Source: Chitinophagaceae bacterium
GTDB taxonomy: Bacteria > Bacteroidota > Bacteroidia > Chitinophagales > Chitinophagaceae
Direction: 5' to 3'
Assembly (NCBI GenBank): GCA_024103425.1
Contig: JAGFIS010000008.1
Coordinates: 124,001-188,000, forward strand
DNA length: 64,000 bases
The translations under genes were made by a program, and so were the position numbers. How positions within the stretch are numbered: position 1 is the first letter of the stretch; each line of letters opens with the position of its first letter. The notes below the pieces were generated by a model. It made no database searches and was not told the DNA's origin. It saw only the letters and a list, made by a program, of their open reading frames with translations. Below are positions 1-64,000 of this stretch, one piece after another.

Positions 1-382
1 CGTAAACGAAGATGTTTTGTTTTCCTGCTGTTACATTACAATTCTTATCATACACCAAGTCTTCGTTCGTGCCTTTGTACAGTTTAATGTTAATTGTTCC
101 GGGTTTTACCGTATAAAATCTTCCCACAGAGCCACTGGGAATGGCGTTATAGGTAAAGAGTGGAGCTGAAGCATTGGCTACAACCTCTCCGTTAATTTCT
201 ACTCTGTAAATATTATTGGCAGTACCTGCTACAACCGGTACAAAATAGTGCAGCTGATACTCGGCCAATCCTGTGGCGTCTTCTGCGTCATATTTTAATA
301 CATGCTTTTCGCATGAGAATGCAAAGACTGCCAGCGAGAGTAATATTGCTATATTTTTTAACTGTTTCATATTTCGTTTCAT
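1..382 (-). CDS. SusC/D-associated lipoprotein, DUF4397-like (C-terminus cut by window edge)
   Basis: Reading leftward from an ATG at 382 (a second in-frame ATG is at 370), the frame is open to the window edge. It begins with a basic N-terminus, a hydrophobic stretch and a lipobox ending AFSC, so it should be an exported lipoprotein. The following sequence is beta-rich (LHYFVPVVAGTANNIYRVEI, then a stretch on peptide charge and 'GTINIKLYKG'), resembling DUF4397-type extracellular domains; that family assignment is a guess. It lies 11 bp downstream of susD on the same strand and is presumably the third gene of the susC-susD operon, a position often held by surface lipoproteins that help bind the imported ligand. 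About 127 residues are visible and the C-terminus is missing. Confidence 0.7.
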   Translation of the reverse strand, partial: MKRNMKQLKNIAILLSLAVFAFSCEKHVLKYDAEDATGLAEYQLHYFVPVVAGTANNIYRVEINGEVVANASAPLFTYNAIPSGSVGRFYTVKPGTINIKLYKGTNEDLVYDKNCNVTAGKQNIFVY

Positions 383-393
383 TTAAGGCATTA

Positions 394-2250
394 TTATTTA
401 GGCATTTCGGCTGGATAAGCAAACCATGGAATAGATGTGTGATAGTTCGGCGCCGTACCGGAGATTGGTCTTAAAACCTCCAATGACGGAAGGTTCCACA
501 TGTATTCAGAGTTATATCTTGGTCTCAGACGATATTCCGGGGAACCTTCGTTGAGCAGGTTGTAAGAACCTTTCCGTCCCGCAACTTGTGCCGGAGCCAT
601 ATAAAGGCCTTTATAAACTCTGGTCGGGTCTGAGTTCCACTTCTGGTCAAGAGCTACATTAGTCCAACCGTTACCGTTAGAAGGATACTCACCGGTATAT
701 TTGATATCGTAGTGATATTTTCTCATATCTACCCATGCCTCTGGTGCGCCCCACGGATAAAGGGCTACCCACTTCTGCATCATGATATGTGACAGGGAGA
801 AGTCGGCTATCGGAAGTCCGTCAACATACGGTCCTGCAGCATATTCATTTGCCAAAGTATTGTAAGCCGCCTTGGTGATTTTGTCGCCGCCCTTACCTCC
901 TGTGGTTCCGGGATAAAGGTACTTACCGGTAAACTCTAAATCTGCTTTTACACCTTTCTTAAAGGCCTCAAACGCACCGTTTTTATCTCCTGTTTTCCAT
1001 AAAGCCTCTGCCAGGCAGAACTGAATCTCGGCGTAGGTGGTCAGGATATAAGGAGCGTTATCTCGGTATAACCATTTTCCGATTCCATCATTATCAGGGG
1101 ACGGTCTTGCGTTCCTTCCGTAGAAAGAAGAGGCTGTTCCTATAGGTCCTGTTGTGCCGGTAAATGATCCACCATAGTATTTGTAAGACTTAATATTGTC
1201 CAGATCACCCAAATTGTCGTAGTTGGGGTTGTCTGCTGTCCCCAGCTTTGCTACCACTCTTGGGTCAAAGTGTCCGGTCAGCTGGTGCAGTGTATCTGTG
1301 ATTATCTGCTGAGTCTCCAGTTCATAAGGATAATAGGGGTTTGCATTGGTTGGGGTTCTTTCCCCTGTTGTTTCATCATATTTTACGGTAGTCCCCGTCA
1401 TCATTTGTACAGCAAATTCATGCGGAAAGTAAGACCAAAGAAGATTACCCCTGCTTGTTCCCCAGAAGTTGTTGTAAGAAGAGAACGGAGCACTTGCTGA
1501 CCCTCCCGGAATACTCAATACTGCATCATCTGCTGTTGACTGGAACGACTTACTGGCTGCATCAAATAGCTCCGCTGCATACTTCGAAGTAAAATCATTT
1601 TTGTTAGTCAGTGATGCAAGGTTGCGCACCAATACTGCATATGCAAACTTCTTCCACTTTGCTATATCTCCGGCATAAATGAAATCGTTAGCACTGATCT
1701 TGGTACCGTACTGGGTGTTATCTGTTTTTTCAAACATCTCTATGGCTTTATGAGCCCACTCGCGAACCTGTTCGTAAATCTCATCCTGGTAATCATAATC
1801 GTGAGACAACAGGCCCGGTATAAATGCTTCTTTCATCGGAAGTTCTCCGTGAATCTTAGTCATCAAATCCCAGGAGAAAGCCTTCATGGCATATCCGATA
1901 CCTGCAAGGTGCCAGTTTTCTGCTTTTTCTGATTGGTTGATCAGGTTTTCAAGGTTCATTCCCTGGTTCCAGTAAACCATCCTCCAAACCTCACCACCGG
2001 CATCACTACCTACTGAGTAATAGTTAGTGGCAAAGGTGGTATATGAAGTGGTTCCCATCATTTGGGTCAGCGGCCCGATTGCCCTAATATCCCAATAGAT
2101 ACCCTGATAGTTTTGCTGAATTCCGGCCAGATACAAATAACCCTCAACATGGTCTGGTGCGTCGATGTTTTTATTTACATCCAGGTATTTCTGACATCCC
2201 ATACCCGTTAGTAGTCCGGCCGCTATGAAATATAAAAATAATTTTTTCAT
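394..2250 (-). CDS. SusD/RagB-family nutrient-binding outer-membrane lipoprotein
   Basis: 618 residues starting with a lipoprotein signal whose lipobox (TGMGC) puts the lipidated Cys at residue 19. The next segment (KYLDVNKNIDAP) and the later 'YAEIQFCLAEALWKTGD' and 'YPYELE' regions are typical of the SusD-like_2 branch of SusD/RagB proteins. These form the surface lid over the SusC pore and capture a glycan or other oligomer. The gene starts 24 bp after the end of the susC-type gene, so the two are co-transcribed. The substrate cannot be read from the sequence: there is no adjacent glycoside hydrolase or peptidase in the window. Confidence 0.93.
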   Translation of the reverse strand: MKKLFLYFIAAGLLTGMGCQKYLDVNKNIDAPDHVEGYLYLAGIQQNYQGIYWDIRAIGPLTQMMGTTSYTTFATNYYSVGSDAGGEVWRMVYWNQGMNLENLINQSEKAENWHLAGIGYAMKAFSWDLMTKIHGELPMKEAFIPGLLSHDYDYQDEIYEQVREWAHKAIEMFEKTDNTQYGTKISANDFIYAGDIAKWKKFAYAVLVRNLASLTNKNDFTSKYAAELFDAASKSFQSTADDAVLSIPGGSASAPFSSYNNFWGTSRGNLLWSYFPHEFAVQMMTGTTVKYDETTGERTPTNANPYYPYELETQQIITDTLHQLTGHFDPRVVAKLGTADNPNYDNLGDLDNIKSYKYYGGSFTGTTGPIGTASSFYGRNARPSPDNDGIGKWLYRDNAPYILTTYAEIQFCLAEALWKTGDKNGAFEAFKKGVKADLEFTGKYLYPGTTGGKGGDKITKAAYNTLANEYAAGPYVDGLPIADFSLSHIMMQKWVALYPWGAPEAWVDMRKYHYDIKYTGEYPSNGNGWTNVALDQKWNSDPTRVYKGLYMAPAQVAGRKGSYNLLNEGSPEYRLRPRYNSEYMWNLPSLEVLRPISGTAPNYHTSIPWFAYPAEMPK

Positions 2251-2274
2251 GATTAATGGTATTATCTGTTCTGA

Positions 2275-5200
2275 TTAATTGAATGTTACTGTGAATCCTA
2301 CTGCAAAAGTGCGCGGCATTGGCAGAGAGAACACATCGTATCCTTCACCGCCTGTACCTCCTGCTGCTGCCGACATTGTATTGCCAACTGCATCAAACCC
2401 TGAGTAGTTAGTCCATACAGCCAGGTCGTTACCCACAACAAACACACTTGCATTAGAGATAACCTTTGTCTTCTTCAGCACTGTAGAAGGTATTCTGTAA
2501 GAAAGTCTTACCTCCTGCATTCTGAGATACTTCACATCTTTTTCTATCCAGTCAATATCACCTCCGGTATATATTGAAGAATAAAGCGAGTAGTCAACAG
2601 ATATGTTATTCTTTGTAGGAGTCTTGGTGTTTTCGTTACCATCTTTCAGCACACCATTAAACACCACCGGAGGTCCTTCGCGCAGGGCAACAGATTCCCA
2701 GCTGAGGCCTTGTTGCATCATCCAGCGCTTAGTTCCGTTCACCACAGTAGCACCAATTCTGCCCGAGAAAAGGGCCGAGAGGCGCCATCCGCCATAATCG
2801 AGCGCTGTTGAAATTCCGTACCTCAACTTAGGCTCTCTATCGCCAACAACACTCCATGCTGAACTTACCAGCGGTAATCCCGTTGTTGGACTGATCAACA
2901 CTTCTCCGGCGTCGTTCCTCTCGAAGTCGCGGGCTGTAAGTGTGGTGATGGGGTTACCCTGAGAAATACCCACGCGGATATTTCCTGAGTTCCACGTATA
3001 AGGGTTATAGTACTCTTTTACGTTTGCCGGAAGAGAAACTACTTCTGATTTCACTTGAGAAGCATTAAACCCTACATTCCACCTGAGACCGCTTGGATTC
3101 TTTACGACGTCCACATCAACGTGTGCCTCCCATCCCCAGGTATCAAATGCACCTACGTTCAAGGTATTTAAAACGAAACCTGTTGCATAACTCAAACGGA
3201 AGTTTTTTACAATCTGGTCGTCACAGTGTGTGAAGAAGTAAGTAAAGTCTGCGTTAATTCTGTTATCCCACAATCTGGTTTCAAACCCTATCTCCTTAGA
3301 TGTGTTCATTTCGGGCCTCAGGTTCTTGTTCGGGCCGGTGAATCCATATTTGAAACCACCGCCGGCGAGCCCTGTGGCTTCAAGTTGCGGATCAATTTCC
3401 AGAGGTCCCGCATCCTTACCAACCTTAGCATAAGATGCCCTCAGTTTCAGGTAATTGATGAAAGGAACACTCTTGAGCGCCTTGAGGTCGCTGACAATGA
3501 ATGATGCTTCTATTGCAGGATAGAAATAAGTGTTATTGTCTATCGGCAAAGTAGAAGACCAGTCATTTCTTCCACGGAAGGTCAGGAAGGCCATGTTGTT
3601 GTATCCAAACTCAAACTGTCCGGAGATAGCCTGAATTCTCCTCTTGGTATTACGCTGAGAAGAAACAATTGTTCCAACGTCAACGTTGTTGATAGACTGG
3701 AAGTCGGGAACAGTAAATCTGCTTCCGTTAGTTGTCAGCCTTGTAATGGCATTTTCCAACTGGTGATATCCCACTTGTGCAGAAACAGACAGTTTGTTGT
3801 CCAGAAACTTGTTGTTATATCCACCAAGAATATTAAGTGTAGGATCTGAGAAGTTCTGCTTTGTCAGATAATAAACACCTTGTCCGGCAAGATTAACCGA
3901 GTAATACGGGTGGTTTGATGAAACAAATGTTTGCATTCCGACATCCCAACCTACCTGAGCCCTTACAAAAGTGTTACGTACAGGTGTTACCGTTACTGCA
4001 ACGTTTGAAATAAAACGGTCCGAAAGATCCTGATATTTATTCTTGTTCAAAGCAAATAACGGGTTCAGAATATCCTGGTCTAAGTAATAGTTGGGGAACT
4101 TCATGAAAATTCCGTCATCAGTCATATACTTGGACATGTCATCTACCAAAGGCCACATCATGGCTCTGTATAACGGGCCGTCGGTTCCACGCAGCACCTT
4201 ATCATTTTTTGTTTTTGCATACTGCATGGAGCTTTCTACATTCAGCCAGTTTCCAACCTTTGCTTTTCCGGCAACTGAAATATTAGTTCTGTCATATCCG
4301 GAGGTTTTTATTACCCCGGTCTGGTTTAACTGCGAAAAGGCAACTCTGATTGTTGCATTTTCAGACCCACCCTCAACATTGAGGTTGTGGGTTCCGGAGA
4401 AACCGGTTTGGAGAATCTGCGGCACATTATCATATAATGTCATCCCCGGTGCATACAAACCTCCATAGCGTGACTGGTAATAATAGTTGGTGGTACCGTA
4501 GGCACCATTGGTATATTTATTCTGTACATCCGGCCAGCCATAGGCTTTAGACCATCCCATATTATTACTGTAAGTAACCCTGCCTTTTCCGGCACGGCCT
4601 TTTTTGGTTGTAATAATGATAGCGCCGTTAGAGGCATCAGAACCGTACAACGCAGCAGCAGCAGCACCTTTCAGTACAGTGATAGACTCAATGTCCTGCG
4701 GGTTGAAGTCGTTACCTCTGGACGAGTAGTCGGTGTTCCTAACCGAGAAGCTCTCTGTACCCCCGGTAAACATGTTTATCGGGTCAAAAGAAGTGTTGTT
4801 CATCGGAATACCATCTACAACGTACAATGGCGAGTTGTTTCCTGAAATAGAAGTCAGGTTTCTAAGAACGACAGATGTTGAAGCTCCGGGGGCTCCTGTA
4901 GTGGTCGTAACCGTCATACCGGAAATACGTCCCTGCAGGGCATTGATGAAGCTTTCTCTACCGGACTCTGATACATCCGAGCCTTTAACTGTCTGAGCCG
5001 AAGAACCGACACCTCGTGCAATTCTTTTCATACCGAACTCTGCAGTGATTTCAACCTCATCCAGAGTTGCGGCACTCTCCTCCATCGTAATGTTCATGTT
5101 TGCTTTAACAGGAACCTCGAGGGGTTTCATCGTTACGTGAGTTAATACAAGTGTTGTTGTTCCCGCCGGTACTGTCAGGGTGAAGTTTCCCTGATCATCA

Positions 5201-5361
5201 GTCGTTGTGCCCCCGCCGGTCTGCCCCTTTGCAGAAACGGATGCACCGACTACCGGATCGCCATTAGGCTTAGCTACATGGCCTGTTACCCGGGTCTGTC
5301 CGTACGTTAGTCCTGTCATTATAAAAAACAAGACTAACAAGAAGAGTTTTTTACTTTTCAT
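2275..5361 (-). CDS. SusC/RagA-family TonB-linked outer-membrane transporter
   Basis: 1028 residues. Order of parts: signal peptide (about 1-21, ending TYGQ), a carboxypeptidase-regulatory-like beta-sandwich (about 25-105), the TonB plug (about 115-250) carrying the SusC hallmarks YVVDGIPMNN and LKGAAAAALYGSDASNGAI, then a long beta-barrel ending in an aromatic residue (VTFN). It should be a TonB-driven pore in the outer membrane, working with the SusD lipoprotein encoded immediately downstream. No ECF sigma/anti-sigma pair is visible beside it, and no STN domain precedes the plug, so trans-envelope signalling is unlikely. Substrate unknown. Confidence 0.95.
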   Translation of the reverse strand: MKSKKLFLLVLFFIMTGLTYGQTRVTGHVAKPNGDPVVGASVSAKGQTGGGTTTDDQGNFTLTVPAGTTTLVLTHVTMKPLEVPVKANMNITMEESAATLDEVEITAEFGMKRIARGVGSSAQTVKGSDVSESGRESFINALQGRISGMTVTTTTGAPGASTSVVLRNLTSISGNNSPLYVVDGIPMNNTSFDPINMFTGGTESFSVRNTDYSSRGNDFNPQDIESITVLKGAAAAALYGSDASNGAIIITTKKGRAGKGRVTYSNNMGWSKAYGWPDVQNKYTNGAYGTTNYYYQSRYGGLYAPGMTLYDNVPQILQTGFSGTHNLNVEGGSENATIRVAFSQLNQTGVIKTSGYDRTNISVAGKAKVGNWLNVESSMQYAKTKNDKVLRGTDGPLYRAMMWPLVDDMSKYMTDDGIFMKFPNYYLDQDILNPLFALNKNKYQDLSDRFISNVAVTVTPVRNTFVRAQVGWDVGMQTFVSSNHPYYSVNLAGQGVYYLTKQNFSDPTLNILGGYNNKFLDNKLSVSAQVGYHQLENAITRLTTNGSRFTVPDFQSINNVDVGTIVSSQRNTKRRIQAISGQFEFGYNNMAFLTFRGRNDWSSTLPIDNNTYFYPAIEASFIVSDLKALKSVPFINYLKLRASYAKVGKDAGPLEIDPQLEATGLAGGGFKYGFTGPNKNLRPEMNTSKEIGFETRLWDNRINADFTYFFTHCDDQIVKNFRLSYATGFVLNTLNVGAFDTWGWEAHVDVDVVKNPSGLRWNVGFNASQVKSEVVSLPANVKEYYNPYTWNSGNIRVGISQGNPITTLTARDFERNDAGEVLISPTTGLPLVSSAWSVVGDREPKLRYGISTALDYGGWRLSALFSGRIGATVVNGTKRWMMQQGLSWESVALREGPPVVFNGVLKDGNENTKTPTKNNISVDYSLYSSIYTGGDIDWIEKDVKYLRMQEVRLSYRIPSTVLKKTKVISNASVFVVGNDLAVWTNYSGFDAVGNTMSAAAGGTGGEGYDVFSLPMPRTFAVGFTVTFN

Positions 5362-5750
5362 GAAAAGGAAGATAATGGTTATAAAAACAGATTGATTATT
5401 TCCGAAAAATAATTCCGAGTTTCTACCAAAAGACTATATGGATACCGAACTAAACAGCAGCTTTTCGATTGCTTTTTCCTCATTTGCAGCTAAACATCTC
5501 TTCCTCAAGGAATCAACTCCTGATAGAAACGCTTCGCTAAAATATGCAAAATATCAATTCAACAAATATTTTTTTTGCGTTTTTTTCAGGTTTTATTTCT
5601 CAAAAACAGCATTTTATCGCAAAAACCGTCAAAAATTGCAAGTTTATATAGCCCTCTGTCACCTGATGGGAATATAAAACTCTGCATAACCACCTGCTGT
5701 CCAGATTAATAAGTGGGTATATATTAAGATTGTGTATTAGCCTTACGAAA
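5362..5750. other. Intergenic region between pgl and susC
   Basis: 389 bp holding the 3' end signals of pgl and the promoter region of the susC operon, both read leftward. It is A+T-rich with long T/A runs (around 5570-5590). On the minus strand I see imperfect -7 boxes (TATTTTAG, TATTTTTC) but no clean TTTG-N19-21-TAnnTTTG match, and no convincing gene or terminator hairpin. Confidence 0.5.
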
Positions 5751-6470
5751 TTATAACTTACTTGCTGCCGGAGCATCAATAAACCAGGAAGCGGGTCTTT
5801 TTATTGGCTGTATCAGCTGTGCGGGAAATTGCTCCGGATCGAATGTTCCTTTCAGTATTTCTTTCAGTGGTTTGCTTTTTTCCTCACCATTGAGCAAGAA
5901 GACAATATTTTCAGATGCGTTGACAAGACACGGCATCAGAGTAATTCTGGGCAAATGTTCTTTTTGGTTAACAGTGTCTTTTACCCAATCGTCGCCTTTA
6001 TAAAGAATCAAATCCGACCCGGGAAAGAGAGAAAGCGTATGACCGTCACTCCCCATCCCTAACAATACTAAATCGAAGACAGCGGGCAACACTTTGAAGT
6101 ATTCCTTTAGAGTTCTTTCGTATCTGACTGCTGCACTCTGCGGTGTACGGTCTGTCGGAATCATATAAATATTGTCTCGTGGTATTTTTAACGGTTCAAG
6201 CAGGTGGGTCTTTGCCATCTTCGCATTGTTGCGATCGTCTTCATACGGAACAAACCGCTCGTCTCCCCAGAAGAAATCCACTCTGTGCCACTCAATTATG
6301 GAAGCGTACTTTTTAGAAAGTATATCGTATAACAACTTGGGGGTGTTGCCGCCTGACAACACGAAAGAATAACGGTCTTTGTCTTTCAAGGTCACACATA
6401 TATTCCCAGCAATCCATTCTGCCACCCCTTCGGCTGCTTGTTGCTTATCATTATATATATGTAGGCTCAT
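5751..6470 (-). CDS. pgl: 6-phosphogluconolactonase
   Basis: 239 residues, the normal size for the DevB/SOL-type lactonase. Family motifs are in order: LSGGNTP (residues about 39-45), the FFWGDERFVP block, and LGMGSDGHTLSLFPG, which holds the catalytic region. It hydrolyses 6-phosphogluconolactone to 6-phosphogluconate in the cytoplasm. It is the last gene of gnd-zwf-pgl, starting 5 bp after the zwf stop, so the three oxidative pentose phosphate enzymes are encoded together and probably co-transcribed to supply NADPH and ribulose 5-phosphate. Confidence 0.97.
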   Translation of the reverse strand: MSLHIYNDKQQAAEGVAEWIAGNICVTLKDKDRYSFVLSGGNTPKLLYDILSKKYASIIEWHRVDFFWGDERFVPYEDDRNNAKMAKTHLLEPLKIPRDNIYMIPTDRTPQSAAVRYERTLKEYFKVLPAVFDLVLLGMGSDGHTLSLFPGSDLILYKGDDWVKDTVNQKEHLPRITLMPCLVNASENIVFLLNGEEKSKPLKEILKGTFDPEQFPAQLIQPIKRPASWFIDAPAASKL

Positions 6471-6475
6471 GTTTT

Positions 6476-7975
6476 TTAACTAAAGTGAGATATCCAGTTG
6501 TGTCCGTCTTTGGCAATCAATGCCTCTGAATCTTCGGGGCCCCAGGACCCCGGAGAATAGTTCGGGAAGCTGACGGGTTTTCTCTTGGCCCAAACATCCA
6601 GTATCGGCATTACGATCTCCCAGGCGGCTTCTACCTGATCTGCTCTCATGAAGAGTGTTGCATCTCCCGCCATTACATCGTATAACAGGGTTTCGTAGGC
6701 TTCGGGTTCCTCGCCTTTATAAGAGTCTTTATAATTAAACACCATATCCACCGGATTCAAAATCATTGCCTGGCCGGGGCGTTTTGCCTGGAATCTGAGA
6801 CAAACATCCATCTCCGGAGAAATGCCTATTGATAAACGGTTGGGTTTCCAGGTGTCTGCAGCTTCTTGTGGAAAGGCATAGTTGGGTGCTGACTTAAACT
6901 GAATCGTAATCTCTGTCGACTTAACATGCATTCTCTTTCCCGTGCGAACATAGAACGGTACCCCCTCCCACCTCCAGTTATCAATAAAGAATTTTGCAGC
7001 AGCGAATGTTTCTGTTGTCGATTCAGGGGTTACATCTTTCTCCTGGCGGTAACCGACAACTTCCTGCCCTTTCATCCAACCATCGCGATACTGCCCTCTT
7101 GCCGCAACGTCCTGCACCTTTGTTTCATCTATCCGTCTAACGGCTTTTAAGACATCTACCTTTTTGTTCCTGATCTCGTTGGCATCGAAACTTACCGGCG
7201 GCTCCATCGCTACCATACACAACAACTGCAGGATGTGGTTTTGAATCATATCTCTCAATGCGCCCGCATTTTCATAATAGCCGCCCCGGCCTTCAACACC
7301 CACAGTTTCCGTGGCCGAAATTTGAACATGGTCGATATAGTTCCTGTTCCAGATGGGTTCAAATAACGAGTTGGCAAAACGCAGCGCCAAAATGTTCTGA
7401 ACCGTTTCTTTTCCGAGATAGTGATCGATACGGTAGATCTGCTCCTCGGCAAAATACCTGGTAAGAGTGTGGTTCATCTGTTTTGCGCTTTCCAGATCGT
7501 GTCCGAATGGTTTCTCTATAACTATTCTGGTTGTACGTATTTCATGACAGAAACTTAACTCACTAAGCGGCTTGATAATAACAGGTACCAGTTGTGGGGC
7601 AACTGCCATATAAAAAACAATGCTTGGGTCTTCTTTATGTTTTGCCTTAAAGTCGTTTACAATTTTTTCCAGTTGTTCATAACGACTTTTTTCGTTGATA
7701 TCCATCTGGATATAAGAAATGTGCTTAGCGAAGCTGTTCCAGCTTTTTTCATCGGGCTTATTTCTTGAAAACTGGTTGACACCGTCCTGTAAACGTTTTT
7801 TATAAGCTGTGTCATTATACTCAGTTCTGCTCACCCCCACAATACTAAAATTTTCGGGCAAGGCATCATCCAGAAATAAATTGTAAAGCGCCGGTGTCAG
7901 CTTGCGGTAATTCAAATCGCCGCTACCCCCGAAAATAAAGATGATGGTTGCTGAAAGTTTTTTATAGTCTAACAT
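6476..7975 (-). CDS. zwf: Glucose-6-phosphate 1-dehydrogenase
   Basis: 499 residues. The nucleotide-binding motif GGSGDL is at 16-21, EKPFG at 154-158 and the substrate-binding/catalytic signature RIDHYLGKE at 182-190. It oxidises glucose 6-phosphate to 6-phosphogluconolactone, reducing NADP+ or NAD+. It is the middle gene of the gnd-zwf-pgl operon, 34 bp after gnd and 5 bp before pgl. Length and motifs are complete. Confidence 0.98.
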   Translation of the reverse strand: MLDYKKLSATIIFIFGGSGDLNYRKLTPALYNLFLDDALPENFSIVGVSRTEYNDTAYKKRLQDGVNQFSRNKPDEKSWNSFAKHISYIQMDINEKSRYEQLEKIVNDFKAKHKEDPSIVFYMAVAPQLVPVIIKPLSELSFCHEIRTTRIVIEKPFGHDLESAKQMNHTLTRYFAEEQIYRIDHYLGKETVQNILALRFANSLFEPIWNRNYIDHVQISATETVGVEGRGGYYENAGALRDMIQNHILQLLCMVAMEPPVSFDANEIRNKKVDVLKAVRRIDETKVQDVAARGQYRDGWMKGQEVVGYRQEKDVTPESTTETFAAAKFFIDNWRWEGVPFYVRTGKRMHVKSTEITIQFKSAPNYAFPQEAADTWKPNRLSIGISPEMDVCLRFQAKRPGQAMILNPVDMVFNYKDSYKGEEPEAYETLLYDVMAGDATLFMRADQVEAAWEIVMPILDVWAKRKPVSFPNYSPGSWGPEDSEALIAKDGHNWISHFS

Positions 7976-8009
7976 TGAAATTTCTTTTTTCTAAAAAATC
8001 TTGAATCGT

Positions 8010-9425
8010 TTACCATTGAGTGTGGAAAACTCCTTCCTTGTCTATTCGCTCGTAAGTATGCGCGCCGAAATAGTCTCTTTGTGCTTGCACTAAATTAGTC
8101 GGCAGCCAATTTCTGCGGTAGGCATTAAAATAGTTGAACGCAGCCATGATTCCCGGTATCTGGAAGTTGTTTTGTGCTGCAAGTGTAATCACTTTTTTAA
8201 CTGCGGGCAAGGTGTCTTCAAGACGGCCCGCAATTTCTTTGTTCAACATCATATTTTTCAAGCCCGGATTTTCGTGGTAAATCCTTGCGTAATGATCCAG
8301 TGATGCCGAACGGATGATGCAACCGCCTCTCCATACTTTCACAACATCTTCGAGCGGTATGTCCATCTTCAGCTCTCCGGATGCGGTAGTAATCATCGCA
8401 AGTCCTTGCACATAACTTAAAAGTGTTGCAAAATACAGAGTGTCGTGAATAGCTTTGACGATCTCTTCTTTTTCGGCGGCGGAGCCTAATTGTTGTTCCT
8501 TTATATTATATATATCCGATGCTTCCTTCCTTTCGCTCAAAAGGCCGGAAAGGTTTCTCATCATTACCGCTACATCGATATTGGGAACAGGCATGGGCAG
8601 GTCAAGACCTGATTGTGATGTCCATTTACCCGTACCTTTTGCACCGGCTCTTCCCGAAATTACATCAACCAGATAACCTCCGGTGTCAGGATCTTTCTTT
8701 TTGAAAATCTCTGCTGTTATTTCCAAAAGGAATGAGTTCATTTCTCCGGAGTTCCAGCGACCAAAAGTTTCCGCCAACTCATCATTGCTCATCCCCAGTC
8801 CGTTTTTCATCAGATCATAACACTCTGATACCAATTGCATTATGGAATACTCGATACCATTATGAACCATCTTCACATAGTGTCCTGCGGCATTATTGCC
8901 AAGGTAAGCTACGCAGGGCTCGCCGTTTACTTTCGCAGAAACGTCCTGCAGGATAGGTTCTACCACTTTATATGCTTCTTTGTCTCCACCCGGCATGATA
9001 CTCGGACCCCTTCTGGCACCTTCTTCACCACCGGAAATGCCAACTCCCATAAAATGAATGCCACTGTTTTTTAAGCGGTTGATTCTGCCGAGAGTGTCTG
9101 TATAGTGCGAGTTCCCGCCGTCTATTATGATGTCGCCTTTGTCCAGCAATGGTTCCAGGCCGTTGATCACGCTGTCCACAGCTTTACCTGCCGGGACAAG
9201 CAGCATTATCTTTCTGGGCGACTTAAGGTTGTCCACCAAGTCCTTCGCGGTAGTCACACCTTTGAGTTGCTGCCCCTCTTTGCCGGATGATTCAAATTTC
9301 TTTGCTTTCGCCTCGTCAAGATCAAAACCAACTACAGCATAACCATGGTCTGCCATGTTCAGTAACAGGTTGCTGCCCATCACTCCGAGGCCCACCATGC
9401 CAAAATCATATTTTCCGTTTCCCAT
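8010..9425 (-). CDS. gnd: 6-phosphogluconate dehydrogenase (decarboxylating)
   Basis: 471 residues. The N-terminal Rossmann motif GLGVMG is at 12-17. It is followed by DGGNSHYTDT, the ISGGEEGARRGPSIMPGG block and KMVHNGIEY with the catalytic Lys. The C-terminal helical domain ends with YFGAHTYERID. It converts 6-phosphogluconate to ribulose 5-phosphate, CO2 and NADPH. First gene of the gnd-zwf-pgl operon; the order gnd first, pgl last is the reverse of the pathway order. The 100 bp upstream are T-rich on the coding strand without a clean promoter match. Confidence 0.98.
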   Translation of the reverse strand: MGNGKYDFGMVGLGVMGSNLLLNMADHGYAVVGFDLDEAKAKKFESSGKEGQQLKGVTTAKDLVDNLKSPRKIMLLVPAGKAVDSVINGLEPLLDKGDIIIDGGNSHYTDTLGRINRLKNSGIHFMGVGISGGEEGARRGPSIMPGGDKEAYKVVEPILQDVSAKVNGEPCVAYLGNNAAGHYVKMVHNGIEYSIMQLVSECYDLMKNGLGMSNDELAETFGRWNSGEMNSFLLEITAEIFKKKDPDTGGYLVDVISGRAGAKGTGKWTSQSGLDLPMPVPNIDVAVMMRNLSGLLSERKEASDIYNIKEQQLGSAAEKEEIVKAIHDTLYFATLLSYVQGLAMITTASGELKMDIPLEDVVKVWRGGCIIRSASLDHYARIYHENPGLKNMMLNKEIAGRLEDTLPAVKKVITLAAQNNFQIPGIMAAFNYFNAYRRNWLPTNLVQAQRDYFGAHTYERIDKEGVFHTQW

Positions 9426-9528
9426 AAAAATTATTTTTTATCCTTCCACACCCGGAAGGAGATTCCGGATTCCCTCTTTCACAAAAACCTAACCAAAATT
9501 TTTAATCTCAACTTTTGCTCAAAAAATT

Positions 9529-10098
9529 CTATGCTTCGCCGGTTTCCTGTTTCAAATAGTTCTGCAGATAAAACTCCGTCCAGTTGTAATTCATCAGGTC
9601 AAAACAACAGAAGATCACCTTCTTCGGAAAGGTATTCTCCAACAAAAAATCAATCGTAGTATTCACGGCAACAGCAGCAGCTTCATCCTTAGGATAGTTA
9701 TATACCCCCGTGCTGATGTTCGGAAACGCAATGGTTTCAAAACCCTCCTGCACAGCCAGTCTCAGTGAGTTCCTGTAACAATTCATCAGTGTGACGGTTT
9801 CATTATGCTTCCCGTGCTGCCATACCGGTCCGACGGTATGAATAACATGCGAAGCCGGAAGATATCCGCCCCCCGTCAGCACTGCTTCGCCCGGCTCGCA
9901 ACGGCCTATTCTCGAAATGATCTCTTTACATTCCTCCAAAATAGCCGGGCCACCCCTGCGGTGAATCGCACCATCTACCCCTCCGCCCCCCATAAGGCTG
10001 CTGTTAGCCGCATTGACAATGGCGTCTACCTCAAGCTCTGTGATATCTCCTTTTATGACTTCTATCCTTCCTCTGATAAGGTTATCTATGTGACTCAT
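9529..10098 (-). CDS. Macro-domain protein (ADP-ribose / O-acetyl-ADP-ribose hydrolase type)
   Basis: 189 residues, one macro domain. GDIT (17-20), the AIVNAANSSLMGGGGVDGAIH stretch (about 26-46, split here as VNAANSS plus GGGGVDGAIH) and FPNISTGVYNYP match the MacroD/YmdB class that removes ADP-ribose from proteins or deacetylates O-acetyl-ADP-ribose. The start codon lies inside the 3' end of the aldo/keto reductase gene (17-bp overlap), so translation is coupled. The physiological target is unknown. Confidence 0.93.
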   Translation of the reverse strand: MSHIDNLIRGRIEVIKGDITELEVDAIVNAANSSLMGGGGVDGAIHRRGGPAILEECKEIISRIGRCEPGEAVLTGGGYLPASHVIHTVGPVWQHGKHNETVTLMNCYRNSLRLAVQEGFETIAFPNISTGVYNYPKDEAAAVAVNTTIDFLLENTFPKKVIFCCFDLMNYNWTEFYLQNYLKQETGEA

Positions 10099-10978
10099 AC
10101 TTCATTGCGGGAATATGGGTTTGTAAATACGTGATTTCGTCGGCTGACAACTGTGGCGCTGAAATGGCACCTACTGCCTCGTCCAGCTGTTTCTCTGTAC
10201 GCATACCCACAACAGCAGAGGTTACCGCAGGATGGTGTAATACATACTGGATGGCTGTTTGGGCGGGTGTTCTTTCCCGGGTAGAAACAGATTTCACAAC
10301 TTCTGCAGCATTGGCCACTTCTTCCGGGGTATGACCTAAATATGCTTTTGCCGGCTTATCTACCAACAAGCCTGACGCTACACTTCCTCTTACCAACACA
10401 CCGATATTATTTTCTTTCATGAGATCAAGAGTTGTTTCCTCCGGCCGTCTGTCTAACAGACTGTATTGTGTCATCAGCGATACAACTTTTCCGTATTCTT
10501 TGTGTACCCGGATTACATTCGGGCGAATTGATGATAACCCGTAATACCTGATCTTGCCTTCTTTCAACAATTGTTCGAATGCGCTTATCGACTCAAGAAT
10601 GTCGTCTTGTATTGTACCGCCGTGCAGCATGAAGAGGTCTATGTAATCTGTATTCAATCGCCTTAAACTTTCTTCGGCACACTTCAGTAGGTAATCTTTT
10701 CGGGGGTTCCAATCCCATCCGCTGCCATCGGACCTCCACTGATTACCTGCTTTAGAAGCAATAATCACCTTATCTCTTCTTCTTTTGAAAGCCTTGCCCA
10801 GCTCTTGTTCGTTGCCACCTTTATCATAAAGGTCTGCCGTGTCGAAATAATTGATTCCGTAATCGAGTGCTTTGTCTATTAAACTAAAAAAATCCTCCTG
10901 TCCGGGATGTAAACTCATACAACCATAACCGATAGGACTGATTTTTAGATCTGATTTTCCAAGCTGTTTATACTCCAT
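10082..10978 (-). CDS. Aldo/keto reductase
   Basis: 298 residues with the catalytic tetrad of the family: D46, Y51, K76 and H119 (in DTADLYDKG, IIASKAG and LFMLHGG). It is a cytoplasmic NADPH-dependent carbonyl oxidoreductase of the (beta/alpha)8 fold; the substrate cannot be deduced. The gene overlaps the following macro-domain gene by 17 bp, indicating one transcript. Confidence 0.93.
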   Translation of the reverse strand: MEYKQLGKSDLKISPIGYGCMSLHPGQEDFFSLIDKALDYGINYFDTADLYDKGGNEQELGKAFKRRRDKVIIASKAGNQWRSDGSGWDWNPRKDYLLKCAEESLRRLNTDYIDLFMLHGGTIQDDILESISAFEQLLKEGKIRYYGLSSIRPNVIRVHKEYGKVVSLMTQYSLLDRRPEETTLDLMKENNIGVLVRGSVASGLLVDKPAKAYLGHTPEEVANAAEVVKSVSTRERTPAQTAIQYVLHHPAVTSAVVGMRTEKQLDEAVGAISAPQLSADEITYLQTHIPAMKYESHR

Positions 10979-11048
10979 TTCTTTCTTTGCTTTTGATCAG
11001 GCAAACAAAGGTCGATAAATATTTGCCACGTATTCTAACAGACGGAAA

Positions 11049-11076
11049 ATAAAAAACCACGCCATAAAGCGTGGTT
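11049..11076 (-). terminator. Rho-independent terminator of the DUF1573 operon
   Basis: On the minus strand an 8-bp perfect stem AACCACGC/GCGTGGTT with a 6-nt loop is followed by a run of T. It sits 25 bp after the stop of the second DUF1573 gene. Confidence 0.88.
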
Positions 11077-11100
11077 ACCAAAAAATTCAAAGGAAATATC

Positions 11101-11511
11101 TTATTTACCCGACCCCTTCTGCTTTGCATAGGCAGTAGCGTCCAAAACTTCTCCCGAAAGCTTAACAAACTTCACATCCTGTGCATTCGCCAGCTTTACG
11201 GTGATTGTTTTGTTGATGGGCCCCAGGGCTTTTGCGTCAAATACAGCTTTGATGGTTCCTGTTTTACCCGGAGCAATCGGCTCTTTGGTATAATCACTAA
11301 CAGTACAACCGCAAGAAGGAGATGCTTGTTCGATAATCAGCGGTTCTTTGCTGATATTAGTAACGGTAATGGTTGCCGTTACAGGAACACCCTGCTTTAT
11401 TTTTCCGAAATTATAATTCTCGGTACTGAATTTTGCCAGCTCTGATACTTTGGGTTGAGCAAACAAAGAAGTGGATACGAAGGCAAAAATTGCCAGAAAT
11501 ACTACTCTCAT
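11101..11511 (-). CDS. DUF1573 domain secreted protein
   Basis: 136 residues with a signal peptide (about 1-19, ending LFAQ). A single immunoglobulin-like DUF1573 domain carries the family's SCGCTVSDY signature and 'FDAKALGP'. These proteins are common in Bacteroidota and their function is not established. Its ATG overlaps the stop of the preceding paralogue (ATGA arrangement), so the two are translationally coupled and may form a pair. Confidence 0.88.
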   Translation of the reverse strand: MRVVFLAIFAFVSTSLFAQPKVSELAKFSTENYNFGKIKQGVPVTATITVTNISKEPLIIEQASPSCGCTVSDYTKEPIAPGKTGTIKAVFDAKALGPINKTITVKLANAQDVKFVKLSGEVLDATAYAKQKGSGK

Positions 11512-11987
11512 TTTATTTGTTTCTTTTTGAATTGACTAATAGCATTGTTTTCAGGAGCTGAGGTTACCGGTGTTTGCCAAACTTCTCCCGAAATTAATAA
11601 TTGAATTTGTTGCCCCTCATTATAAAAAACAGTTACGGGCTTTGAAAAACCCCCTAAAGCCTGGGAATCATAACCAACCACAATCTTTGAAGTCTCTCCC
11701 GGCGCAATGGCATCTTTACTCCACTCGGGAGTGGTGCATCCACAAGAAGCAACAACATTACTTAAAATCAACGGACTGCTGCCCGTATTCTTGAATTCAA
11801 ATACGTGGGTAACGGGTTTCCCCTGAGGAATTTTTCCGAAATCGTGTTCTGTAGCCGTGAACTTAATTACCCCGGGTTCAATAGCTTTTTGCTCAACAGC
11901 CTTCGCCGCAGGAGATGCTATTCTCTGTTGTGCAGACGAACTGTTTATTAACAAAAAAATTCCCGTAATCGCCAGAAAAATCCTCAT
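11508..11987 (-). CDS. DUF1573 domain secreted protein
   Basis: 159 residues with a signal peptide ending SSSAQQ and one DUF1573 domain (signatures FTATEHDFGKI and VASCGCTTPEW, later GYDSQALGGFSK). It is a paralogue of the gene directly downstream, with which it shares the ATGA overlap. Compared with its partner it has about 25 additional linker residues after the signal peptide and a Lys-rich C-terminal tail (QFKKKQIK). Function unknown; secretion to the periplasm or surface is inferred from the signal peptide. A perfect Bacteroidota promoter precedes it. Confidence 0.88.
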   Translation of the reverse strand: MRIFLAITGIFLLINSSSAQQRIASPAAKAVEQKAIEPGVIKFTATEHDFGKIPQGKPVTHVFEFKNTGSSPLILSNVVASCGCTTPEWSKDAIAPGETSKIVVGYDSQALGGFSKPVTVFYNEGQQIQLLISGEVWQTPVTSAPENNAISQFKKKQIK

Positions 11988-12010
11988 TTTTTCCTACTTT
12001 AGAGTATTCT

Positions 12011-12043
12011 CAAAGATAATAAAACGCAATAAAAGGTTGCAAA
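12011..12043 (-). promoter_or_regulatory. Bacteroidota-type promoter for the DUF1573 pair
   Basis: On the minus strand TTTG (12043-12040), 21 nt, then TATCTTTG (12018-12011). This is an exact match to the TTTG / TAnnTTTG vegetative promoter of Bacteroidota. The predicted start of transcription is near 12007, about 20 nt before the ATG at 11987. Confidence 0.75.
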
Positions 12044-12090
12044 TTGTACACCGCTTATAAAGGAATTTAACAATCCAATGCCACAATTAA

Positions 12091-12098
12091 TATTTTTG
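12091..12098 (+). promoter_or_regulatory. -7 box of the E1 dehydrogenase gene, leaderless arrangement
   Basis: TATTTTTG matches TAnnTTTG and ends exactly 4 nt before the ATG at 12103. A TTTA lies 21 nt upstream as a one-mismatch -33 element. Transcription should begin at or beside the A of the ATG. Confidence 0.6.
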
Positions 12099-12102
12099 CC
12101 GA

Positions 12103-14493
12103 ATGGTACCTAATACACACACGGAAAACGACCTTCTGGAAAACTTATCCTACGATAGTTTTATAACCACTGTGCTGGACGACTACAAAATGGTTTGCAT
12201 CAGCCGTGAAGCCAGTCTGCTAGCCCGAAAGGAGGTCTTAACCGGTAAAGCAAAATTTGGAATTTTCGGCGACGGAAAAGAGGTGGCCCAGGTGGCCATG
12301 GCTAAATTCTTCAAGCCGGGAGATTTCCGTTCCGGGTATTACCGCGACCAAACCTTCATCTTTTCTGCAGGAATGGGTACAGTGGAGCAATTCTTCTCAC
12401 AACTGTATGCCGATCCTGACATCAATAATGACCCCTTCAGTGCCGGCAGGCAGATGAACTCACACTTTTGTACGCCCAATACCAATACAAGCGGTGAATG
12501 GCTTGACCTGGCAGACATGAAGAATACCTCTTCGGATATCGCTCCTACATCGGGACAAATGCCAAGGGCTTTGGGGTTGGCTCATGCATCAAAGCTTTTC
12601 AGGGAGAACCCTGATTTAAGCGCTTTTCAGGGCCTTAGTCACGGAGGAAATGAGGTCTGTTTCGCCGCAATCGGCGATAGCGCCACCTCTGAAGGCCCAT
12701 TTTGGGAAACGATGAATGCCGCTGCTGTAATGCAAGTACCTCTCGCTGTTTTTGTGTGGGACGACGGGTACGGTATTTCTGTACCCAAAGAGTATCAAAC
12801 AGTGAAATCGTCCATCTCAGAGGCCATGGCGGGATTCCAAAAAACAGACGATACTAACGGAATTAATATATACCAACTGAAAGGCTGGGATTACGCGGGT
12901 ATGTGTGAAGTTCTTGAACCGGCTATCCAACATATCCGGGAAACACACACTCCGGCTCTCTTCCATATTCAGGAAGTTACACAACCTCAGGGACACAGTA
13001 CTTCGGGTAGCCATGAGCGTTATAAATCAAAAGAGCGACTGGAATGGGAACGCAAGTGGGACTGTAAAGCCCAAATGCGCGAATGGATTCTGGTAAACTT
13101 GCTTGCAGATGCCGATCAACTCGATAAAATAGAATTGGAGGCTAAACACTATGTAAGAGAAAGCCGCAATGCTGCATGGGATAAGTATCAAAATCCGATT
13201 CGCGAACAGGTAAAGAAGACCCTGTCGCTTCTGGAAGAAGCCGGAAAGGCAAGCAATGGTACATGGGCCACGGAAATCAGCAAGGAATTGTCTTCTTTAA
13301 GAGAGCCCACCAGAAAGAATGTGATGAAAGCCCTTTCTGCTTACATTAATCATCCCGATAGCGCAGACAGCACCAAAGCACCCATCAGGCAATACCACAA
13401 CGAATTAAAAACAGAAGCCAAAGCATTATACAACACCCACCTTTATAACGAAGGGGTTAAAGCGGCTGTAAAGGTTGAGGCTGTTGCTCCGGAATACGCA
13501 AGTGATGCGCCAATGATTAACGGTTATGAGGTGTTGAACAAGTATTTTGATGCACTCTTCACCAGAAACAAGAAAGTTGTTGCGTTCGGTGAGGATGTCG
13601 GTTATATCGGCGATGTAAATCAGGGCTTCAGCGGTTTACAGAAAAAGTTCGGCGAGGACAGGGTCTTTGACACCGGCATCCGCGAAAACACTATCATTGG
13701 ACAGGGTTTAGGGCTTGCTTTCAGGGGTTTGCGTCCGATAGCAGAAATTCAATATTTGGACTACTTACTTTATGCAATGACCACCCTGAGTGATGACGTA
13801 GCCACCACACATTACAGGACCTTTGGCAAGCAAAGCGTACCGGTAATCGTCCGCACCAGGGGTCACCGCCTGGAGGGTATCTGGCACAGTGGATCTCCTA
13901 TGGGCATGATTATCAACTCTTTAAGAGGGATGTACATATGCGTTCCCAGAGATATGACCAGGGCGGCGGGTATGTATAATACACTTTTGGAAGGAAATGA
14001 TCCCGCTTTGGTTATCGAATGCCTGAACGGCTACAGACTGAAAGAAAAATTGATTTCCAATTTAGATGAATACAGAGTTCCGTTGGGTATCCCCGAGGTG
14101 ATCAGAGAGGGAGAAGACGTAACAATTGTCTCCTACGGATCTGTGCTCAGAAATATCTCAAAAGCGGCTGTAACCCTTGAAAAGCTGGGGGTCAGCTGTG
14201 AAATCATCGACGTACAAACCCTGATTCCTTTCGATATTCACCACCACATTTTAGAGTCACTCAAAAAGACCAGCAGGATTCTTTTTGTAGATGAAGATGT
14301 TCCCGGTGGTGGTGCCGCCTATATGTTCAATAAAGTAATGGAAGAACAAGGAGGTTATCGTTGGCTGGATTGTGCACCGAGAACCCTTACAGGTAAAGAC
14401 CACAGGCCGGGATATGGCACCGAGGGCGATTATTTCAGTAAGCCTAACACCGAACAGGTTGTAGAGGTTGTGTTAGAAATTATGAAAGAATGA
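12103..14493 (+). CDS. Fused E1 alpha/beta 2-oxoacid dehydrogenase (thiamine-diphosphate dependent)
   Basis: 796 residues combining both E1 subunits. The alpha half (about 1-400) holds KFGIFGDGKE, FRSGYYRDQT and the thiamine-diphosphate motif GDSATSEG (191-198). The beta half (about 475-796) holds FGEDVGYIGDVNQGF, DTGIRENTIIG and the transketolase C-terminal domain (VDEDVPGGG). Such fusions are typical of Bacteroidota and act as E1 of a branched-chain 2-oxoacid or related dehydrogenase, passing acyl groups to an E2 encoded elsewhere; no E2 or E3 is in the window. The substrate (2-oxoisovalerate versus pyruvate) cannot be fixed. The stop overlaps the next gene (ATGA). Confidence 0.92.
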   Translation: MVPNTHTENDLLENLSYDSFITTVLDDYKMVCISREASLLARKEVLTGKAKFGIFGDGKEVAQVAMAKFFKPGDFRSGYYRDQTFIFSAGMGTVEQFFSQLYADPDINNDPFSAGRQMNSHFCTPNTNTSGEWLDLADMKNTSSDIAPTSGQMPRALGLAHASKLFRENPDLSAFQGLSHGGNEVCFAAIGDSATSEGPFWETMNAAAVMQVPLAVFVWDDGYGISVPKEYQTVKSSISEAMAGFQKTDDTNGINIYQLKGWDYAGMCEVLEPAIQHIRETHTPALFHIQEVTQPQGHSTSGSHERYKSKERLEWERKWDCKAQMREWILVNLLADADQLDKIELEAKHYVRESRNAAWDKYQNPIREQVKKTLSLLEEAGKASNGTWATEISKELSSLREPTRKNVMKALSAYINHPDSADSTKAPIRQYHNELKTEAKALYNTHLYNEGVKAAVKVEAVAPEYASDAPMINGYEVLNKYFDALFTRNKKVVAFGEDVGYIGDVNQGFSGLQKKFGEDRVFDTGIRENTIIGQGLGLAFRGLRPIAEIQYLDYLLYAMTTLSDDVATTHYRTFGKQSVPVIVRTRGHRLEGIWHSGSPMGMIINSLRGMYICVPRDMTRAAGMYNTLLEGNDPALVIECLNGYRLKEKLISNLDEYRVPLGIPEVIREGEDVTIVSYGSVLRNISKAAVTLEKLGVSCEIIDVQTLIPFDIHHHILESLKKTSRILFVDEDVPGGGAAYMFNKVMEEQGGYRWLDCAPRTLTGKDHRPGYGTEGDYFSKPNTEQVVEVVLEIMKE

Positions 14494-14822
14494 ACCGGGA
14501 TTTCCTTAAAATCATTGATTTTTTACAAATGAGAGCTGAAGACAGGCGCTTTATTGAATATTGGGAAGAACAGAAAAAGGGCTCCAGGGCCGGATATTAC
14601 ATTACCTATACAATTGCTTGGTCAGTCGTTTCTTTCCTGCTGTTATTCTTTTTATCTAAACTCCTGACCAATCTTTGGAAAACCGGTGGCTCTTACCTCA
14701 TCTATGTTTTTATAGTTATTTCCGTCTTTTGCGGGTATGTGATTACCAATCTCGCGTGGACCAAAAACGAGAAACGGCTGAAACGGTTAACAGACCAATT
14801 AAATAAAGAGGAACAAAACTAG
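14490..14822 (+). CDS. Small two-helix membrane protein, unknown function
   Basis: 110 residues. The N-terminal 35 residues are charged (MRAEDRRFIEYWEEQKKGSR). Two hydrophobic helices follow (about 38-58 and 67-88), then a Lys/Arg/Glu-rich C-terminal tail, so both ends are probably cytoplasmic. Its ATG overlaps the TGA of the E1 gene, which makes it a translationally coupled partner. I do not recognise the family. Confidence 0.75.
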   Translation: MNRDFLKIIDFLQMRAEDRRFIEYWEEQKKGSRAGYYITYTIAWSVVSFLLLFFLSKLLTNLWKTGGSYLIYVFIVISVFCGYVITNLAWTKNEKRLKRLTDQLNKEEQN

Positions 14823-14946
14823 TTCCTTAAACGTATCTGGATGATTATCAGCGTGTTGTGGTTTGAATAAGGCTTGTTTTTAGCCTTTCTGGTTCCTGTT
14901 TTATATATATAAAATACTCTCATTTAGGCCTTGTTGCCTGCGTTCT

Positions 14947-15519
14947 TTAAAAATAATATTGCTGGCTGTCTATTTCTTCTCTGACAATATCAGGAACTAA
15001 GTACCGTATAGATTTCCGCTCTTTAATTAGTTCTCTGATCATTGTGCCCGAAATCTGCAATAAAGGAGCTTCAACAATTTCAATATTTTTTTTCAGCATT
15101 TTCGGGTCCACAGGAAAACCGGAGCGCAAATAAATTTTTATGGAATAGTTTTTCAATAAGACGTTAGCATTCTTCCATTTTTTGATGTTCATAAAACTGT
15201 CGCTTCCCATGATGACGGTGAACTCGTGTTGAGGATACTTTTCTTCGAGGTGAACCAGGGTATCGATCGTGTAAGATGGCCGCGGAAGCTTGAATTCAAT
15301 ATCACAGGTTTTCAGACGAACATCGTCTTCGATAGCAAGATCTACAAGATGCTTGCGGTGTCGCTCGTTCAGCAGAGAGGCAGATTCTTTAAAAGGGTTT
15401 TGTGGTGAGATAACAAACCATACCCGCTGTAAGTCGCTAAAATTCACCATATGGCTCGCAATAATCAAGTGCCCGTGGTGAATGGGATTAAACGATCCGA
15501 AGTATAGTCCGATTTTCAT
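14947..15519 (-). CDS. nadD: Nicotinate-nucleotide adenylyltransferase
   Basis: 190 residues. The nucleotidyltransferase signature GSFNPIHHGHL (8-18) has the HxGH core, followed by WFVISPQNPFKES and the C-terminal ISGTMIRELIKERKSIRYLVP block (read as ISGT..R..), all characteristic of NadD. It transfers AMP to nicotinate mononucleotide in NAD synthesis. It is convergent with the E1 operon and divergent from ybeY; the 124-bp gap downstream holds only a weak AAGGCT/AGCCTT hairpin (14869-14887) without a T run. Confidence 0.96.
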   Translation of the reverse strand: MKIGLYFGSFNPIHHGHLIIASHMVNFSDLQRVWFVISPQNPFKESASLLNERHRKHLVDLAIEDDVRLKTCDIEFKLPRPSYTIDTLVHLEEKYPQHEFTVIMGSDSFMNIKKWKNANVLLKNYSIKIYLRSGFPVDPKMLKKNIEIVEAPLLQISGTMIRELIKERKSIRYLVPDIVREEIDSQQYYF

Positions 15520-15592
15520 TTCTTCGTTTTGTTGATATCTGAATTGTGTTTTTACCCAAAAGCTTTTTGCTGTCAGACCGGATGGCTTTTTC

Positions 15593-15600
15593 TACTTTTG
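15593..15600 (+). promoter_or_regulatory. Possible -7 box upstream of ybeY
   Basis: TACTTTTG is an exact TAnnTTTG match, but the nearest TTTG is only 13 nt upstream, so the -33 element is not convincing. It lies about 49 nt before the TTG start of ybeY. Confidence 0.4.
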
Positions 15601-15648
15601 TACTATAAAAACCAAGAAGCACAAAGGTAACCTACCACTCTTTAAAAA

Positions 15649-16092
15649 TTGATCATTTTGGCAACTACTGCAAAAGGTACTATTACGTTTCACTTTCTTG
15701 GGGTAAAAAGAATCCTCAAAACCGCCCTGCCGGGAAAGGCTTTTCTGTCGGGTGTCTTGAAGGAGGAGGAAACCGGGTTTTCTTCGATAGACTATATATT
15801 CTGCAGTGATGATTACCTTTTAGAGCTCAATAAGGCTTATCTCAACCATGATACGCTTACCGATATTCTCACTTTTACTCTTTCCGGACCGGGTGAACCC
15901 ATAATATCTGAAATATACATTAGCGTTGATCGGGTGAAGGAAAATGCAGAGAGGTTTGATACAGACTTCAACACAGAGCTGCATCGCGTGATGATTCACG
16001 GATTATTACACCTATGCGGGTATGAAGATGATACCCCGGCTCGTAAAAAGAAAATGCGTGCCAGAGAAGATTATTACCTGGGTAAACGCTAA
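15649..16092 (+). CDS. ybeY: Endoribonuclease / rRNA maturation factor YbeY
   Basis: 147 residues. The zinc site region reads HGLLHLCGYED (117-127). It acts in 16S rRNA 3'-end maturation and ribosome quality control. The canonical third ligand of H-x3-H-x5-H is replaced by Asp127, a change I recall as usual in Bacteroidota YbeY. The frame contains no ATG before residue 136 and a stop lies two codons upstream, so translation starts at TTG 15649 or the in-frame TTG at 15658. The stop codon is directly followed by the first parS site. Confidence 0.93.
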   Translation: MIILATTAKGTITFHFLGVKRILKTALPGKAFLSGVLKEEETGFSSIDYIFCSDDYLLELNKAYLNHDTLTDILTFTLSGPGEPIISEIYISVDRVKENAERFDTDFNTELHRVMIHGLLHLCGYEDDTPARKKKMRAREDYYLGKR

Positions 16093-16108
16093 TGTTCCAC
16101 GTGGAACT
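16093..16108. promoter_or_regulatory. parS-like ParB-binding site 1
   Basis: TGTTCCACGTGGAACT differs from the parS palindrome form TGTTCCACGTGGAACA only in the last base. It begins directly after the ybeY stop codon and is 46 bp (centre to centre) from a perfect parS. Confidence 0.85.
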
Positions 16109-16138
16109 TTTGGGGATTATTCGTTTTCTTTTTAAGAA

Positions 16139-16154
16139 TGTTTCACGTGAAACA
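16139..16154. promoter_or_regulatory. parS site 2 (perfect consensus)
   Basis: TGTTTCACGTGAAACA is the exact 16-bp parS sequence known from Bacillus subtilis and conserved across bacterial phyla as the ParB-binding chromosome centromere. It lies in the ybeY-mnmG gap, 88 bp before the mnmG start. Confidence 0.95.
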
Positions 16155-16229
16155 CATTCTTTTTCATCACTTATATTTCATCTAAATGCTAAAAAATAGC
16201 CGGGGCCCTGATAAAAAACCGCTTTCCTG

Positions 16230-16237
16230 TAATTTTG
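16230..16237 (+). promoter_or_regulatory. -7 box of mnmG, leaderless arrangement
   Basis: TAATTTTG matches TAnnTTTG and is followed by CAAA and then the ATG, a 4-nt gap. The -33 position holds CCTG (19-nt spacer), a weak match. Confidence 0.55.
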
Positions 16238-16241
16238 CAAA

Positions 16242-18098
16242 ATGTTTCCGAAATATGATGTAATCGTTGTGGGTGCCGGCCACGCCGGCTGTGAGGCTGC
16301 AGCTGCTGCAGCAAACATGGGTAGTAAAACTCTGTTGATTACCCTCAATATGCAGAATATGGCCCAGATGAGCTGTAACCCGGCAATGGGGGGAATAGGC
16401 AAGGGGCAAATCATCCGCGAGATTGATGCTTTGGGTGGCTACAGCGCTATTGTTACCGATGAGACGACGATACAGTTCCGCATGCTCAATAAAAGTAAGG
16501 GTCCGGCCATGTGGAGCCCGAGGGCACAAAACGACCGTATGTTGTTTTCTATGAGGTGGCGCCAGGCTTTGGAGAATATCGACAATCTGGATTTTTACCA
16601 GGATGTTGTAATCGGGCTTACAAAAAAGGGGGATACCATTACCGGGGTAAAAACCCGTATGGGGCATAATATTGAAGCAAAAACCGTAATCCTTACCAAC
16701 GGAACCTTCCTCAATGGTGTCATCCATGTCGGGAACAAAAAGAGTAAAGGGGGAAGAATGGCCGAGAAGTCGGTCGAAGGCATCACAGAAAATTTAGTGG
16801 AGTGGGGGTTTGAGAGCGACAGGTTGAAAACCGGAACACCCCCTAGGGTGGATGGCCGCTCTTTAGACTATTCTAAGATGGAAGAACAAAGAGGAGACGA
16901 CGAAATAACCGGTTTCTCTTATCTGGATACCAACCTTCCCGAAAGGCAGAGAAGCTGTTGGATTACCTATACCAATAAGACAGTACACGATATCCTGAGA
17001 ACAGGTTTTGATGAAAGCCCGATGTTCCAGGGAAGGATCAAAGGGGTAGGCCCGCGCTATTGCCCAAGTATAGAGGATAAAATAGACCGATTTGCACAAC
17101 GTGAGCGTCATCAGATATTTGTAGAGCCCGAAGGGTGGAATACCTATGAAGTTTATGTGAACGGATTTTCATCATCTTTACCTGAAGATGTTCAGTATCA
17201 GGCGCTTAAGCAGATACCCGGCTTTGAAAACTGTAAGATGTTCCGTCCGGGATATGCTATAGAGTACGACTACTTTCCGCCCACACAGCTGAAATTCACA
17301 TTGGAAACGAAGCGGATTAAAAACCTCTTTCTTGCCGGACAAATCAACGGTACCACCGGTTATGAAGAAGCTGCATGCCAGGGTATCGTCGCCGGAATCA
17401 ATGCTCATCTGGCAGTAAATGATCTTGAACCTTTTACCCTCAAACGCAACGAGGCATATATAGGGGTGCTCATTGATGACCTGATCAATAAAGGAACCGA
17501 AGAGCCCTACCGGATGTTCACCAGCCGCGCAGAGTACAGAACACTCCTCAGGCAGGACAATGCAGATCTGCGCCTGACCGAAAAAAGTTACCGCCTGGGT
17601 CTGGCAAGCCAACAGCGGATGAACCGCCTTTTGAAAAAGAGAAAAGAAATTGAAGAGATAGAAAGGGTACTTAAGGAAACTTCTGTCTTTGAATCAGCCA
17701 CACCATTACTGGAATCTATAGGTTCTGCACCGTTGAGCCAGAAAACAAAAGCCGCTCAGATATTATTACGGCCGGCTGTCGGTATCAATCAAATGATAGA
17801 TTCCATTCCCGAACTGAATCACCTCAGTAAATATTCAGACGAATTTTTGCAAGAAGCTGAGATCGGTATTAAGTATGAAGTGTATATAAAAAAAGAAGAG
17901 GAACTGGTTGAAAAGCTCAGCGCTCTTGAGGATCTTGTAATTCCTGAAACCTTTAATTACGATAAACTGTCTTCTCTAAGTACGGAAGCGCGTCAGAAAT
18001 TCAATAAAATCCGCCCTCAGACGTTAGGACAAGCAAGCCGCATCAGTGGTGTGAACCCAAGTGATGTTCAGATCCTGATGGTGTATATGGGAAGATAA
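16242..18098 (+). CDS. mnmG: tRNA uridine-5-carboxymethylaminomethyl modification enzyme MnmG (GidA)
   Basis: 618 residues, full length. The FAD-binding motif [12 protein letters not shown] is near residue 9. [13 protein letters not shown] (about 46-58), the catalytic-region [10 protein letters not shown] and the second FAD signature ([20 protein letters not shown], in two parts) all match MnmG. With MnmE it installs the carboxymethylaminomethyl group at wobble U34 of tRNAs. In many bacteria this gene is near the replication origin, and here it lies beside two parS sites. MnmE is not in the window. Confidence 0.98.
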
Positions 18099-18126
18099 TT
18101 TATTTACGAATAAACATAGCTGTTAT

Positions 18127-18651
18127 ATGTTGGAAAACAATTTGCAATTACCTGCAGGGATCTCAAAGAAAGAGGTCTTTGATAGAGTGAAAGATTTTAT
18201 TACCGAAAACGGATTTACCACAACCAACATGGATGACAACCGTCCGTGGGGTGGGTTTTATTATATTTCGGAAGACCAGACCGATAAATTTATAGACCGC
18301 TTCTTTCCGGAGGTGGAGGTAGAAAATATTCATATCTCTGAAAAGTTGAGTCCGAAGATTCTTGTTGTCGAACCACATAAAAGGCTCAGCTGGCAGTATC
18401 ATCTGCGTCGTGCAGAAATCTGGAAAGTTGTAGCCGGCACTGTGAATGTTGTTGTAAGCGACGACGACGAACAAAGAGATATTTCCGAAAAGAAGGAAAA
18501 CGATGTCATCATCCTGAAGAGAGAACAAAGACATCGCCTTATAGGAACAGACGGGTGGGGTATCATTGCCGAAATATGGCAGCATACACATCCACATCAT
18601 CCGAGCGACGAGGAAGATATCATCCGCGTTCAGGATGATTTCGGAAGATAG
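18127..18651 (+). CDS. Cupin protein related to the C-terminal domain of type II mannose-6-phosphate isomerase
   Basis: 174 residues. The C-terminal half (LSWQYHLRRAEIWKVVAGTV, then ILKREQRHRLIG and IAEIWQHTH) is a cupin like the phosphomannose isomerase type II domain, with conserved Glu and His positions for a metal. The nucleotidyltransferase part of the usual bifunctional enzymes is absent. The starting motif DDNRPWGGFYYI is typical of stand-alone Bacteroidota versions, which are sometimes labelled phosphoheptose isomerase without proof. It follows mnmG by 28 bp on the same strand and may be co-transcribed. The exact sugar-phosphate substrate is unknown. Confidence 0.8.
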   Translation: MLENNLQLPAGISKKEVFDRVKDFITENGFTTTNMDDNRPWGGFYYISEDQTDKFIDRFFPEVEVENIHISEKLSPKILVVEPHKRLSWQYHLRRAEIWKVVAGTVNVVVSDDDEQRDISEKKENDVIILKREQRHRLIGTDGWGIIAEIWQHTHPHHPSDEEDIIRVQDDFGR

Positions 18652-18712
18652 ACCGGCGGCAATTTTTCCTTAATTAATAAAGCCTTTGCTCGTTTTATCC
18701 GGCCATCCACAG

Positions 18713-18720
18713 TAACTTTA
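18713..18720 (+). promoter_or_regulatory. -7-like box of korB, leaderless arrangement
   Basis: TAACTTTA has one mismatch (final A for G) to TAnnTTTG and ends 4 nt before the ATG at 18725. The nearest upstream TTTG (18685-18688) is 24 nt away, longer than usual. Confidence 0.4.
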
Positions 18721-18724
18721 CAAT

Positions 18725-19765
18725 ATGAGCAATACAACAACACCGGTACTTACATCCAAAGATTTTGTCACCGATCAGGAAGTAAGGTGGTGTCCCGGTT
18801 GTGGTGACTATTCTATCCTGGCACAAGTGCAAAAAGTTTTCCCTACACTGGGAATACCCAGGGAAAATTTCGTCATCATCAGCGGAATCGGGTGCAGCAG
18901 CCGTTTTCCTTATTACATGAATACTTTCGGTATGCACAGTATTCATGGAAGAGCAACTACAATCGCCAGCGGATTAAAAGCGGTCAACCCTGATTTGAGC
19001 ATCTGGATTGTAACAGGTGATGGTGATGGATTGAGCATCGGTGGAAATCATACCATCCATTTGCTTAGAAGAAATTTTGATGTAAACGTTCTTTTGTTCA
19101 ACAATGAAATATATGGGTTAACGAAAGGGCAATACTCGCCAACCAGTCCGAGAAAGTCAACCACAAAAAGTTCACCTTACGGAAGTGTGGACACACCGTT
19201 TAATCCTTTATCATTAGCGTTAGGGGCGGGCGCAACATTCGTAGCAAGATCGATGGACCGTGATCCTAAACATTTGCAATACGCGCTGCTAAGCAGCCAC
19301 CAACACAAAGGGGCTTCTTTTCTGGAAATCTATCAGAACTGTAATATTTTTAACGACGGTGCTTTTGAGCTCTTCACAGATAAGAGCACTAAGCCGGATA
19401 ACACTGTTTTTCTTGAAGAAGGAAAGCCATTAGTGTTTGGAGAAGGAAATAGTAAAGGAATCAAATTCGATGGGTTAAAGCCGGTTATCGTCAATATCGA
19501 TGAAAATACCTCTGTGAATGATTTATGGATTCACGATCCTAAAGATTACACCAAAGCAACCATACTGGCAAGCTTTACCGGTGATCCGAGAAACGAAGGA
19601 AATTTTCCAAGACCATTTGGGGTATTATACGATGTAGAGCGTCCTTGCTATGAAGACATTTTACAAGAACAAGTTGTAACAGCTAAAGCTAATAAGGGGG
19701 CCGATTTAGATAATTTATTGAGAGGAAAGGAAATCTGGGAAATAAGAGAGGAAGATTTGAATTAA
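18725..19765 (+). CDS. korB: 2-oxoacid:ferredoxin oxidoreductase subunit beta
   Basis: 346 residues. The Cys pair RWCPGCGDYS (C23, C26), the thiamine-diphosphate motif beginning GDGDGLSIGG with the later NNEIYGLTKGQ, and the segment PTSPRKSTTKSSPYG identify the beta subunit of a 2-oxoglutarate (or related) ferredoxin oxidoreductase. It would pair with an alpha subunit carrying the pyrimidine domain. No alpha-subunit gene is adjacent on either side, which is unusual since the two normally form an operon. The choice of 2-oxoglutarate over another 2-oxoacid is inferred from similarity to KorB-type sequences. Confidence 0.88.
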   Translation: MSNTTTPVLTSKDFVTDQEVRWCPGCGDYSILAQVQKVFPTLGIPRENFVIISGIGCSSRFPYYMNTFGMHSIHGRATTIASGLKAVNPDLSIWIVTGDGDGLSIGGNHTIHLLRRNFDVNVLLFNNEIYGLTKGQYSPTSPRKSTTKSSPYGSVDTPFNPLSLALGAGATFVARSMDRDPKHLQYALLSSHQHKGASFLEIYQNCNIFNDGAFELFTDKSTKPDNTVFLEEGKPLVFGEGNSKGIKFDGLKPVIVNIDENTSVNDLWIHDPKDYTKATILASFTGDPRNEGNFPRPFGVLYDVERPCYEDILQEQVVTAKANKGADLDNLLRGKEIWEIREEDLN

Positions 19766-20007
19766 TTCAAATTATTCAGAAAAATAAACGGCTTTAAAGT
19801 TTCCACCTTCAACACGCAGAGTACTTGTTTTGAACGGCGAAATATTTTCCTCTTTCTAATATTAATTACTTCGTGGGCAATCGCAATATTCTCAATTTTT
19901 TCTACATGGTATAATAATTCATGTAGAGACTCCACCTGGCGCTCTATCAATGTTGAATCAGATTTATCTCTGAACAACACCAGTAACTCACGGTTAAACT
20001 TCTTCAT
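19762..20007 (-). CDS. Small hypothetical protein (81 aa)
   Basis: 81 residues, mostly charged and helical at the start (MKKFNRELLVLFRDKSDSTL), with a basic stretch INIRKRKIFRRSKQ near residue 50. I do not recognise it. Support for a real gene: it follows the small lipoprotein gene by 12 bp on the same strand, and its stop falls exactly at the korB stop in an 18-bp perfect palindrome (ATTTGAATTAATTCAAAT, 19755-19772). No domain or motif allows a function to be named. Confidence 0.5.
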   Translation of the reverse strand: MKKFNRELLVLFRDKSDSTLIERQVESLHELLYHVEKIENIAIAHEVINIRKRKIFRRSKQVLCVLKVETLKPFIFLNNLN

Positions 20008-20019
20008 TTATATTGGTTT

Positions 20020-20142
20020 TTAAAAGCCTATTATTCCTTGTGTATTCGGACAACCACAATTCGATTTTTTTGACGAACTGCAGCTCATCATACACATACT
20101 TACTACTAATACTATAAGTAATATTTTTCCAAAGCTCTTCAT
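20020..20142 (-). CDS. 40-residue lipoprotein ending in a GCPNTQGIIGF tail
   Basis: The frame runs from ATG at 20142 to TAA at 20020. The product has a basic start (MKSFGK), a hydrophobic core and a lipobox ending MMSC at Cys21, then a Ser/Lys linker and a short tail with GCPNTQGIIGF. Removal of the signal would leave a lipid-anchored peptide of only about 20 residues. Similar tiny lipoproteins with a Cys-Gly-Cys-Pro tail occur in related bacteria (from memory). Function unknown. It precedes the 81-residue gene by 12 bp. Confidence 0.65.
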   Translation of the reverse strand: MKSFGKILLIVLVVSMCMMSCSSSKKSNCGCPNTQGIIGF

Positions 20143-20252
20143 AGTAACGGAGTTATAACATCACGCATCTATCCTCACATTTTTCCTGCCCTAAGATAAG
20201 AAAAAAAGTATTTGCCAAATTAAATCATTTTCTATCACAAAATTTGCAAAAT

Positions 20253-21365
20253 TTGAAGAAAAAGGCAACGATTTTGGGAAATTTCAAAAATCCAGTAGTT
20301 CTCATATCCGTCTTAGACTGGGGTTTAGGACACGCAACCCGTTGTATTCCAATCATTAAAGAGTTGAAAAATCGTGGGTATAGCGTTATCATCGGAGCCT
20401 CCGGAGCACCCCTTTTTTTACTAAAAAATGAATTTCCTGACCTGGAATTTATTATTATGAACGGCTATAACTTGCGTTATCCGGCTAATCAAAGATTTTT
20501 TATATCCCGTATTTCTGTCCAGTTACCAAAAATTTTATTAAGAAAGTATCAGGAGAAGCGGCAAATACAAAACTTTTTAAAATCAAGAAAAATAGATTTA
20601 ATCATCTCAGATAACCGACCCGGTGTCTATCATAAAAGTGTTTATTCTGTTTATATCACTCATCAGATTCAAGTAAAAACAGGAAATAAATTTATTGATA
20701 AAATTGCTTCGCAAATACACCAATCGGTCATTAAAAAATTTGATGAGTGCTGGGTGCCGGATGAAGAGGAAAATGGTTTATCGGGAGCATTATCTCATAT
20801 AAAAGTTGAAGGTATTCAACAGCGTTTTATTGGTCCGCTATCAAGAATGGAAATTCATCCATCAAGTATTGAATATGATTACTGTATTATTTTATCAGGT
20901 CCGGAGCCTCAGCGAACTATTCTCGAGGCAAAAATTCTTTCTCAAATACATACTCTCAACGGAAGAATAATTTTCATAAGAGGTTTACCTGAAGAAACAC
21001 AGCTGCCGGATGTTCCAGAAAATATTTCAATAACCAACCATCTGCCTGCAGAATTAATCAATAAGACTTTGAATACTTCAAAAACAATCATCAGCAGGTG
21101 TGGTTACTCTACAGTTATGGATCTTGTTAAATTAAAAAAGTCGGGAATACTCATCCCGACTCCGGGGCAGGCAGAACAAGAATACATCGGTGAGGTACTT
21201 TCTTATAAAAAATATTTTCTCGTTAAAAGTCAAGATGAGTTTTCATTATCCGGAGCGGTTAAAGAATATGAAGAAAATATTTATCATCCTGTCATCATGA
21301 ATTTTAATTTATTTAAACAGGCTATAGATGATGTCGTAAGAAAGATACCCCATGAAGGCAATTGA
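20253..21365 (+). CDS. Glycosyltransferase of the GT-B, UDP-sugar type
   Basis: About 370 residues. The N-terminal motif VLDWGLGHATRCIPII is a GT-B glycosyltransferase nucleotide-sugar domain with the GHATR loop of MurG/UGT-type enzymes. A C-terminal donor-binding part holds SRCGYSTVMDLVKLKKSGILIPTPG (in two parts: SRCGYSTVMDL and GILIPTPGQAEQ). No ATG precedes the conserved start; TTG at 20253 is the likely start, since the TTG at 20244 is inside a -7-like box (AAAATTTG). The gene is visibly richer in A/T than its neighbours. Acceptor unknown. Confidence 0.8.
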   Translation: MKKKATILGNFKNPVVLISVLDWGLGHATRCIPIIKELKNRGYSVIIGASGAPLFLLKNEFPDLEFIIMNGYNLRYPANQRFFISRISVQLPKILLRKYQEKRQIQNFLKSRKIDLIISDNRPGVYHKSVYSVYITHQIQVKTGNKFIDKIASQIHQSVIKKFDECWVPDEEENGLSGALSHIKVEGIQQRFIGPLSRMEIHPSSIEYDYCIILSGPEPQRTILEAKILSQIHTLNGRIIFIRGLPEETQLPDVPENISITNHLPAELINKTLNTSKTIISRCGYSTVMDLVKLKKSGILIPTPGQAEQEYIGEVLSYKKYFLVKSQDEFSLSGAVKEYEENIYHPVIMNFNLFKQAIDDVVRKIPHEGN

Positions 21366-21864
21366 GTTGTTCTCTATTTTCTGCCGGCTTGCTGTGAATA
21401 ACCTTATATATAAACAATAATATTTCTTTTAAAAAAAGCTTCTATTATTATTAGGAATGTGAAATCGTGGAAAGAAAATTTCATGCGTTTTTGGAAATAT
21501 TGAAAATATCTCTTTATTCACAGTAATACACATAATATTAAGACCGGCGAATGTTTCGGCTGCTATAAAACTTCTACTATATACACATCTGTTGATAAGA
21601 AACTAACTGTATAACTTTTTGAAGAAAATCTCCACCGGCTTTGTGAATGTGATATTGAAGGTTTGGGTAAAATTTCTATAATCATCTCTAACCGCCTATG
21701 GATGCATTAAGTTATTAAAAGTTGTGCCCGGATTTTTTCAGTGAAAGTGGCGTTTTCCACAAGAAAAACAGTTTTTCAACGGAGGTGTGTGAATACTAAA
21801 AATTTTACCCCGAAGTGAAGGGAATTATCGTCTGAAACACTTAACCCTGTAACACTCTCTTTAC
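21366..21864. other. Candidate replication origin (DnaA-box-rich intergenic region)
   Basis: A+T-rich gap without a gene. Exact TTATTCACA boxes (TTATNCACA consensus) occur at 21514-21522 (+) and 21393-21401 (- strand). One-mismatch boxes are at 21524-21532, 21579-21587, 21753-21761 (TTTTCCACA) and 21788-21796 (-). The region is about 5.3 kb from the parS pair. No tandem iteron or strongly AT-rich unwinding repeat was recognised. It could instead be an ordinary promoter region with chance boxes. Confidence 0.45.
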
Positions 21865-21895
21865 TTTGTTGCTATTTTAATTTAACCTATTTTTG
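21865..21895 (+). promoter_or_regulatory. Bacteroidota-type promoter of the ppiD-like gene
   Basis: TTTG (21865-21868), 19 nt, TATTTTTG (21888-21895): an exact TTTG-N19-TAnnTTTG promoter. The predicted transcript starts near 21900, about 25 nt before the ATG at 21927. Confidence 0.8.
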
Positions 21896-21926
21896 CCGCC
21901 CTAAACATAAAAATTAAGGTAATAAC

Positions 21927-24056
21927 ATGTCAATAATTCAAGCAATCCGTGAAAAAGGGGCTGTGTTAGTGATTTCTCTTGTAGCTATAAGTCTTATCGG
22001 ATTTATATTAATGGACTCAATAAGCAGTACCGGTAAGCTGTTTGGTGGAGGTAATGAGACCACTATAGGTATTGTAAACGGTGACGCAATTGATTATCAG
22101 GAGTTTAATGAGAAAGTCACCGAAATGGAACAGCAATACGGTAACCAGTCTGGTCAGCGTAATATGGTAATGCAGGGAGCGTGGGATCAGATGGTATCTG
22201 AAAGAATAGTGAATGACCAGTTTGACAAATTAGGATTGGTATTTACCGCTAAAGAACTTAGTTCAGTTTTATTTAGCGAAGAAGCACCCTTACAGTTAAA
22301 ACAAGCTTTCACGGATCCTAATACCGGACAATATGATATAGAACAGGCAAAACAATGGTGGAGCCAGGTAAAACAAAATAAGAACAAAGAACAAAGGAGT
22401 GCACTGATTTCTCAGGTTATTGATCCGATGGTTTTGAACTCTTTGTATTCTAAATATACAGCATTGATTGCAGGCAGCATCAACGAGCCTTCCTGGATGA
22501 TCAATATGGAAAAAGCATCAGCAACGGATTTTGCTGTTATCAGCTATGTATCAGTTCCTTACTCTACTATTGCCGACAGCACCGTTAAGATCAGTACTCA
22601 GGATGTTAAAGATTACCTCAACGCCCGTAAGAGCATGTTCAAACAAGAAAACGGGACAATGATCTCCTATGTTTCTTTCAGTGCGGCACCCAGCAAAGAA
22701 GACAGTCTGGCAGTGTTTAATGCTTTGGAAGAATTGAAACCCGAATTCAGGGCAGATACAAATGCCAAATTCTTCCTGGGACGTAACGGATCAACAATAC
22801 CTTTCTTTGACGGTTATCTGCCCGGTAGTCAAATTCAGGCGCCAATCGGCGAGCCCGTCAGCTCTTTGGTTAAAGGCGAAGTTTACGGACCGTATCTCGA
22901 TGGTAAAAATTATGTGCTTGCTAAAGTGATTGATATTAAGAATATGCCGGACAGTTTCAAAGTGAGACACATTCTTTTTGGAACCATTGATCCGCAAACA
23001 CAGCAACCAATAATGGATGACAGCACAGCCCGGCGCAAGGCTGATAGTGTTGCAACAGCAATTAAGAACGGAGCCAGCTTCGATGCGCTGGAACCCATCT
23101 ATTCTACCGACCAGGGCGCCAAACAAACCCAGGGGGTGATGAACTTTGACCTTAAGACTGTTCAAAGCGACAACTTTGCAAAAGAGTTTGGTAAGTTCCT
23201 TCTGAACGATGCCGGCGAAACCAAGAAAGTGGTAAAAACAGAATTCGGATACCATTATATAGAAATCATGTCAAAATCTCACTACGAACCGAGTTATAAG
23301 ATAGCCTATATGGCAAGACAGATTGATCCGAGTGATGAAACTATCAATAAAGCCAATGCCGAAGCAGTGAAACTGTCAGCAGCGGCAACGTCGCCGAAAG
23401 CATTAGAAGAGTATCTGGTTCAGAACGGTATTTCAAAAGTAGATCTTCCTTTGCCGGTAGGCGAGAACGATTATCAACTCGGAAGTTATGCCAATGCGAG
23501 AGAAATCGTTCGCTGGGCAAACGAAGCGAAAGAAGGAGCTGTTTCAGAGCCTTTCTCTATTGACGACGATTTTGTTGTGGCTATTGTAAACAGAAGGCTT
23601 CGCGAGGGTTTGATGGATGTACAGACAGCCCTGCCTTATGTTGAATCGGATATTCGCAATCAGAAGAAAGCGGAAGTGATCAAAAAGAAAATGACGAACA
23701 CTTCTTCTTTGGAAGCTGTTGCAAAAGATTTCAACGTTCAGGTAATGACAGCCGGAGAAGACTCAACTCTTACTTTCAACTCGCAAATTATCAGCGGTAT
23801 CGGTAACGAACCTAAAGTCACCGGTGCAGCATTTGCGAAAGATGCCGAAAACAAAGTTTCTGCGCCGATATCAGGAAATAATGGCGTATTTGTGATCAAG
23901 GTAGATTCTTATGGTAAGAAACCGGTTGATGATGCGTTATGGCAAGAGCAGGTTGCGGCCGACCGTAACCGCGAACTACAGACAGCGCTTCAACAGTCGT
24001 TCATGGGCCTGAGAAAGATGGCGAAGATTAAAGATTACAGAAGCAAGTTCTTCTAA
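21927..24056 (+). CDS. PpiD-like peptidyl-prolyl isomerase / periplasmic foldase
   Basis: 709 residues. A membrane helix (about 11-30) follows a short cytoplasmic N-terminus, then a SurA_N/PpiD-type helical chaperone region (about 45-250) and a parvulin domain (about 345-450) containing VRHILFG, the A(R)RKAD helix and FGYHYIEIM. Anchored to the inner membrane, it would assist folding of exported envelope proteins. The very high number of exported proteins in Bacteroidota makes this an expected housekeeping gene. A perfect promoter precedes it and a strong terminator follows, so it is probably monocistronic. Confidence 0.9.
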   Translation: MSIIQAIREKGAVLVISLVAISLIGFILMDSISSTGKLFGGGNETTIGIVNGDAIDYQEFNEKVTEMEQQYGNQSGQRNMVMQGAWDQMVSERIVNDQFDKLGLVFTAKELSSVLFSEEAPLQLKQAFTDPNTGQYDIEQAKQWWSQVKQNKNKEQRSALISQVIDPMVLNSLYSKYTALIAGSINEPSWMINMEKASATDFAVISYVSVPYSTIADSTVKISTQDVKDYLNARKSMFKQENGTMISYVSFSAAPSKEDSLAVFNALEELKPEFRADTNAKFFLGRNGSTIPFFDGYLPGSQIQAPIGEPVSSLVKGEVYGPYLDGKNYVLAKVIDIKNMPDSFKVRHILFGTIDPQTQQPIMDDSTARRKADSVATAIKNGASFDALEPIYSTDQGAKQTQGVMNFDLKTVQSDNFAKEFGKFLLNDAGETKKVVKTEFGYHYIEIMSKSHYEPSYKIAYMARQIDPSDETINKANAEAVKLSAAATSPKALEEYLVQNGISKVDLPLPVGENDYQLGSYANAREIVRWANEAKEGAVSEPFSIDDDFVVAIVNRRLREGLMDVQTALPYVESDIRNQKKAEVIKKKMTNTSSLEAVAKDFNVQVMTAGEDSTLTFNSQIISGIGNEPKVTGAAFAKDAENKVSAPISGNNGVFVIKVDSYGKKPVDDALWQEQVAADRNRELQTALQQSFMGLRKMAKIKDYRSKFF

Positions 24057-24078
24057 ACAATAAAGAGATTAATAGAAA

Positions 24079-24106
24079 ATACCGGACGCGTTCCGGTATT
24101 TTTTTT
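24079..24106 (+). terminator. Rho-independent terminator of the ppiD-like gene
   Basis: 8-bp perfect stem ATACCGGA/TCCGGTAT with loop CGCGT, followed by a run of T, 23 bp after the stop codon. Confidence 0.92.
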
Positions 24107-24136
24107 GCCTGCAGCCACAGATTTTATGTATTTTTC
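24104..24136 (+). promoter_or_regulatory. Promoter of dacB, leaderless arrangement, overlapping the previous terminator
   Basis: TTTG (24104-24107), 21 nt, TATTTTTC (24129-24136), one mismatch to TAnnTTTG. The box ends 4 nt before the ATG at 24141. The -33 element is built into the T run of the upstream terminator. Confidence 0.6.
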
Positions 24137-24140
24137 GGTA

Positions 24141-25418
24141 ATGAAAAAGCTATTCATTCCGATCGTCCTGATAACCGCCCTGAGCTCTTGCTCGATGACA
24201 CAAAAAATCAACAGGGAAGCTAAATCGACAGTTCTTAATAAAGATCAGATTACCAACTACCATATGGGTATTGCTGTGTACGACCCCGAAACATCTAAGA
24301 TGGTTTATGAATATCAGGCCGACAAATATTTTATGCCGGCGAGCAACACCAAACTGGCATCCTGCTATGTGGCGATGAAGTATCTGGGAGATAGCCTTAC
24401 GGGGATTCAGTATGAGGTTGTGGACGGTTCTACTGTAAAAATCCGGGGAATGGCCGACCCTACTGTGATGCATCCGGATTTCCCGAACCAACCGGTATAT
24501 AATTTCCTAAAGAATTATAAGAATGTAGAAATAGAAAAAACCAACTTCTCTTCTTTTTTGGGTAACGGCTGGTCGTGGGATGATTATCCGTACAGCTATG
24601 CGGCACCCCGCTCTGCTTTCCCGATGTATGGAGATTATGTAACGCTGAAGTTTGATAATAATAAAGTCACCACTACTCCATCCTGGTTTCGGACAAAAAC
24701 CACAACCGAAGGGAACATCACTAATGGCATAACGGTTACCCGCCCGTGGAGTGAAAACAGTTTTACTGTATCGGGGGGAAAATCAAAAAAAGTCGAGTAC
24801 CCTTTTATTCCTGATGACAATACTGTCGCGGCTTTGTGGACAGACGTTCTCGGTACGCAAGTTAAACTGACAGACACAAAGGTTTCATCCGCCAACTACG
24901 TTTATACCCAACCGTTAGACAGTATGCTTGCTATCATGATGCACAGAAGCGATAACCTCTTTGCCGAACAGTCGTTGCTTATGGTGAGCGACAAATTGCT
25001 GGGCACACTCAACACAAGACAGATTATACAAAAGATACTTGAGACTGATTTTGCCGGCATGCCACAAAAACCCAGGTGGGTAGACGGTTCAGGCCTGAGC
25101 AGTTATAACCTTTTCACCCCGAAAGACTTTATTTTCATTTTGGAAAAGCTTAAAAACGAGTTCGGAATGGAGCGGCTCAAAGTAATCCTGCCCACGGGAG
25201 GAACGGGCACGCTTTCTTCTCTGTACCATGAGGATACAGGAAAAATCTTTGCAAAGACCGGTACTATTAGCGGGGTTGTAACGTTAAGCGGTTACCTTAT
25301 CACTGAGAAAAATAAATTATTGCTGTTTTCGGTTTTAGTCAACAATCATAACACTGCAGCGCAGGATGTGAGAAAGTCTGTAGAAAAGTTCCTGCATGCA
25401 ATCCGGACGAAGTTATAG
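24141..25418 (+). CDS. dacB: D-alanyl-D-alanine carboxypeptidase/endopeptidase (PBP4, peptidase S13)
   Basis: 425 residues from the ATG at 24141; an upstream TTG in frame (24105) sits in the terminator/promoter and is not the start. A lipoprotein signal ends LSSCS with Cys17. Penicillin-binding motifs are in order: SNTK (S68-K71, the nucleophilic Ser), SDN (in MHRSDNLFAEQSLL) and KTG (in FAKTGTISGVV). It trims peptidoglycan stem peptides or cross-links in the periplasm. The gene ends 5 bp into the convergent nadR-like gene. Confidence 0.94.
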   Translation: MKKLFIPIVLITALSSCSMTQKINREAKSTVLNKDQITNYHMGIAVYDPETSKMVYEYQADKYFMPASNTKLASCYVAMKYLGDSLTGIQYEVVDGSTVKIRGMADPTVMHPDFPNQPVYNFLKNYKNVEIEKTNFSSFLGNGWSWDDYPYSYAAPRSAFPMYGDYVTLKFDNNKVTTTPSWFRTKTTTEGNITNGITVTRPWSENSFTVSGGKSKKVEYPFIPDDNTVAALWTDVLGTQVKLTDTKVSSANYVYTQPLDSMLAIMMHRSDNLFAEQSLLMVSDKLLGTLNTRQIIQKILETDFAGMPQKPRWVDGSGLSSYNLFTPKDFIFILEKLKNEFGMERLKVILPTGGTGTLSSLYHEDTGKIFAKTGTISGVVTLSGYLITEKNKLLLFSVLVNNHNTAAQDVRKSVEKFLHAIRTKL

Positions 25419-25964
25419 CAGGCCGTTTTGTTCCTTCACCCATTGTATAGCCATACGGGTACGCGATGGATTATCACCTTTAATTTCAATCCAGGGTACG
25501 TCCTGCCCGGTGAGTAATTCTTTGTAATAAAGAAAGAGTTCTTCGCGGATTTTAGGATCGGGATACTCTCTCATATTATCTTCCACCCATGGCAGATCGA
25601 GGTTACAGAGAAAATAACCGTCGTATTTTCTCTCGGCTATTTGATCCAGGATAAAGCGGTGGCACTCACCAAAAACAAACTCACACCACACCTTCATCAC
25701 ATACATATCGGTATCAACAAAAAGGAAAGGGGATACACCGCTCTCAGAAAGCTCTTGAGCAATTCTGTCTTCCTGTTCTAATTGTTTTGTTGCAATATGG
25801 AGCAAGTTATCGTACGTGTACTCTGTACCGTTAGTATTCAAAAACTCTCTTGCATATTCGGGGCACCATAATGTGTTAAAGTGTTTTGCCAGTTGTTCGC
25901 ACAAGGTGCTTTTGCCCGTGGATTCGGGCCCGATAGCTACATATTTTTTAATCCCGTTTATCAT
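25413..25964 (-). CDS. NadR-like nicotinamide riboside kinase (AAA P-loop ATPase)
   Basis: 183 residues from the ATG at 25964, which overlaps the pnuC stop codon (ATGA), so I prefer it over upstream in-frame starts. The P-loop GPESTGKSTL is followed by EYAREFL and 'FLCNLDLPWVEDNMREYPDP', as in the kinase domain of NadR. The adenylyltransferase domain of bifunctional NadR is absent. With PnuC it would phosphorylate imported nicotinamide riboside to NMN, trapping it for NAD synthesis. Confidence 0.86.
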   Translation of the reverse strand: MINGIKKYVAIGPESTGKSTLCEQLAKHFNTLWCPEYAREFLNTNGTEYTYDNLLHIATKQLEQEDRIAQELSESGVSPFLFVDTDMYVMKVWCEFVFGECHRFILDQIAERKYDGYFLCNLDLPWVEDNMREYPDPKIREELFLYYKELLTGQDVPWIEIKGDNPSRTRMAIQWVKEQNGLL

Positions 25965-26608
25965 GCCGCACTCTTTACAAGTAACAGATTTTGACGAGCG
26001 CGCTTCCGCCACTCAATAAGTCCCATTATGGCGAGTACAAGAAGCACCGTATAGTAAACACTGGTGAACACATAATGTTTTATAAAGAAAAGCGGAATGG
26101 AAGCAATGTTGGTAGCGATCCACCAAATCCAGCTCTCAACTTTTTTGCGTGCCATTAGCCACATGCCCGTAAATGCCGTCGCGCTGGCAAAAGCATCAGC
26201 CCAGGGTATGGCACCGGGAGCAAAGTCGCGTTTCAAATAAGTAAGAGCAGAAAAGATCGTGATATAGAAGAAAAGGAAGAAACCAATCTCAATGAGCCAT
26301 TCCTTCTTATTGCTGAAGGTGATTTGAACAACGTGCTCTTTCTGCTCGTTTTTACGGGTCCACAAAATCCATCCGTAAATACTCATTACCGTATAATAGA
26401 AATTCACGGTTGCCTCTCCGAAAAGACTGCCCTTAAAGCTCAGATAGATATAAAAAGTGGTATTAATCAACCCTGTGGGATACACCCAGATATTTTCTTT
26501 GCGCGAAAACCAGACACTGGCGATGCCGGCGATAACAGCAATAAACTCGAGAAAACCGGTTTCTTTCAGTCCGGCAATAAACTGCTGGTAGATTTCAGGT
26601 AAGGTCAT
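25961..26608 (-). CDS. pnuC: Nicotinamide riboside/mononucleotide transporter PnuC family
   Basis: 215 residues, nearly all hydrophobic helices (about seven), with the family features IAGIASVWFSRKENIWVYP near the start and WIWWIATNIASIPLFFIKHY near the C-terminus (each under 20 residues as read). PnuC proteins facilitate diffusion of nicotinamide riboside. Family members can also carry thiamine (PnuT); the coupled NadR-like kinase favours nicotinamide riboside. No riboswitch was recognised in the short leader. Confidence 0.92.
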   Translation of the reverse strand: MTLPEIYQQFIAGLKETGFLEFIAVIAGIASVWFSRKENIWVYPTGLINTTFYIYLSFKGSLFGEATVNFYYTVMSIYGWILWTRKNEQKEHVVQITFSNKKEWLIEIGFFLFFYITIFSALTYLKRDFAPGAIPWADAFASATAFTGMWLMARKKVESWIWWIATNIASIPLFFIKHYVFTSVYYTVLLVLAIMGLIEWRKRARQNLLLVKSAA

Positions 26609-26654
26609 TGAGGTGAGCGTGTGTTATAAAAAAGATTTTCGGGGAAGTAAAATA

Positions 26655-27251
26655 TTATATGTCGGCAATAACTTCTTTCACTTCTGGCACCAGCCGCATC
26701 ATCACTTTTTCTACCCCGGCCTTCAGGGTGATCATAGAAGAAGGACAGCCACTGCAGCTGCCCAGCATTTTAACGCTTAATATACCGCCTTCAAAGCTTT
26801 CGAACTGGATAGCTCCGCCATCCATTTCCACAGCCGGAGCTACGTGGTGCTTAAGTACCTCTTTTATTTTTTTTACAATGTCTCCGTCGTCAGACAGGAT
26901 TGTATTATTCGTATCAATCTTACTCTTGGCAAGAATATCGTGGTTTATAATGACACCACCCTTTTCTATATAATCTTTCAGGAACTGCTGTATCGGGGTG
27001 GTAATATTATTCCAGTCGTGTACATTATCCTTTCGGGTCAGCGTAACAAAATTGCTGGCTATAAAAACTGACTTTACGAAAGGAAAAGTAAACAGTTGTT
27101 GGGCAAGAGGAGAACCAACGGCACTGTTTTCATCGGGGAAATCGGCGCTTTTGCCCGGATACAGCAGCTTGTTCACAATAAACTTAAGCGACTGCGGATT
27201 GGGTGTCTCTTCTGTATAAATATTGATAACCGGATGCCCAGCTTTAATCAT
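26655..27251 (-). CDS. NifU-family Fe-S scaffold protein (Nfu)
   Basis: 198 residues from the ATG at 27251. The N-terminal Nfu_N domain starts HPVINIYTEETPNPQSLKF, and the C-terminal NifU-like domain has the Fe-S cluster Cys pair in LGSCSGCPSSMITL. It assembles and delivers [4Fe-4S] clusters to apo-enzymes. The start seven codons upstream lies inside the -7 box (27270-27277) and is rejected. The gene is separated from the upstream DUF2461 gene by a terminator. Confidence 0.92.
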   Translation of the reverse strand: MIKAGHPVINIYTEETPNPQSLKFIVNKLLYPGKSADFPDENSAVGSPLAQQLFTFPFVKSVFIASNFVTLTRKDNVHDWNNITTPIQQFLKDYIEKGGVIINHDILAKSKIDTNNTILSDDGDIVKKIKEVLKHHVAPAVEMDGGAIQFESFEGGILSVKMLGSCSGCPSSMITLKAGVEKVMMRLVPEVKEVIADI

Positions 27252-27269
27252 GCTCCGAAAATTGAGCAG

Positions 27270-27277
27270 CAAAGATA
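27270..27277 (-). promoter_or_regulatory. -7 box of the nfu-like gene
   Basis: On the minus strand TATCTTTG, an exact TAnnTTTG match, leaving about 15 nt of leader before the ATG at 27251. No clean -33 element was found. Confidence 0.55.
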
Positions 27278-27285
27278 AACAATCG

Positions 27286-27313
27286 AAAAAAACCGCTCTT
27301 GTCGATAAGCGGT
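27286..27313 (-). terminator. Rho-independent terminator of the DUF2461 gene
   Basis: On the minus strand ACCGCT (27313-27308) pairs with AGCGGT (27297-27292) across a 10-nt loop, followed by seven T. It separates DUF2461 from nfu. Confidence 0.82.
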
Positions 27314-27338
27314 AAAAAGCGTATGCCGGATTTACGGC

Positions 27339-28001
27339 TTAATCCAGCGCCCTGCTCAGGAAATCAATAAAAGGCTTCATCGTTTTGAAGGTATTGACCA
27401 CCTTGGTAACCAGTCCTTTATGAGTGAGGGCTTCATCATCGAATGCCACGCCGGTAATGAAGCTTTTTAATTTCAGGTATTCAATGGCCGGATTATCCTC
27501 TTCATACCCTTTTGGTGCACGCGTTAGTTTATCATCTTCTTCCAGCGGGCCGAAGAGTTTTTTGAATTTCTTTTCGTTGAGAATCGCCTCGAACTCCTCC
27601 AGATTGTAATCAATCTCCTGTCTTACCTTTTTCAGTTCTTCATTGTCCGGATGCCAGATACCACCACCGCAATAAGTTAATCCTCCGGGCTGAACATGAA
27701 AATAAAACCCCGGAAAATGCACCCGCTTTCCGCCGCGGTTGAACCCTGCCGCGAAATGTGTTTTGTAAGGAGTTTTGTCCTTAGAAAAACGGATATCGCG
27801 ATAGATTCTGAATACACAGTCTTTCACCTGCAGCGCCCCGATTTCAGGATCTACCTTACCATACTCGTTGATGATTTCTTGCACGAGATTATCGAAGTCT
27901 TCTTTAGCGGCGAGATATTGTTCCCTGTGCGCATCAAACCAGGGTTTGTTGTTGTTGCGTTTGAGTTGTGAGAGGAAACGGACGGTGGAGGGTTGGAGCA
28001 T
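27339..28001 (-). CDS. DUF2461 (TIGR02453) family protein
   Basis: 220 residues, full length for the family. Conserved blocks: NNNKPWFDAHREQYLAAK at the start, FRIYRDIRFSKDKTPYK, GFYFHVQPGGLTYCGGGIW and the later PKGYEEDNP. The function of this widespread family is not known. The gene is followed by a terminator; upstream lies the GroES-like gene 45 bp away. Confidence 0.9.
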   Translation of the reverse strand: MLQPSTVRFLSQLKRNNNKPWFDAHREQYLAAKEDFDNLVQEIINEYGKVDPEIGALQVKDCVFRIYRDIRFSKDKTPYKTHFAAGFNRGGKRVHFPGFYFHVQPGGLTYCGGGIWHPDNEELKKVRQEIDYNLEEFEAILNEKKFKKLFGPLEEDDKLTRAPKGYEEDNPAIEYLKLKSFITGVAFDDEALTHKGLVTKVVNTFKTMKPFIDFLSRALD

Positions 28002-28046
28002 TATTTTTCTTTAAACGATACTGTAATAAAAACCATACCGAACAAA

Positions 28047-28421
28047 TCACATCTCCTCCTCCCGCTCCAGCATCAGTATGGAACTTTGCGGTACGATGAA
28101 GTACTTTTCGCCTTCGTACATCACTTCTGTAGCGCCGGAGACAAGGAAGATGGCGAGATCGCCTTCGCGGGCCTGGAGGGGGATGTATTTCACCTGTTCT
28201 TCTTCAGGTTTCCAGGATTCATCTTCATCTACCGGAGTGGGGATGGCATATCCCGGACCGGTTTTGAGGATGTACCCCTGTTGAACCTTCTCTTTCTCAT
28301 ACACACCCGGGGGCAGGTAGAGACCGGATGAGGTGCGTTCTTCGGGTGCGTGCGGCTTGATGAGCACTCGGTCGCCGATGATGATAAGCCGTTTGAATTT
28401 ATTGTCGGGTGTGATACGCAT
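28047..28421 (-). CDS. GroES-like co-chaperone paralogue
   Basis: 124 residues. The first part reads LIIIGDRVLIKPHAPEERTSSGLYLPP, the opening of the Cpn10/GroES beta-barrel, followed by an insertion (WKPEEEQVKYIPL) and a closing strand with YEGEKYFIVPQSSILML. It is longer than the usual 95-residue GroES and no GroEL lies nearby, so it is a second, divergent member whose partner is unclear. It starts 15 bp after the helicase stop and is probably co-transcribed with it. Confidence 0.85.
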   Translation of the reverse strand: MRITPDNKFKRLIIIGDRVLIKPHAPEERTSSGLYLPPGVYEKEKVQQGYILKTGPGYAIPTPVDEDESWKPEEEQVKYIPLQAREGDLAIFLVSGATEVMYEGEKYFIVPQSSILMLEREEEM

Positions 28422-28436
28422 AATGTGATGTCCGGT

Positions 28437-30746
28437 TTATGATACAATCATCAGTTTGGCATAGTTGAGCATAATCTTCTTCTCGCCGTTGTTGTCAAAA
28501 CGGATGGTCGCCACGCGGTTGTGCGGAGCTCCTTCGAGCTTCAGAACGTCACCGAAGCCAAACCGCTGATGCTCAATACGAGACCCTTCTGCAATCTCTG
28601 CCGGATTGCTGGGTTTGAAACCGGCTGATGGTTCGTGCTCTGTAAGTTTGGTAGAAGGTTTGGCAACGGTATAGACCGGTTTCTCTTTTTTGGGTGGCGG
28701 ACCGTATCTGCGTTCGGCAATGGCTGCGGCAGAACCGAAAGATGACGGCCTTCGCATGAATGGTTGTTCGCGCCGCGGACCGAAAGCTGTGCGCTCAACC
28801 TGTCCAGCAGGTAATTCATCAACAAAACGGCTGGGATCGTTCAGCACCAGGTTACCAAAACGATAACGTGTATCCGCATAGGTTAGGTACAGTTTTGTTT
28901 TTGCACGGGTGATGGCTACATAGAACAAACGGCGTTCTTCCTCTAACTCCTCCAGCGTGTTGATGGACATGCCACTCGGGAAAAGGTTTTCTTCCAGTCC
29001 TACCACAAAGACTACAGGGAACTCTAATCCTTTTGCTGCGTGAATGGTCATCAGTTTCACCACATTGGAATCTCCTTCATCATCCTCATCCGCATCGGTC
29101 AATAAGGTGATTTGTTGGAGATAGCTTCCTAACCCTTTGTCCAGGAGCTCTCCGTCTTCTGTAGGTGTCATGGAAAATTCCTTGATGGCGTTGAGCAACT
29201 CCTGTACGTTTTCGTAGCGCACCAACCCTTCGGTTGTCTTGTCGTTGAAGAGTTCCTTCATCAACCCGGTATGCTTGCCGACCAAAACAGCCAGGTCATA
29301 AGCATCTTTCCGCTTCATTTCACTGATGAACATTTCTATCATCAGCACAAATTCTTTTATGGCTCCGACAGATGCTCCTTTCAACCCCGATTCTGCACCA
29401 CTCTTAAGAGCCTCCCAAAGAGAGATATTGTTTTCGTTGGCGTAGAGGACTGCGCGCTCTATGGTAGTCTTACCGATGCCCCTTGCCGGATAATTGATGA
29501 TGCGCTTAAGCGATTCTTCATCGTTGGGATTGGCAATCACCCTGAGGTAAGCCAGATAGTCTTTAATTTCTTTCCTTTGATAGAAGCTGATGCCGCCATA
29601 AATGCGGTAAGGAATATTCATCCTGCGCAGGTTCTCCTCAAAACTGCGGCTCTGTGCATTGGTGCGGTAGAGTATCGCGAAGTCTTTATTCAGAAAATGG
29701 TTTCTCAGTTTTTGTTCCTGAATCTGATCGGCGATAAACTTACCTTCATCTGAATCGGATGCTGTTTCCACCAGGCGGATCTTCTCTCCCACCGTATTGC
29801 TCGTCCACAATTTTTTGGGTATCTGCCCTTTGTTTTTGGCAATCACTTCGTTAGCCGCATTGAGGATATTCTGTGAGCTGCGGTAGTTCTGTTCCAGCTT
29901 CACCACCTTGGCATCTTCATAGTCTTTCTGAAAGCGAAGAATATTTTCTATCGTCGCTCCGCGGAAGCTGTAGATACTCTGCGCATCATCGCCCACTACT
30001 GCAATATTTTCATGCATCGCACCAAGCAGTTTGATGATCTGATACTGCACGTTGTTAGTGTCCTGATACTCATCAATGAGGATATATTGAAACTTGCGCT
30101 GATACTTACTCAGGCTTTCCGGGAAGGTGGTGAGCAGCTGATAAAATTTCAGCAAAAGGTCGTCGAAGTCCATAGCGCCATTGCGGAAGCACCTCTTAGC
30201 GTAAGCGGCATATATCTTCCCGATCATGGGGCGGTTAGACTTGGTGTCATAGCTTTGAATAATAGGGTCGTTCAGGTATTCTTCGGGGGTAATCAGACTG
30301 TTTTTCGCTCCGGATATCCGGTTGTATACGATAGATGGCTTGTAGACCTTATCGTTTAGTCCCATTTCCTTTACTACCGCTTTGATGACACTTTTCGAAT
30401 CATCGGTATCATAGATGGAAAAATTTCTCGGGTAGCCGAGTTTCTCTGCCTCAGCACGCAGGATACGGGCAAAGACAGAGTGAAAAGTACCTATATAAAG
30501 ATTGCGGGCTTCGTTATTGCCTAATATTTTCTCTACGCGTTCGCGCATTTCTGCTGCGGCTTTATTGGTAAAAGTCAGTGCCAGGATTCTGAAAGCGTCC
30601 ACGCCATTAGCCATCAGGTGGGCTATCCTGGTAGTCAGCACCTTAGTTTTTCCGCTTCCGGCTCCGGCAACGATCATAATGGGTCCATCCTGGTGTAGTA
30701 CGGCTTCTCTCTGGGCGTCGTTCAGCTCCTCTAAGTAATTCTGCAT
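28437..30746 (-). CDS. uvrD: UvrD/PcrA-type ATP-dependent DNA helicase
   Basis: 769 residues. The Walker A motif GAGSGKT is at 28-34. Further superfamily 1A motifs are TFTNKAAAEMRER, IDEYQDT, GDDAQSIYSFRGA, EQNYRSSQNIL, TIHAAKGLEFPVVF and VAITRAKTKLYL. The C-terminal tail (HQRFGFGDVLKLEG through IMLNYAKL) is the Tudor-like module of PcrA/UvrD. It unwinds 3'-tailed DNA in repair and replication restart. It heads a two-gene operon with the GroES-like gene. Confidence 0.96.
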   Translation of the reverse strand: MQNYLEELNDAQREAVLHQDGPIMIVAGAGSGKTKVLTTRIAHLMANGVDAFRILALTFTNKAAAEMRERVEKILGNNEARNLYIGTFHSVFARILRAEAEKLGYPRNFSIYDTDDSKSVIKAVVKEMGLNDKVYKPSIVYNRISGAKNSLITPEEYLNDPIIQSYDTKSNRPMIGKIYAAYAKRCFRNGAMDFDDLLLKFYQLLTTFPESLSKYQRKFQYILIDEYQDTNNVQYQIIKLLGAMHENIAVVGDDAQSIYSFRGATIENILRFQKDYEDAKVVKLEQNYRSSQNILNAANEVIAKNKGQIPKKLWTSNTVGEKIRLVETASDSDEGKFIADQIQEQKLRNHFLNKDFAILYRTNAQSRSFEENLRRMNIPYRIYGGISFYQRKEIKDYLAYLRVIANPNDEESLKRIINYPARGIGKTTIERAVLYANENNISLWEALKSGAESGLKGASVGAIKEFVLMIEMFISEMKRKDAYDLAVLVGKHTGLMKELFNDKTTEGLVRYENVQELLNAIKEFSMTPTEDGELLDKGLGSYLQQITLLTDADEDDEGDSNVVKLMTIHAAKGLEFPVVFVVGLEENLFPSGMSINTLEELEEERRLFYVAITRAKTKLYLTYADTRYRFGNLVLNDPSRFVDELPAGQVERTAFGPRREQPFMRRPSSFGSAAAIAERRYGPPPKKEKPVYTVAKPSTKLTEHEPSAGFKPSNPAEIAEGSRIEHQRFGFGDVLKLEGAPHNRVATIRFDNNGEKKIMLNYAKLMIVS

Positions 30747-30750
30747 TCTA

Positions 30751-30758
30751 CAAATTTA
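30751..30758 (-). promoter_or_regulatory. -7 box of uvrD, leaderless arrangement
   Basis: On the minus strand TAAATTTG, an exact TAnnTTTG match, ends exactly 4 nt (TAGA) before the ATG at 30746. No clear -33 element. Confidence 0.55.
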
Positions 30759-30915
30759 CACAAAACAAAGGGTGGGTAAGGTGAAGGAAAGGAGAAAAAG
30801 TAATCCACATTTCTTTGCGTTTAGGGTTTATAGGTTTAGTATCCGGGGTTTATAGGTTTATTTGTTTATGCGTTTAGTGGGTGTTGAAGGTGATAATTGT
30901 TGAAACTAGCAAAAA
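30759..30915. repeat. Upstream flank of the REP cluster with a short direct repeat
   Basis: GGGTTTATAGGTTTA occurs twice (30824-30838 and 30846-30860, 22-bp period), between two GCGTTTA copies. CTAGC occurs at 30906-30910 and again where the first palindromic unit begins, a partial duplication of the unit boundary. No gene seen. Confidence 0.7.
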
Positions 30916-31020
30916 CTAGCGCAGATATGCAGCGCTGGGTTTGAGAGTAAGGGTATCTGTGTTTTACTTATCGGCACAGATACGCCACACACCGTCTTCC
31001 TCTCTGCAAAGCTGCCCCAG
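30916..31020. repeat. REP/MITE-like palindromic unit A
   Basis: Left arm CTAGCGCAGATATGCAG (30916-30932); inner perfect stem GTATCTGTG (30953-30961)/CACAGATAC (30975-30983) with a 13-nt loop; right arm degenerate (31004-31020, three changes from the consensus CTGCATATCTGCGCCAG). Confidence 0.9.
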
Positions 31021-31069
31021 TAATATGTTTGTTCTACCCGTTTATTTTTTCGTTGGAAAATAAAAGAAA

Positions 31070-31175
31070 CTAGCGCAGATATGCAGCGCTGGGTTTGTGA
31101 GTAAGGGTATCTGTGCTTTACCTTGTCGGCACAGACACGCAACGCACGGTACCTCATCCTGTATATCTGCGCCAG
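31070..31175. repeat. REP/MITE-like palindromic unit B
   Basis: Left arm CTAGCGCAGATATGCAG begins at 31070. Right arm CTGTATATCTGCGCCAG ends at 31175. The inner stem is GTATCTGTG/CACAGACAC. The arms form a terminal inverted repeat of 17 bp with two mismatches. Confidence 0.92.
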
Positions 31176-31276
31176 TAAGGGTATGCAGCGTTGGGTTTGA
31201 GAGTAAGGGTATCTGTGTTTTACTTATCGGCACAGATACACCACGCGCGGTTCCTCACCCTGCATATCTGCGCCAG
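31176..31276. repeat. REP/MITE-like palindromic unit C
   Basis: Directly abuts unit B. The left arm is eroded to TATGCAG. The inner stem and loop are identical to unit A over the segment from GTATCTGTG to CACAGATAC. Right arm CTGCATATCTGCGCCAG (31260-31276). Confidence 0.9.
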
Positions 31277-31365
31277 AGATAGATTAGCGAGTAAGGGCAT
31301 TTGTGCTGGTACTTTTAGGCACAGATACGCGACACACGGTTCCCCACCCTGCATATCTGCGCTGG
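31277..31365. repeat. REP/MITE-like palindromic unit D (adjacent to the 3' end of the RAYT gene)
   Basis: The left arm is largely lost (GATTAGCGAGTAAGG). The inner region is GCATTTGTGCTGGTAC through TTTTAGGCACAGATAC, and the right arm is CTGCATATCTGCGCTGG (31349-31365). The inner loop resembles unit E on the other side of the gene. Confidence 0.88.
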
Positions 31366-31385
31366 TAATGTCCCTGGTTTATTCG

Positions 31386-31946
31386 TTAAATTGTCAGCGG
31401 TGGTAAATCTATAATCTCTAACAGGCTTTCGCCTCCGTAATATCTAATTGCACTACTATATTTCCAGTCTTCCGGCTTGGTTACGAATCCGGCTACTACA
31501 GGGTTGTTGTGAATGTATTCCAATCTTTGATGTGCCATTTTGTTGCTTGTTAATAGTACAGGATGACTTTCGGGCTGCCAAAGTTGAAACCTGGAAGAGT
31601 TACTGAATTTTTGTGCCGCCCTTTCCATAGCAAGCAACATCCATTCCCGCCGGCTTTCAGACGGGTGTACCTTAATAGCCTTATGTAACATTTCGGAAGT
31701 ATGTCTTTTCAGATCGCGCATGATATTGGATAAGGCATTACCTGTAGTTCCGACTATCAAGTGCAGGTGACTTGTCATTATACACCAACCATACAGTTCA
31801 AGTCCTTTATTCTTCTGGCAATACTTAATACTATTGACAAGTATTTCTCTGTATTCTTCTCTGATAAAGAGGTCAACCCAGTCGGTAACAGTAAATGTGA
31901 CAAAATACAGTTTATCATTATCGCTGAACTTGTATTTCTTACTCAT
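31386..31946 (-). CDS. REP-associated tyrosine transposase (RAYT), Y1/HUH family
   Basis: 186 residues, similar in size to IS200/IS605-like single-strand transposases. The HUH metal motif is H60-L-H62 in IMTSHLHLIVG, and the catalytic Tyr is Y144 in RLEYIHNNPVVAGFV. The N-terminal block LYFVTFTVTDWVDLF and the central MERAAQKFSNSSRFQLW fit the RAYT branch. All catalytic residues are present, so it may be active. It is flanked by palindromic units (D at 20 bp from its stop, E at 86 bp from its start), the arrangement of a REP/RAYT module. Upstream of the start is a GTATTT/AAATAC hairpin. Confidence 0.93.
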   Translation of the reverse strand: MSKKYKFSDNDKLYFVTFTVTDWVDLFIREEYREILVNSIKYCQKNKGLELYGWCIMTSHLHLIVGTTGNALSNIMRDLKRHTSEMLHKAIKVHPSESRREWMLLAMERAAQKFSNSSRFQLWQPESHPVLLTSNKMAHQRLEYIHNNPVVAGFVTKPEDWKYSSAIRYYGGESLLEIIDLPPLTI

Positions 31947-32032
31947 TGTAAAAGTGTGTATTTGAAAAATACAATCTTTATGAAAAATAAGGACTGCCGG
32001 TACAAATTAGCTAAACCAAACTCCAATTAAAA

Positions 32033-32144
32033 CTAGCGCAGATATGCGGGGTTGGATTTATGGGCAAGGGTATCTGTGCTGGTAATAATGCTTTTAAGGC
32101 ACAGATACGCCACACGCGGCCCCGGCTCTGCATATCCGCGCCAG
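32033..32144. repeat. REP/MITE-like palindromic unit E (adjacent to the 5' end of the RAYT gene)
   Basis: Left arm CTAGCGCAGATATGCGG (32033-32049); inner stem GTATCTGTG (32070-32078)/CACAGATAC (32100-32108); loop CTGGTAATAATGCTTTTAAGG; right arm CTGCATATCCGCGCCAG (32128-32144). It is preceded by AAA like units A and B. Confidence 0.92.
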
Positions 32145-32221
32145 GAATGGGATACGCTGTGCACAACTTTATCGGCACAGGTAAGCCAACACGAAGCCTC
32201 TGCCCTGCATATCTGGGCCGG
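32145..32221. repeat. REP/MITE-like palindromic unit F (degenerate)
   Basis: Abuts unit E. The left arm is lost. CTGTGCACAACTTTATCGG then CACAG gives a remnant inner stem, and the right arm is CTGCATATCTGGGCCGG (32205-32221). It ends 18 bp before the paaD stop codon and may also act as its transcription terminator. Confidence 0.8.
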
Positions 32222-32239
32222 TTATTAGATGTTATTAAT

Positions 32240-32734
32240 TTAATGACACTTAAAATAATCAAAAGGCTCTGCACAGTCCTTGCATTTGAAAAGAGCCTTG
32301 CAGGCGGTGGAACCGAAGGCGCTGACAAGAACGGTGTTGGTAGAGTTACAAAAAGGACAAGGCGGATGGCGGTTGATCAAATCTTCGCTTCCGCGGTTGC
32401 CCATCGGAGGCGCGATGCCGAATTCTTTCAGTTTTCTTTTCCCTTCTTCACTCATCCAGTCGGTTGTCCACGGGGGCGCGATCTGTGTTTCTACTTTAAA
32501 ATGCGGTACCCCGCACTCTCTCATCTTTTTGTGGATATTCAGCGTAATCATGTCCATGGCCGGGCAGCCGCTGTAGGTGGGTGTGATGGTGATGATAAAT
32601 GTTTCTCCTTCTTTACGGATATCCCTCAACACACCGAGATCTTCTATGGAGATAACAGGTATTTCAGGATCTACTACTTCCTTCAACCACTTTCGTATGT
32701 CCTCAACTGTTATATCGCGAATGTGTGTTTCCAT
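32240..32734 (-). CDS. paaD: Phenylacetyl-CoA epoxidase maturation protein PaaD (PaaJ)
   Basis: 164 residues. An N-terminal MIP18/DUF59 domain (VVDPEIPVISIEDLGVL, then TPTYSGCPAMDMI) is followed by a C-terminal zinc-ribbon-like region with CPFC and CKDC motifs. It is thought to help assemble the metal or Fe-S cofactors of the PaaABCE complex. Last gene of the paaABCD run, 18 bp after paaC; the palindromic repeat cluster lies just downstream. Confidence 0.93.
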   Translation of the reverse strand: METHIRDITVEDIRKWLKEVVDPEIPVISIEDLGVLRDIRKEGETFIITITPTYSGCPAMDMITLNIHKKMRECGVPHFKVETQIAPPWTTDWMSEEGKRKLKEFGIAPPMGNRGSEDLINRHPPCPFCNSTNTVLVSAFGSTACKALFKCKDCAEPFDYFKCH

Positions 32735-32752
32735 AGTTAATAATTCTGCGAC

Positions 32753-33520
32753 TTACCACTCACAACCGGGATAAGCTCTCTGCAGAAACTGCATTTCTGC
32801 CAGGATATAACCCAGATATTCTGTATGAACACCCGTCTTACCACCTGTATGCATATACGTATCTGCCGGAGGTAAGGAAAGTGTGGCTTCTGTCAGGATG
32901 CCCGATACTTTGTCCAGCCACCCCTGCTTCAGGACATCAAATGAGAATTCGTTTTCCAAAAAGTTCTTTTCGTACGTTGCCGGGACGAACATCTCTCCCG
33001 TATAGGGCCACAGGTATTCCAGCGCTTTCGTCATTCTATCATGACTTTCCTGCGTTCCGTCGCCCAGTCGCTTTACCCAGTCGCTGCTCCAGGATACATG
33101 GTATTCTACCTCTTTCAGCGCTTTGGAAGCAATGCCCGCGATCTCTGCGTCAGCCGATCCCGACAGCTTTTCATACATCAACTTTTGCCGGTGGGCATAA
33201 AAGAAGATTTTCAAAATCGTTTGGCCCCAGTCGCCGTTTGGCAACTCCACAAGCAACAGGTTTTTATACTGATGAGCATCCCGCAGATAGGCAAGGGTGT
33301 CTTCGGTTACGTCTGCATTGCCGGATTTTTCATTAAGCCTGGCTGCAGCCAGTTGATAAAAATATCTGGCCTGTCCGATAGTGTCCAGCGATATATTGGT
33401 GATCGCGATGTCCTGTTCCAGCATCGGTCCGTGACCCGTCCATTCGCTCAGCCGCTGACCCATAATCAGCGAACTGTCGGCCAGCAGCATCAGGTAGTCT
33501 ATAGTGTTACTCTCATTCAT
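32753..33520 (-). CDS. paaC: Phenylacetyl-CoA epoxidase structural subunit PaaC
   Basis: 255 residues of helical ferritin-like fold. Features: LADSSLIMGQRLSEWTGHGPMLEQDIA near the start (read as LGQRLSEW-type motif), the DAHQYKNLLLVELPNGDWG segment and the EVEYHVSWSSDWVKRLGDGT stretch. PaaC pairs with PaaA to form the structural scaffold of the 1,2-epoxidase but lacks a working diiron site. It lies 3 bp after paaB and 18 bp before paaD. Confidence 0.95.
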   Translation of the reverse strand: MNESNTIDYLMLLADSSLIMGQRLSEWTGHGPMLEQDIAITNISLDTIGQARYFYQLAAARLNEKSGNADVTEDTLAYLRDAHQYKNLLLVELPNGDWGQTILKIFFYAHRQKLMYEKLSGSADAEIAGIASKALKEVEYHVSWSSDWVKRLGDGTQESHDRMTKALEYLWPYTGEMFVPATYEKNFLENEFSFDVLKQGWLDKVSGILTEATLSLPPADTYMHTGGKTGVHTEYLGYILAEMQFLQRAYPGCEW

Positions 33521-33523
33521 TGC

Positions 33524-33802
33524 TTACATGTATTCTACTTCGTCAGGGAGTTTGTAAAATGTCGGATGGCGGTAGATCTTGTCTTCAGCCGGTTCGTAGA
33601 AGCTGGCTGCTTCATCGGGGCTCGATGCGTGGATATTCTTCGACTCCACTACCCAGATGCTTACGCCCTCCATCCTGCGCGTATATACATCGCGGGCACT
33701 CTCAATGGCCATGCGGGCGTCAGCAGCATGGAGGCTTCCGACATGCTTATGATCGAGCCCCTGGCGGCTTCTGATAAAAACTTCCCAAAGTGGTTGTTCC
33801 AT
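33524..33802 (-). CDS. paaB: Phenylacetyl-CoA epoxidase subunit PaaB
   Basis: 92 residues, usual length. The opening LWEVFIRSRQGLDHKHVGSLHAAD motif and YTRRMEGVSIWVVESKNI are diagnostic of PaaB, a small bridging subunit of the epoxidase complex. It starts 4 bp after the paaA stop and is followed by paaC after 3 bp. Confidence 0.96.
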   Translation of the reverse strand: MEQPLWEVFIRSRQGLDHKHVGSLHAADARMAIESARDVYTRRMEGVSIWVVESKNIHASSPDEAASFYEPAEDKIYRHPTFYKLPDEVEYM

Positions 33803-33806
33803 ATTT

Positions 33807-34796
33807 TTATTTTTTAATAGTCGCTTTTTCTGATTGTTTACCGGTTAATCCCGCAGCCTCTTTGCGTGCGTATTCGAGCGCAGCTGCGCGTACCCATTCT
33901 CCGTCTTCGTGCGCTTTAATCCGTGCGGCCATTCTCTCTTTGTTGCAAGGCCCATTCCCCTTCACTACATTCCAGAATTCATCCCAGTTGATAGGGCCGA
34001 AATCATAGTGTCCCCTCTCCTCATTCCATTTCAGATCGGGATCCGGAATCTGCAGTCCCAACACCTCTACCTGTTGTGCACACATATCGACAAACTTCTG
34101 CCGCAGTTCGTCGTTGGTAAACCGTTTGATCTTCCACTTCATGTTCTGAATGGTGTGCGGTGATTCATTGTCGGGCGGACCGAACATCATCAGGCTGGGC
34201 CACCACCACCGGTTGATTGCATCCTGAGCCATTGCTTTTTGTTCGGCAGACCCGCGGCTGAGTGTCAGCAGAATATCGAATCCCTGCCGTTGATGAAAAC
34301 TTTCTTCTTTACAGATGCGCACCATCCCGCGTGCATAGGGCGCGTACGAGGTACGGCACAGCGGAATCTGATTGATGATGGCCGCTCCATCGACCAACCA
34401 GCCTATGGCACCCATATCTGCCCAGGATAGCGTAGGATAGTTGAAGATAGAACTGTACTTGGCCTTGCCTGAAAGCAATTGTTCCGTCATTTCCTCGCGG
34501 GTGATGTTCAGCGTCTCTGCTGCGCAATAGAGATAGAGGCCGTGGCCGGCTTCGTCCTGCACCTTGGCGATGAGGATACACTTGCGGCGCAGTGTCGGGG
34601 CGCGGGTGATCCAGTTGCCTTCGGGTAGCATACCGACAATCTCGCTGTGTGCGTGCTGACTGATCTGGCGGATCAGCGTCTTGCGGTATTCCACAGGCAT
34701 CCAGTCTTTCGGTTCTATTTTGATGTCTTTTTCAATCTTTTCATCAAAAGATTTCTGAAGCGCTTCTGTGTCCATGTTGTCTGATAATTTCCTCAT
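33807..34796 (-). CDS. paaA: Phenylacetyl-CoA epoxidase catalytic subunit PaaA
   Basis: 329 residues from the ATG at 34796 (the second candidate ATG is at 34775). An in-frame extension upstream has no homology-like content. Diiron ligand motifs are seen as ExxH in [13 protein letters not shown] and in [11 protein letters not shown], with further Glu residues near [13 protein letters not shown]. It converts phenylacetyl-CoA to the ring 1,2-epoxide with O2. First gene of paaA-B-C-D; its reductase paaE lies beyond an oppositely oriented gene. Confidence 0.95.
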
Positions 34797-34849
34797 ACAA
34801 GGTAAGATTTTTTGATGACAGCCATGCGGAGGCAATCCTAATAGTTGGG

Positions 34850-34857
34850 TAATTTTG
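34850..34857 (+). promoter_or_regulatory. -7 box of the thpR-like gene
   Basis: TAATTTTG, an exact TAnnTTTG match, 19 nt before the ATG at 34877. The -33 element is not clear. Confidence 0.5.
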
Positions 34858-34876
34858 AAGATACAACCCACCCGGA

Positions 34877-35404
34877 ATGAAATCGCTTTACATGACCGCC
34901 ATTGTACCTCCTGCCGGTCTCGCCCGGGAAATCAGAACCCTGCAACAGGAGTTTGCAGACAGGTATGGCACTGCAGCGGCGTTAAAGCCACCGGTACACA
35001 TCACTTTCAGTCCGCCCGAACACTTGGACCCCTCCGGGGCGGAGGAATATCAGCATCAACTTACGGAAGTCTGCAAAGAAGCAAAACCGTTTGAAGTCAG
35101 ACTGTCGGGGTTTGACTGTTTCCTGAAAAACAGGGTGATGTTCATCGCCGTAGCGCCCTGTGAACCTCTGATGAAATTAGAGCAGACCTTTTGTTCAATA
35201 AAGAACAGTAAAGAATCCCGTCCTTATCATCCGCACATCACTATCGGTTACCGCAACATGCTGCCGGAGGTGTTTGAAAGAGCTGTGGAAGATTACAAAA
35301 GCAGAACATTCAGTGCTTCGTTTATGGTCGATGCGCTGTATGTCTGGAAACATGAAGGCGGGATGTGGAAGACAGTGGGGAGAGTGGATTTTGAAAAAAG
35401 TTAG
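34877..35404 (+). CDS. thpR: 2'-5' RNA ligase / cyclic phosphodiesterase-like (2H phosphoesterase)
   Basis: 175 residues with the two HxTx motifs of the 2H phosphoesterase superfamily: HITF (in [13 protein letters not shown]) and HITI (in [11 protein letters not shown]). ThpR/LigT enzymes open or join 2'-5' or cyclic phosphodiester bonds in RNA or nucleotides; the physiological substrate is unknown. It sits alone on the plus strand between paaA and paaE, interrupting the otherwise co-directional paa genes. Confidence 0.87.
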
Positions 35405-35652
35405 TCTTAAATAGTTTGGCTACCGGTACTCTTCAGATAATTAAAAGCCGAATTTCTATTCTGTTGTCAACAGTTAGCCTAATCAATTTTAAATGGGCTC
35501 GAAAGAAGAACATAAAATCTGATCTTGATATTTCTTTATAGTCCAACGTACCAGTTTGTTTAATGTATTAATTGTTGAGATATAAGCTATATCCCTTAAA
35601 GAGTTTTATTCTCTGATGCCTGCTCCAAAAAGAACGCCATGTTAATTCACCT
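35405..35652. other. Intergenic region between thpR and paaE (convergent)
   Basis: 248 bp, A+T-rich. A short hairpin GATATA-AGC-TATATC (around 35580-35595) is present, without a clear T run. Nothing else supported. Confidence 0.4.
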
Positions 35653-36720
35653 CTACTGATCATAATCCACCTCACACTCAGGTGTACGTGGGTGCGACTG
35701 GCAGGTGAGGATATAACCGGCTTCTACTTCATAATCTTCCAATCCGTAGTTACAGTCCATTTCCACTTCGCCCTTCAGCAACTTAGCGCGGCAGGTAGTG
35801 CAAACACCGCTCTTGCAGGAGTAGGGTAAGTCGATACCCATATCCAGTCCCGCATCCAGGATAGTGGGAGTTTCGTATGGGACTTTGATTTCGTAGGTAC
35901 GTCCATCGACGGTGATGGCCACATCGCTTTCTTCGCCGGATACCGCTTCGGGTTGTTTTTCTTCTTTCTTCTTTTCTTCTGCAACGGGCGTATTGAATAA
36001 CTCGAAATGAATTTTAGAACTTTCCACTCCCGCATCGACGAGGTAATCTCTTACGGCGAATATCATAGCCTCGGGACCGCAGACGAAGAAGTCATCGGCC
36101 TTGCTGATGCTGAACAGCGGTTCTGCGAGTTTGAGTTTTTCAGGGTCAATCCTTCCGGTGTTCAGCGGCGAGTCGGTTTGTTCTTTACTGAGTACGTGGG
36201 TAAGCGCAAAGCGATTCATATATTTATCCTTCAGCCCTTCGAGTTCGTCTTTAAAGATGATGGTAGCCACGCTTTTGTTTCCGTAGAAAAGGGCTACACG
36301 GCTTTCAGGCTCTGTTGCCAGAACTGTTTTAATAATAGAGATGATAGGCGTGATCCCGCTGCCCGCAGCGAAGAAGACGTAATATTTGGATTGTGCCGGG
36401 TTGAGCTCTGTATAGAAACTGCCGGCAGGTTCCATGATCTCTAGTTCATCTCCCTCTTTAAGTTTTTCCAGGGCAAACGTACTGAACACTCCGTCAGGTA
36501 TACGTTTAACCGCAACCGTAAGTTTGTTTTCCAGCGGACTGCTACAAATCGAGTAGGCACGTCTTTTATCGTCGATGTCACTTTTTATGGTGATGTTTTG
36601 GCCTTGTTTGTATGCAAAGAGCTCCAGCTTTTCTTCGGGAATATCAAATTCAATAGATACGCATTCAGGGGTTTCCTTAGTTATTTTTTTTACTTTAATT
36701 CTGTGAAAATGTCTTGCCAC
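35653..36720 (-). CDS. paaE: Phenylacetyl-CoA epoxidase reductase PaaE
   Basis: 355 residues starting at GTG 36720 (ARHFHRIKVKKI), the usual start of the family. The ATG-type frame extension to 36861 is rejected because a perfect -7 box lies at 36741-36748. Domains: FAD-binding flavodoxin-reductase barrel (RAYSICSS, about 85-92 by this start minus a few), NAD domain (FFAAGSGITPIISII), and a C-terminal plant-type [2Fe-2S] ferredoxin domain with C-SGVC-TTC-type cysteines (SCKSGVCTTCRAK) plus a final Cys in LTCQSHP. It feeds electrons from NADPH to PaaA. Confidence 0.94.
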   Translation of the reverse strand: MARHFHRIKVKKITKETPECVSIEFDIPEEKLELFAYKQGQNITIKSDIDDKRRAYSICSSPLENKLTVAVKRIPDGVFSTFALEKLKEGDELEIMEPAGSFYTELNPAQSKYYVFFAAGSGITPIISIIKTVLATEPESRVALFYGNKSVATIIFKDELEGLKDKYMNRFALTHVLSKEQTDSPLNTGRIDPEKLKLAEPLFSISKADDFFVCGPEAMIFAVRDYLVDAGVESSKIHFELFNTPVAEEKKKEEKQPEAVSGEESDVAITVDGRTYEIKVPYETPTILDAGLDMGIDLPYSCKSGVCTTCRAKLLKGEVEMDCNYGLEDYEVEAGYILTCQSHPRTPECEVDYDQ

Positions 36721-36740
36721 TGTCGTTGATTTAATTCTCT

Positions 36741-36748
36741 CAAAAGTA
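36741..36748 (-). promoter_or_regulatory. -7 box of paaE
   Basis: On the minus strand TACTTTTG, an exact TAnnTTTG match, leaving roughly a 15-nt leader before the GTG start at 36720. No clear -33 element was found. It decides the start codon. Confidence 0.6.
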
Positions 36749-37021
36749 GTGATTACTTTCTCTTCCGCGTTTGTGAGGAACGGAATGAGAACCGGGCCGG
36801 TTTGCGGACAGTAATGCGCAGGTTGGTGAAAATTATCCGGCCCCGGGGATGCGGGTGCCATACTGGCAACTGGGGATATATAATAAGACTTTCTTAAAAG
36901 GTTGATTTATTGAACGAAATAAATTTTCTTTTAAAATATTAATAAATAATACTTACTTTAGCTAAAGAATTAGTTTTTCCTCTTATCCCCCGAAAGCCTA
37001 ACCCCCAAGTCAGTACTTTTC

Positions 37022-37161
37022 GAGAGTATTGATATTTGTAAAGAATATATCCGATGAACTTTAGTTAACTACTATATATTATCAGGTCTTACCTATAACT
37101 CTTTTTCTTGTGGTTTCAGAGGTAAGCAAGGCCGGTGATGTTTATCATCGGCCATTTTTTT
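37022..37161 (+). ncRNA. Candidate small RNA with a strong terminator (unannotated)
   Basis: A plus-strand element between two minus-strand genes (paaE and the HNH-like gene) with no open frame. Features: a -7-like TACTTTTC at 37014-37021, an inverted repeat CTTACCT (37088-37094)/AGGTAAG (37120-37126) and the terminator hairpin at 37130-37161. The start is a guess. It does not match SRP RNA, tRNA or any riboswitch I recognise. Confidence 0.4.
37130..37161 (+). terminator. Rho-independent terminator of the candidate small RNA
   Basis: 10-bp stem GGCCGGTGAT/ATCATCGGCC (one G-T pair), loop GTTT, then a run of seven T. It points along the plus strand, where no coding gene ends; on the minus strand the hairpin is not followed by T. 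Confidence 0.88.
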
Positions 37162-37325
37162 GAATACTGCAATAATCACCTGTTCCAGTAAAAAACGATT
37201 AACCATATTAATAGGGGGACATGAATTTCCCTGGCGGCAACCTGGTGTTGAACAAGGTGTTGTCGTCGGAAAGGACGTGTGTACATTTATCCCGGCTGCG
37301 TTAAAACCGGGGGCGCTTTCTTATA

Positions 37326-37886
37326 TCAAGCCTTTTTCCAGCTTTCTCCTCTTTGAATCCTGTAGAGTGTCATTTCGCTCACTCCGAATTTTTCTGCAAT
37401 CTGCTTCTTGGTCATTTTACGCTTCGGGTTGGCGAGCTGGGCTTTCATTGCCTGAACTTTTGCAAGGGTCAGCTTTAGTCCTTTAGTTCTGTTTTTCTGT
37501 ACTTCTTTATACGCCTTGCGCTTCGGACTCTTCTGCTGATGTGCTATAGCCTCTTCCTGGGTAACCCATTTCAGGTTTTTAGCACGATTGTCCTCCCTTT
37601 TGTGGTTCAGGTGAATGACGATCTTTTTCTTTCCTGTAGGCTTTGGTAAAAAGAGGCGCGCGACTTCGCGGTGGATGTAGTAAGTGTTGCTGAGGCCCCC
37701 GGCATGAATGTTCAAAGTGTTGTATCCGGAAGTCTGAGACCCGTTTAAGATTCTTCCGTCCTCGAAGATATCTTTTTTGTAAGCTGCGATTCTGCCGTTC
37801 GAACTGATGGCATACTTGTTTCGCATCTGCTGGTAGCCCTTAAAATGAAGGGGTTTCCATGTTTCGCCTGATACTTTTTTTACCAT
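37326..37886 (-). CDS. NUMOD4/HNH-type homing-endonuclease-like protein with C-terminal helix-turn-helix
   Basis: 186 residues. N-terminal NUMOD4-like part (ETWKPLHFKGYQQ, YAISSNGRIAAYK), an HNH-like segment (IHLNHKREDNRAKNLKWVT), then a basic linker and a C-terminal resolvase-type helix-turn-helix (MTKKQIAEKFGVSEMTLYRI). This layout is typical of stand-alone HNH proteins related to homing endonucleases, but no intron or intein lies nearby. It starts 2 bp after ligA stops. On its 3' side a GC-rich inverted repeat (37290-37315) may terminate transcription. Confidence 0.8.
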   Translation of the reverse strand: MVKKVSGETWKPLHFKGYQQMRNKYAISSNGRIAAYKKDIFEDGRILNGSQTSGYNTLNIHAGGLSNTYYIHREVARLFLPKPTGKKKIVIHLNHKREDNRAKNLKWVTQEEAIAHQQKSPKRKAYKEVQKNRTKGLKLTLAKVQAMKAQLANPKRKMTKKQIAEKFGVSEMTLYRIQRGESWKKA

Positions 37887-37888
37887 GG

Positions 37889-39964
37889 TTATTTGGAATG
37901 ATTCATCAAATCTAAAAATTCCTTTTCATTTAAAATCTGAATTGATTTTATTTTTCTGGCTTTTTCGAGTTTGCTTCCGGCGGCTTCCCCTACTACCAGA
38001 TAGTCGAGGTGGGCACTGACCGAAGAGAGTAACCTGCCCCCGTTATCCTCTGCCAGTTTCTCGGCGTCCCTGCGTTTCATTCCCTCAAGAGTACCCGTAA
38101 ACAGGAAGGTCTTGCCCGCAAGAGACCCGGTGGCTTCCTGCTTGTGCACTCCTTTCATGTTTACTCCTTTGTGCCTTAATTCCTGCAGCATTTTCAAATT
38201 ATGGTCGTCGTGGAAAAAGGAGTAGATACTTTCACTGACCCGTGGTCCTATATCTTTCAGGCTTTGCAGCCGCCCTTTGTCAAAGTGTTGCAGATCCGAC
38301 AAGTCTTCCACGTTTGAAGCCAGCTCCTTCGCCGTGGCCTCGCCGACATACCGTATGCCCAGACCGTAAATCAGCCGGTTCAGTTCCTGGGTTTTTGAGT
38401 TCTCGATAGCCGTTTGCAGGTTTTCAATCGACTTTTTGCCGAATCCTTCCATGCCCGAAAGGCGGTTATAGTCTATTGAATAAAGCGACGGGATATCCGT
38501 GATGATTTTTTCTTCGTAGAATCTTCTGACGTTGGACTCTCCGAGCGATTTGATATCCATTGCATCCTTGCTGGCGAAGTGTATGATGCGTTCCACCACC
38601 TGAGCCGGACAGTTGATATTCATACACCTCCAAACGGCTTCCCCCTCGGGCTTGACAAGCTTGTCGCCACAGACAGGGCAATACGTCGGAAAGTGTATTT
38701 TCTTCTCAGAACCGTCTCTCAGTTCGGTGAGGGGTTTGACTATGTAAGGAATCACATCACCGGCGCGCTCGACAATAACGGTATCGCCTATCCGTAGGTC
38801 TTTTTCCTGAATGATACCTTCGTTGAACAGCGAAACAGAGGAAACGGTAACACCGCCAATATGGACAGGCTCGAGTTTTGCAACGGGGGTAACGGCTCCG
38901 GTACGGCCTACCTGAAACTCTACGTCTTTCAGTTTGGTGGTAGCTTGTCTTGCCTTGAATTTAAAGGCCATTGCCCAACGCGGATGATGGCTGGTGCTGC
39001 CGGCCATATTCTGGAAAACCTTCTCGTCTACTTTTACCACCATGCCGTCGATTTCGTAAGGCAGGTTATCACGCCCTGTTTCGAAACTGAGGCAGTATTC
39101 GACCACCTTGTTAATATCGGTGTATGTTCTGATGTCGTGCTGTGGTGTCTTAAATCCGAGTGCGTTTAAAACTTCTATAGTGCCCGAGTGTGTGCTGAGT
39201 TGCTTGTTCTCTTCTCCGCTGTATTCTACATAGCTGACGTGATAGAGCACGGCCTCTAACCTGCGCCTGCCGACCTCTGCAGGGTCTTTCATTCTGAGCG
39301 ATCCCGCTGCGGCATTCCTCGGATTGGCCAGAGGTGCGGCACCTTCCTTCATCAGCTCTTCGTTGAACCTCCTGAAGTTCTCTTTGGTGAGCAGGATTTC
39401 TCCGCGGATTTCAATTTTACGGATTCCATATTTAGAGAATGATGCAGACAGGGGAACCGATCGGATCTGACGGATGTTGGTTGTGATATCATCTCCTTCG
39501 GCACCGTCGCCGCGGGTGGTGCCCCTTACAAGCAAATCGTTTTCGTAAATAAGAGAAATACCTGCTCCGTCGTATTTGGGTTCCACACTGAAATGGACGT
39601 GTGGGGACTTAACAAAAGAGTTCAGCCGTTGCCTCCAATCGATAACATCCTGAGGGTTATAGCTGTTCTCCAGACTCAGCATGGGCGCCAGATGCTTCAC
39701 TGTTACGAAGTCGTCGTTGAGATCTTTTCCTACACGTTGCGTCGGAGAATCGGGAGTTATCCATTCCGGATGTTCGCGTTCTAAAGCTTCAAGCTTTTTA
39801 TACAGTTTGTCGTATTCCTCATCGCTCAGCAACGGGTCGTTAACTACATAGTATCGATACTCGTGAAAGCGGAGTAATTCCCTTAATCGCCTGATATCTG
39901 GCTTACTTGTGAGGTATTTCTTCGAGTCTTCAAGAAATTGTCTTATTTCCTCCTTTGAATACAT
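37889..39964 (-). CDS. ligA: NAD-dependent DNA ligase LigA
   Basis: 691 residues from the ATG at 39964; the six-residue upstream extension begins with TTG inside the -7 box and is rejected. Family parts: the adenylation domain with catalytic Lys in VEPKYDGAGISL, NTase motifs (RGDGAEGDDITTNI), OB fold with RAGDVIPYI, a four-Cys zinc finger (CPVCGDKLV, C..NINCPAQ), HhH domains (GLGIRYVGEATAKEL) and a C-terminal BRCT (FLFTGTLEGMKRRDAEKL). It seals nicks in replication. A clear promoter precedes it. Confidence 0.97.
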   Translation of the reverse strand: MYSKEEIRQFLEDSKKYLTSKPDIRRLRELLRFHEYRYYVVNDPLLSDEEYDKLYKKLEALEREHPEWITPDSPTQRVGKDLNDDFVTVKHLAPMLSLENSYNPQDVIDWRQRLNSFVKSPHVHFSVEPKYDGAGISLIYENDLLVRGTTRGDGAEGDDITTNIRQIRSVPLSASFSKYGIRKIEIRGEILLTKENFRRFNEELMKEGAAPLANPRNAAAGSLRMKDPAEVGRRRLEAVLYHVSYVEYSGEENKQLSTHSGTIEVLNALGFKTPQHDIRTYTDINKVVEYCLSFETGRDNLPYEIDGMVVKVDEKVFQNMAGSTSHHPRWAMAFKFKARQATTKLKDVEFQVGRTGAVTPVAKLEPVHIGGVTVSSVSLFNEGIIQEKDLRIGDTVIVERAGDVIPYIVKPLTELRDGSEKKIHFPTYCPVCGDKLVKPEGEAVWRCMNINCPAQVVERIIHFASKDAMDIKSLGESNVRRFYEEKIITDIPSLYSIDYNRLSGMEGFGKKSIENLQTAIENSKTQELNRLIYGLGIRYVGEATAKELASNVEDLSDLQHFDKGRLQSLKDIGPRVSESIYSFFHDDHNLKMLQELRHKGVNMKGVHKQEATGSLAGKTFLFTGTLEGMKRRDAEKLAEDNGGRLLSSVSAHLDYLVVGEAAGSKLEKARKIKSIQILNEKEFLDLMNHSK

Positions 39965-39979
39965 ACAAACCGGTTTACC

Positions 39980-40012
39980 CAAAGGTACATGATAGAAAAT
40001 TTGGTGCCGAAA
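39980..40012 (-). promoter_or_regulatory. Promoter of ligA
   Basis: On the minus strand TACCTTTG (39987-39980), an exact TAnnTTTG match, with TTTC 21 nt upstream (one mismatch to TTTG). Predicted start of transcription about 12 nt before the ATG at 39964. Confidence 0.6.
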
Positions 40013-40062
40013 ATTAAGAGAGGTCTAAAAAGTGAATTGAAATACATTTCCAACAGTAAGAG

Positions 40063-42270
40063 CTATTCGCCTTCGCTGCCGTCTTTCTGATAGGCTTTGA
40101 TGAAGAGCGCTCCCAGGTTCTTCTGCGGCGGGATGTAGTCTTCAAACGTTTCCCTGATCTGTTTAGGGGCCTTCATGAACTGATTGTTCAGTCCGGCCCA
40201 CATCTTCCGCCAATCGATATCCTTGCCTTCGCGAAGGGTATTGTCTAACAGGTCGATGATGGGTTTGTTGACGTTCATAGCACCCGTTTGCTTGGTACTG
40301 ATGATGTGTGCTTCGGGTGCATAGTCCAGAATCGTCTTCAGGTTCTGATATCCCCCGCAGCTGCCCAGCATGATGATTTTGTTACTCTCTGACAGCTGAT
40401 TAATGGTAGCCTGCAGATGGTAGCTGTGTCCGCGGTGGATGATGATAGAAGGAACCAAACCTTGCTCATCCATATAAGCTCTTAGTTGATCTTGTGCTTC
40501 TGCGTCCTTTCCTTCATTATTATCAAGAGGTTTGTTGGCGTAGATCCACACCGGTTTCCCCTTTTTAGATTTAATCTCAATCCACAGTTTTTTGTCGGTA
40601 ATCGTCCAGTCTGATGCAGGGAAACTTGTCAGGTAGCTGTTGTACGACATGATTCCGTCTTTGTCGCCGTAGAAGAACACCTGTTCTATAATTCTGCCGC
40701 TGTCGTCGGTCAGGTAGCTGTTATCAACAGTGTAGATAGGCGGGATACCTATTTCTTTACTCAGGTCGATGTTATTCGCCGGGTCAGAACTCAGAAGGAT
40801 TGTTTTCAGCAAGCCGTAAATCTTCATGCCACGCTCGTCGTTCTGCTTTTTGCAACGATCGAGGTTCCATTCTACGTTGGTAAGCATAGACTTAAGCAGC
40901 GCGGGGTCTGTAATGCTGCCATAGCTGTCAGCCACGTCAACAGCATCTTCCAAAGAGCCGGTTTTTTCGAGGTTGAGCACAAAAGCCTGCATCAGTTTTT
41001 CAGAATTCTGGGGGGCCATTGTCTTCAGGAAGACATCCAGCCGGTTGTATCCCGCTGCCAGTTTGATGAACTTCTTGAATTTATCAAAATTCAATGAAAT
41101 CAATAACGAATCACCATGAGGGTTAGGACCCATTACCTGCATCATTCTGTCGAAGCTGTATTTATAACTCGAGGTGTATATATCGTTTTCTCCCAATACC
41201 ATCATATAGTACAGCTCTTGTGCGTTCAGTGGGTTCAGCGCCTGAAAGCGAATGTTATTGGGCATCTCGTGCAAGTCGTTGATCGGAGTTACGAAGTGCT
41301 GAATGGCTTTTCTCTGCAGCATATCGACCAGGCCGTTGGCTCCGAACATGGCTATCGGGGTATCTTTTCTTATCAGCCGGCCGTAGTATTCGATTTCGGT
41401 TTTAACCAACAGCCTGAAGTATCCGATACTGTCATAACTACTGTCATCGGTACCGGCAACTTTACTAATCTCTTCTATCGTCTTTCTGCCATTGATGAGG
41501 TCATCGAGGAACGGAAAGTAAAACAAGGCGCGAGGTTGCCTTGCGAGCTGTACTACCGTCTGGATGCGGCTGTCTTTACTCCTGCTGATGAGTTGTCCCT
41601 GTTTGGTGGCCCTGCTTTGGCTGTAAGAATAAAGCTGGCTCGGGCTATTATTAAATGCAACGATAACCAAAGAGTCTGCAAAGTCTTCCTCCGCATAAGG
41701 GCCGATGTTACTCAATATCTCTCCCGGATAAAGTGTTGCGAACTTTTTAAACAAAGTCAATCTGCTCTCCTGATACCCTTCGTTGTCGCGAAATAAGTTG
41801 ACTACGATCTTTCCCACTTCGTAAGGAGCTTTCTCGATATATGGCAGCATACTTTCGCCGTTCATCTGGGCGTAGAACACATCCGTAAAACAGTCGAGTA
41901 ATGAAGGCGCCATGGAAGGAGGCAGGGAATGACCCCTCCATGCATTGATAAAATCTCTGATGAGGAATTCCAGATATCTGAGGTATCTGACTTTGTCGTT
42001 GTTGGTTTTCAGATCCTTGTTTTCTTCGATATCGTTTCTGAGGACATTAATCCTTCGGAAAATAGCATCGGTTACCAGCAGATTGATATCTGAATTGGAT
42101 CCAACCCTGATGACACCGTCCTGATGCCCATCTGCCCTGTCAGCTCTGATTTGTTCTTTTACTATCCGGTCGTGGAAGACCTGGCGGGCCAAAGGGATAT
42201 TCGTTGTGTCTGCGGAAAAAACCAAAGCAGGGAACGAAAAAAATCCTAGGATGAGTAAAAGTATTTTCAT
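40063..42270 (-). CDS. Exported protein with a caspase-like (clan CD) C-terminal domain
   Basis: 735 residues with a signal peptide (about 1-20, ending VFSA) and then about 550 residues of mostly helical sequence I do not recognise. Near the C-terminus a strand-helix-strand pattern IIIHRGHSYH (H612, H615), helix, IIMLGSCGGYQ (C638) matches the His/Cys dyad arrangement of clan CD cysteine peptidases (caspase, gingipain, CHAT): His at the end of a hydrophobic strand, then Gly-His, and a Cys at the end of the next strand after a small residue. A secreted caspase-fold protein is an inference from this pattern. An exact -7 box stands 53 nt upstream. Confidence 0.6.
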   Translation of the reverse strand: MKILLLILGFFSFPALVFSADTTNIPLARQVFHDRIVKEQIRADRADGHQDGVIRVGSNSDINLLVTDAIFRRINVLRNDIEENKDLKTNNDKVRYLRYLEFLIRDFINAWRGHSLPPSMAPSLLDCFTDVFYAQMNGESMLPYIEKAPYEVGKIVVNLFRDNEGYQESRLTLFKKFATLYPGEILSNIGPYAEEDFADSLVIVAFNNSPSQLYSYSQSRATKQGQLISRSKDSRIQTVVQLARQPRALFYFPFLDDLINGRKTIEEISKVAGTDDSSYDSIGYFRLLVKTEIEYYGRLIRKDTPIAMFGANGLVDMLQRKAIQHFVTPINDLHEMPNNIRFQALNPLNAQELYYMMVLGENDIYTSSYKYSFDRMMQVMGPNPHGDSLLISLNFDKFKKFIKLAAGYNRLDVFLKTMAPQNSEKLMQAFVLNLEKTGSLEDAVDVADSYGSITDPALLKSMLTNVEWNLDRCKKQNDERGMKIYGLLKTILLSSDPANNIDLSKEIGIPPIYTVDNSYLTDDSGRIIEQVFFYGDKDGIMSYNSYLTSFPASDWTITDKKLWIEIKSKKGKPVWIYANKPLDNNEGKDAEAQDQLRAYMDEQGLVPSIIIHRGHSYHLQATINQLSESNKIIMLGSCGGYQNLKTILDYAPEAHIISTKQTGAMNVNKPIIDLLDNTLREGKDIDWRKMWAGLNNQFMKAPKQIRETFEDYIPPQKNLGALFIKAYQKDGSEGE

Positions 42271-42322
42271 ATTCAGGCAAACAGGTCCGGAGAATAAGAT
42301 TGCAAAAGGGCCAATGCAGTTG

Positions 42323-42330
42323 CAAAGTTA
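42323..42330 (-). promoter_or_regulatory. -7 box of the caspase-like gene
   Basis: On the minus strand TAACTTTG, an exact TAnnTTTG match, with about a 49-nt leader before the ATG at 42270. No -33 element at the expected spacing. Confidence 0.45.
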
Positions 42331-42449
42331 ACGCCGGCAAACCAAGATTACGGAAAATTAAGGAAAATTAACAGCTGTGGCCCTTTGATTAACCAATATT
42401 TAAGTCCGTATTCCAATGCCCATAACAACCGCGCAGGTGATATCTTGTG

Positions 42450-43022
42450 TCAGATTTTGAAGCTTTTTCGGTGAAAAGGTGATAAACCATAGATTTCTAT
42501 GGCTTTACGGTGTTCGGGGGTACCGTATCCCTTGTTTTTCTGCCAACCGTATTGTGGGAAGTTTTTATCCAGCGCGTTCATCAGTTCATCTCTGTGTGTT
42601 TTAGCCAAAATTCCCGCCGCTGCGATAGACGCATATAACCCGTCGCCATGGATGATACATTTATGCGGAATATCGGGATACTCCTTAAAGCGATTGCCAT
42701 CCACCAGCAGAAACTCCGGTGTGACTGTAAGGTTTCTCACGGCAATATGCATGGCTTTGTATGTAGCTTGCAGGATGTTAACCTCGTCGATTTCAGAATT
42801 CGGAACTGAAGCTACTGCCCAGGCAATGCTCTCCTGCTCTATGATGGGTCTTAACATTTCCCGCTTGGTGGGAGAAAGTTTTTTACTGTCGTTCAGGTCG
42901 GGGTGAGAAAAATCGGGAGCCAGGATTACCGCTGCGGCAAAAACGGGTCCGGCATAGCACCCCCTTCCGGCTTCATCAATTCCGGCCTCGAGCACATCAC
43001 TTTGAAAAAAAGGTAGCAGCAA
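42450..43022 (-). CDS. rnhB: Ribonuclease HII
   Basis: 190 residues. The start is TTG at 43022 (LLPFFQSDVLEAGIDEAGRG, where family members begin). The TTG at 43040 is itself inside the -7 box. Catalytic acidic residues appear in GIDEAGRG, and in LLVDGN; other family motifs are NDSKKLSPTKRE, KTHRDELM and GYGTPEHRKAI. It cleaves the RNA strand of RNA-DNA hybrids and single ribonucleotides in DNA. Divergently oriented from ctaA. Confidence 0.94.
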   Translation of the reverse strand: MLLPFFQSDVLEAGIDEAGRGCYAGPVFAAAVILAPDFSHPDLNDSKKLSPTKREMLRPIIEQESIAWAVASVPNSEIDEVNILQATYKAMHIAVRNLTVTPEFLLVDGNRFKEYPDIPHKCIIHGDGLYASIAAAGILAKTHRDELMNALDKNFPQYGWQKNKGYGTPEHRKAIEIYGLSPFHRKSFKI

Positions 43023-43037
43023 TCTGATTATTTTTGT

Positions 43038-43045
43038 CAAAAGTA
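43038..43045 (-). promoter_or_regulatory. -7 box of rnhB
   Basis: On the minus strand TACTTTTG, an exact TAnnTTTG match that spans the alternative TTG at 43040. A TTTG lies 23 nt upstream (43072-43069), slightly long. It leaves about 12 nt of leader before TTG 43022. Confidence 0.55.
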
Positions 43046-43125
43046 ACAGCTAAAAGTTTCTTGATGTGCAAAAGCTGTGCGATGAACAGCTCTGTCATCT
43101 CTATCTTTATCAAAAGCGAGCATTT

Positions 43126-44199
43126 ATGTCAAATACATCAGCCACTTCTTCAAACCGCGCAATAGCTATTTGGTTGTACATCGGAGTATTTATGATTGTC
43201 ATGCAGATTCTAATCGGGGGCATTACACGACTGACAGAGAGCGGCCTGAGTATTACGGAGTGGAAGCCGCTGACCGGTACGCTTCCACCCATGAACCAGG
43301 CAGAATGGCAGACTGAGTTTGATAAATATAAAAACACCGCGCAGTTTCAGTACATCCACGGTGATTTTACGTTGAGCGATTTCAAAACCATTTTTTTCTG
43401 GGAGTGGTTTCACCGTAACTGGGCCCGGCTGATGGGACTGGTGTTCATCGTGGGGTTTATTTACTTCCTTGTGAAAAAGAAGTTTAAAAGGGAGATGGTG
43501 ATGCCGCTTGTGTTGTTGTTTGTGTTAGGTGGAATACAGGGAGCGATAGGATGGATAATGGTAAAAAGCGGCCTTGTCCCTGAAAAATATTTTGTTGGAC
43601 ACTTAGAGTTAGCGACGCACTTCATGGCGGCGATGGTACTATTGGTATACTTGTTCTGGTTTGCGCTCAGTCTTTCGGTACCACGGGAAGAAATCATTGT
43701 TAACACGTGGCTAAAGAATGAAACGATACTTATTTGTGTGCTGCTTTTTGTTCAACTGACTTATGGTGCTTTTATGGCCGGGTTGCATGCAGCTATGGCC
43801 GCCCCGACCTGGCCGACGATTAACGGCGAATGGATTCCGGCACATATGTATTCGATGGAACCGGCCTGGAGCAATTGGATTAATAATAAAATAGCTGTCC
43901 AGTTCGTTCACCGTGGGATTGCTTATCTGATTTTGGTAGCAGCCCTGTTCTGGTGGATAACGGCACTGAAGGCAAGAGAAGGAAAATTGTTTATGAAGTA
44001 TCGCCACCTGCCGATGGTACTCGTGATAGTTCAGATAACCCTGGGCATCTTTACGGTAGTATTATCACCGAAGGGAGACAACCTTCTGTATTTCGGAGTG
44101 CTACACCAGATGGCAGGTATTTTGCTCTTACTGGCTTTTGTACTGCAGGTGTATTTAGTGCGCAAGAAACCGGTGAGATACTCGGTGTTCGGAAATTAA
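43126..44199 (+). CDS. ctaA: Heme A synthase (CtaA/COX15)
   Basis: 357 residues from the ATG at 43126; the upstream in-frame extension contains the divergent promoter region. About eight transmembrane helices, GGITRLTESGLSITEWKP after the first, and four conserved His in EWFHRNWARL, HLELATHF, VHRGIAYL and LHQMAG that bind the hemes. It hydroxylates heme O to heme A for cytochrome oxidase. Weak -7-like TATCTTTA at 43102-43109. The patatin gene starts 13 bp after its stop, on the same strand. Confidence 0.95.
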   Translation: MSNTSATSSNRAIAIWLYIGVFMIVMQILIGGITRLTESGLSITEWKPLTGTLPPMNQAEWQTEFDKYKNTAQFQYIHGDFTLSDFKTIFFWEWFHRNWARLMGLVFIVGFIYFLVKKKFKREMVMPLVLLFVLGGIQGAIGWIMVKSGLVPEKYFVGHLELATHFMAAMVLLVYLFWFALSLSVPREEIIVNTWLKNETILICVLLFVQLTYGAFMAGLHAAMAAPTWPTINGEWIPAHMYSMEPAWSNWINNKIAVQFVHRGIAYLILVAALFWWITALKAREGKLFMKYRHLPMVLVIVQITLGIFTVVLSPKGDNLLYFGVLHQMAGILLLLAFVLQVYLVRKKPVRYSVFGN

Positions 44200-44212
44200 G
44201 CAGTTCTTTTTT

Positions 44213-46438
44213 ATGAAGAAGGCACTGAAATATTTTTACTATTCTTTTCCCATACAGTTGTTGTTATTGCATTTCAGGAAAGCGCAATTACTCTTACTGT
44301 TCTGGGCAATACCATTTTTGACTGTTACCGGCCACTTTATGAAGCTGTTCGGGGCGGACGGCCTGTTTCTTGCGCCGGAATATCTGGGGACAGTCAATCC
44401 CTTAGGGGCGGCGATCGTAGGGGTTGCGGCCGGTGTTTTCATCATGAGCTGGAATATTGCCACCTTTATTTTACATAGCAGCAGGTTTCGGTTTCTGGCA
44501 GCTACATCTAATCCCTTTTTGAAGTACTGTCTTAACAACGGCATCATACCTACCCTGTTCCTTATTGTTTATTTCTTCGAAGCGTATCACTATGCACTTC
44601 ACTACGAATTGATTCCTTTCGATCGTTTTATTCTGATTGCCTTGTCATTTTTAGGTGGACTGATTTTTCTACATATCATATCTTTTGCTTATTTCTTTAC
44701 GGCCGACAGGCAGATTATCCGCAGGATACAACCGGGTATGCTTAATCTTACGGGAGAGAATGTAAGGCAGAATGTCAAGGATAATGAAGCATACGCTTTT
44801 GAGTTGCCGGTCTTGTATTATGCCTCCGGTTTCTTCAAGTTTCACAAGGCGAGGGACGTTTCACACTATAGTCTTTCGTTTCTGGATTCTATTTTCAAGA
44901 GACATCACTTTTCGGCAATCATAACCATCCTTCTTGCTTTTATATTTCTGATATTCATCGGTTTCTTTCTCGATAAAAGGGCCTTTCAGTTACCCGCGGG
45001 GGCTAGCATTTTTGTCTTTTTCGCAATAATGGTTGCGGTGATGGCAGCTCTCACATATTTTCTGCGCAGTTGGGGGTTGGTTTTCATAATCCTGCTCTAT
45101 CTCCTGATGAACGCGTTGTATGTGAACGAGGTGATTGATCCGAGAAACAGAGCTTACGGACTAGACTATTCTTCGCAAAACCGGCCGGCTTATACGCTCG
45201 AGATGTTGCAATCGCTGAATACTCCCGAGAAAATAGCGGCAGACAAAGAGAATATGATTCGCATTCTGGACAAGTGGAAGGCAAAACAGAAGGCAGATAA
45301 GCCGGTGCTGATTATGTTGAATTTCAGTGGTGGAGGCCTGAGGGGTGCCAGTTTTTCGATGAATGCTCTTCAGCATCTCGACAGCGCAACGAAGGGTAAT
45401 TTTTTGAAACAGACCTTTTTAATGACCGGCGCATCGGGCGGCATGCTAGCTGCTACATACTTCAGGGAATTGTATCGACAGAGAGAGGAAGGAAAAAAAA
45501 TCAACCTACAAGACAGAAAGTATCAGAAGAATGTTTCGGAAGACTTGCTGAATCCCGTCTTTACCTCCCTCGTAGCAAGAGACTTCATTGCCCCTACCCA
45601 GCGATTTACTTATAATGGTTTTAGTTATAATAAGGATAGGGGATATGCTTTTGAACAAAAGTTTAATCGTAATACAGAAGGGGTATTGGATCATCCTGTA
45701 GGATTTTATACAGAAGCAGAATCGAATGCAGCCATTCCGTTAATTATCTTCAACTCTGTCGTTACGCGCGACCTGAAAAAGATGATTATATCTACACAGC
45801 CGGTGAGTTTTCTGATGCAGGAGGCGTATGTTGACCTGGCAACAAAATATGCAGGGCCGGATGCCATTGACTTTGCAGCCTTATTTAAAGACCGTTCTCC
45901 AATGGGGGTGCGTGTGCTTACAGCTCTTCGTATGAATGCAACTTACCCTTATGTGCTACCAGCCGTTTGGCTGCCCACAAAACCAATTATCGATGTAATG
46001 GACGCAGGGCTGAGAGATAATATCGGAGAGGAAACAACCATGAGGTTTTTGTATGCCTTTAAAGACTGGATTAATGAAAACATCAGCGACGTAGTTATTG
46101 TTCAATTCCGCTCTACTTTAAAGGGCAGTTGGGAGGTGAAACACAAACCAAGCACTCTTGCAGATGCTATTACACGACCAGTATCAATGCTGCAGAGTAA
46201 CTGGTTTAAGGTGCAGGAATACAACCAGAATGATGAGATTACTTATGCGCAGGGTTTTTTAAAAATTCCGATAAGAAGACTCTCATTTATGTACATGCCC
46301 GAAAAACAACAGCCGGGAGCTCCCTTGAACTTTCATCTTACGGCGAGAGAGAAAGAAGAGGTCGCACAATCTCTGTACAGAGAGAATAACGAAGAAGTGC
46401 TCAACGAGTTGATGAAAATTCTGAATGGAAAGAATTAA
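44213..46438 (+). CDS. Membrane-anchored patatin-like phospholipase
   Basis: 741 residues. About eight hydrophobic helices lie in the N-terminal 305 residues. A patatin domain follows: oxyanion loop SGGGLRG (372-378), nucleophile motif GASGG with S408, and the catalytic Asp in DAG (597-599, MDAGLRDN). The order is that of bacterial patatins, which hydrolyse acyl groups of lipids. It is fused to a multispanning membrane domain, which is less common. Ends 4 bp into the convergent lipid kinase gene. Confidence 0.85.
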   Translation: MKKALKYFYYSFPIQLLLLHFRKAQLLLLFWAIPFLTVTGHFMKLFGADGLFLAPEYLGTVNPLGAAIVGVAAGVFIMSWNIATFILHSSRFRFLAATSNPFLKYCLNNGIIPTLFLIVYFFEAYHYALHYELIPFDRFILIALSFLGGLIFLHIISFAYFFTADRQIIRRIQPGMLNLTGENVRQNVKDNEAYAFELPVLYYASGFFKFHKARDVSHYSLSFLDSIFKRHHFSAIITILLAFIFLIFIGFFLDKRAFQLPAGASIFVFFAIMVAVMAALTYFLRSWGLVFIILLYLLMNALYVNEVIDPRNRAYGLDYSSQNRPAYTLEMLQSLNTPEKIAADKENMIRILDKWKAKQKADKPVLIMLNFSGGGLRGASFSMNALQHLDSATKGNFLKQTFLMTGASGGMLAATYFRELYRQREEGKKINLQDRKYQKNVSEDLLNPVFTSLVARDFIAPTQRFTYNGFSYNKDRGYAFEQKFNRNTEGVLDHPVGFYTEAESNAAIPLIIFNSVVTRDLKKMIISTQPVSFLMQEAYVDLATKYAGPDAIDFAALFKDRSPMGVRVLTALRMNATYPYVLPAVWLPTKPIIDVMDAGLRDNIGEETTMRFLYAFKDWINENISDVVIVQFRSTLKGSWEVKHKPSTLADAITRPVSMLQSNWFKVQEYNQNDEITYAQGFLKIPIRRLSFMYMPEKQQPGAPLNFHLTAREKEEVAQSLYRENNEEVLNELMKILNGKN

Positions 46439-47340
46439 CTAGCCGGTTGAATCAGTTTGTAAGCATTGGGCACTACCTCAATCACATATTCCTTTTCCGG
46501 AAGAAAGGGTTCTCCATCAATATGAAAAGGTGCCATCTCATGGTTTGTAATTCTGATTTTGGAGACATTGAAATACGCAATGTTTCTGATATTCTTTCGT
46601 ACTTCTTCTTCATCGGTTTTCTTTCCGAAAAGCAGGTGGTTTACGAAGGAGGTCAGCAATGAAATTTTTGAAGTTTTTTTTAATACGACCACATCCAGCC
46701 TGCCATCATTCAGCAAGGCTTTGGGAGCAATTTTTAAATTATTTCCGAACTGGTTTGCGTTGGATACACAAAGGATGAAGGCCTTCAGTTGAAATCGTTC
46801 ATCGTTCCACTCTACCGAGAAGTCGAATGGTTTAGCTCCGAAAAAATGTTTAATAGCAAGCTTTGTGTAAGTGGGCAGCCCCCTTTTTCGCTCTTTTGCA
46901 AATTCTGCGGCAATCAGGCCATCAAATCCCAACCCCGTAATTTGACAACCGAGTATACCGTTCACCCGGAATGCGTCAACAAACCGGGCCTGCCCCTTAA
47001 ATATAACGTCAAGTGCTTTAAGTGGGGCGTACGGAATCCGGGCGGTGCGAGCGAGCCCGTTACCACTTCCCATCGGTATCACACCGATATTTACGTTGGT
47101 ATTGAGCAGGAAAGCCACTACAGAGTGGATAGATCCGTCTCCCCCACATATAACGACATCGGATATTTTCTCTTCTTTGATTTTCCCGGGCAGGTAATAA
47201 TAGTCTCCTTCGATATTTGTGTGTACGATCTCGTGGTAAGCCCCCTTATTCTTACAATAATCAGCAATGGTTTGTTCAAGCTTTTCCTTGCTTTTTCCTC
47301 CGGAAATTGGGTTGATAAAGAAAAGCAGCCGTCGGTTCAT
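46435..47340 (-). CDS. Diacylglycerol kinase family lipid kinase (YegS/BmrU type)
   Basis: 301 residues. The nucleotide-binding motifs NPISGGKSKEKLEQ, GGDGS (66-70) and GSGNGLART (91-99) are in place, as are the GFDGLIAAEFAKERKRG block and the C-terminal HIDGEPF. It phosphorylates a lipid hydroxyl at the membrane, and the exact lipid is unknown. Converges with the patatin gene with a 4-bp overlap of the ends. Its start is 36 bp after the obg stop, on the same strand. Confidence 0.9.
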   Translation of the reverse strand: MNRRLLFFINPISGGKSKEKLEQTIADYCKNKGAYHEIVHTNIEGDYYYLPGKIKEEKISDVVICGGDGSIHSVVAFLLNTNVNIGVIPMGSGNGLARTARIPYAPLKALDVIFKGQARFVDAFRVNGILGCQITGLGFDGLIAAEFAKERKRGLPTYTKLAIKHFFGAKPFDFSVEWNDERFQLKAFILCVSNANQFGNNLKIAPKALLNDGRLDVVVLKKTSKISLLTSFVNHLLFGKKTDEEEVRKNIRNIAYFNVSKIRITNHEMAPFHIDGEPFLPEKEYVIEVVPNAYKLIQPAS

Positions 47341-47376
47341 CAGTTAATTTTCAGGAAATATACAGAGAAAATGGTT

Positions 47377-48366
47377 TTAAGGATTCAGTGACGCCCAAAG
47401 TAAATCTTTAAGCTCTGTGATTCCCTTTCCGGTGACAGATGAAATAAATACGTGAGGGATATCTGCAGGCAGTTCCTTGTGAATTGCTTCAGTTAATTCC
47501 TCGTCGAGGAGATCAGATTTACTGACAGCTATAATGAATTTCTTGTCCATCATTTCCGGGTTGTATGCTTCGAGTTCGTTTTTCAGAATTTCGAATTCTT
47601 TTGAATGGTCATTACTATCAGCGGGTATGAGGAAAAGCAGGACAGCATTGCGTTCGATATGGCGCAGGAAACGGTGGCCCATTCCGCGACCTTCTGCGGC
47701 ACCCTCGATAATACCCGGCAAGTCCGCGATACAAAAGCTTTTGTTGTCGCGATACTTAACAATACCCAATTGGGGATTAATAGTAGTGAATGCATAGTCC
47801 GCAATCTTGGGTTTAGCAGCAGTAACAACGGAGAGCAAGGTCGATTTCCCTGCATTGGGGAAGCCTACAAGGCCAACATCGGCCAGAACTTTCAGCTCGA
47901 AGTTGACGATAGTCTCTTCCCCCGTCTCTCCCGGTTGTGCATAGGTTGGCGCCTGGTTGGTAGGTGTGGCAAAGTTTGAATTGCCGAGCCCTCCGCGCCC
48001 ACCTTTCAGCAGGATTTTTTCTTCGTCGTGGTGTAATATCTCAATAGATTCGCCGCTATCTTCCCGGGTGGCAATAGTGCCGAGCGGCACTTCAATGATG
48101 ATATCCTTTCCGTCTCTCCCCGTCCTGTTATTTTCCCCGCCATTGGTACCGTTTTCTGCAAGAATATTTTTATGGTAGCGCAGGGGGAGTAATGTCCACA
48201 TGTGTTTATTGCCTTTTACAATAATATGCGCACCTCTACCACCATTGCCGCCGTCGGGGCCGCCTTTGGAAGTAAACTTCGTGCGAAGAAAATGTGAGCT
48301 ACCCCTGCCACCGTTGCCACTGCGGCAAAAGACTTTGATGTAGTCTATGAAGTTGCTGTTATCCAT
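47377..48366 (-). CDS. obg: GTPase Obg (CgtA)
   Basis: 329 residues from the ATG at 48366 (MDNSNFIDYIKVF), which fits the family better than the TTG three codons upstream. The N-terminal glycine-rich Obg domain (SGNGGRGSSHFLRTKFTSKGGPDGGNGG, in separate stretches) is followed by a GTPase with P-loop GFPNAGKST, DLPGIIEGAAEGRGMG and SKSD motifs. It acts in 50S ribosome maturation and stress control. It precedes the lipid kinase gene and may be co-transcribed with it. Confidence 0.96.
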   Translation of the reverse strand: MDNSNFIDYIKVFCRSGNGGRGSSHFLRTKFTSKGGPDGGNGGRGAHIIVKGNKHMWTLLPLRYHKNILAENGTNGGENNRTGRDGKDIIIEVPLGTIATREDSGESIEILHHDEEKILLKGGRGGLGNSNFATPTNQAPTYAQPGETGEETIVNFELKVLADVGLVGFPNAGKSTLLSVVTAAKPKIADYAFTTINPQLGIVKYRDNKSFCIADLPGIIEGAAEGRGMGHRFLRHIERNAVLLFLIPADSNDHSKEFEILKNELEAYNPEMMDKKFIIAVSKSDLLDEELTEAIHKELPADIPHVFISSVTGKGITELKDLLWASLNP

Positions 48367-48442
48367 GCGCAGCAAATATCAAGACTTTTTAAGGAATGGA
48401 AAGAAATTGAACCAAATTGACTATTAGAAGAAGATTTGAGGA

Positions 48443-49111
48443 TTATTTCTTGATTACCTGCCCTGTTCCGTTGATCTGAGAGTACACTTCGGGGTTGCCT
48501 TTGTAATAAACAATTCCGCTTCCATCGATGTTTACATTGAGATTTTCGCTTACACTCACTTCTATCTTTCCGCTTCCGGTCATTTGTGCCTGAACTTTTT
48601 TAGCCGAAAGTCCGAATCCTGAGATCTTACCGCTACCCGAGAGTTCTGCTTTAAGAAGATTGGCCGATCCTGCTTTGAGATCGATTTCAGCCCTGTCGGA
48701 TGAGAGCACTTTAAGGTTGTCCATATTCGGAAAAGCACTTTGCAGCTCGGCTTCCCCATTTTCGTAAACGGAGATATTCTTCAATTGGGGTAAAGTAACC
48801 CAAATTTCTATGTCATCATCTTTAACGTTGACATTTTTATTGAAGCGGATTACGAGAGTTCCATTCTCAAGATTAGTATTAAGGTAGGGCACCAAACTTT
48901 CATATCCCTTTACTTCGACCTTGTATGCTGTACCGTAGTTAATCTTTACCTCTGTATTTGCGTAAGCCGCTATGTTATAAAAATCGGATACGTCTCTGAT
49001 TTCTGTGATGATGGCTCCCGACCCGATGATCAGATCTTTTTTGCAGGATGTGAGAAAAGAAAGGCCGAGAGCGAAGAAAATTAATGGGAACAGACGGATA
49101 GACTTTTTCAT
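48443..49111 (-). CDS. Head GIN domain-containing lipoprotein (DUF2807)
   Basis: 222 residues. A lipoprotein signal ends LTSCKK (Cys23). The rest is a putative auto-transporter adhesin head GIN domain with the beta-helix pattern of short repeats (ISGFGLSAKKVQAQMTGSGKIEV, ended by NVNIDGSGIVYYKG). Widespread in Bacteroidota; function not known. An exact -7 box (49186-49193) lies about 75 nt upstream. Confidence 0.85.
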   Translation of the reverse strand: MKKSIRLFPLIFFALGLSFLTSCKKDLIIGSGAIITEIRDVSDFYNIAAYANTEVKINYGTAYKVEVKGYESLVPYLNTNLENGTLVIRFNKNVNVKDDDIEIWVTLPQLKNISVYENGEAELQSAFPNMDNLKVLSSDRAEIDLKAGSANLLKAELSGSGKISGFGLSAKKVQAQMTGSGKIEVSVSENLNVNIDGSGIVYYKGNPEVYSQINGTGQVIKK

Positions 49112-49185
49112 AAAATTGGGTATTGCAAGTTGGATGATTTGTTGTAACCCTCAACAGTGTTTGCTGTTTTCGGTTGTCGGAAATA

Positions 49186-49193
49186 CAAATCTA
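49186..49193 (-). promoter_or_regulatory. -7 box of the GIN-domain gene
   Basis: On the minus strand TAGATTTG, an exact TAnnTTTG match, leaving about a 70-nt leader. No TTTG at 19-21 nt upstream. Confidence 0.45.
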
Positions 49194-49270
49194 ACCATCT
49201 CACAATACCCAACGTCCTATCTCGGGAATTCTAACAATTCTTTTAAAAGCGGTTATTGCCGCCGGAATGC

Positions 49271-50611
49271 CTATTGTTTTACAAAGGACTGTCTGTAAAT
49301 CACATCTCCTTTCTCAACAACAGCGGCGGAATAAATACCGGCCGGAAGCTGCACGGGAATGTTATGATTTCCTGATCCAGAAAGGTTTTTCTGCATAACC
49401 CTTCTACCTGACATATCAGTTACCACTAATTGAACATTGTCCATATCGTATGTCGTGGTGATTCTGAACATATCTGCAACGGGATTAGGGTATAGAGCAA
49501 ACTCAACACCAGTCTTCAGGCTAATATTCTTCACCTTGCTGTATATAGAACGACCGGAGTTTTTAAGAGCTTTAATCCTGTAGTAATTCTTTCCCTCATA
49601 AGGTTTTGTGTCTTCAAAGCGGTATTTTCCTGCAATGCCTGAAGCGGCATCCACATATCCGATTGAGGTGAATTCTTTACCATCTTTACTTCTTTCTATA
49701 AAGAACCCGGTATAATCATTATCGCCTATGAACGACCACTCTACCAGGGTATGTGTACCTTCTTTTTTCAGAAGGACGGTCAGGTCTTCGTCGGGCAAAG
49801 CACTCATTGATCCTCTCGTAAAAGTGAGCATCCATTCGTAAACGTTTACACCCCCTTCCTTGAAATTCAGGTCGTATGTCTTAGACCATGCATCGTGTGA
49901 GTTACTTGTGAAAATGGTCATTTTTGCCGGGGGGGTCGGGGGGGCGGGTTGGGAGTTGATTCCGTTTACAAAACCAACGGTGTTGGAACTTGACACGGTT
50001 CCGTCTCCGCTATTATGGGTAGCCCAGACGGCGACATTGCCTGCCGCAATTTTTTCGCACTTAGCATTAGTGGGGCTTGTTGCTCCACAGATTGGAACAA
50101 CGGCCGCAATTCTTTTTGCACGGACAAGGCTGCTGCCGACATAATCCCAAACAACACCCCCGCCCATACTCAGGCCTGTCAGATAGATACGATCTTCGTC
50201 GATTCTATAGTTCTCGATTGCATAATTGATGATAGCTTCTATATCGTTTGCTCCAGGCCACTTCTTAAATTGCGGAATGATAGCGAGGAAACTATAAGAC
50301 AATCCATTTACGGAGAAAGATGTTGGAAAAGTTCCGTTTTTCATTTGCTTTGGAGTCCCGTTGACAAGGACCTTTGACAACTGAGAAGCACCTCCATCGC
50401 CAAGCTCACCAAGCCCATGAATAAAGATTAATAATGGATAATGGGTCTGCGATTGATTGTAGTTAATAGGTAAATACTCATAAAAACCCCCTGTATTTGC
50501 GGTTATTGACACATTAGCTTTCGCTGTAAACGTCTGTGCCAAAACGTGTGTTGGGTTAGCAAGCAATCCGATAAGGCCTGATAAGGCCACTAGGTAACAA
50601 AGTTTCTTCAT
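49271..50611 (-). CDS. Secreted alpha/beta hydrolase with type IX secretion sorting domain
   Basis: 446 residues from the ATG at 50611 (an upstream in-frame extension is rejected). The signal peptide ends near HVLAQ (about residue 26). The hydrolase part has the oxyanion HG (65-66), nucleophile motif GLSMG with S148, a likely Asp in D203 and His239 (NSHDAW), giving an esterase/PHB-depolymerase-like triad. A linker with fibronectin-like features and a C-terminal T9SS type A domain (FALYPNPVADMFRI, ending RQSFVKQ) follow, so it is exported and probably attached to the surface or released. Substrate unknown. Confidence 0.87.
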   Translation of the reverse strand: MKKLCYLVALSGLIGLLANPTHVLAQTFTAKANVSITANTGGFYEYLPINYNQSQTHYPLLIFIHGLGELGDGGASQLSKVLVNGTPKQMKNGTFPTSFSVNGLSYSFLAIIPQFKKWPGANDIEAIINYAIENYRIDEDRIYLTGLSMGGGVVWDYVGSSLVRAKRIAAVVPICGATSPTNAKCEKIAAGNVAVWATHNSGDGTVSSSNTVGFVNGINSQPAPPTPPAKMTIFTSNSHDAWSKTYDLNFKEGGVNVYEWMLTFTRGSMSALPDEDLTVLLKKEGTHTLVEWSFIGDNDYTGFFIERSKDGKEFTSIGYVDAASGIAGKYRFEDTKPYEGKNYYRIKALKNSGRSIYSKVKNISLKTGVEFALYPNPVADMFRITTTYDMDNVQLVVTDMSGRRVMQKNLSGSGNHNIPVQLPAGIYSAAVVEKGDVIYRQSFVKQ

Positions 50612-50677
50612 AGATATTGGTTTTTCTTGTGATCCAAAAAGTTCTTGCATAATTAGGCAAAAACTATTCCGAATTTC

Positions 50678-50705
50678 TTTGTGGAAAACGGTATTTATCC
50701 ACAAA
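50678..50705. promoter_or_regulatory. Inverted repeat TTTGTGGA-N12-TCCACAAA with a DnaA-box-like half
   Basis: Perfect 8-bp inverted repeat, 67-94 bp upstream of the secreted hydrolase gene (minus strand). The right side contains the exact DnaA box TTATCCACA (50695-50703). It could be an operator or a local DnaA site. Confidence 0.4.
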
Positions 50706-51134
50706 TATTTTCTATTTATTCAGAAAAAGCAAGCCCTGACGGCATTTGTGGTAAATGCCGAAGGTTAGATGTGCCTGTGACGTAGTTTCCCGAATTGTAT
50801 CCGTTAATTTCATCCGGAGAAGATTCGAAAAAGTACTCGAGGTTCCTTTGTATAGTTATTTTTATTAATTTTTACTTCCGCAATCAGTAATATTTTTTTT
50901 TATCATCTGAGCTTCCTTCTCCTTTATTACTTAATTTAGACCCCGAATAAAACAATAAACCAGGATTCGGTAAAAGAATGCGTCTGATTCGGTCTTCCGG
51001 TTAAAATAAACTCCTTTTGCGGTTTTGCCGGTAGCGTTGTCGACGCCGGGCTTATGAGAGTTTTTTTATGACAGGAGAGGTTTCGTTACGTATTCTTTTG
51101 TTCTGATCGGGCCTATAAAAATCTTCTAATAACC
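50706..51134. other. Intergenic region upstream of the nuo operon
   Basis: 429 bp between the divergent hydrolase and nuoA. T-rich stretches and GC-rich patches, but no exact TTTG-N19-21-TAnnTTTG promoter and no hairpin with a T run were seen. The nuo promoter must lie here. Confidence 0.5.
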
Positions 51135-51602
51135 ATGCACGAAACTGAGTCCCTCTCTACTTTATGGCCACTGTTAGTATATGCAGGAGGTGTGGTTTTG
51201 TTGGTAACTATAATGCTTACCGCTTCCTATTTTCTGGGAGAAAGACACAAAGAAACAGTTACAGACAGGCCGTATGAGTCGGGTATTAAAGTCACCGGAG
51301 ATGCCCGTTTCAAGTTCCCGGTTCATTTCTATATCCTGGCAATGTTGTTTGTTATTTTCGATCTCGAGGTAATATTTGTTGTTGCTTGGGCTATTCACGC
51401 GAAAGCATTGGGGTGGGCCGGATATATTGCTATTTCTATTTTCATAGGTTTATTGGTTGCCGTATTGATATACGAATGGAGAATGGGTGCACTCGACTTC
51501 GGTCCGTCGGGCAGCAAAATCCTGAAGAGTTACCACGAGAAATACAGGAGCAATCCGGATGATATATTAAAAGCTAACATTGAAAAATTAAAATCTGAAT
51601 AA
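51135..51602 (+). CDS. nuoA: NADH-quinone oxidoreductase subunit A
   Basis: 155 residues with three membrane helices, the loop ERHKETVTDRPYESGI that follows helix 1, and FVIFDLEVIFVVAW. It is a membrane-arm subunit at the quinone end of complex I. First gene of the operon; nuoB begins directly after its stop codon. The C-terminal extension (about 35 residues) is polar. Confidence 0.96.
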   Translation: MHETESLSTLWPLLVYAGGVVLLVTIMLTASYFLGERHKETVTDRPYESGIKVTGDARFKFPVHFYILAMLFVIFDLEVIFVVAWAIHAKALGWAGYIAISIFIGLLVAVLIYEWRMGALDFGPSGSKILKSYHEKYRSNPDDILKANIEKLKSE

Positions 51603-52241
51603 ATGAAATGGTGGACTACTCGTGCGGATGATCAGCAGCAGAAAATTCAAGGCAACTTCTCGATGGAAGAAGCCGTAAAACAGTCTGTAGTACTTACCAC
51701 TATGGACTCGATGGTGAACTGGGGCAGAAAAAACTCTATCTGGCCGTTCAACTTCGGTTTGTCTTGTTGCTATGTGGAGATGGCGACCAGTATTACCAGT
51801 AAATACGATGTTTCACGCTTTGGTGCCGAAGTAATTCGCGGTACACCCAGGGAGGCAGATATGATGATCGTTGCGGGTACGGTATTTATTAAAATGGCAC
51901 CGATTATCCGCCACCTGTACGAACAAATGATGGCTCCGAGATGGATTATAGCTATGGGAGCCTGCGCTTCATCTGGTGGTATGTACGACATCTATAGTGT
52001 TGTACAGGGTGTTGACAAGTTTATGCCGGTGGACGTGTATGTGCCCGGCTGCCCTCCGCGGCCAGATGCGTTCCTCGAAGGAATTGTGATGCTGCGTGAT
52101 AAAGTTGGTCAGGAGAAGAGGCCACTGAGCTGGACAATCGGACCGCAGGGTATTATTAAACCGCAGATGCCTGCAATGCGTGAACTGAAGCGTGATGCCA
52201 GAATGAAGATGACCGAAATCCGCCCGCCGGACGAAGTCTGA
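51603..52241 (+). CDS. nuoB: NADH-quinone oxidoreductase subunit B
   Basis: 212 residues. It holds the N2 [4Fe-4S] cluster cysteines: the tandem pair in LSCCYVEMA, the Cys in [10 protein letters not shown] and the Cys in [11 protein letters not shown]. Cluster N2 reduces quinone. It starts with no gap after nuoA. A Lys/Arg-rich C-terminal tail ([13 protein letters not shown]) is seen. Confidence 0.97.
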
Positions 52242-52292
52242 TTTTAAAACATTCAACTAATTGCTGTTTAAAAAGCTGAATAGAAATTTTAT

Positions 52293-54044
52293 ATGGAAGA
52301 CCTCGTAGATATAGAACAGGAAATAAGGGTTAAGTTTCCGGAAGCCATAGTTTATGTGCAGCCAACCAGAGATGTGTTCCCTACTTACTGGATAAGCAAG
52401 GACTATATCATTCCTGTCCTGGGCTTTTTGAAAACAGCGCCGGGTCTGCAGTTCAAGTTTCTTTATGACCTGAGTGCTATCGACGAACAGGCCCGCCAGA
52501 ACAGAGGCGACCAGCCTGAAAGCAGATTCACTGTTTTCTATCATTTACTGTCTTTTTCCAGAAACCAGTTCTTAAGGTTGAAAGTAGCCTGTCCGGAAGA
52601 AAAGCCATCTGTGCCGACGGCCACTACTGTTTGGCAAAATGCCAACTGGTACGAGAGGGAGGCTTATGATATGTTTGGTATCAACTTCGAGGGACACCCG
52701 TTGCTCAGAAGAATCCTGATGCCTCAGTACTGGGAAGGGCATCCACTGCAGAAAGCCCATCCGGCCAGAGCTACAGAGATGGGGCAATTTAAGATGCCGG
52801 AAGACAGGATGCTGGTAGAGCAGGATATTTTGCAATTCAAACCCGAAGAATGGGGGTTGTCTTCTCATGGAAATAATAACGAAGACTTCATGTTCCTCAA
52901 TCTGGGTCCGCAACACCCGGGAACACATGGTGTACTGCGACTTGTACTACAGATGGACGGAGAGTCTATTGTAAATATTGTGCCCGATATCGGCTTCCAC
53001 CATCGGGGGGCCGAAAAAATGGGCGAGCGCCAATCGTGGCATACCTACATCCCTTATACGGATCGTGTGGAATATCTGAGTGGGGTGATGAACAACTTCC
53101 CGTACGTAATGGCTGTGGAGCAGATGGGAGGTATTGAGGTACCTGACAGGGCAAAGGTAATTCGCATTATGCTGAGCGAACTGTTCCGTATTTCCAGCCA
53201 CCTGGTTTGGTATGGTACGTTTGCTCAAGACTTGGGAATGATGACACCCGTATTCCTGATGTTCTATGACAGGGAAAGGCTGTTTACTATCATTGAGGCT
53301 ATTTGTGGAGACCGTATGCACCCCAACTGGTTCCGTATCGGAGGTGTTGCACAAGATTTGCCGAATGGCTGGGAAGACCTTGTAAGAGATTTCCTTAAAT
53401 ATATGCCGGGCAGGTTAAATGAGTATGATAAAATGATTATGAAAAACCGACTCTTTAAGGCGCGTACCAAAGGAATCGGGGTTTATAATACAGAGGAAGC
53501 AATTGAATGGGGTGTAACCGGAGCCGGTTTACGGGCAACGGGTTTGGAGTGGGATTTCCGTAAAAAGCAACCTTATTCAGGCTTTGACCAGTTTGAATTT
53601 GACGTGCCTATTGCAGTGAATGGTGATTGCTATGACCGTTCTCTTGTAAGGATTGAAGAAATGCGCCAGAGCCTTCGGATTATTCAGCAATGTGTTGATA
53701 ACATGCCTCCTGGCCCGTATAAGTCACACCACCCGCTGACGACGCCACCCGATAAAAAACATACCATGTATGATATAGAAACCCTGATCAATCACTTTGT
53801 GAATGTATCATGGGGGCCTGTATTACCACCGGACGAATCTTACTTTGGAGTGGAATCCAGTAAGGGGCATAACGGGTATTACCTGGTAAGCGACGGAAGT
53901 ACGATGTCGTATCGTACGAGAATCCGCACTCCGAGTTTCCCTCATATCCAGTTTGTGCCGTATTACAGTAAGGGTTATACGATAGCTGACCTGATGGCGA
54001 TACTGGGTAGTGTGGACTTTGTGTTATCAGACCTTGACCGTTAA
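52293..54044 (+). CDS. nuoCD: NADH-quinone oxidoreductase subunits C and D (fused)
   Basis: 583 residues. The first about 155 residues are subunit C, ending in [20 protein letters not shown] (120-140, split). Subunit D starts about residue 195 ([21 protein letters not shown], and the conserved DPCLSC-free quinone-site region with VEQMGG, C-terminal DLDR end). It links the peripheral arm to the quinone site. The two are fused in one frame, as in Escherichia coli; separate genes are found in many other bacteria. Confidence 0.97.
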
Positions 54045-54058
54045 AAAAGAATTTTTGA

Positions 54059-54538
54059 ATGGCTACAGAACAAGTTATATCAGAAGAAGCAAGAAAGGAA
54101 ATAGAAGCTTTGTTTGAACACCTTCCGAGAAAGCAGGCTGCATGTATTGATGCTTTGAAGGTTGTACAGAAATACAATCGCTGGGTGTCAGACCAGGCAT
54201 TAGTTGAACTGGCCCCAATCCTGGAAATGAGCCCTCATGAAATTGATAGTGTAGCTACATTTTACAACATCATTTTCAGGCGCCCTGTTGGAAGACACGT
54301 GATTTACCTGTGTAACAGTGTGAGTTGCTGGGTGATGGGTTACGAAGCGATTCGCAATGCTCTGAAAGAAAAACTGCAGGTTGACTTTGGTATGACCACC
54401 AAAGATGACCGGTTTACTTTTCTTCCGATTCCGTGTCTGGGCAACTGCGATCACGCCCCGTCGATGATAGTTGATGAAGATCTATATGAAGATCTGACCC
54501 CGGAAATACTCGATGAAATATTGGCTAAATATGAATAA
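54059..54538 (+). CDS. nuoE: NADH-quinone oxidoreductase subunit E
   Basis: 159 residues. A thioredoxin-like [2Fe-2S] protein (cluster N1a): ligands in CNSVSC (CxxxxC) and CLGNC (CxxxC), spacing as in the family. Works with NuoF in the NADH dehydrogenase module. 14 bp after nuoCD, 6 bp before nuoF. Confidence 0.97.
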   Translation: MATEQVISEEARKEIEALFEHLPRKQAACIDALKVVQKYNRWVSDQALVELAPILEMSPHEIDSVATFYNIIFRRPVGRHVIYLCNSVSCWVMGYEAIRNALKEKLQVDFGMTTKDDRFTFLPIPCLGNCDHAPSMIVDEDLYEDLTPEILDEILAKYE

Positions 54539-54544
54539 TTAGAA

Positions 54545-55822
54545 ATGGAAAGACCATTAACAGAACATATAAAGAATGATGGTACGGCCTTAACCCTTAA
54601 GGAATACGAAGCTGTAGGCGGATATCAGGGGCTGAGAGCAGCACTCAAGATGACGCCGGCTGATGTGATGAACACCGTGAAGGATTCCAAGTTAAGAGGA
54701 CGTGGTGGTGCCGGATTTCCTACCGGGTTGAAATGGAGTTTCGTACCGATGGGTGACGATGCACCACAACCCAAATACTTGGTTGCTAACGGAGACGAAA
54801 TGGAGCCCGGGACTTTTAAAGACCGGTTGCTGATAGAAGGAAATCCTCATCAGTTGATTGAGGGAATGATTATCAGCGCCTATGCTATCGGAGCGTCTAT
54901 GAGTTATATATTCCTGAGATGGGCGTATCACGAGGCAGCACAGCGCGTGTTGGTGGCTTTGGATGAAGCCTACAAGGCCGGATATCTCGGTGAAAATATA
55001 TTGGGCAGCGGCTTCTCACTGGATATGGATTTACATACCAGTGTGGGCAGATATATATGCGGAGAGGAAACAGCCTTGTTGAATGCCCTGGAAGGAAAGC
55101 GCGCGAATCCGAGAAACAAACCACCGTTCCCACAAGTAAGCGGGCTGTTCGGCAAGCCGACCATTGTAAATAACGTAGAGACTTATTGTAATGTACCGCA
55201 TATTCTGGCAAAAGGTGCTCAGTGGTATATAGGACTGAGCAAATCAGAAGGTGGTGGTGGAACAAAACTTTACGGCGCCAGCGGCAGGGTGAAAAATCCC
55301 GCTATCTGGGAGCTGCCGTTGGGTACAACACTCAGGGAAATTATAGAAGTGCATGCCGGTGGAATGCAGGATGGTTACAAATTAAGAGGAGTGCTTCCCG
55401 GTGGAGCATCGACCGACTTCCTGACCCCTGATCATTTCGATATTAAGATGGATTTTGAAGAAGTGGCCAAGGCGGGAAGCCGTATGGGTACGGGAACTGT
55501 TATTGTTCTGGACGATAAGACCTGCCCTGTCGGAATGTGCCTGAACCTCGAACAGTTCTTTGCTCAGGAATCCTGCGGATGGTGTACCCCCTGTCGTGAA
55601 GGGCTACCGTGGACAGCAAAAATATTGTTGGCTTTAGAAGAGGGAAGAGGTAAACCGGAAGACATCGATCACCTGACTTTCCAGACTCATTATAATGCTC
55701 CGGGAAATACTTTCTGTGCGCTGGCACCGGGTGCTATGGAGCCCCTGCAGAGTGCGCTGAAGTATTTCAGGGAAGATTTTGATGAACACATTCATAATCA
55801 CACCTGTAAATACCGGCATTAA
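54545..55822 (+). CDS. nuoF: NADH-quinone oxidoreductase subunit F (FMN, NADH site)
   Basis: 425 residues. The NADH/FMN-binding motif LRGRGGAGFPTGLKW, GDEMEPGTFKDR, and GGGTKLYGASG are present. The [4Fe-4S] N3 ligands are in ESCGWCTPCREG, with the last Cys in FCALAPGAMEP. It oxidises NADH and passes electrons to the Fe-S chain. Full length. Confidence 0.97.
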   Translation: MERPLTEHIKNDGTALTLKEYEAVGGYQGLRAALKMTPADVMNTVKDSKLRGRGGAGFPTGLKWSFVPMGDDAPQPKYLVANGDEMEPGTFKDRLLIEGNPHQLIEGMIISAYAIGASMSYIFLRWAYHEAAQRVLVALDEAYKAGYLGENILGSGFSLDMDLHTSVGRYICGEETALLNALEGKRANPRNKPPFPQVSGLFGKPTIVNNVETYCNVPHILAKGAQWYIGLSKSEGGGGTKLYGASGRVKNPAIWELPLGTTLREIIEVHAGGMQDGYKLRGVLPGGASTDFLTPDHFDIKMDFEEVAKAGSRMGTGTVIVLDDKTCPVGMCLNLEQFFAQESCGWCTPCREGLPWTAKILLALEEGRGKPEDIDHLTFQTHYNAPGNTFCALAPGAMEPLQSALKYFREDFDEHIHNHTCKYRH

Positions 55823-55843
55823 GGAGGAAAAACAAAAAAGATT

Positions 55844-58504
55844 ATGGCTAAAGTTATAATAGACAATGTCGAATATGAAGTGCCTGACGGGAAGAATATG
55901 CTTGAAGTATGTCTCTCGCTCGGCATGGATCTGACCTATTTCTGCTGGCACCCGGCAATGCATTCTGTCGGAGCCTGCCGTCAGTGTGCTGTAATACAAT
56001 ATCGCGACGAGAATGACACCCGCGGTAAGATTGTAATGTCTTGTATGCTGGATGCTAACGATGGAACCCGTATTTCGCTGAAAGACCAGAGAGGGGCAGA
56101 GTTCAGAGCGGGCAATATCGAAGCCCTCATGATCAACCACCCCCACGATTGCCCTGTGTGCGACGAAGGCGGTGAATGTCATCTGCAGGATATGACGGTG
56201 ATGAGCGGCCACAACTACAGGCGCTACCGTTTCAATAAAAGAACACACGTGAACCAGGATCTCGGTCCGTTTATCTATCACGAGATGAACCGTTGTATCC
56301 AGTGTTACCGTTGTGTACGTTTTTATAATGATTATGCCGGCGGAAAGGACTTTGGAGTATTCGCTTCCAGCGGAAGGGTTTACTTCGGAAGAAGCGAAAG
56401 TGGCACGCTTGAGAACGAGTTCAGCGGTAACCTGGTAGAGATTTGTCCGACCGGTGTATTTACAGACAAAACACTCAGAAAACATTATACCCGTAAATGG
56501 GATCTCACTAGTGCGCCATCTATCTGTCATCAATGTTCGGTAGGATGTAACACGCTTGCATCAGAGCGCTACGGCGGATTGAGAAGAATTCTTTCGAGAT
56601 ATAATGGAGACGTAAACGGTTACTTCCTTTGTGACCGCGGACGTTTCGGATATGAATATGTAAATGACGAAAAGCGCCTGACGAAAGCTGCGCAGAAAGC
56701 AACTGCCGATACCGACGCATTCACAACGGTGAAGAATCTTGTAGCATCCGGCACCAAAATGATTGGAATCGGTTCGCCACGAGCTTCACTCGAATCCAAC
56801 TTCATGCTTAAGCAACTGGTAGGAGAAGAAAACTTCTATCAGGGTATTCCCCGGCATGAAGCACAACTGACAGAGACAGCCTTTAACCTTCTGCGCACTG
56901 TTGGTGTTAAAACACCCTCACTAAAAGAAGTAGAGTCGTACGATACCGTTTTCATTCTAGGCGAGGATGTTACCAATACTGCGCCGATGATTGCATTGGG
57001 ACTACGCCAGGCTGCGAAGAATCTTCCGAGAGAGGAAGCTTACAAACTGAGAATTCAGAAATGGAATGACGCGGCTATCCGCGAAGTGGTTCAGGAAAGA
57101 ACAGGACCGTTCTATCTGGCGACACCATGCAGCACCAAGCTCGATGAAATAGCTACATCTAAATACTATGGTGATACGGACAGTTTACTGTCACTTTCAG
57201 ATAAAATTATTGCCGCTATCGCAGGCAGGCAGGGTGGTAATGATGAAGCGTGGAGTTTTGCCGGTGAAGTAGCACAAGCCCTGAAAGCATCAAAACACCC
57301 GCTGATTGTTTCAGGTACGGGAATGATGAGCAGGGAAATACTGCTCGCTGCTGCCGGTATTGCCAGGGCTCTTAAAGCAGGAGGCAGTGATGTGGGGTTG
57401 ACCTTTGCAGTGCCTGAAGTTAACTCCATGGGGTTAGCGCTTATCGGCGGTAAGTACTGGGATGAAGCAGTAGAATATGTTGCTGCCAACAAAGATGTAA
57501 CTGCTATTGTAATGGAGACCAATCCTGTGTACCGCTTCGGTGCAAAACAGGCAGAATCATTCCTGAAGAATTGCGGTAAAGTGGTGATGCTCGACTCTCT
57601 GGAAAATGAAAGTACTGAGTACGCTGATTTTGTGTTGCCGGCAGGAACCTTTGCAGAATCAACCGGAACTGTAATCAATAACGAAGGCAGGGCACAGCGT
57701 TTCTATCAGGTATTTGCTCCGAAGAATGAAATGAAGAGCAGCTGGGCCTGGTTAGATATGATGGCTCATAACAGCGAGAAGTGGAGGCATTTTGATGATA
57801 TCGTAGAGGATATGATTGCCCACTATCCTATACTGGAAAAAATCAGAGATCTCGCTCCGACAGCAGACTCAAGAGTGGGAACCCAGAAGATTCCGAGAGC
57901 AACACACCGTTTCAGCGGACGTACTGCAATGAATGCCAACGTGAGTGTACACGAGCCTAAACCACCGGTTGACGAGGATACACCACTTTCATACACCATG
58001 GAAGGGTATCACGGTAAAGCCCCATCGAAAGCGATTCCTTACTTCTGGTCGCCCGGATGGAACTCTCTGCAGTCTATCAATAAATATCAGATAGAAGTAG
58101 GCGGTCCGTTACACGGGGGTAATCCCGGTATCAGGTTGATTGAACCTGATGGAGCAGAAGGGGGAGATTTCAATGCATCAGGAAACGGCAGAAACGCCGG
58201 CAAGACATTTGAAGTGCTTCCTGCTCACCACATTTTTGGTGGTGACGAGTTGAGCGCCAAGAGTGCACCGCTCGCAACACGGATTCCTGATACTGCTGTA
58301 TCTGTCAGCACTACCGCTTTGGAAAAAGCAGGTATGGCAGGGGCGGATCGTTTGCAGATTAACTATAATGGAGATAATCTTTCATTCAAGATAAAAATAG
58401 ACAACAGCCTTCCTGATAATGTATTGATGTTACCGAAGGGATTCAACGGTACTCAGGGAATGTTATTCCCCTTCTTTACCGACATCAGCAAGGAAGGAGA
58501 ATAA
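55844..58504 (+). CDS. nuoG: NADH-quinone oxidoreductase subunit G
   Basis: 886 residues. [2Fe-2S] region with C34, C45 and C48, then N5 ligands at HPHDCPVCDEGGEC (100-112), N4 ligands around C151, C154, C157 (CIQCYRC) and C201. The off-pathway N7 cluster motif is complete: C228-x2-C231-x3-C235-x27-C263. The rest is a molybdopterin-oxidoreductase-like domain, with no molybdenum expected. The final region (about 730-886) is a C-terminal extension with repeats of Gly/Asn. Confidence 0.96.
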   Translation: MAKVIIDNVEYEVPDGKNMLEVCLSLGMDLTYFCWHPAMHSVGACRQCAVIQYRDENDTRGKIVMSCMLDANDGTRISLKDQRGAEFRAGNIEALMINHPHDCPVCDEGGECHLQDMTVMSGHNYRRYRFNKRTHVNQDLGPFIYHEMNRCIQCYRCVRFYNDYAGGKDFGVFASSGRVYFGRSESGTLENEFSGNLVEICPTGVFTDKTLRKHYTRKWDLTSAPSICHQCSVGCNTLASERYGGLRRILSRYNGDVNGYFLCDRGRFGYEYVNDEKRLTKAAQKATADTDAFTTVKNLVASGTKMIGIGSPRASLESNFMLKQLVGEENFYQGIPRHEAQLTETAFNLLRTVGVKTPSLKEVESYDTVFILGEDVTNTAPMIALGLRQAAKNLPREEAYKLRIQKWNDAAIREVVQERTGPFYLATPCSTKLDEIATSKYYGDTDSLLSLSDKIIAAIAGRQGGNDEAWSFAGEVAQALKASKHPLIVSGTGMMSREILLAAAGIARALKAGGSDVGLTFAVPEVNSMGLALIGGKYWDEAVEYVAANKDVTAIVMETNPVYRFGAKQAESFLKNCGKVVMLDSLENESTEYADFVLPAGTFAESTGTVINNEGRAQRFYQVFAPKNEMKSSWAWLDMMAHNSEKWRHFDDIVEDMIAHYPILEKIRDLAPTADSRVGTQKIPRATHRFSGRTAMNANVSVHEPKPPVDEDTPLSYTMEGYHGKAPSKAIPYFWSPGWNSLQSINKYQIEVGGPLHGGNPGIRLIEPDGAEGGDFNASGNGRNAGKTFEVLPAHHIFGGDELSAKSAPLATRIPDTAVSVSTTALEKAGMAGADRLQINYNGDNLSFKIKIDNSLPDNVLMLPKGFNGTQGMLFPFFTDISKEGE

Positions 58505-58534
58505 GGGAAACTCTAAAAAAACTAAAAAGAGGTT

Positions 58535-59491
58535 ATGAACGAAATCTGGATGCAAATACTGGTAATAGTAGGAGTGTTGCTGGGAACGGTAACCATTGCG
58601 GCAGGCCTTATTTATGTTGAGCGTAAGATGCTCGCCGTATGGCAGCAGCGTTCGGGTCCGAACCGGGTAGGTCCGTTCGGAATCTTCCAGGTACTGGCCG
58701 ACATGGTCAAGATCTTCTTCAAAGAAGACTGGATTCCACCATTTGTGGATAAGAAGATATTTATTATCGCGCCTACGATTATCATGCTCTCCATTCTGAT
58801 GAGCTTTGCGATTGTTCCATTTGCTCCCGGAATTGTAATTGCAGATTTAAATATCGGATTGCTCTTCTTCCTTGCCATGTCTTCACTCGGTGCCTATACG
58901 ATTGTATTGGCAGGTTGGGCTTCCAACAATAAATATTCATTGCTCGGTGGAATGCGTGGTGCAGCCCAGTTGATTTCTTATGAAGTGTTTATGGGGCTGT
59001 CGCTGATGGGTGTTGTAATACAGGTAGGTTCCTTCAATATGACCGACATTGTTAACGCCCAGAAAGGGATGTGGTTTGTTGTTCCGCAATTCGTGGGGTT
59101 TGTAACCTTCCTGATTGCAGGTATCGCCGAAACCCACAGATTACCTTTCGACCTGCCGGAGTCTGAAAGTGAATTGATTGCAGGGTTTCACTCTGAATAT
59201 TCAGGGATGAAGTTCGGAATGTTCTTCGTGGGTGAATATCTCGGAATCACACTGGTGTCCTGCATGATAACAATATTGTTTTTCGGTGGCTGGTTAGGAC
59301 CTTCCTTCCTTCCTCCGATAGTTTGGTTCCTCATCAAAATGTTCGCATTCATCCTGTTCTTTATTTTATTGAGAGCATCCCTTGCCAGACCGAGGTATGA
59401 TCAGCTGATGGGTTTTGGCTGGAAGCTGTTACTGCCGCTGACATTGCTGAATGTTTTGATTACAGGAGCAGTGGTATTGTCAAACGCCTAA
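58535..59491 (+). CDS. nuoH: NADH-quinone oxidoreductase subunit H
   Basis: 318 residues, about eight membrane helices. Signatures: [20 protein letters not shown] and [26 protein letters not shown] (read in parts), forming the quinone entry region. It lies 30 bp after nuoG and 14 bp before nuoI. Confidence 0.97.
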
Positions 59492-59505
59492 AAAATTAAT
59501 GAACT

Positions 59506-60021
59506 ATGCTTAGTAATGTTCGCACTTTATGGATGGTCTTTCTGAAGATGTTCAAAAAGAAAGTAACCATTCAGTATCCTGAAAAGAAGGCCTACCTGCC
59601 TCCGCGCTGGAGGGGAAGGATTATTCTTTCCAGGGATCCGGACCACAACGAGAGGTGTGTGGCATGTTACCTGTGTGCTGCGGCCTGTCCGGTAGATTGT
59701 ATTTCATTACAGGCAACAGAAGATGAGAACGGAAGAAGATATCCCGAGTTCTTCAGGATTAATTTCTCACGCTGTATTTTCTGCGGATTGTGTGAAGATG
59801 CCTGTCCGACTTATGCCATTCAGTTGACTCCAGATTTTGAGATGGGAGAATACAACCGTCAGAACCTGGTATATGAGAAAGAAGATTTACTGATTGACGG
59901 AATGGGCAAATATCATGGGTACAGCTTCTATCAGCAGGCAGGTGTAGCCGTAGGAGTAAAACCTAAAGGAGGAGGAGAGAAAGAAGACCCTCCGGTAGAT
60001 GTACGTACACTATTACCTTAA
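59506..60021 (+). CDS. nuoI: NADH-quinone oxidoreductase subunit I
   Basis: 171 residues. Two [4Fe-4S] ferredoxin motifs: [12 protein letters not shown] and [12 protein letters not shown], cluster sites N6a and N6b. N-terminal membrane-associated helix; the C-terminal tail is charged. Its stop lies 19 bp before the nuoJ start. Confidence 0.97.
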
Positions 60022-60040
60022 AATAATTTTTAGAAAAAAC

Positions 60041-60571
60041 ATGACCATCATTTTTTATATCGCAGCCTTAGTAGCTTTCGTCTCCACTGTCATGGTGGTT
60101 ACACGTAAAAATGCTGTGCATGCATTGTTGTATCTGATTGTATCGCTCCTGGCTGTTTCGGTGATATTCTTTATTTCGGGAGCCCCGTTTGTGGCAGCAC
60201 TTGAGGTAATTGTTTATGCCGGAGCCATCTTAGTGTTATTTGTATTTGCAATTATGATGCTGAATCTGGGAACCGACAGCGAGAAGGAGGAATCGAAATT
60301 GCTGAAGCCTAATGCGTGGATTATCCCGACGATTATGAGTGCAATTTTACTTGCTGAACTGGGATATGTATTCTTCTCTTATCAGGGTGCATTGGGAGAG
60401 CTTCGTACCATTGGACCGAACGAAGTTTCAGAAAGCCTCTTCGGTGGTTATATGCTGGCCGTTGAGCTGACAGGAATATTACTGATGGCCGGTGTGGTAG
60501 GTGCTTATCATATAGGTAAAGAGAAAAAGCGTGAATACCATCGTTATTTACAAACAAATGAAAACTCATGA
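60041..60571 (+). CDS. nuoJ: NADH-quinone oxidoreductase subunit J
   Basis: 176 residues from the ATG at 60041 (TIIFYIAALVAFVS), where the family begins; an earlier in-frame extension overlapping nuoI is rejected. Five hydrophobic helices with FVAALEVIVYAGAILVLFVF. The stop overlaps the nuoK start (ATGA). Confidence 0.95.
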   Translation: MTIIFYIAALVAFVSTVMVVTRKNAVHALLYLIVSLLAVSVIFFISGAPFVAALEVIVYAGAILVLFVFAIMMLNLGTDSEKEESKLLKPNAWIIPTIMSAILLAELGYVFFSYQGALGELRTIGPNEVSESLFGGYMLAVELTGILLMAGVVGAYHIGKEKKREYHRYLQTNENS

Positions 60572-60876
60572 GTGAACTGCCTTTAGATGCCGGTTTGATA
60601 CTGGCCGCTTTATTGTTTTTGACAGGACTTGCCGGGGTAATTACCCGAAGAAATATCCTTTTTATGCTCATGAGCATTGAGATTATGTTCAACGCGGCCG
60701 GACTGGCTTTCGTGCTGGCCGGAGCGCAGAACGGGCAACCCGACGGACAAGTGATGTTGATTTTTATTCTGGCAATGGCAGCGGCTGAAGTGGCTGTCGG
60801 GCTGGCTTTGATTATACAGATGTATCGACAATTCAACACGGTAGATACAGACGTAATTAGTGAACTGAGAGACTGA
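60568..60876 (+). CDS. nuoK: NADH-quinone oxidoreductase subunit K
   Basis: 102 residues with three helices. The helix-2 Glu in LMSIEIMFNAAGL and the AAAEVAVGLALI segment are proton-channel residues of NuoK. Overlaps the nuoJ stop codon by 4 bp. Confidence 0.97.
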   Translation: MSELPLDAGLILAALLFLTGLAGVITRRNILFMLMSIEIMFNAAGLAFVLAGAQNGQPDGQVMLIFILAMAAAEVAVGLALIIQMYRQFNTVDTDVISELRD

Positions 60877-60906
60877 TATTTTTAAAGTATTTGAAATAAA
60901 AACTGT

Positions 60907-62796
60907 ATGGATATTTCGAATGTGCTTTGGTTAATTCCCTTTTTCCCAATGGTGGGTTTTCTCATCCTCGCCTTGTTTGGGATAAAGATGCCTAAAAAGA
61001 TGGTGGCAACTGTTGGTTGCGGATCTGTTGGAATTTCGGCACTGATAACGATTATTTACGGAGTACCTTTTCTTCAGAGTGCGACGGCAGGGTCGTTTGT
61101 AGAACAGCATTTATGGACATGGTTCCAGATAGGAAACTTTGCCCCGGAAATGACGCTGCATCTGGATGCGCTGTCGCTGACTTTTGTATTTGTTATCACA
61201 TTTGTTGGTTTCCTTATTCATGTATTCTCTGTTGAGTATATGGCAGAAGACGAAGGCTACTCTCGTTTTTTTGCTTACATGAACTTGTTTGTGTTTAGCA
61301 TGTTGCTACTCGTTTTGGCAAACGACCTTCTGCTGTTGTATCTTGGATGGGAAGGTGTTGGTCTGTGCAGCTTCCTGCTGATCGGATTTTATTACGGAGG
61401 AAAGAATGCTGAAGAGAATGCTTATGCTGCGCGTAAGTCATTCCTGATTACCCGTATCGGCGACACCTTAATGATTTTGGGATTCTTCCTTCTGGTAAAA
61501 GATTTTGACACACTCAACATTTCGAAAATATTGGCAGCGGCTCCTGATGTATGGGTAGACAATCCTACAGCGGCAAGCTGGGGCGCATTCCTGTTACTCG
61601 GTGGAGCGCTTGGAAAATCAGCCCAGCTACCTTTGCAGACATGGTTGCCTGACGCAATGGCCGGACCTTCTCCGGTGAGCGCCCTGATCCACGCTGCTAC
61701 GATGGTTACTGCCGGGGTTTACCTGCTGGCGCGCACACACGTTATTTTTGAACTGGCGCCTTCTATTCAGTTGCTGGTTGCCATCATTGGTGCAGCAACG
61801 CTGCTGATCGCTTCGTTCAGCGCTTTGGTTCAAACAGACATTAAGAGAGTATTGGCTTATTCTACGATCAGTCAGATCGGTTATATGTTCCTTGCAATGG
61901 GTATCGGAGCATGGTCGGCAGGAATCTTCCATTTCATGATTCATGCCTTCTTTAAAGCATTACTCTTTCTCGGTGCAGGAGCCGTTATCCTTGCTTTGCA
62001 CCACGAGCAGGATATGTTTAAAATGGGTGGTCTCAGAAAGAAGCTGCCTGTAGTTTACTGGACTTACCTGTTTGGTTCGGGGGCATTAGCTTCCCTGCCA
62101 TTAATCACCGCAGGGTTCTATAGTAAGGACGCAATTATCTGGAGCTCCTTTGCCGGAGATAAAGCAAACTTCTGGCTATGGCTTGCAGCAATCATCTCTG
62201 CATTCCTGACAGCGCTCTATACTTTCAGGATGGTATTCCTGACATTCTTTGGAGAGCAGAAAACTGAAATCACTCACAAACCGGGCATGGCAATCAAAGT
62301 GCCTTTAGTGATACTTGGTGTACTTTCTTTGGTTGCCGGCTTTATTGAATTGCCACACAGCTTTGGACATTTCCAGCCGTTCAGCAAATTCCTCAATACG
62401 GTATTGCCGGAGTCTAAGTTCATGTCATCTCCTGCTCTCAGCGAACCGGTGATGCAGACGATTGCAGGACTCTTGGCGATTGCGGGTGTTTTTATAGCAT
62501 GGCAGCTGTATGTGAAACGTACGGTTACTGCGCGGAAAGAAACTCCGCTTTCCAACTTCTTCTACTCAGGATGGGGATTTGATAAGTTGTATGATACCAT
62601 CTTTATCAATCCGCTGGTATGGCTTTCTAAGATCGATGTCGGCGACTTTGTAGATAAAATTTATGTGGGAGTGGGTAAGTTCAACCTGTTGATGAATGCA
62701 TCGTTCAGTAAAACGCAGAACGGCCGGCTGAGGATGTACCTCTTCGGTATCGGGTTGGGCGCATTAATAATTCTAACAATGATTTTGGCAATATGA
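60907..62796 (+). CDS. nuoL: NADH-quinone oxidoreductase subunit L
   Basis: 629 residues, a multispanning antiporter-like proton channel subunit. Motifs LYLGWEGVGLCSFLLIGF, LQTWLPDAMAGPSPVSALIHA, and DIKRVLAYSTISQIGYMFLA match. A C-terminal helix-like extension (FSKTQNGRLRMYLFGIG) follows. Ends with the TGA overlapping the nuoM ATG. Confidence 0.97.
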   Translation: MDISNVLWLIPFFPMVGFLILALFGIKMPKKMVATVGCGSVGISALITIIYGVPFLQSATAGSFVEQHLWTWFQIGNFAPEMTLHLDALSLTFVFVITFVGFLIHVFSVEYMAEDEGYSRFFAYMNLFVFSMLLLVLANDLLLLYLGWEGVGLCSFLLIGFYYGGKNAEENAYAARKSFLITRIGDTLMILGFFLLVKDFDTLNISKILAAAPDVWVDNPTAASWGAFLLLGGALGKSAQLPLQTWLPDAMAGPSPVSALIHAATMVTAGVYLLARTHVIFELAPSIQLLVAIIGAATLLIASFSALVQTDIKRVLAYSTISQIGYMFLAMGIGAWSAGIFHFMIHAFFKALLFLGAGAVILALHHEQDMFKMGGLRKKLPVVYWTYLFGSGALASLPLITAGFYSKDAIIWSSFAGDKANFWLWLAAIISAFLTALYTFRMVFLTFFGEQKTEITHKPGMAIKVPLVILGVLSLVAGFIELPHSFGHFQPFSKFLNTVLPESKFMSSPALSEPVMQTIAGLLAIAGVFIAWQLYVKRTVTARKETPLSNFFYSGWGFDKLYDTIFINPLVWLSKIDVGDFVDKIYVGVGKFNLLMNASFSKTQNGRLRMYLFGIGLGALIILTMILAI

Positions 62797-64000
62797 TATT
62801 AATTACTCTTCTTTTGATTCTGATGGGTGGCGGGGTTCTTGCCTGGATTGCGGGAGCCTTCGACAAGTCATTACCAAAATGGATAGCACTGTTTGCATTG
62901 CTGACGGGATTGTCGATGATGGTGAGTTTCTGGATCGGCTCGGGCAACGTGGTGGATGTAACCGCCGGAGGAGCATGGATGGTGACGGTGCAATACGACT
63001 GGGTTCCAAAACTGGGGATGACCTTCCATTTGGGCATGGACGGTATCAGCCTTATCATGACAATGCTGACAATGTTCCTCGGAGCGATTTCGGTTATCGT
63101 TTCATGGAAAGAAGAGCGCAACACCGGTTTTTACTTCTTTAATATCTTATGGCTGTTAGCCGGAATCACGGGCGTGTTTATTGCTTTGGATATGATGGTC
63201 TTCTATTTCTTCTGGGAGATCATGCTGATACCGATGTACTTCGTGATTGCTATCTGGGGATACGAAGACCGCAAGTATGCAGGATGGAAATTCTTCTTGT
63301 TCACACAGATTAGCGGACTGATGATGTTGTTGTCTATCATCGCCCTGTATCTGATCCATGCGAGCAAGACAGGCACTTTCACTTTTGATTATTTAGTATT
63401 GATTCAGAACGTTCCCGGTGGAAAAGCAGCTTTCTGGCTGATGGGAGGATTCCTCCTGGCCTTCTTTGTAAAACTACCGGCACTGCCGTTCCACTCCTGG
63501 TTACCCGATGCTTATACTCAGGCACCGCCTGCTGGAAGTGTGATTATTGCAGCGCTGATGTCAAAGACAGCTGCTTACGGTTTGATCCGTTTTATAATTC
63601 CACTGTTTCCTGAAGCAGCAAAGGCATTTGCGATACCAGCTTTGCTTATAGGGGGGCTTTCAATTTTATACGGAGCAAAATTATCTTACGCACAGAAGAG
63701 CCTGAAGCGTTTGATTGCTTATTCAAGTTTCAGCCACATGGGCTTTATTCTTGTCGGAGTGTTTTCTTTTACTGTACTCGGAATGCAAGGTGTGATGATG
63801 CAGATGGTAGCGCACGGGTTGAGCATAGCAGCACTCTTTATCATTTCAGAATTTGTTCGCGAAAGAACCGGTTCGTTTGATCTCGATCAGATGGGTGGGT
63901 TCTGGAAGCAGATGTCAAATATGGGGGGTTTTACCATTGTGTTTGTGATGGCATCACTCGGATTACCGGGGCTGGCCAACTTTGTTGCAGAGTTCCTCAC
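62793..64000 (+). CDS. nuoM: NADH-quinone oxidoreductase subunit M (C-terminus beyond window)
   Basis: The ATG at 62793 overlaps the nuoL stop (ATGA). The frame is open to the window end, giving 402 visible residues. Antiporter-like motifs include FYFFWEIMLIPMYF, LPFHSWLPDAYTQAPPAGS and LKRLIAYSSFSHMGFIL. It is the second of the proton-pumping subunits; nuoN probably follows outside the window. Confidence 0.96.
   Translation, partial: MILITLLLILMGGGVLAWIAGAFDKSLPKWIALFALLTGLSMMVSFWIGSGNVVDVTAGGAWMVTVQYDWVPKLGMTFHLGMDGISLIMTMLTMFLGAISVIVSWKEERNTGFYFFNILWLLAGITGVFIALDMMVFYFFWEIMLIPMYFVIAIWGYEDRKYAGWKFFLFTQISGLMMLLSIIALYLIHASKTGTFTFDYLVLIQNVPGGKAAFWLMGGFLLAFFVKLPALPFHSWLPDAYTQAPPAGSVIIAALMSKTAAYGLIRFIIPLFPEAAKAFAIPALLIGGLSILYGAKLSYAQKSLKRLIAYSSFSHMGFILVGVFSFTVLGMQGVMMQMVAHGLSIAALFIISEFVRERTGSFDLDQMGGFWKQMSNMGGFTIVFVMASLGLPGLANFVAEFL

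Follow-up and report, generated by a model that had tools for sequence, protein, structure and literature searches.

A RAYT gene among REPIN units in a Chitinophagaceae bacterium, and REP-bounded RAYT units in related genomes

Members of TnpAREP subclass 2.6 (Bertels RAYT group 5) are described in the main text of PMC6006769 as mostly Bacteroidetes RAYTs with "atypical" flanking structures that lack GT[AG]G and have copies elsewhere in the genome; Table 1 of that study gives WQ, YIH[QN]NP and NH[LIV]H as motifs of the subclass. RAYTs were reported to appear unable to self-mobilise, and an IS200-like origin of REPINs was raised only as a possibility (PMC3116915). The proposal in print derives REPINs from the terminal palindromes of an ancestral IS200-like element. 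Furthermore, RAYTs are considered single-copy genes that are inherited vertically (PMC8049555). The E. coli REP has a GTAG foot and a bulge (PMC8266576), and the REP superfamilies of PMC3733652 are short palindromes near RAYTs that carry GTAG or CGTC tags. We analysed a stretch of 64,000 nucleotides from a Chitinophagaceae bacterium (the window; contig JAGFIS010000008.1 of assembly GCA_024103425.1, positions 124,001 to 188,000) and found a locus that is a member of the kind already reported from Bacteroidetes in the main text of PMC6006769.

By protein family and active-site motifs, the protein encoded at this locus is a RAYT. It matched the NCBIfam RAYT model NF047646 at 105.6 bits (cutoff 80) and Pfam Y1_Tnp at 32.3 bits (cutoff 23), and its IS200 model score was under the cutoff (21.9 vs 55). 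The gene is a complete reading frame, and it lies where the first-pass annotation had placed it, as do the repeats. That annotation had also called the HUH and tyrosine residues intact, and H60, H62 and Y144 are indeed present (HLH at 60, WQ at 123, YIHNNP at 144). The sole relative of solved structure that we found is E. coli TnpAREP (PDB 4ER8); a predicted structure of the window protein was discarded (mean pLDDT 50 from six sequences). The neighbouring genes, named from their translations, are a uvrD-type helicase gene and a paaD-type gene. Like subclass 2.6 as given in the main text of PMC6006769, the window RAYT has WQ, YIHNNP, a length of approximately 180-190 aa, flanks without GT[AG]G and repeat copies elsewhere, but it carries SHLH where the consensus is NH[LIV]H. 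Since SHxH and NHxH are intermixed among close relatives in a supported clade, the Asn of the HuH motif varies within it. The clade of the window protein has support of 98/86 in a tree made of relatives only, and the assignment to subclass 2.6 (group 5), which the locus fits, is by the motifs and flanking structures reported in the body of PMC6006769.

The gene is flanked by six repeat units, four to its left and two to its right, in which ten 44-nt REPs are recognisable (Table 1). A half unit is a hairpin by itself, consisting of GCGCAGATATGC, a loop of approximately 20 nt and GCGTATCTGTGC, and two inverted halves separated by approximately 12 nt make up a unit of approximately 105 bp. The first-pass annotation had described six nested-palindrome units. 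Six units are there, but not all are intact: both outer arms are well kept only in units 2 and 5, the right arm of unit 1 is degenerate (CTGGGGCAGCTTTGCAG), the left arms of units 3 and 4 are eroded, and unit 6 retains its right REP only. Furthermore, GCGCAGATATGC, the outer arm, also pairs with GCGTATCTGTGC, the inner arm within its own half, and lone 44-nt halves occur elsewhere. The nested palindrome therefore amounts to two inverted hairpins, and REPIN is the best reading of each window unit.

Table 1. Features of the RAYT/REP locus, in window coordinates.
Feature	Position	Strand	Details
RAYT/REP cluster between uvrD and paaD; approximate extent missing at the G005/G017 junctions	30813..32239	.	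homology break/resume
REPIN unit 1	30916..31020	.	REPs 30919-30962 (+), 30974-31017 (-); right REP degenerate
REPIN unit 2, best preserved	31070..31175	.	REPs 31073-31116 (+), 31129-31172 (-)
REPIN unit 3	31175..31276	.	REPs 31175-31218 (+, eroded foot), 31230-31273 (-)
REPIN unit 4	31284..31366	.	left REP eroded; right REP 31319-31362 (-)
RAYT (TnpAREP-like Y1/HUH transposase), 186 aa	31386..31946	-	motifs SHLH, WQ, YIHNNP; profile matches
REPIN unit 5	32033..32144	.	REPs 32036-32079 (+), 32099-32141 (-)
Partial unit 6	32151..32221	.	recognisable: only REP 32175-32218 (-)

The 12-bp REP stem contains two G.T wobbles on one strand, which are A.C mismatches on the opposite strand, and therefore one REP strand folds better; the opposite-strand 44-mer folded less well or otherwise in the copies tested. 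Single-stranded folding beat chance in unit 2, with z of -5.2 and -3.7 for the two strands, and gave -2.4 and -2.8 in unit 1. The inner-stem pattern GTATCTGTG-N6..30-CACAGATAC occurred five times in the 3.29-Mb genome and was absent from the reversed control. Most of the 41 copies in the genome have C[TA][GA] as their 5' foot, with no GT[AG]G: the upstream C is present in 32, the next base is A or T, and the third is usually G or A. The bases one before and one after the 44-mer are pairable in 30 of 41 (G-C in 21, A-T in 7). Covariation in the stem among copies of this one genome was weak, with double changes at two pairs, and we dropped it as proof of the fold. Adjoining the cluster on its left, at 30824-30868, GGGTTTATAGGTTTA is repeated.

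The window units resemble REPINs and BIMEs (PMC3116915) in being two inverted REPs that are intergenic, dispersed and RAYT-associated, but each of their REPs measures 44 nt, includes G.T wobbles and begins with a C[TA][GA]G foot. Like the REP bound by E. coli TnpAREP (PDB 4ER8; PMC8266576), these hairpins have conserved imperfect pairs, and they would likewise be a substrate recognised on one strand. Where the E. coli REP has its GTAG foot and bulge, they have C[TA][GA]G and the wobbles. Like the tagged superfamilies of PMC3733652 they are short palindromes near a RAYT, but neither tag is found at their foot.

We found that the REPs are dispersed through the genome. We made a covariance model out of 30 halves, which themselves match by construction; at E<=1e-3 it identified 41 REPs, of which 10 belong to the locus and 31 do not. 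A blastn search with one unit, independent of the model, identified 13 places outside the locus at E<0.003 on several contigs. The first-pass annotation had proposed a REP/RAYT module and had reasoned that copies confined to one locus would speak against it; dispersed copies, protein family and position all support that proposal. Of the 31 dispersed REPs, 30 fall outside any ORF of at least 100 aa. Both neighbouring genes were identified for 28 of the dispersed REPs, and in 16 of these cases the neighbours are convergent. Away from the locus, inverted pairs occur on contigs C2 (two), C5, C24 and C31, and the remaining dispersed REPs are single or in direct order. On C19 (72118-73168), four REPs of the same orientation, 266-468 bp apart and with similar flanks, represent a local tandem expansion. 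A second dispersed palindrome, TGACCA...TGGTCA, often adjoins the REPs (L138:437-523, C12:37180, C5:17312, C5:133724, C31:72010 and others), and hairpins of another class, CTGGCGCAAGTTTGCAACTTGTGCC, share the foot of the REPs and are present at C19:46291-46315 and C20:12743-12767, with no RAYT recognised alongside. No Rfam family fits the window repeat (the sole chance match has an E-value of 0.43), nor did we find it in the RAYT/REP papers compared, among them the main text of PMC6006769. The first-pass annotation had suggested a distinct, possibly uncatalogued family. The repeat does lack a GTAG foot, but this is the reported property of subclass 2.6 (group 5), so that its kind is already catalogued.

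We asked how these sites look in related genomes, all draft assemblies. The uvrD genes most similar to that of the window (81%) belong to genomes G005 and G017, where uvrD adjoins paaD without a RAYT or a window-type REP. Homology on the uvrD side stops at approximately 30812 and restarts at 32240, and the uvrD-paaD junction measures approximately 100 bp in G017 versus approximately 1.49 kb in the window. Similarly, the two genes around the REP pair at C12:67048-67168 are split by a short REP-free gap in G013, G018 and G008. For both the cluster and the C12 pair, gain in the window lineage would be a simpler reading than loss in the others, and the REP-free sites are consistent with REPIN mobilisation by a RAYT.

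RAYT homologues were found in 39 of 61 related genomes. The three nearest (G001, G009 and G019; 67-72% identity) all have the window REP type beside them. A fixed CTGGCGCA...TGTGCC pattern was dropped, as it was too strict for several REP types and, where a genome had no close RAYT, matched coding sequence by chance; we therefore assessed enrichment of the foot without a preset motif. The most enriched 6-mer near RAYTs was CTGGCG, present within 500 bp of 29 of 57 loci versus 6 of 57 control flanks. Stems vary between RAYTs (GCGCAAGCGTC, GCGCGGAAG, GCGCAGGYC). By a looser count, CGC/GTG stems, with their G.T wobble, accompany RAYTs of the window's clade in 13 of 14 cases versus 2 of 14 for control flanks, and Watson-Crick forms of the triplet are likewise enriched near RAYTs. 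The G.T core is not universal in the subclass, since other hairpin types, some of them perfect palindromes, occur outside this clade. A strict REP class label requires seven changes on the RAYT tree because it misses degenerate feet; for the G.T core we therefore rely on the looser count.

We found that five genomes (G038, G042, G056, G060 and one Cytophagales MAG) each contain two or three copies of a REP-RAYT-REP unit of approximately 680-800 bp; when copies were compared within a genome, homology ended at or near the inverted REPs and the flanks were unrelated. The two 752-bp copies of G038 are 99.87% identical, lie 4.8 kb apart and end just outside the inverted REPs. There are three copies in G042 (76-80%), with REPs at both ends, two in G056 (86%), three in G060 (92%), and three in the Cytophagales MAG (90-95%), among REP arrays. 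Near-identical gene copies at different sites were found in relatives such as G038 and the Cytophagales MAG. The window genome has a single copy of its RAYT, and we therefore do not class the window element as an insertion sequence. Inverted REPs bracket the RAYT in 10 of 12 scorable loci, with the downstream REP 59-62 nt past the gene in eight; the window locus is one of the two exceptions, its gene being flanked by REPINs and not by one inverted REP per side. Both G038 copies carry a nonsense codon near the gene start and may therefore have moved in trans. Copies bounded by REPs, with unrelated flanks, are what transposition would predict, and recombination between REPs may also copy a unit. 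The units resemble IS200/IS605 elements in their Y1/HUH transposase, small size, hairpin ends and, in the flanks inspected, absence of target duplication. Unlike in IS200/IS605, their ends are inverted copies of one REP, and therefore the strand that folds well at one end is not the one that does so at the other.

Some REPINs of relatives contain the beginning of a RAYT gene. The congener G003 has 13 matches to a 180-bp REPIN, approximately five of them complete, at unrelated sites, and no close RAYT was found in its draft assembly. The interior comprises a RAYT leader, a start codon and approximately 12 codons, fused to the 3' end of the element. The remnant reads MSKKYKFGDNDK in two copies, with close variants in others and the ATG lost in one variant; the window RAYT starts MSKKYKFSDNDK. 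Similarly, G001 contains a full 720-bp element and, approximately 1 kb away, a 213-bp derivative that keeps 20 codons. A 245-bp sequence (91% identical) on contig C7 of G001 adjoins both the derivative and the full element (L044:64-307, 2125-2367). A REP-RAYT-REP element that lost its interior would yield derivatives like those of G003 and G001. Compared with REPINs described in PMC3116915, these would be intermediates of REPIN origin, their spacer holding a RAYT start. The window REPINs have a spacer of approximately 12 nt that holds no RAYT remnant, and for them an origin by internal deletion is therefore an extrapolation.

Our data suggest that each RAYT of this type in relatives moves together with its REPs as one unit, and that internal deletion of such units can give REPINs. 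The unit copies and RAYT-bearing REPINs appear to be new, and less expected given that the literature has RAYTs as single-copy and not self-mobile. We consider it probable that the window locus is a REPtron (REP/RAYT locus) of TnpAREP subclass 2.6 whose RAYT copies REPs and REPINs, and that the RAYTs of relatives, which resemble small insertion sequences, yield REPINs when the gene is deleted. The RAYT would be a Y1/HUH single-strand nuclease/transposase with the 44-nt REP hairpin 5'-C[TA][GA]-GCGCAGATATGC-loop-GCGTATCTGTGC-3' as its substrate, two such REPs in inverted order forming the REPIN of approximately 105 bp. Acting on single-stranded DNA, it would cut next to the hairpins and place copies of REPs and REPINs between genes. 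In relatives, a RAYT gene and the inverted REPs on its two sides would move as one unit, and internal deletion of the gene from that unit would leave a REPIN. The cutting, strand choice and direction of movement, and the action of the window RAYT on the window REPs, are what we infer from sequence. With somewhat less assurance, we favour the broader proposal that RAYTs of this subclass are not domesticated but are living insertion sequences with inverted-REP ends, that REPINs arise from them by internal deletion, and that REPs of the window's clade carry a C-G, G.T, C-G core (CTGGCGC...GTGCC) replacing the GTAG tag.

It is unlikely that RAYTs of this subclass are instead domesticated and fixed, and spread nothing but REPs and REPINs in trans, with the units of relatives produced when REPs recombine or undergo gene conversion. 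Against such a gene, five genomes have copies that end at REPs, have unrelated flanks and occupy different sites or contigs; also against it are the RAYT-bearing REPINs at many unrelated G003 sites and the nearest RAYTs, those of G001, G009 and G019, which had no uvrD or paaD neighbours in the flanking stretches examined but other neighbours instead. A domesticated gene would nevertheless match the published view (PMC3116915, PMC8049555), the single-copy window RAYT and the G038 copies, which are only 4.8 kb apart, have a third REP nearby and share their nonsense codon.

Two more Y1-type genes are present in the window genome, with 49% and 35% identity to the window RAYT. The first (C7:62009-62560; 49%) has a single inverted REP on each side with a differing stem, CTGGCGCAGGCCTCCCGGCCTGTG. 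On C4, repeats of approximately 90 bp, GTGTAATCCGCC...CGACACGCTAGAGCGGG, form an array behind the distant Y1-type gene (L003, about 2000-2330). Both genes exist and might in principle drive the window repeats, which we regard as highly improbable since the REPs flanking the C7 gene carry another stem and the GCGCAGATATGC type accompanies the window RAYT as well as the three RAYTs of other species that are closest to it. At least one of the two further Y1-type genes thus has a REP type of its own. There is similarly very little chance that the repeats serve the host as transcription terminators or RNA stabilisers, with RAYT proximity incidental, as their position outside ORFs and between convergent genes might suggest, since REP type tracks RAYT type across species and RAYT remnants lie inside REPINs, although the host may later have put some copies to use.

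In our preferred reading, of REPs and REPINs copied by a RAYT that in relatives moves with its own REPs, the unit copies and RAYT-bearing REPINs bear on how REPINs originate and whether RAYTs move themselves. For the subclass, described so far in the main text of PMC6006769 only as having "atypical" structures, a sequence definition of the REPs is gained. Furthermore, this bacterial group seems to hold the autonomous element, further copies of it and derivatives that have lost the gene, which would make this step testable in living bacteria.
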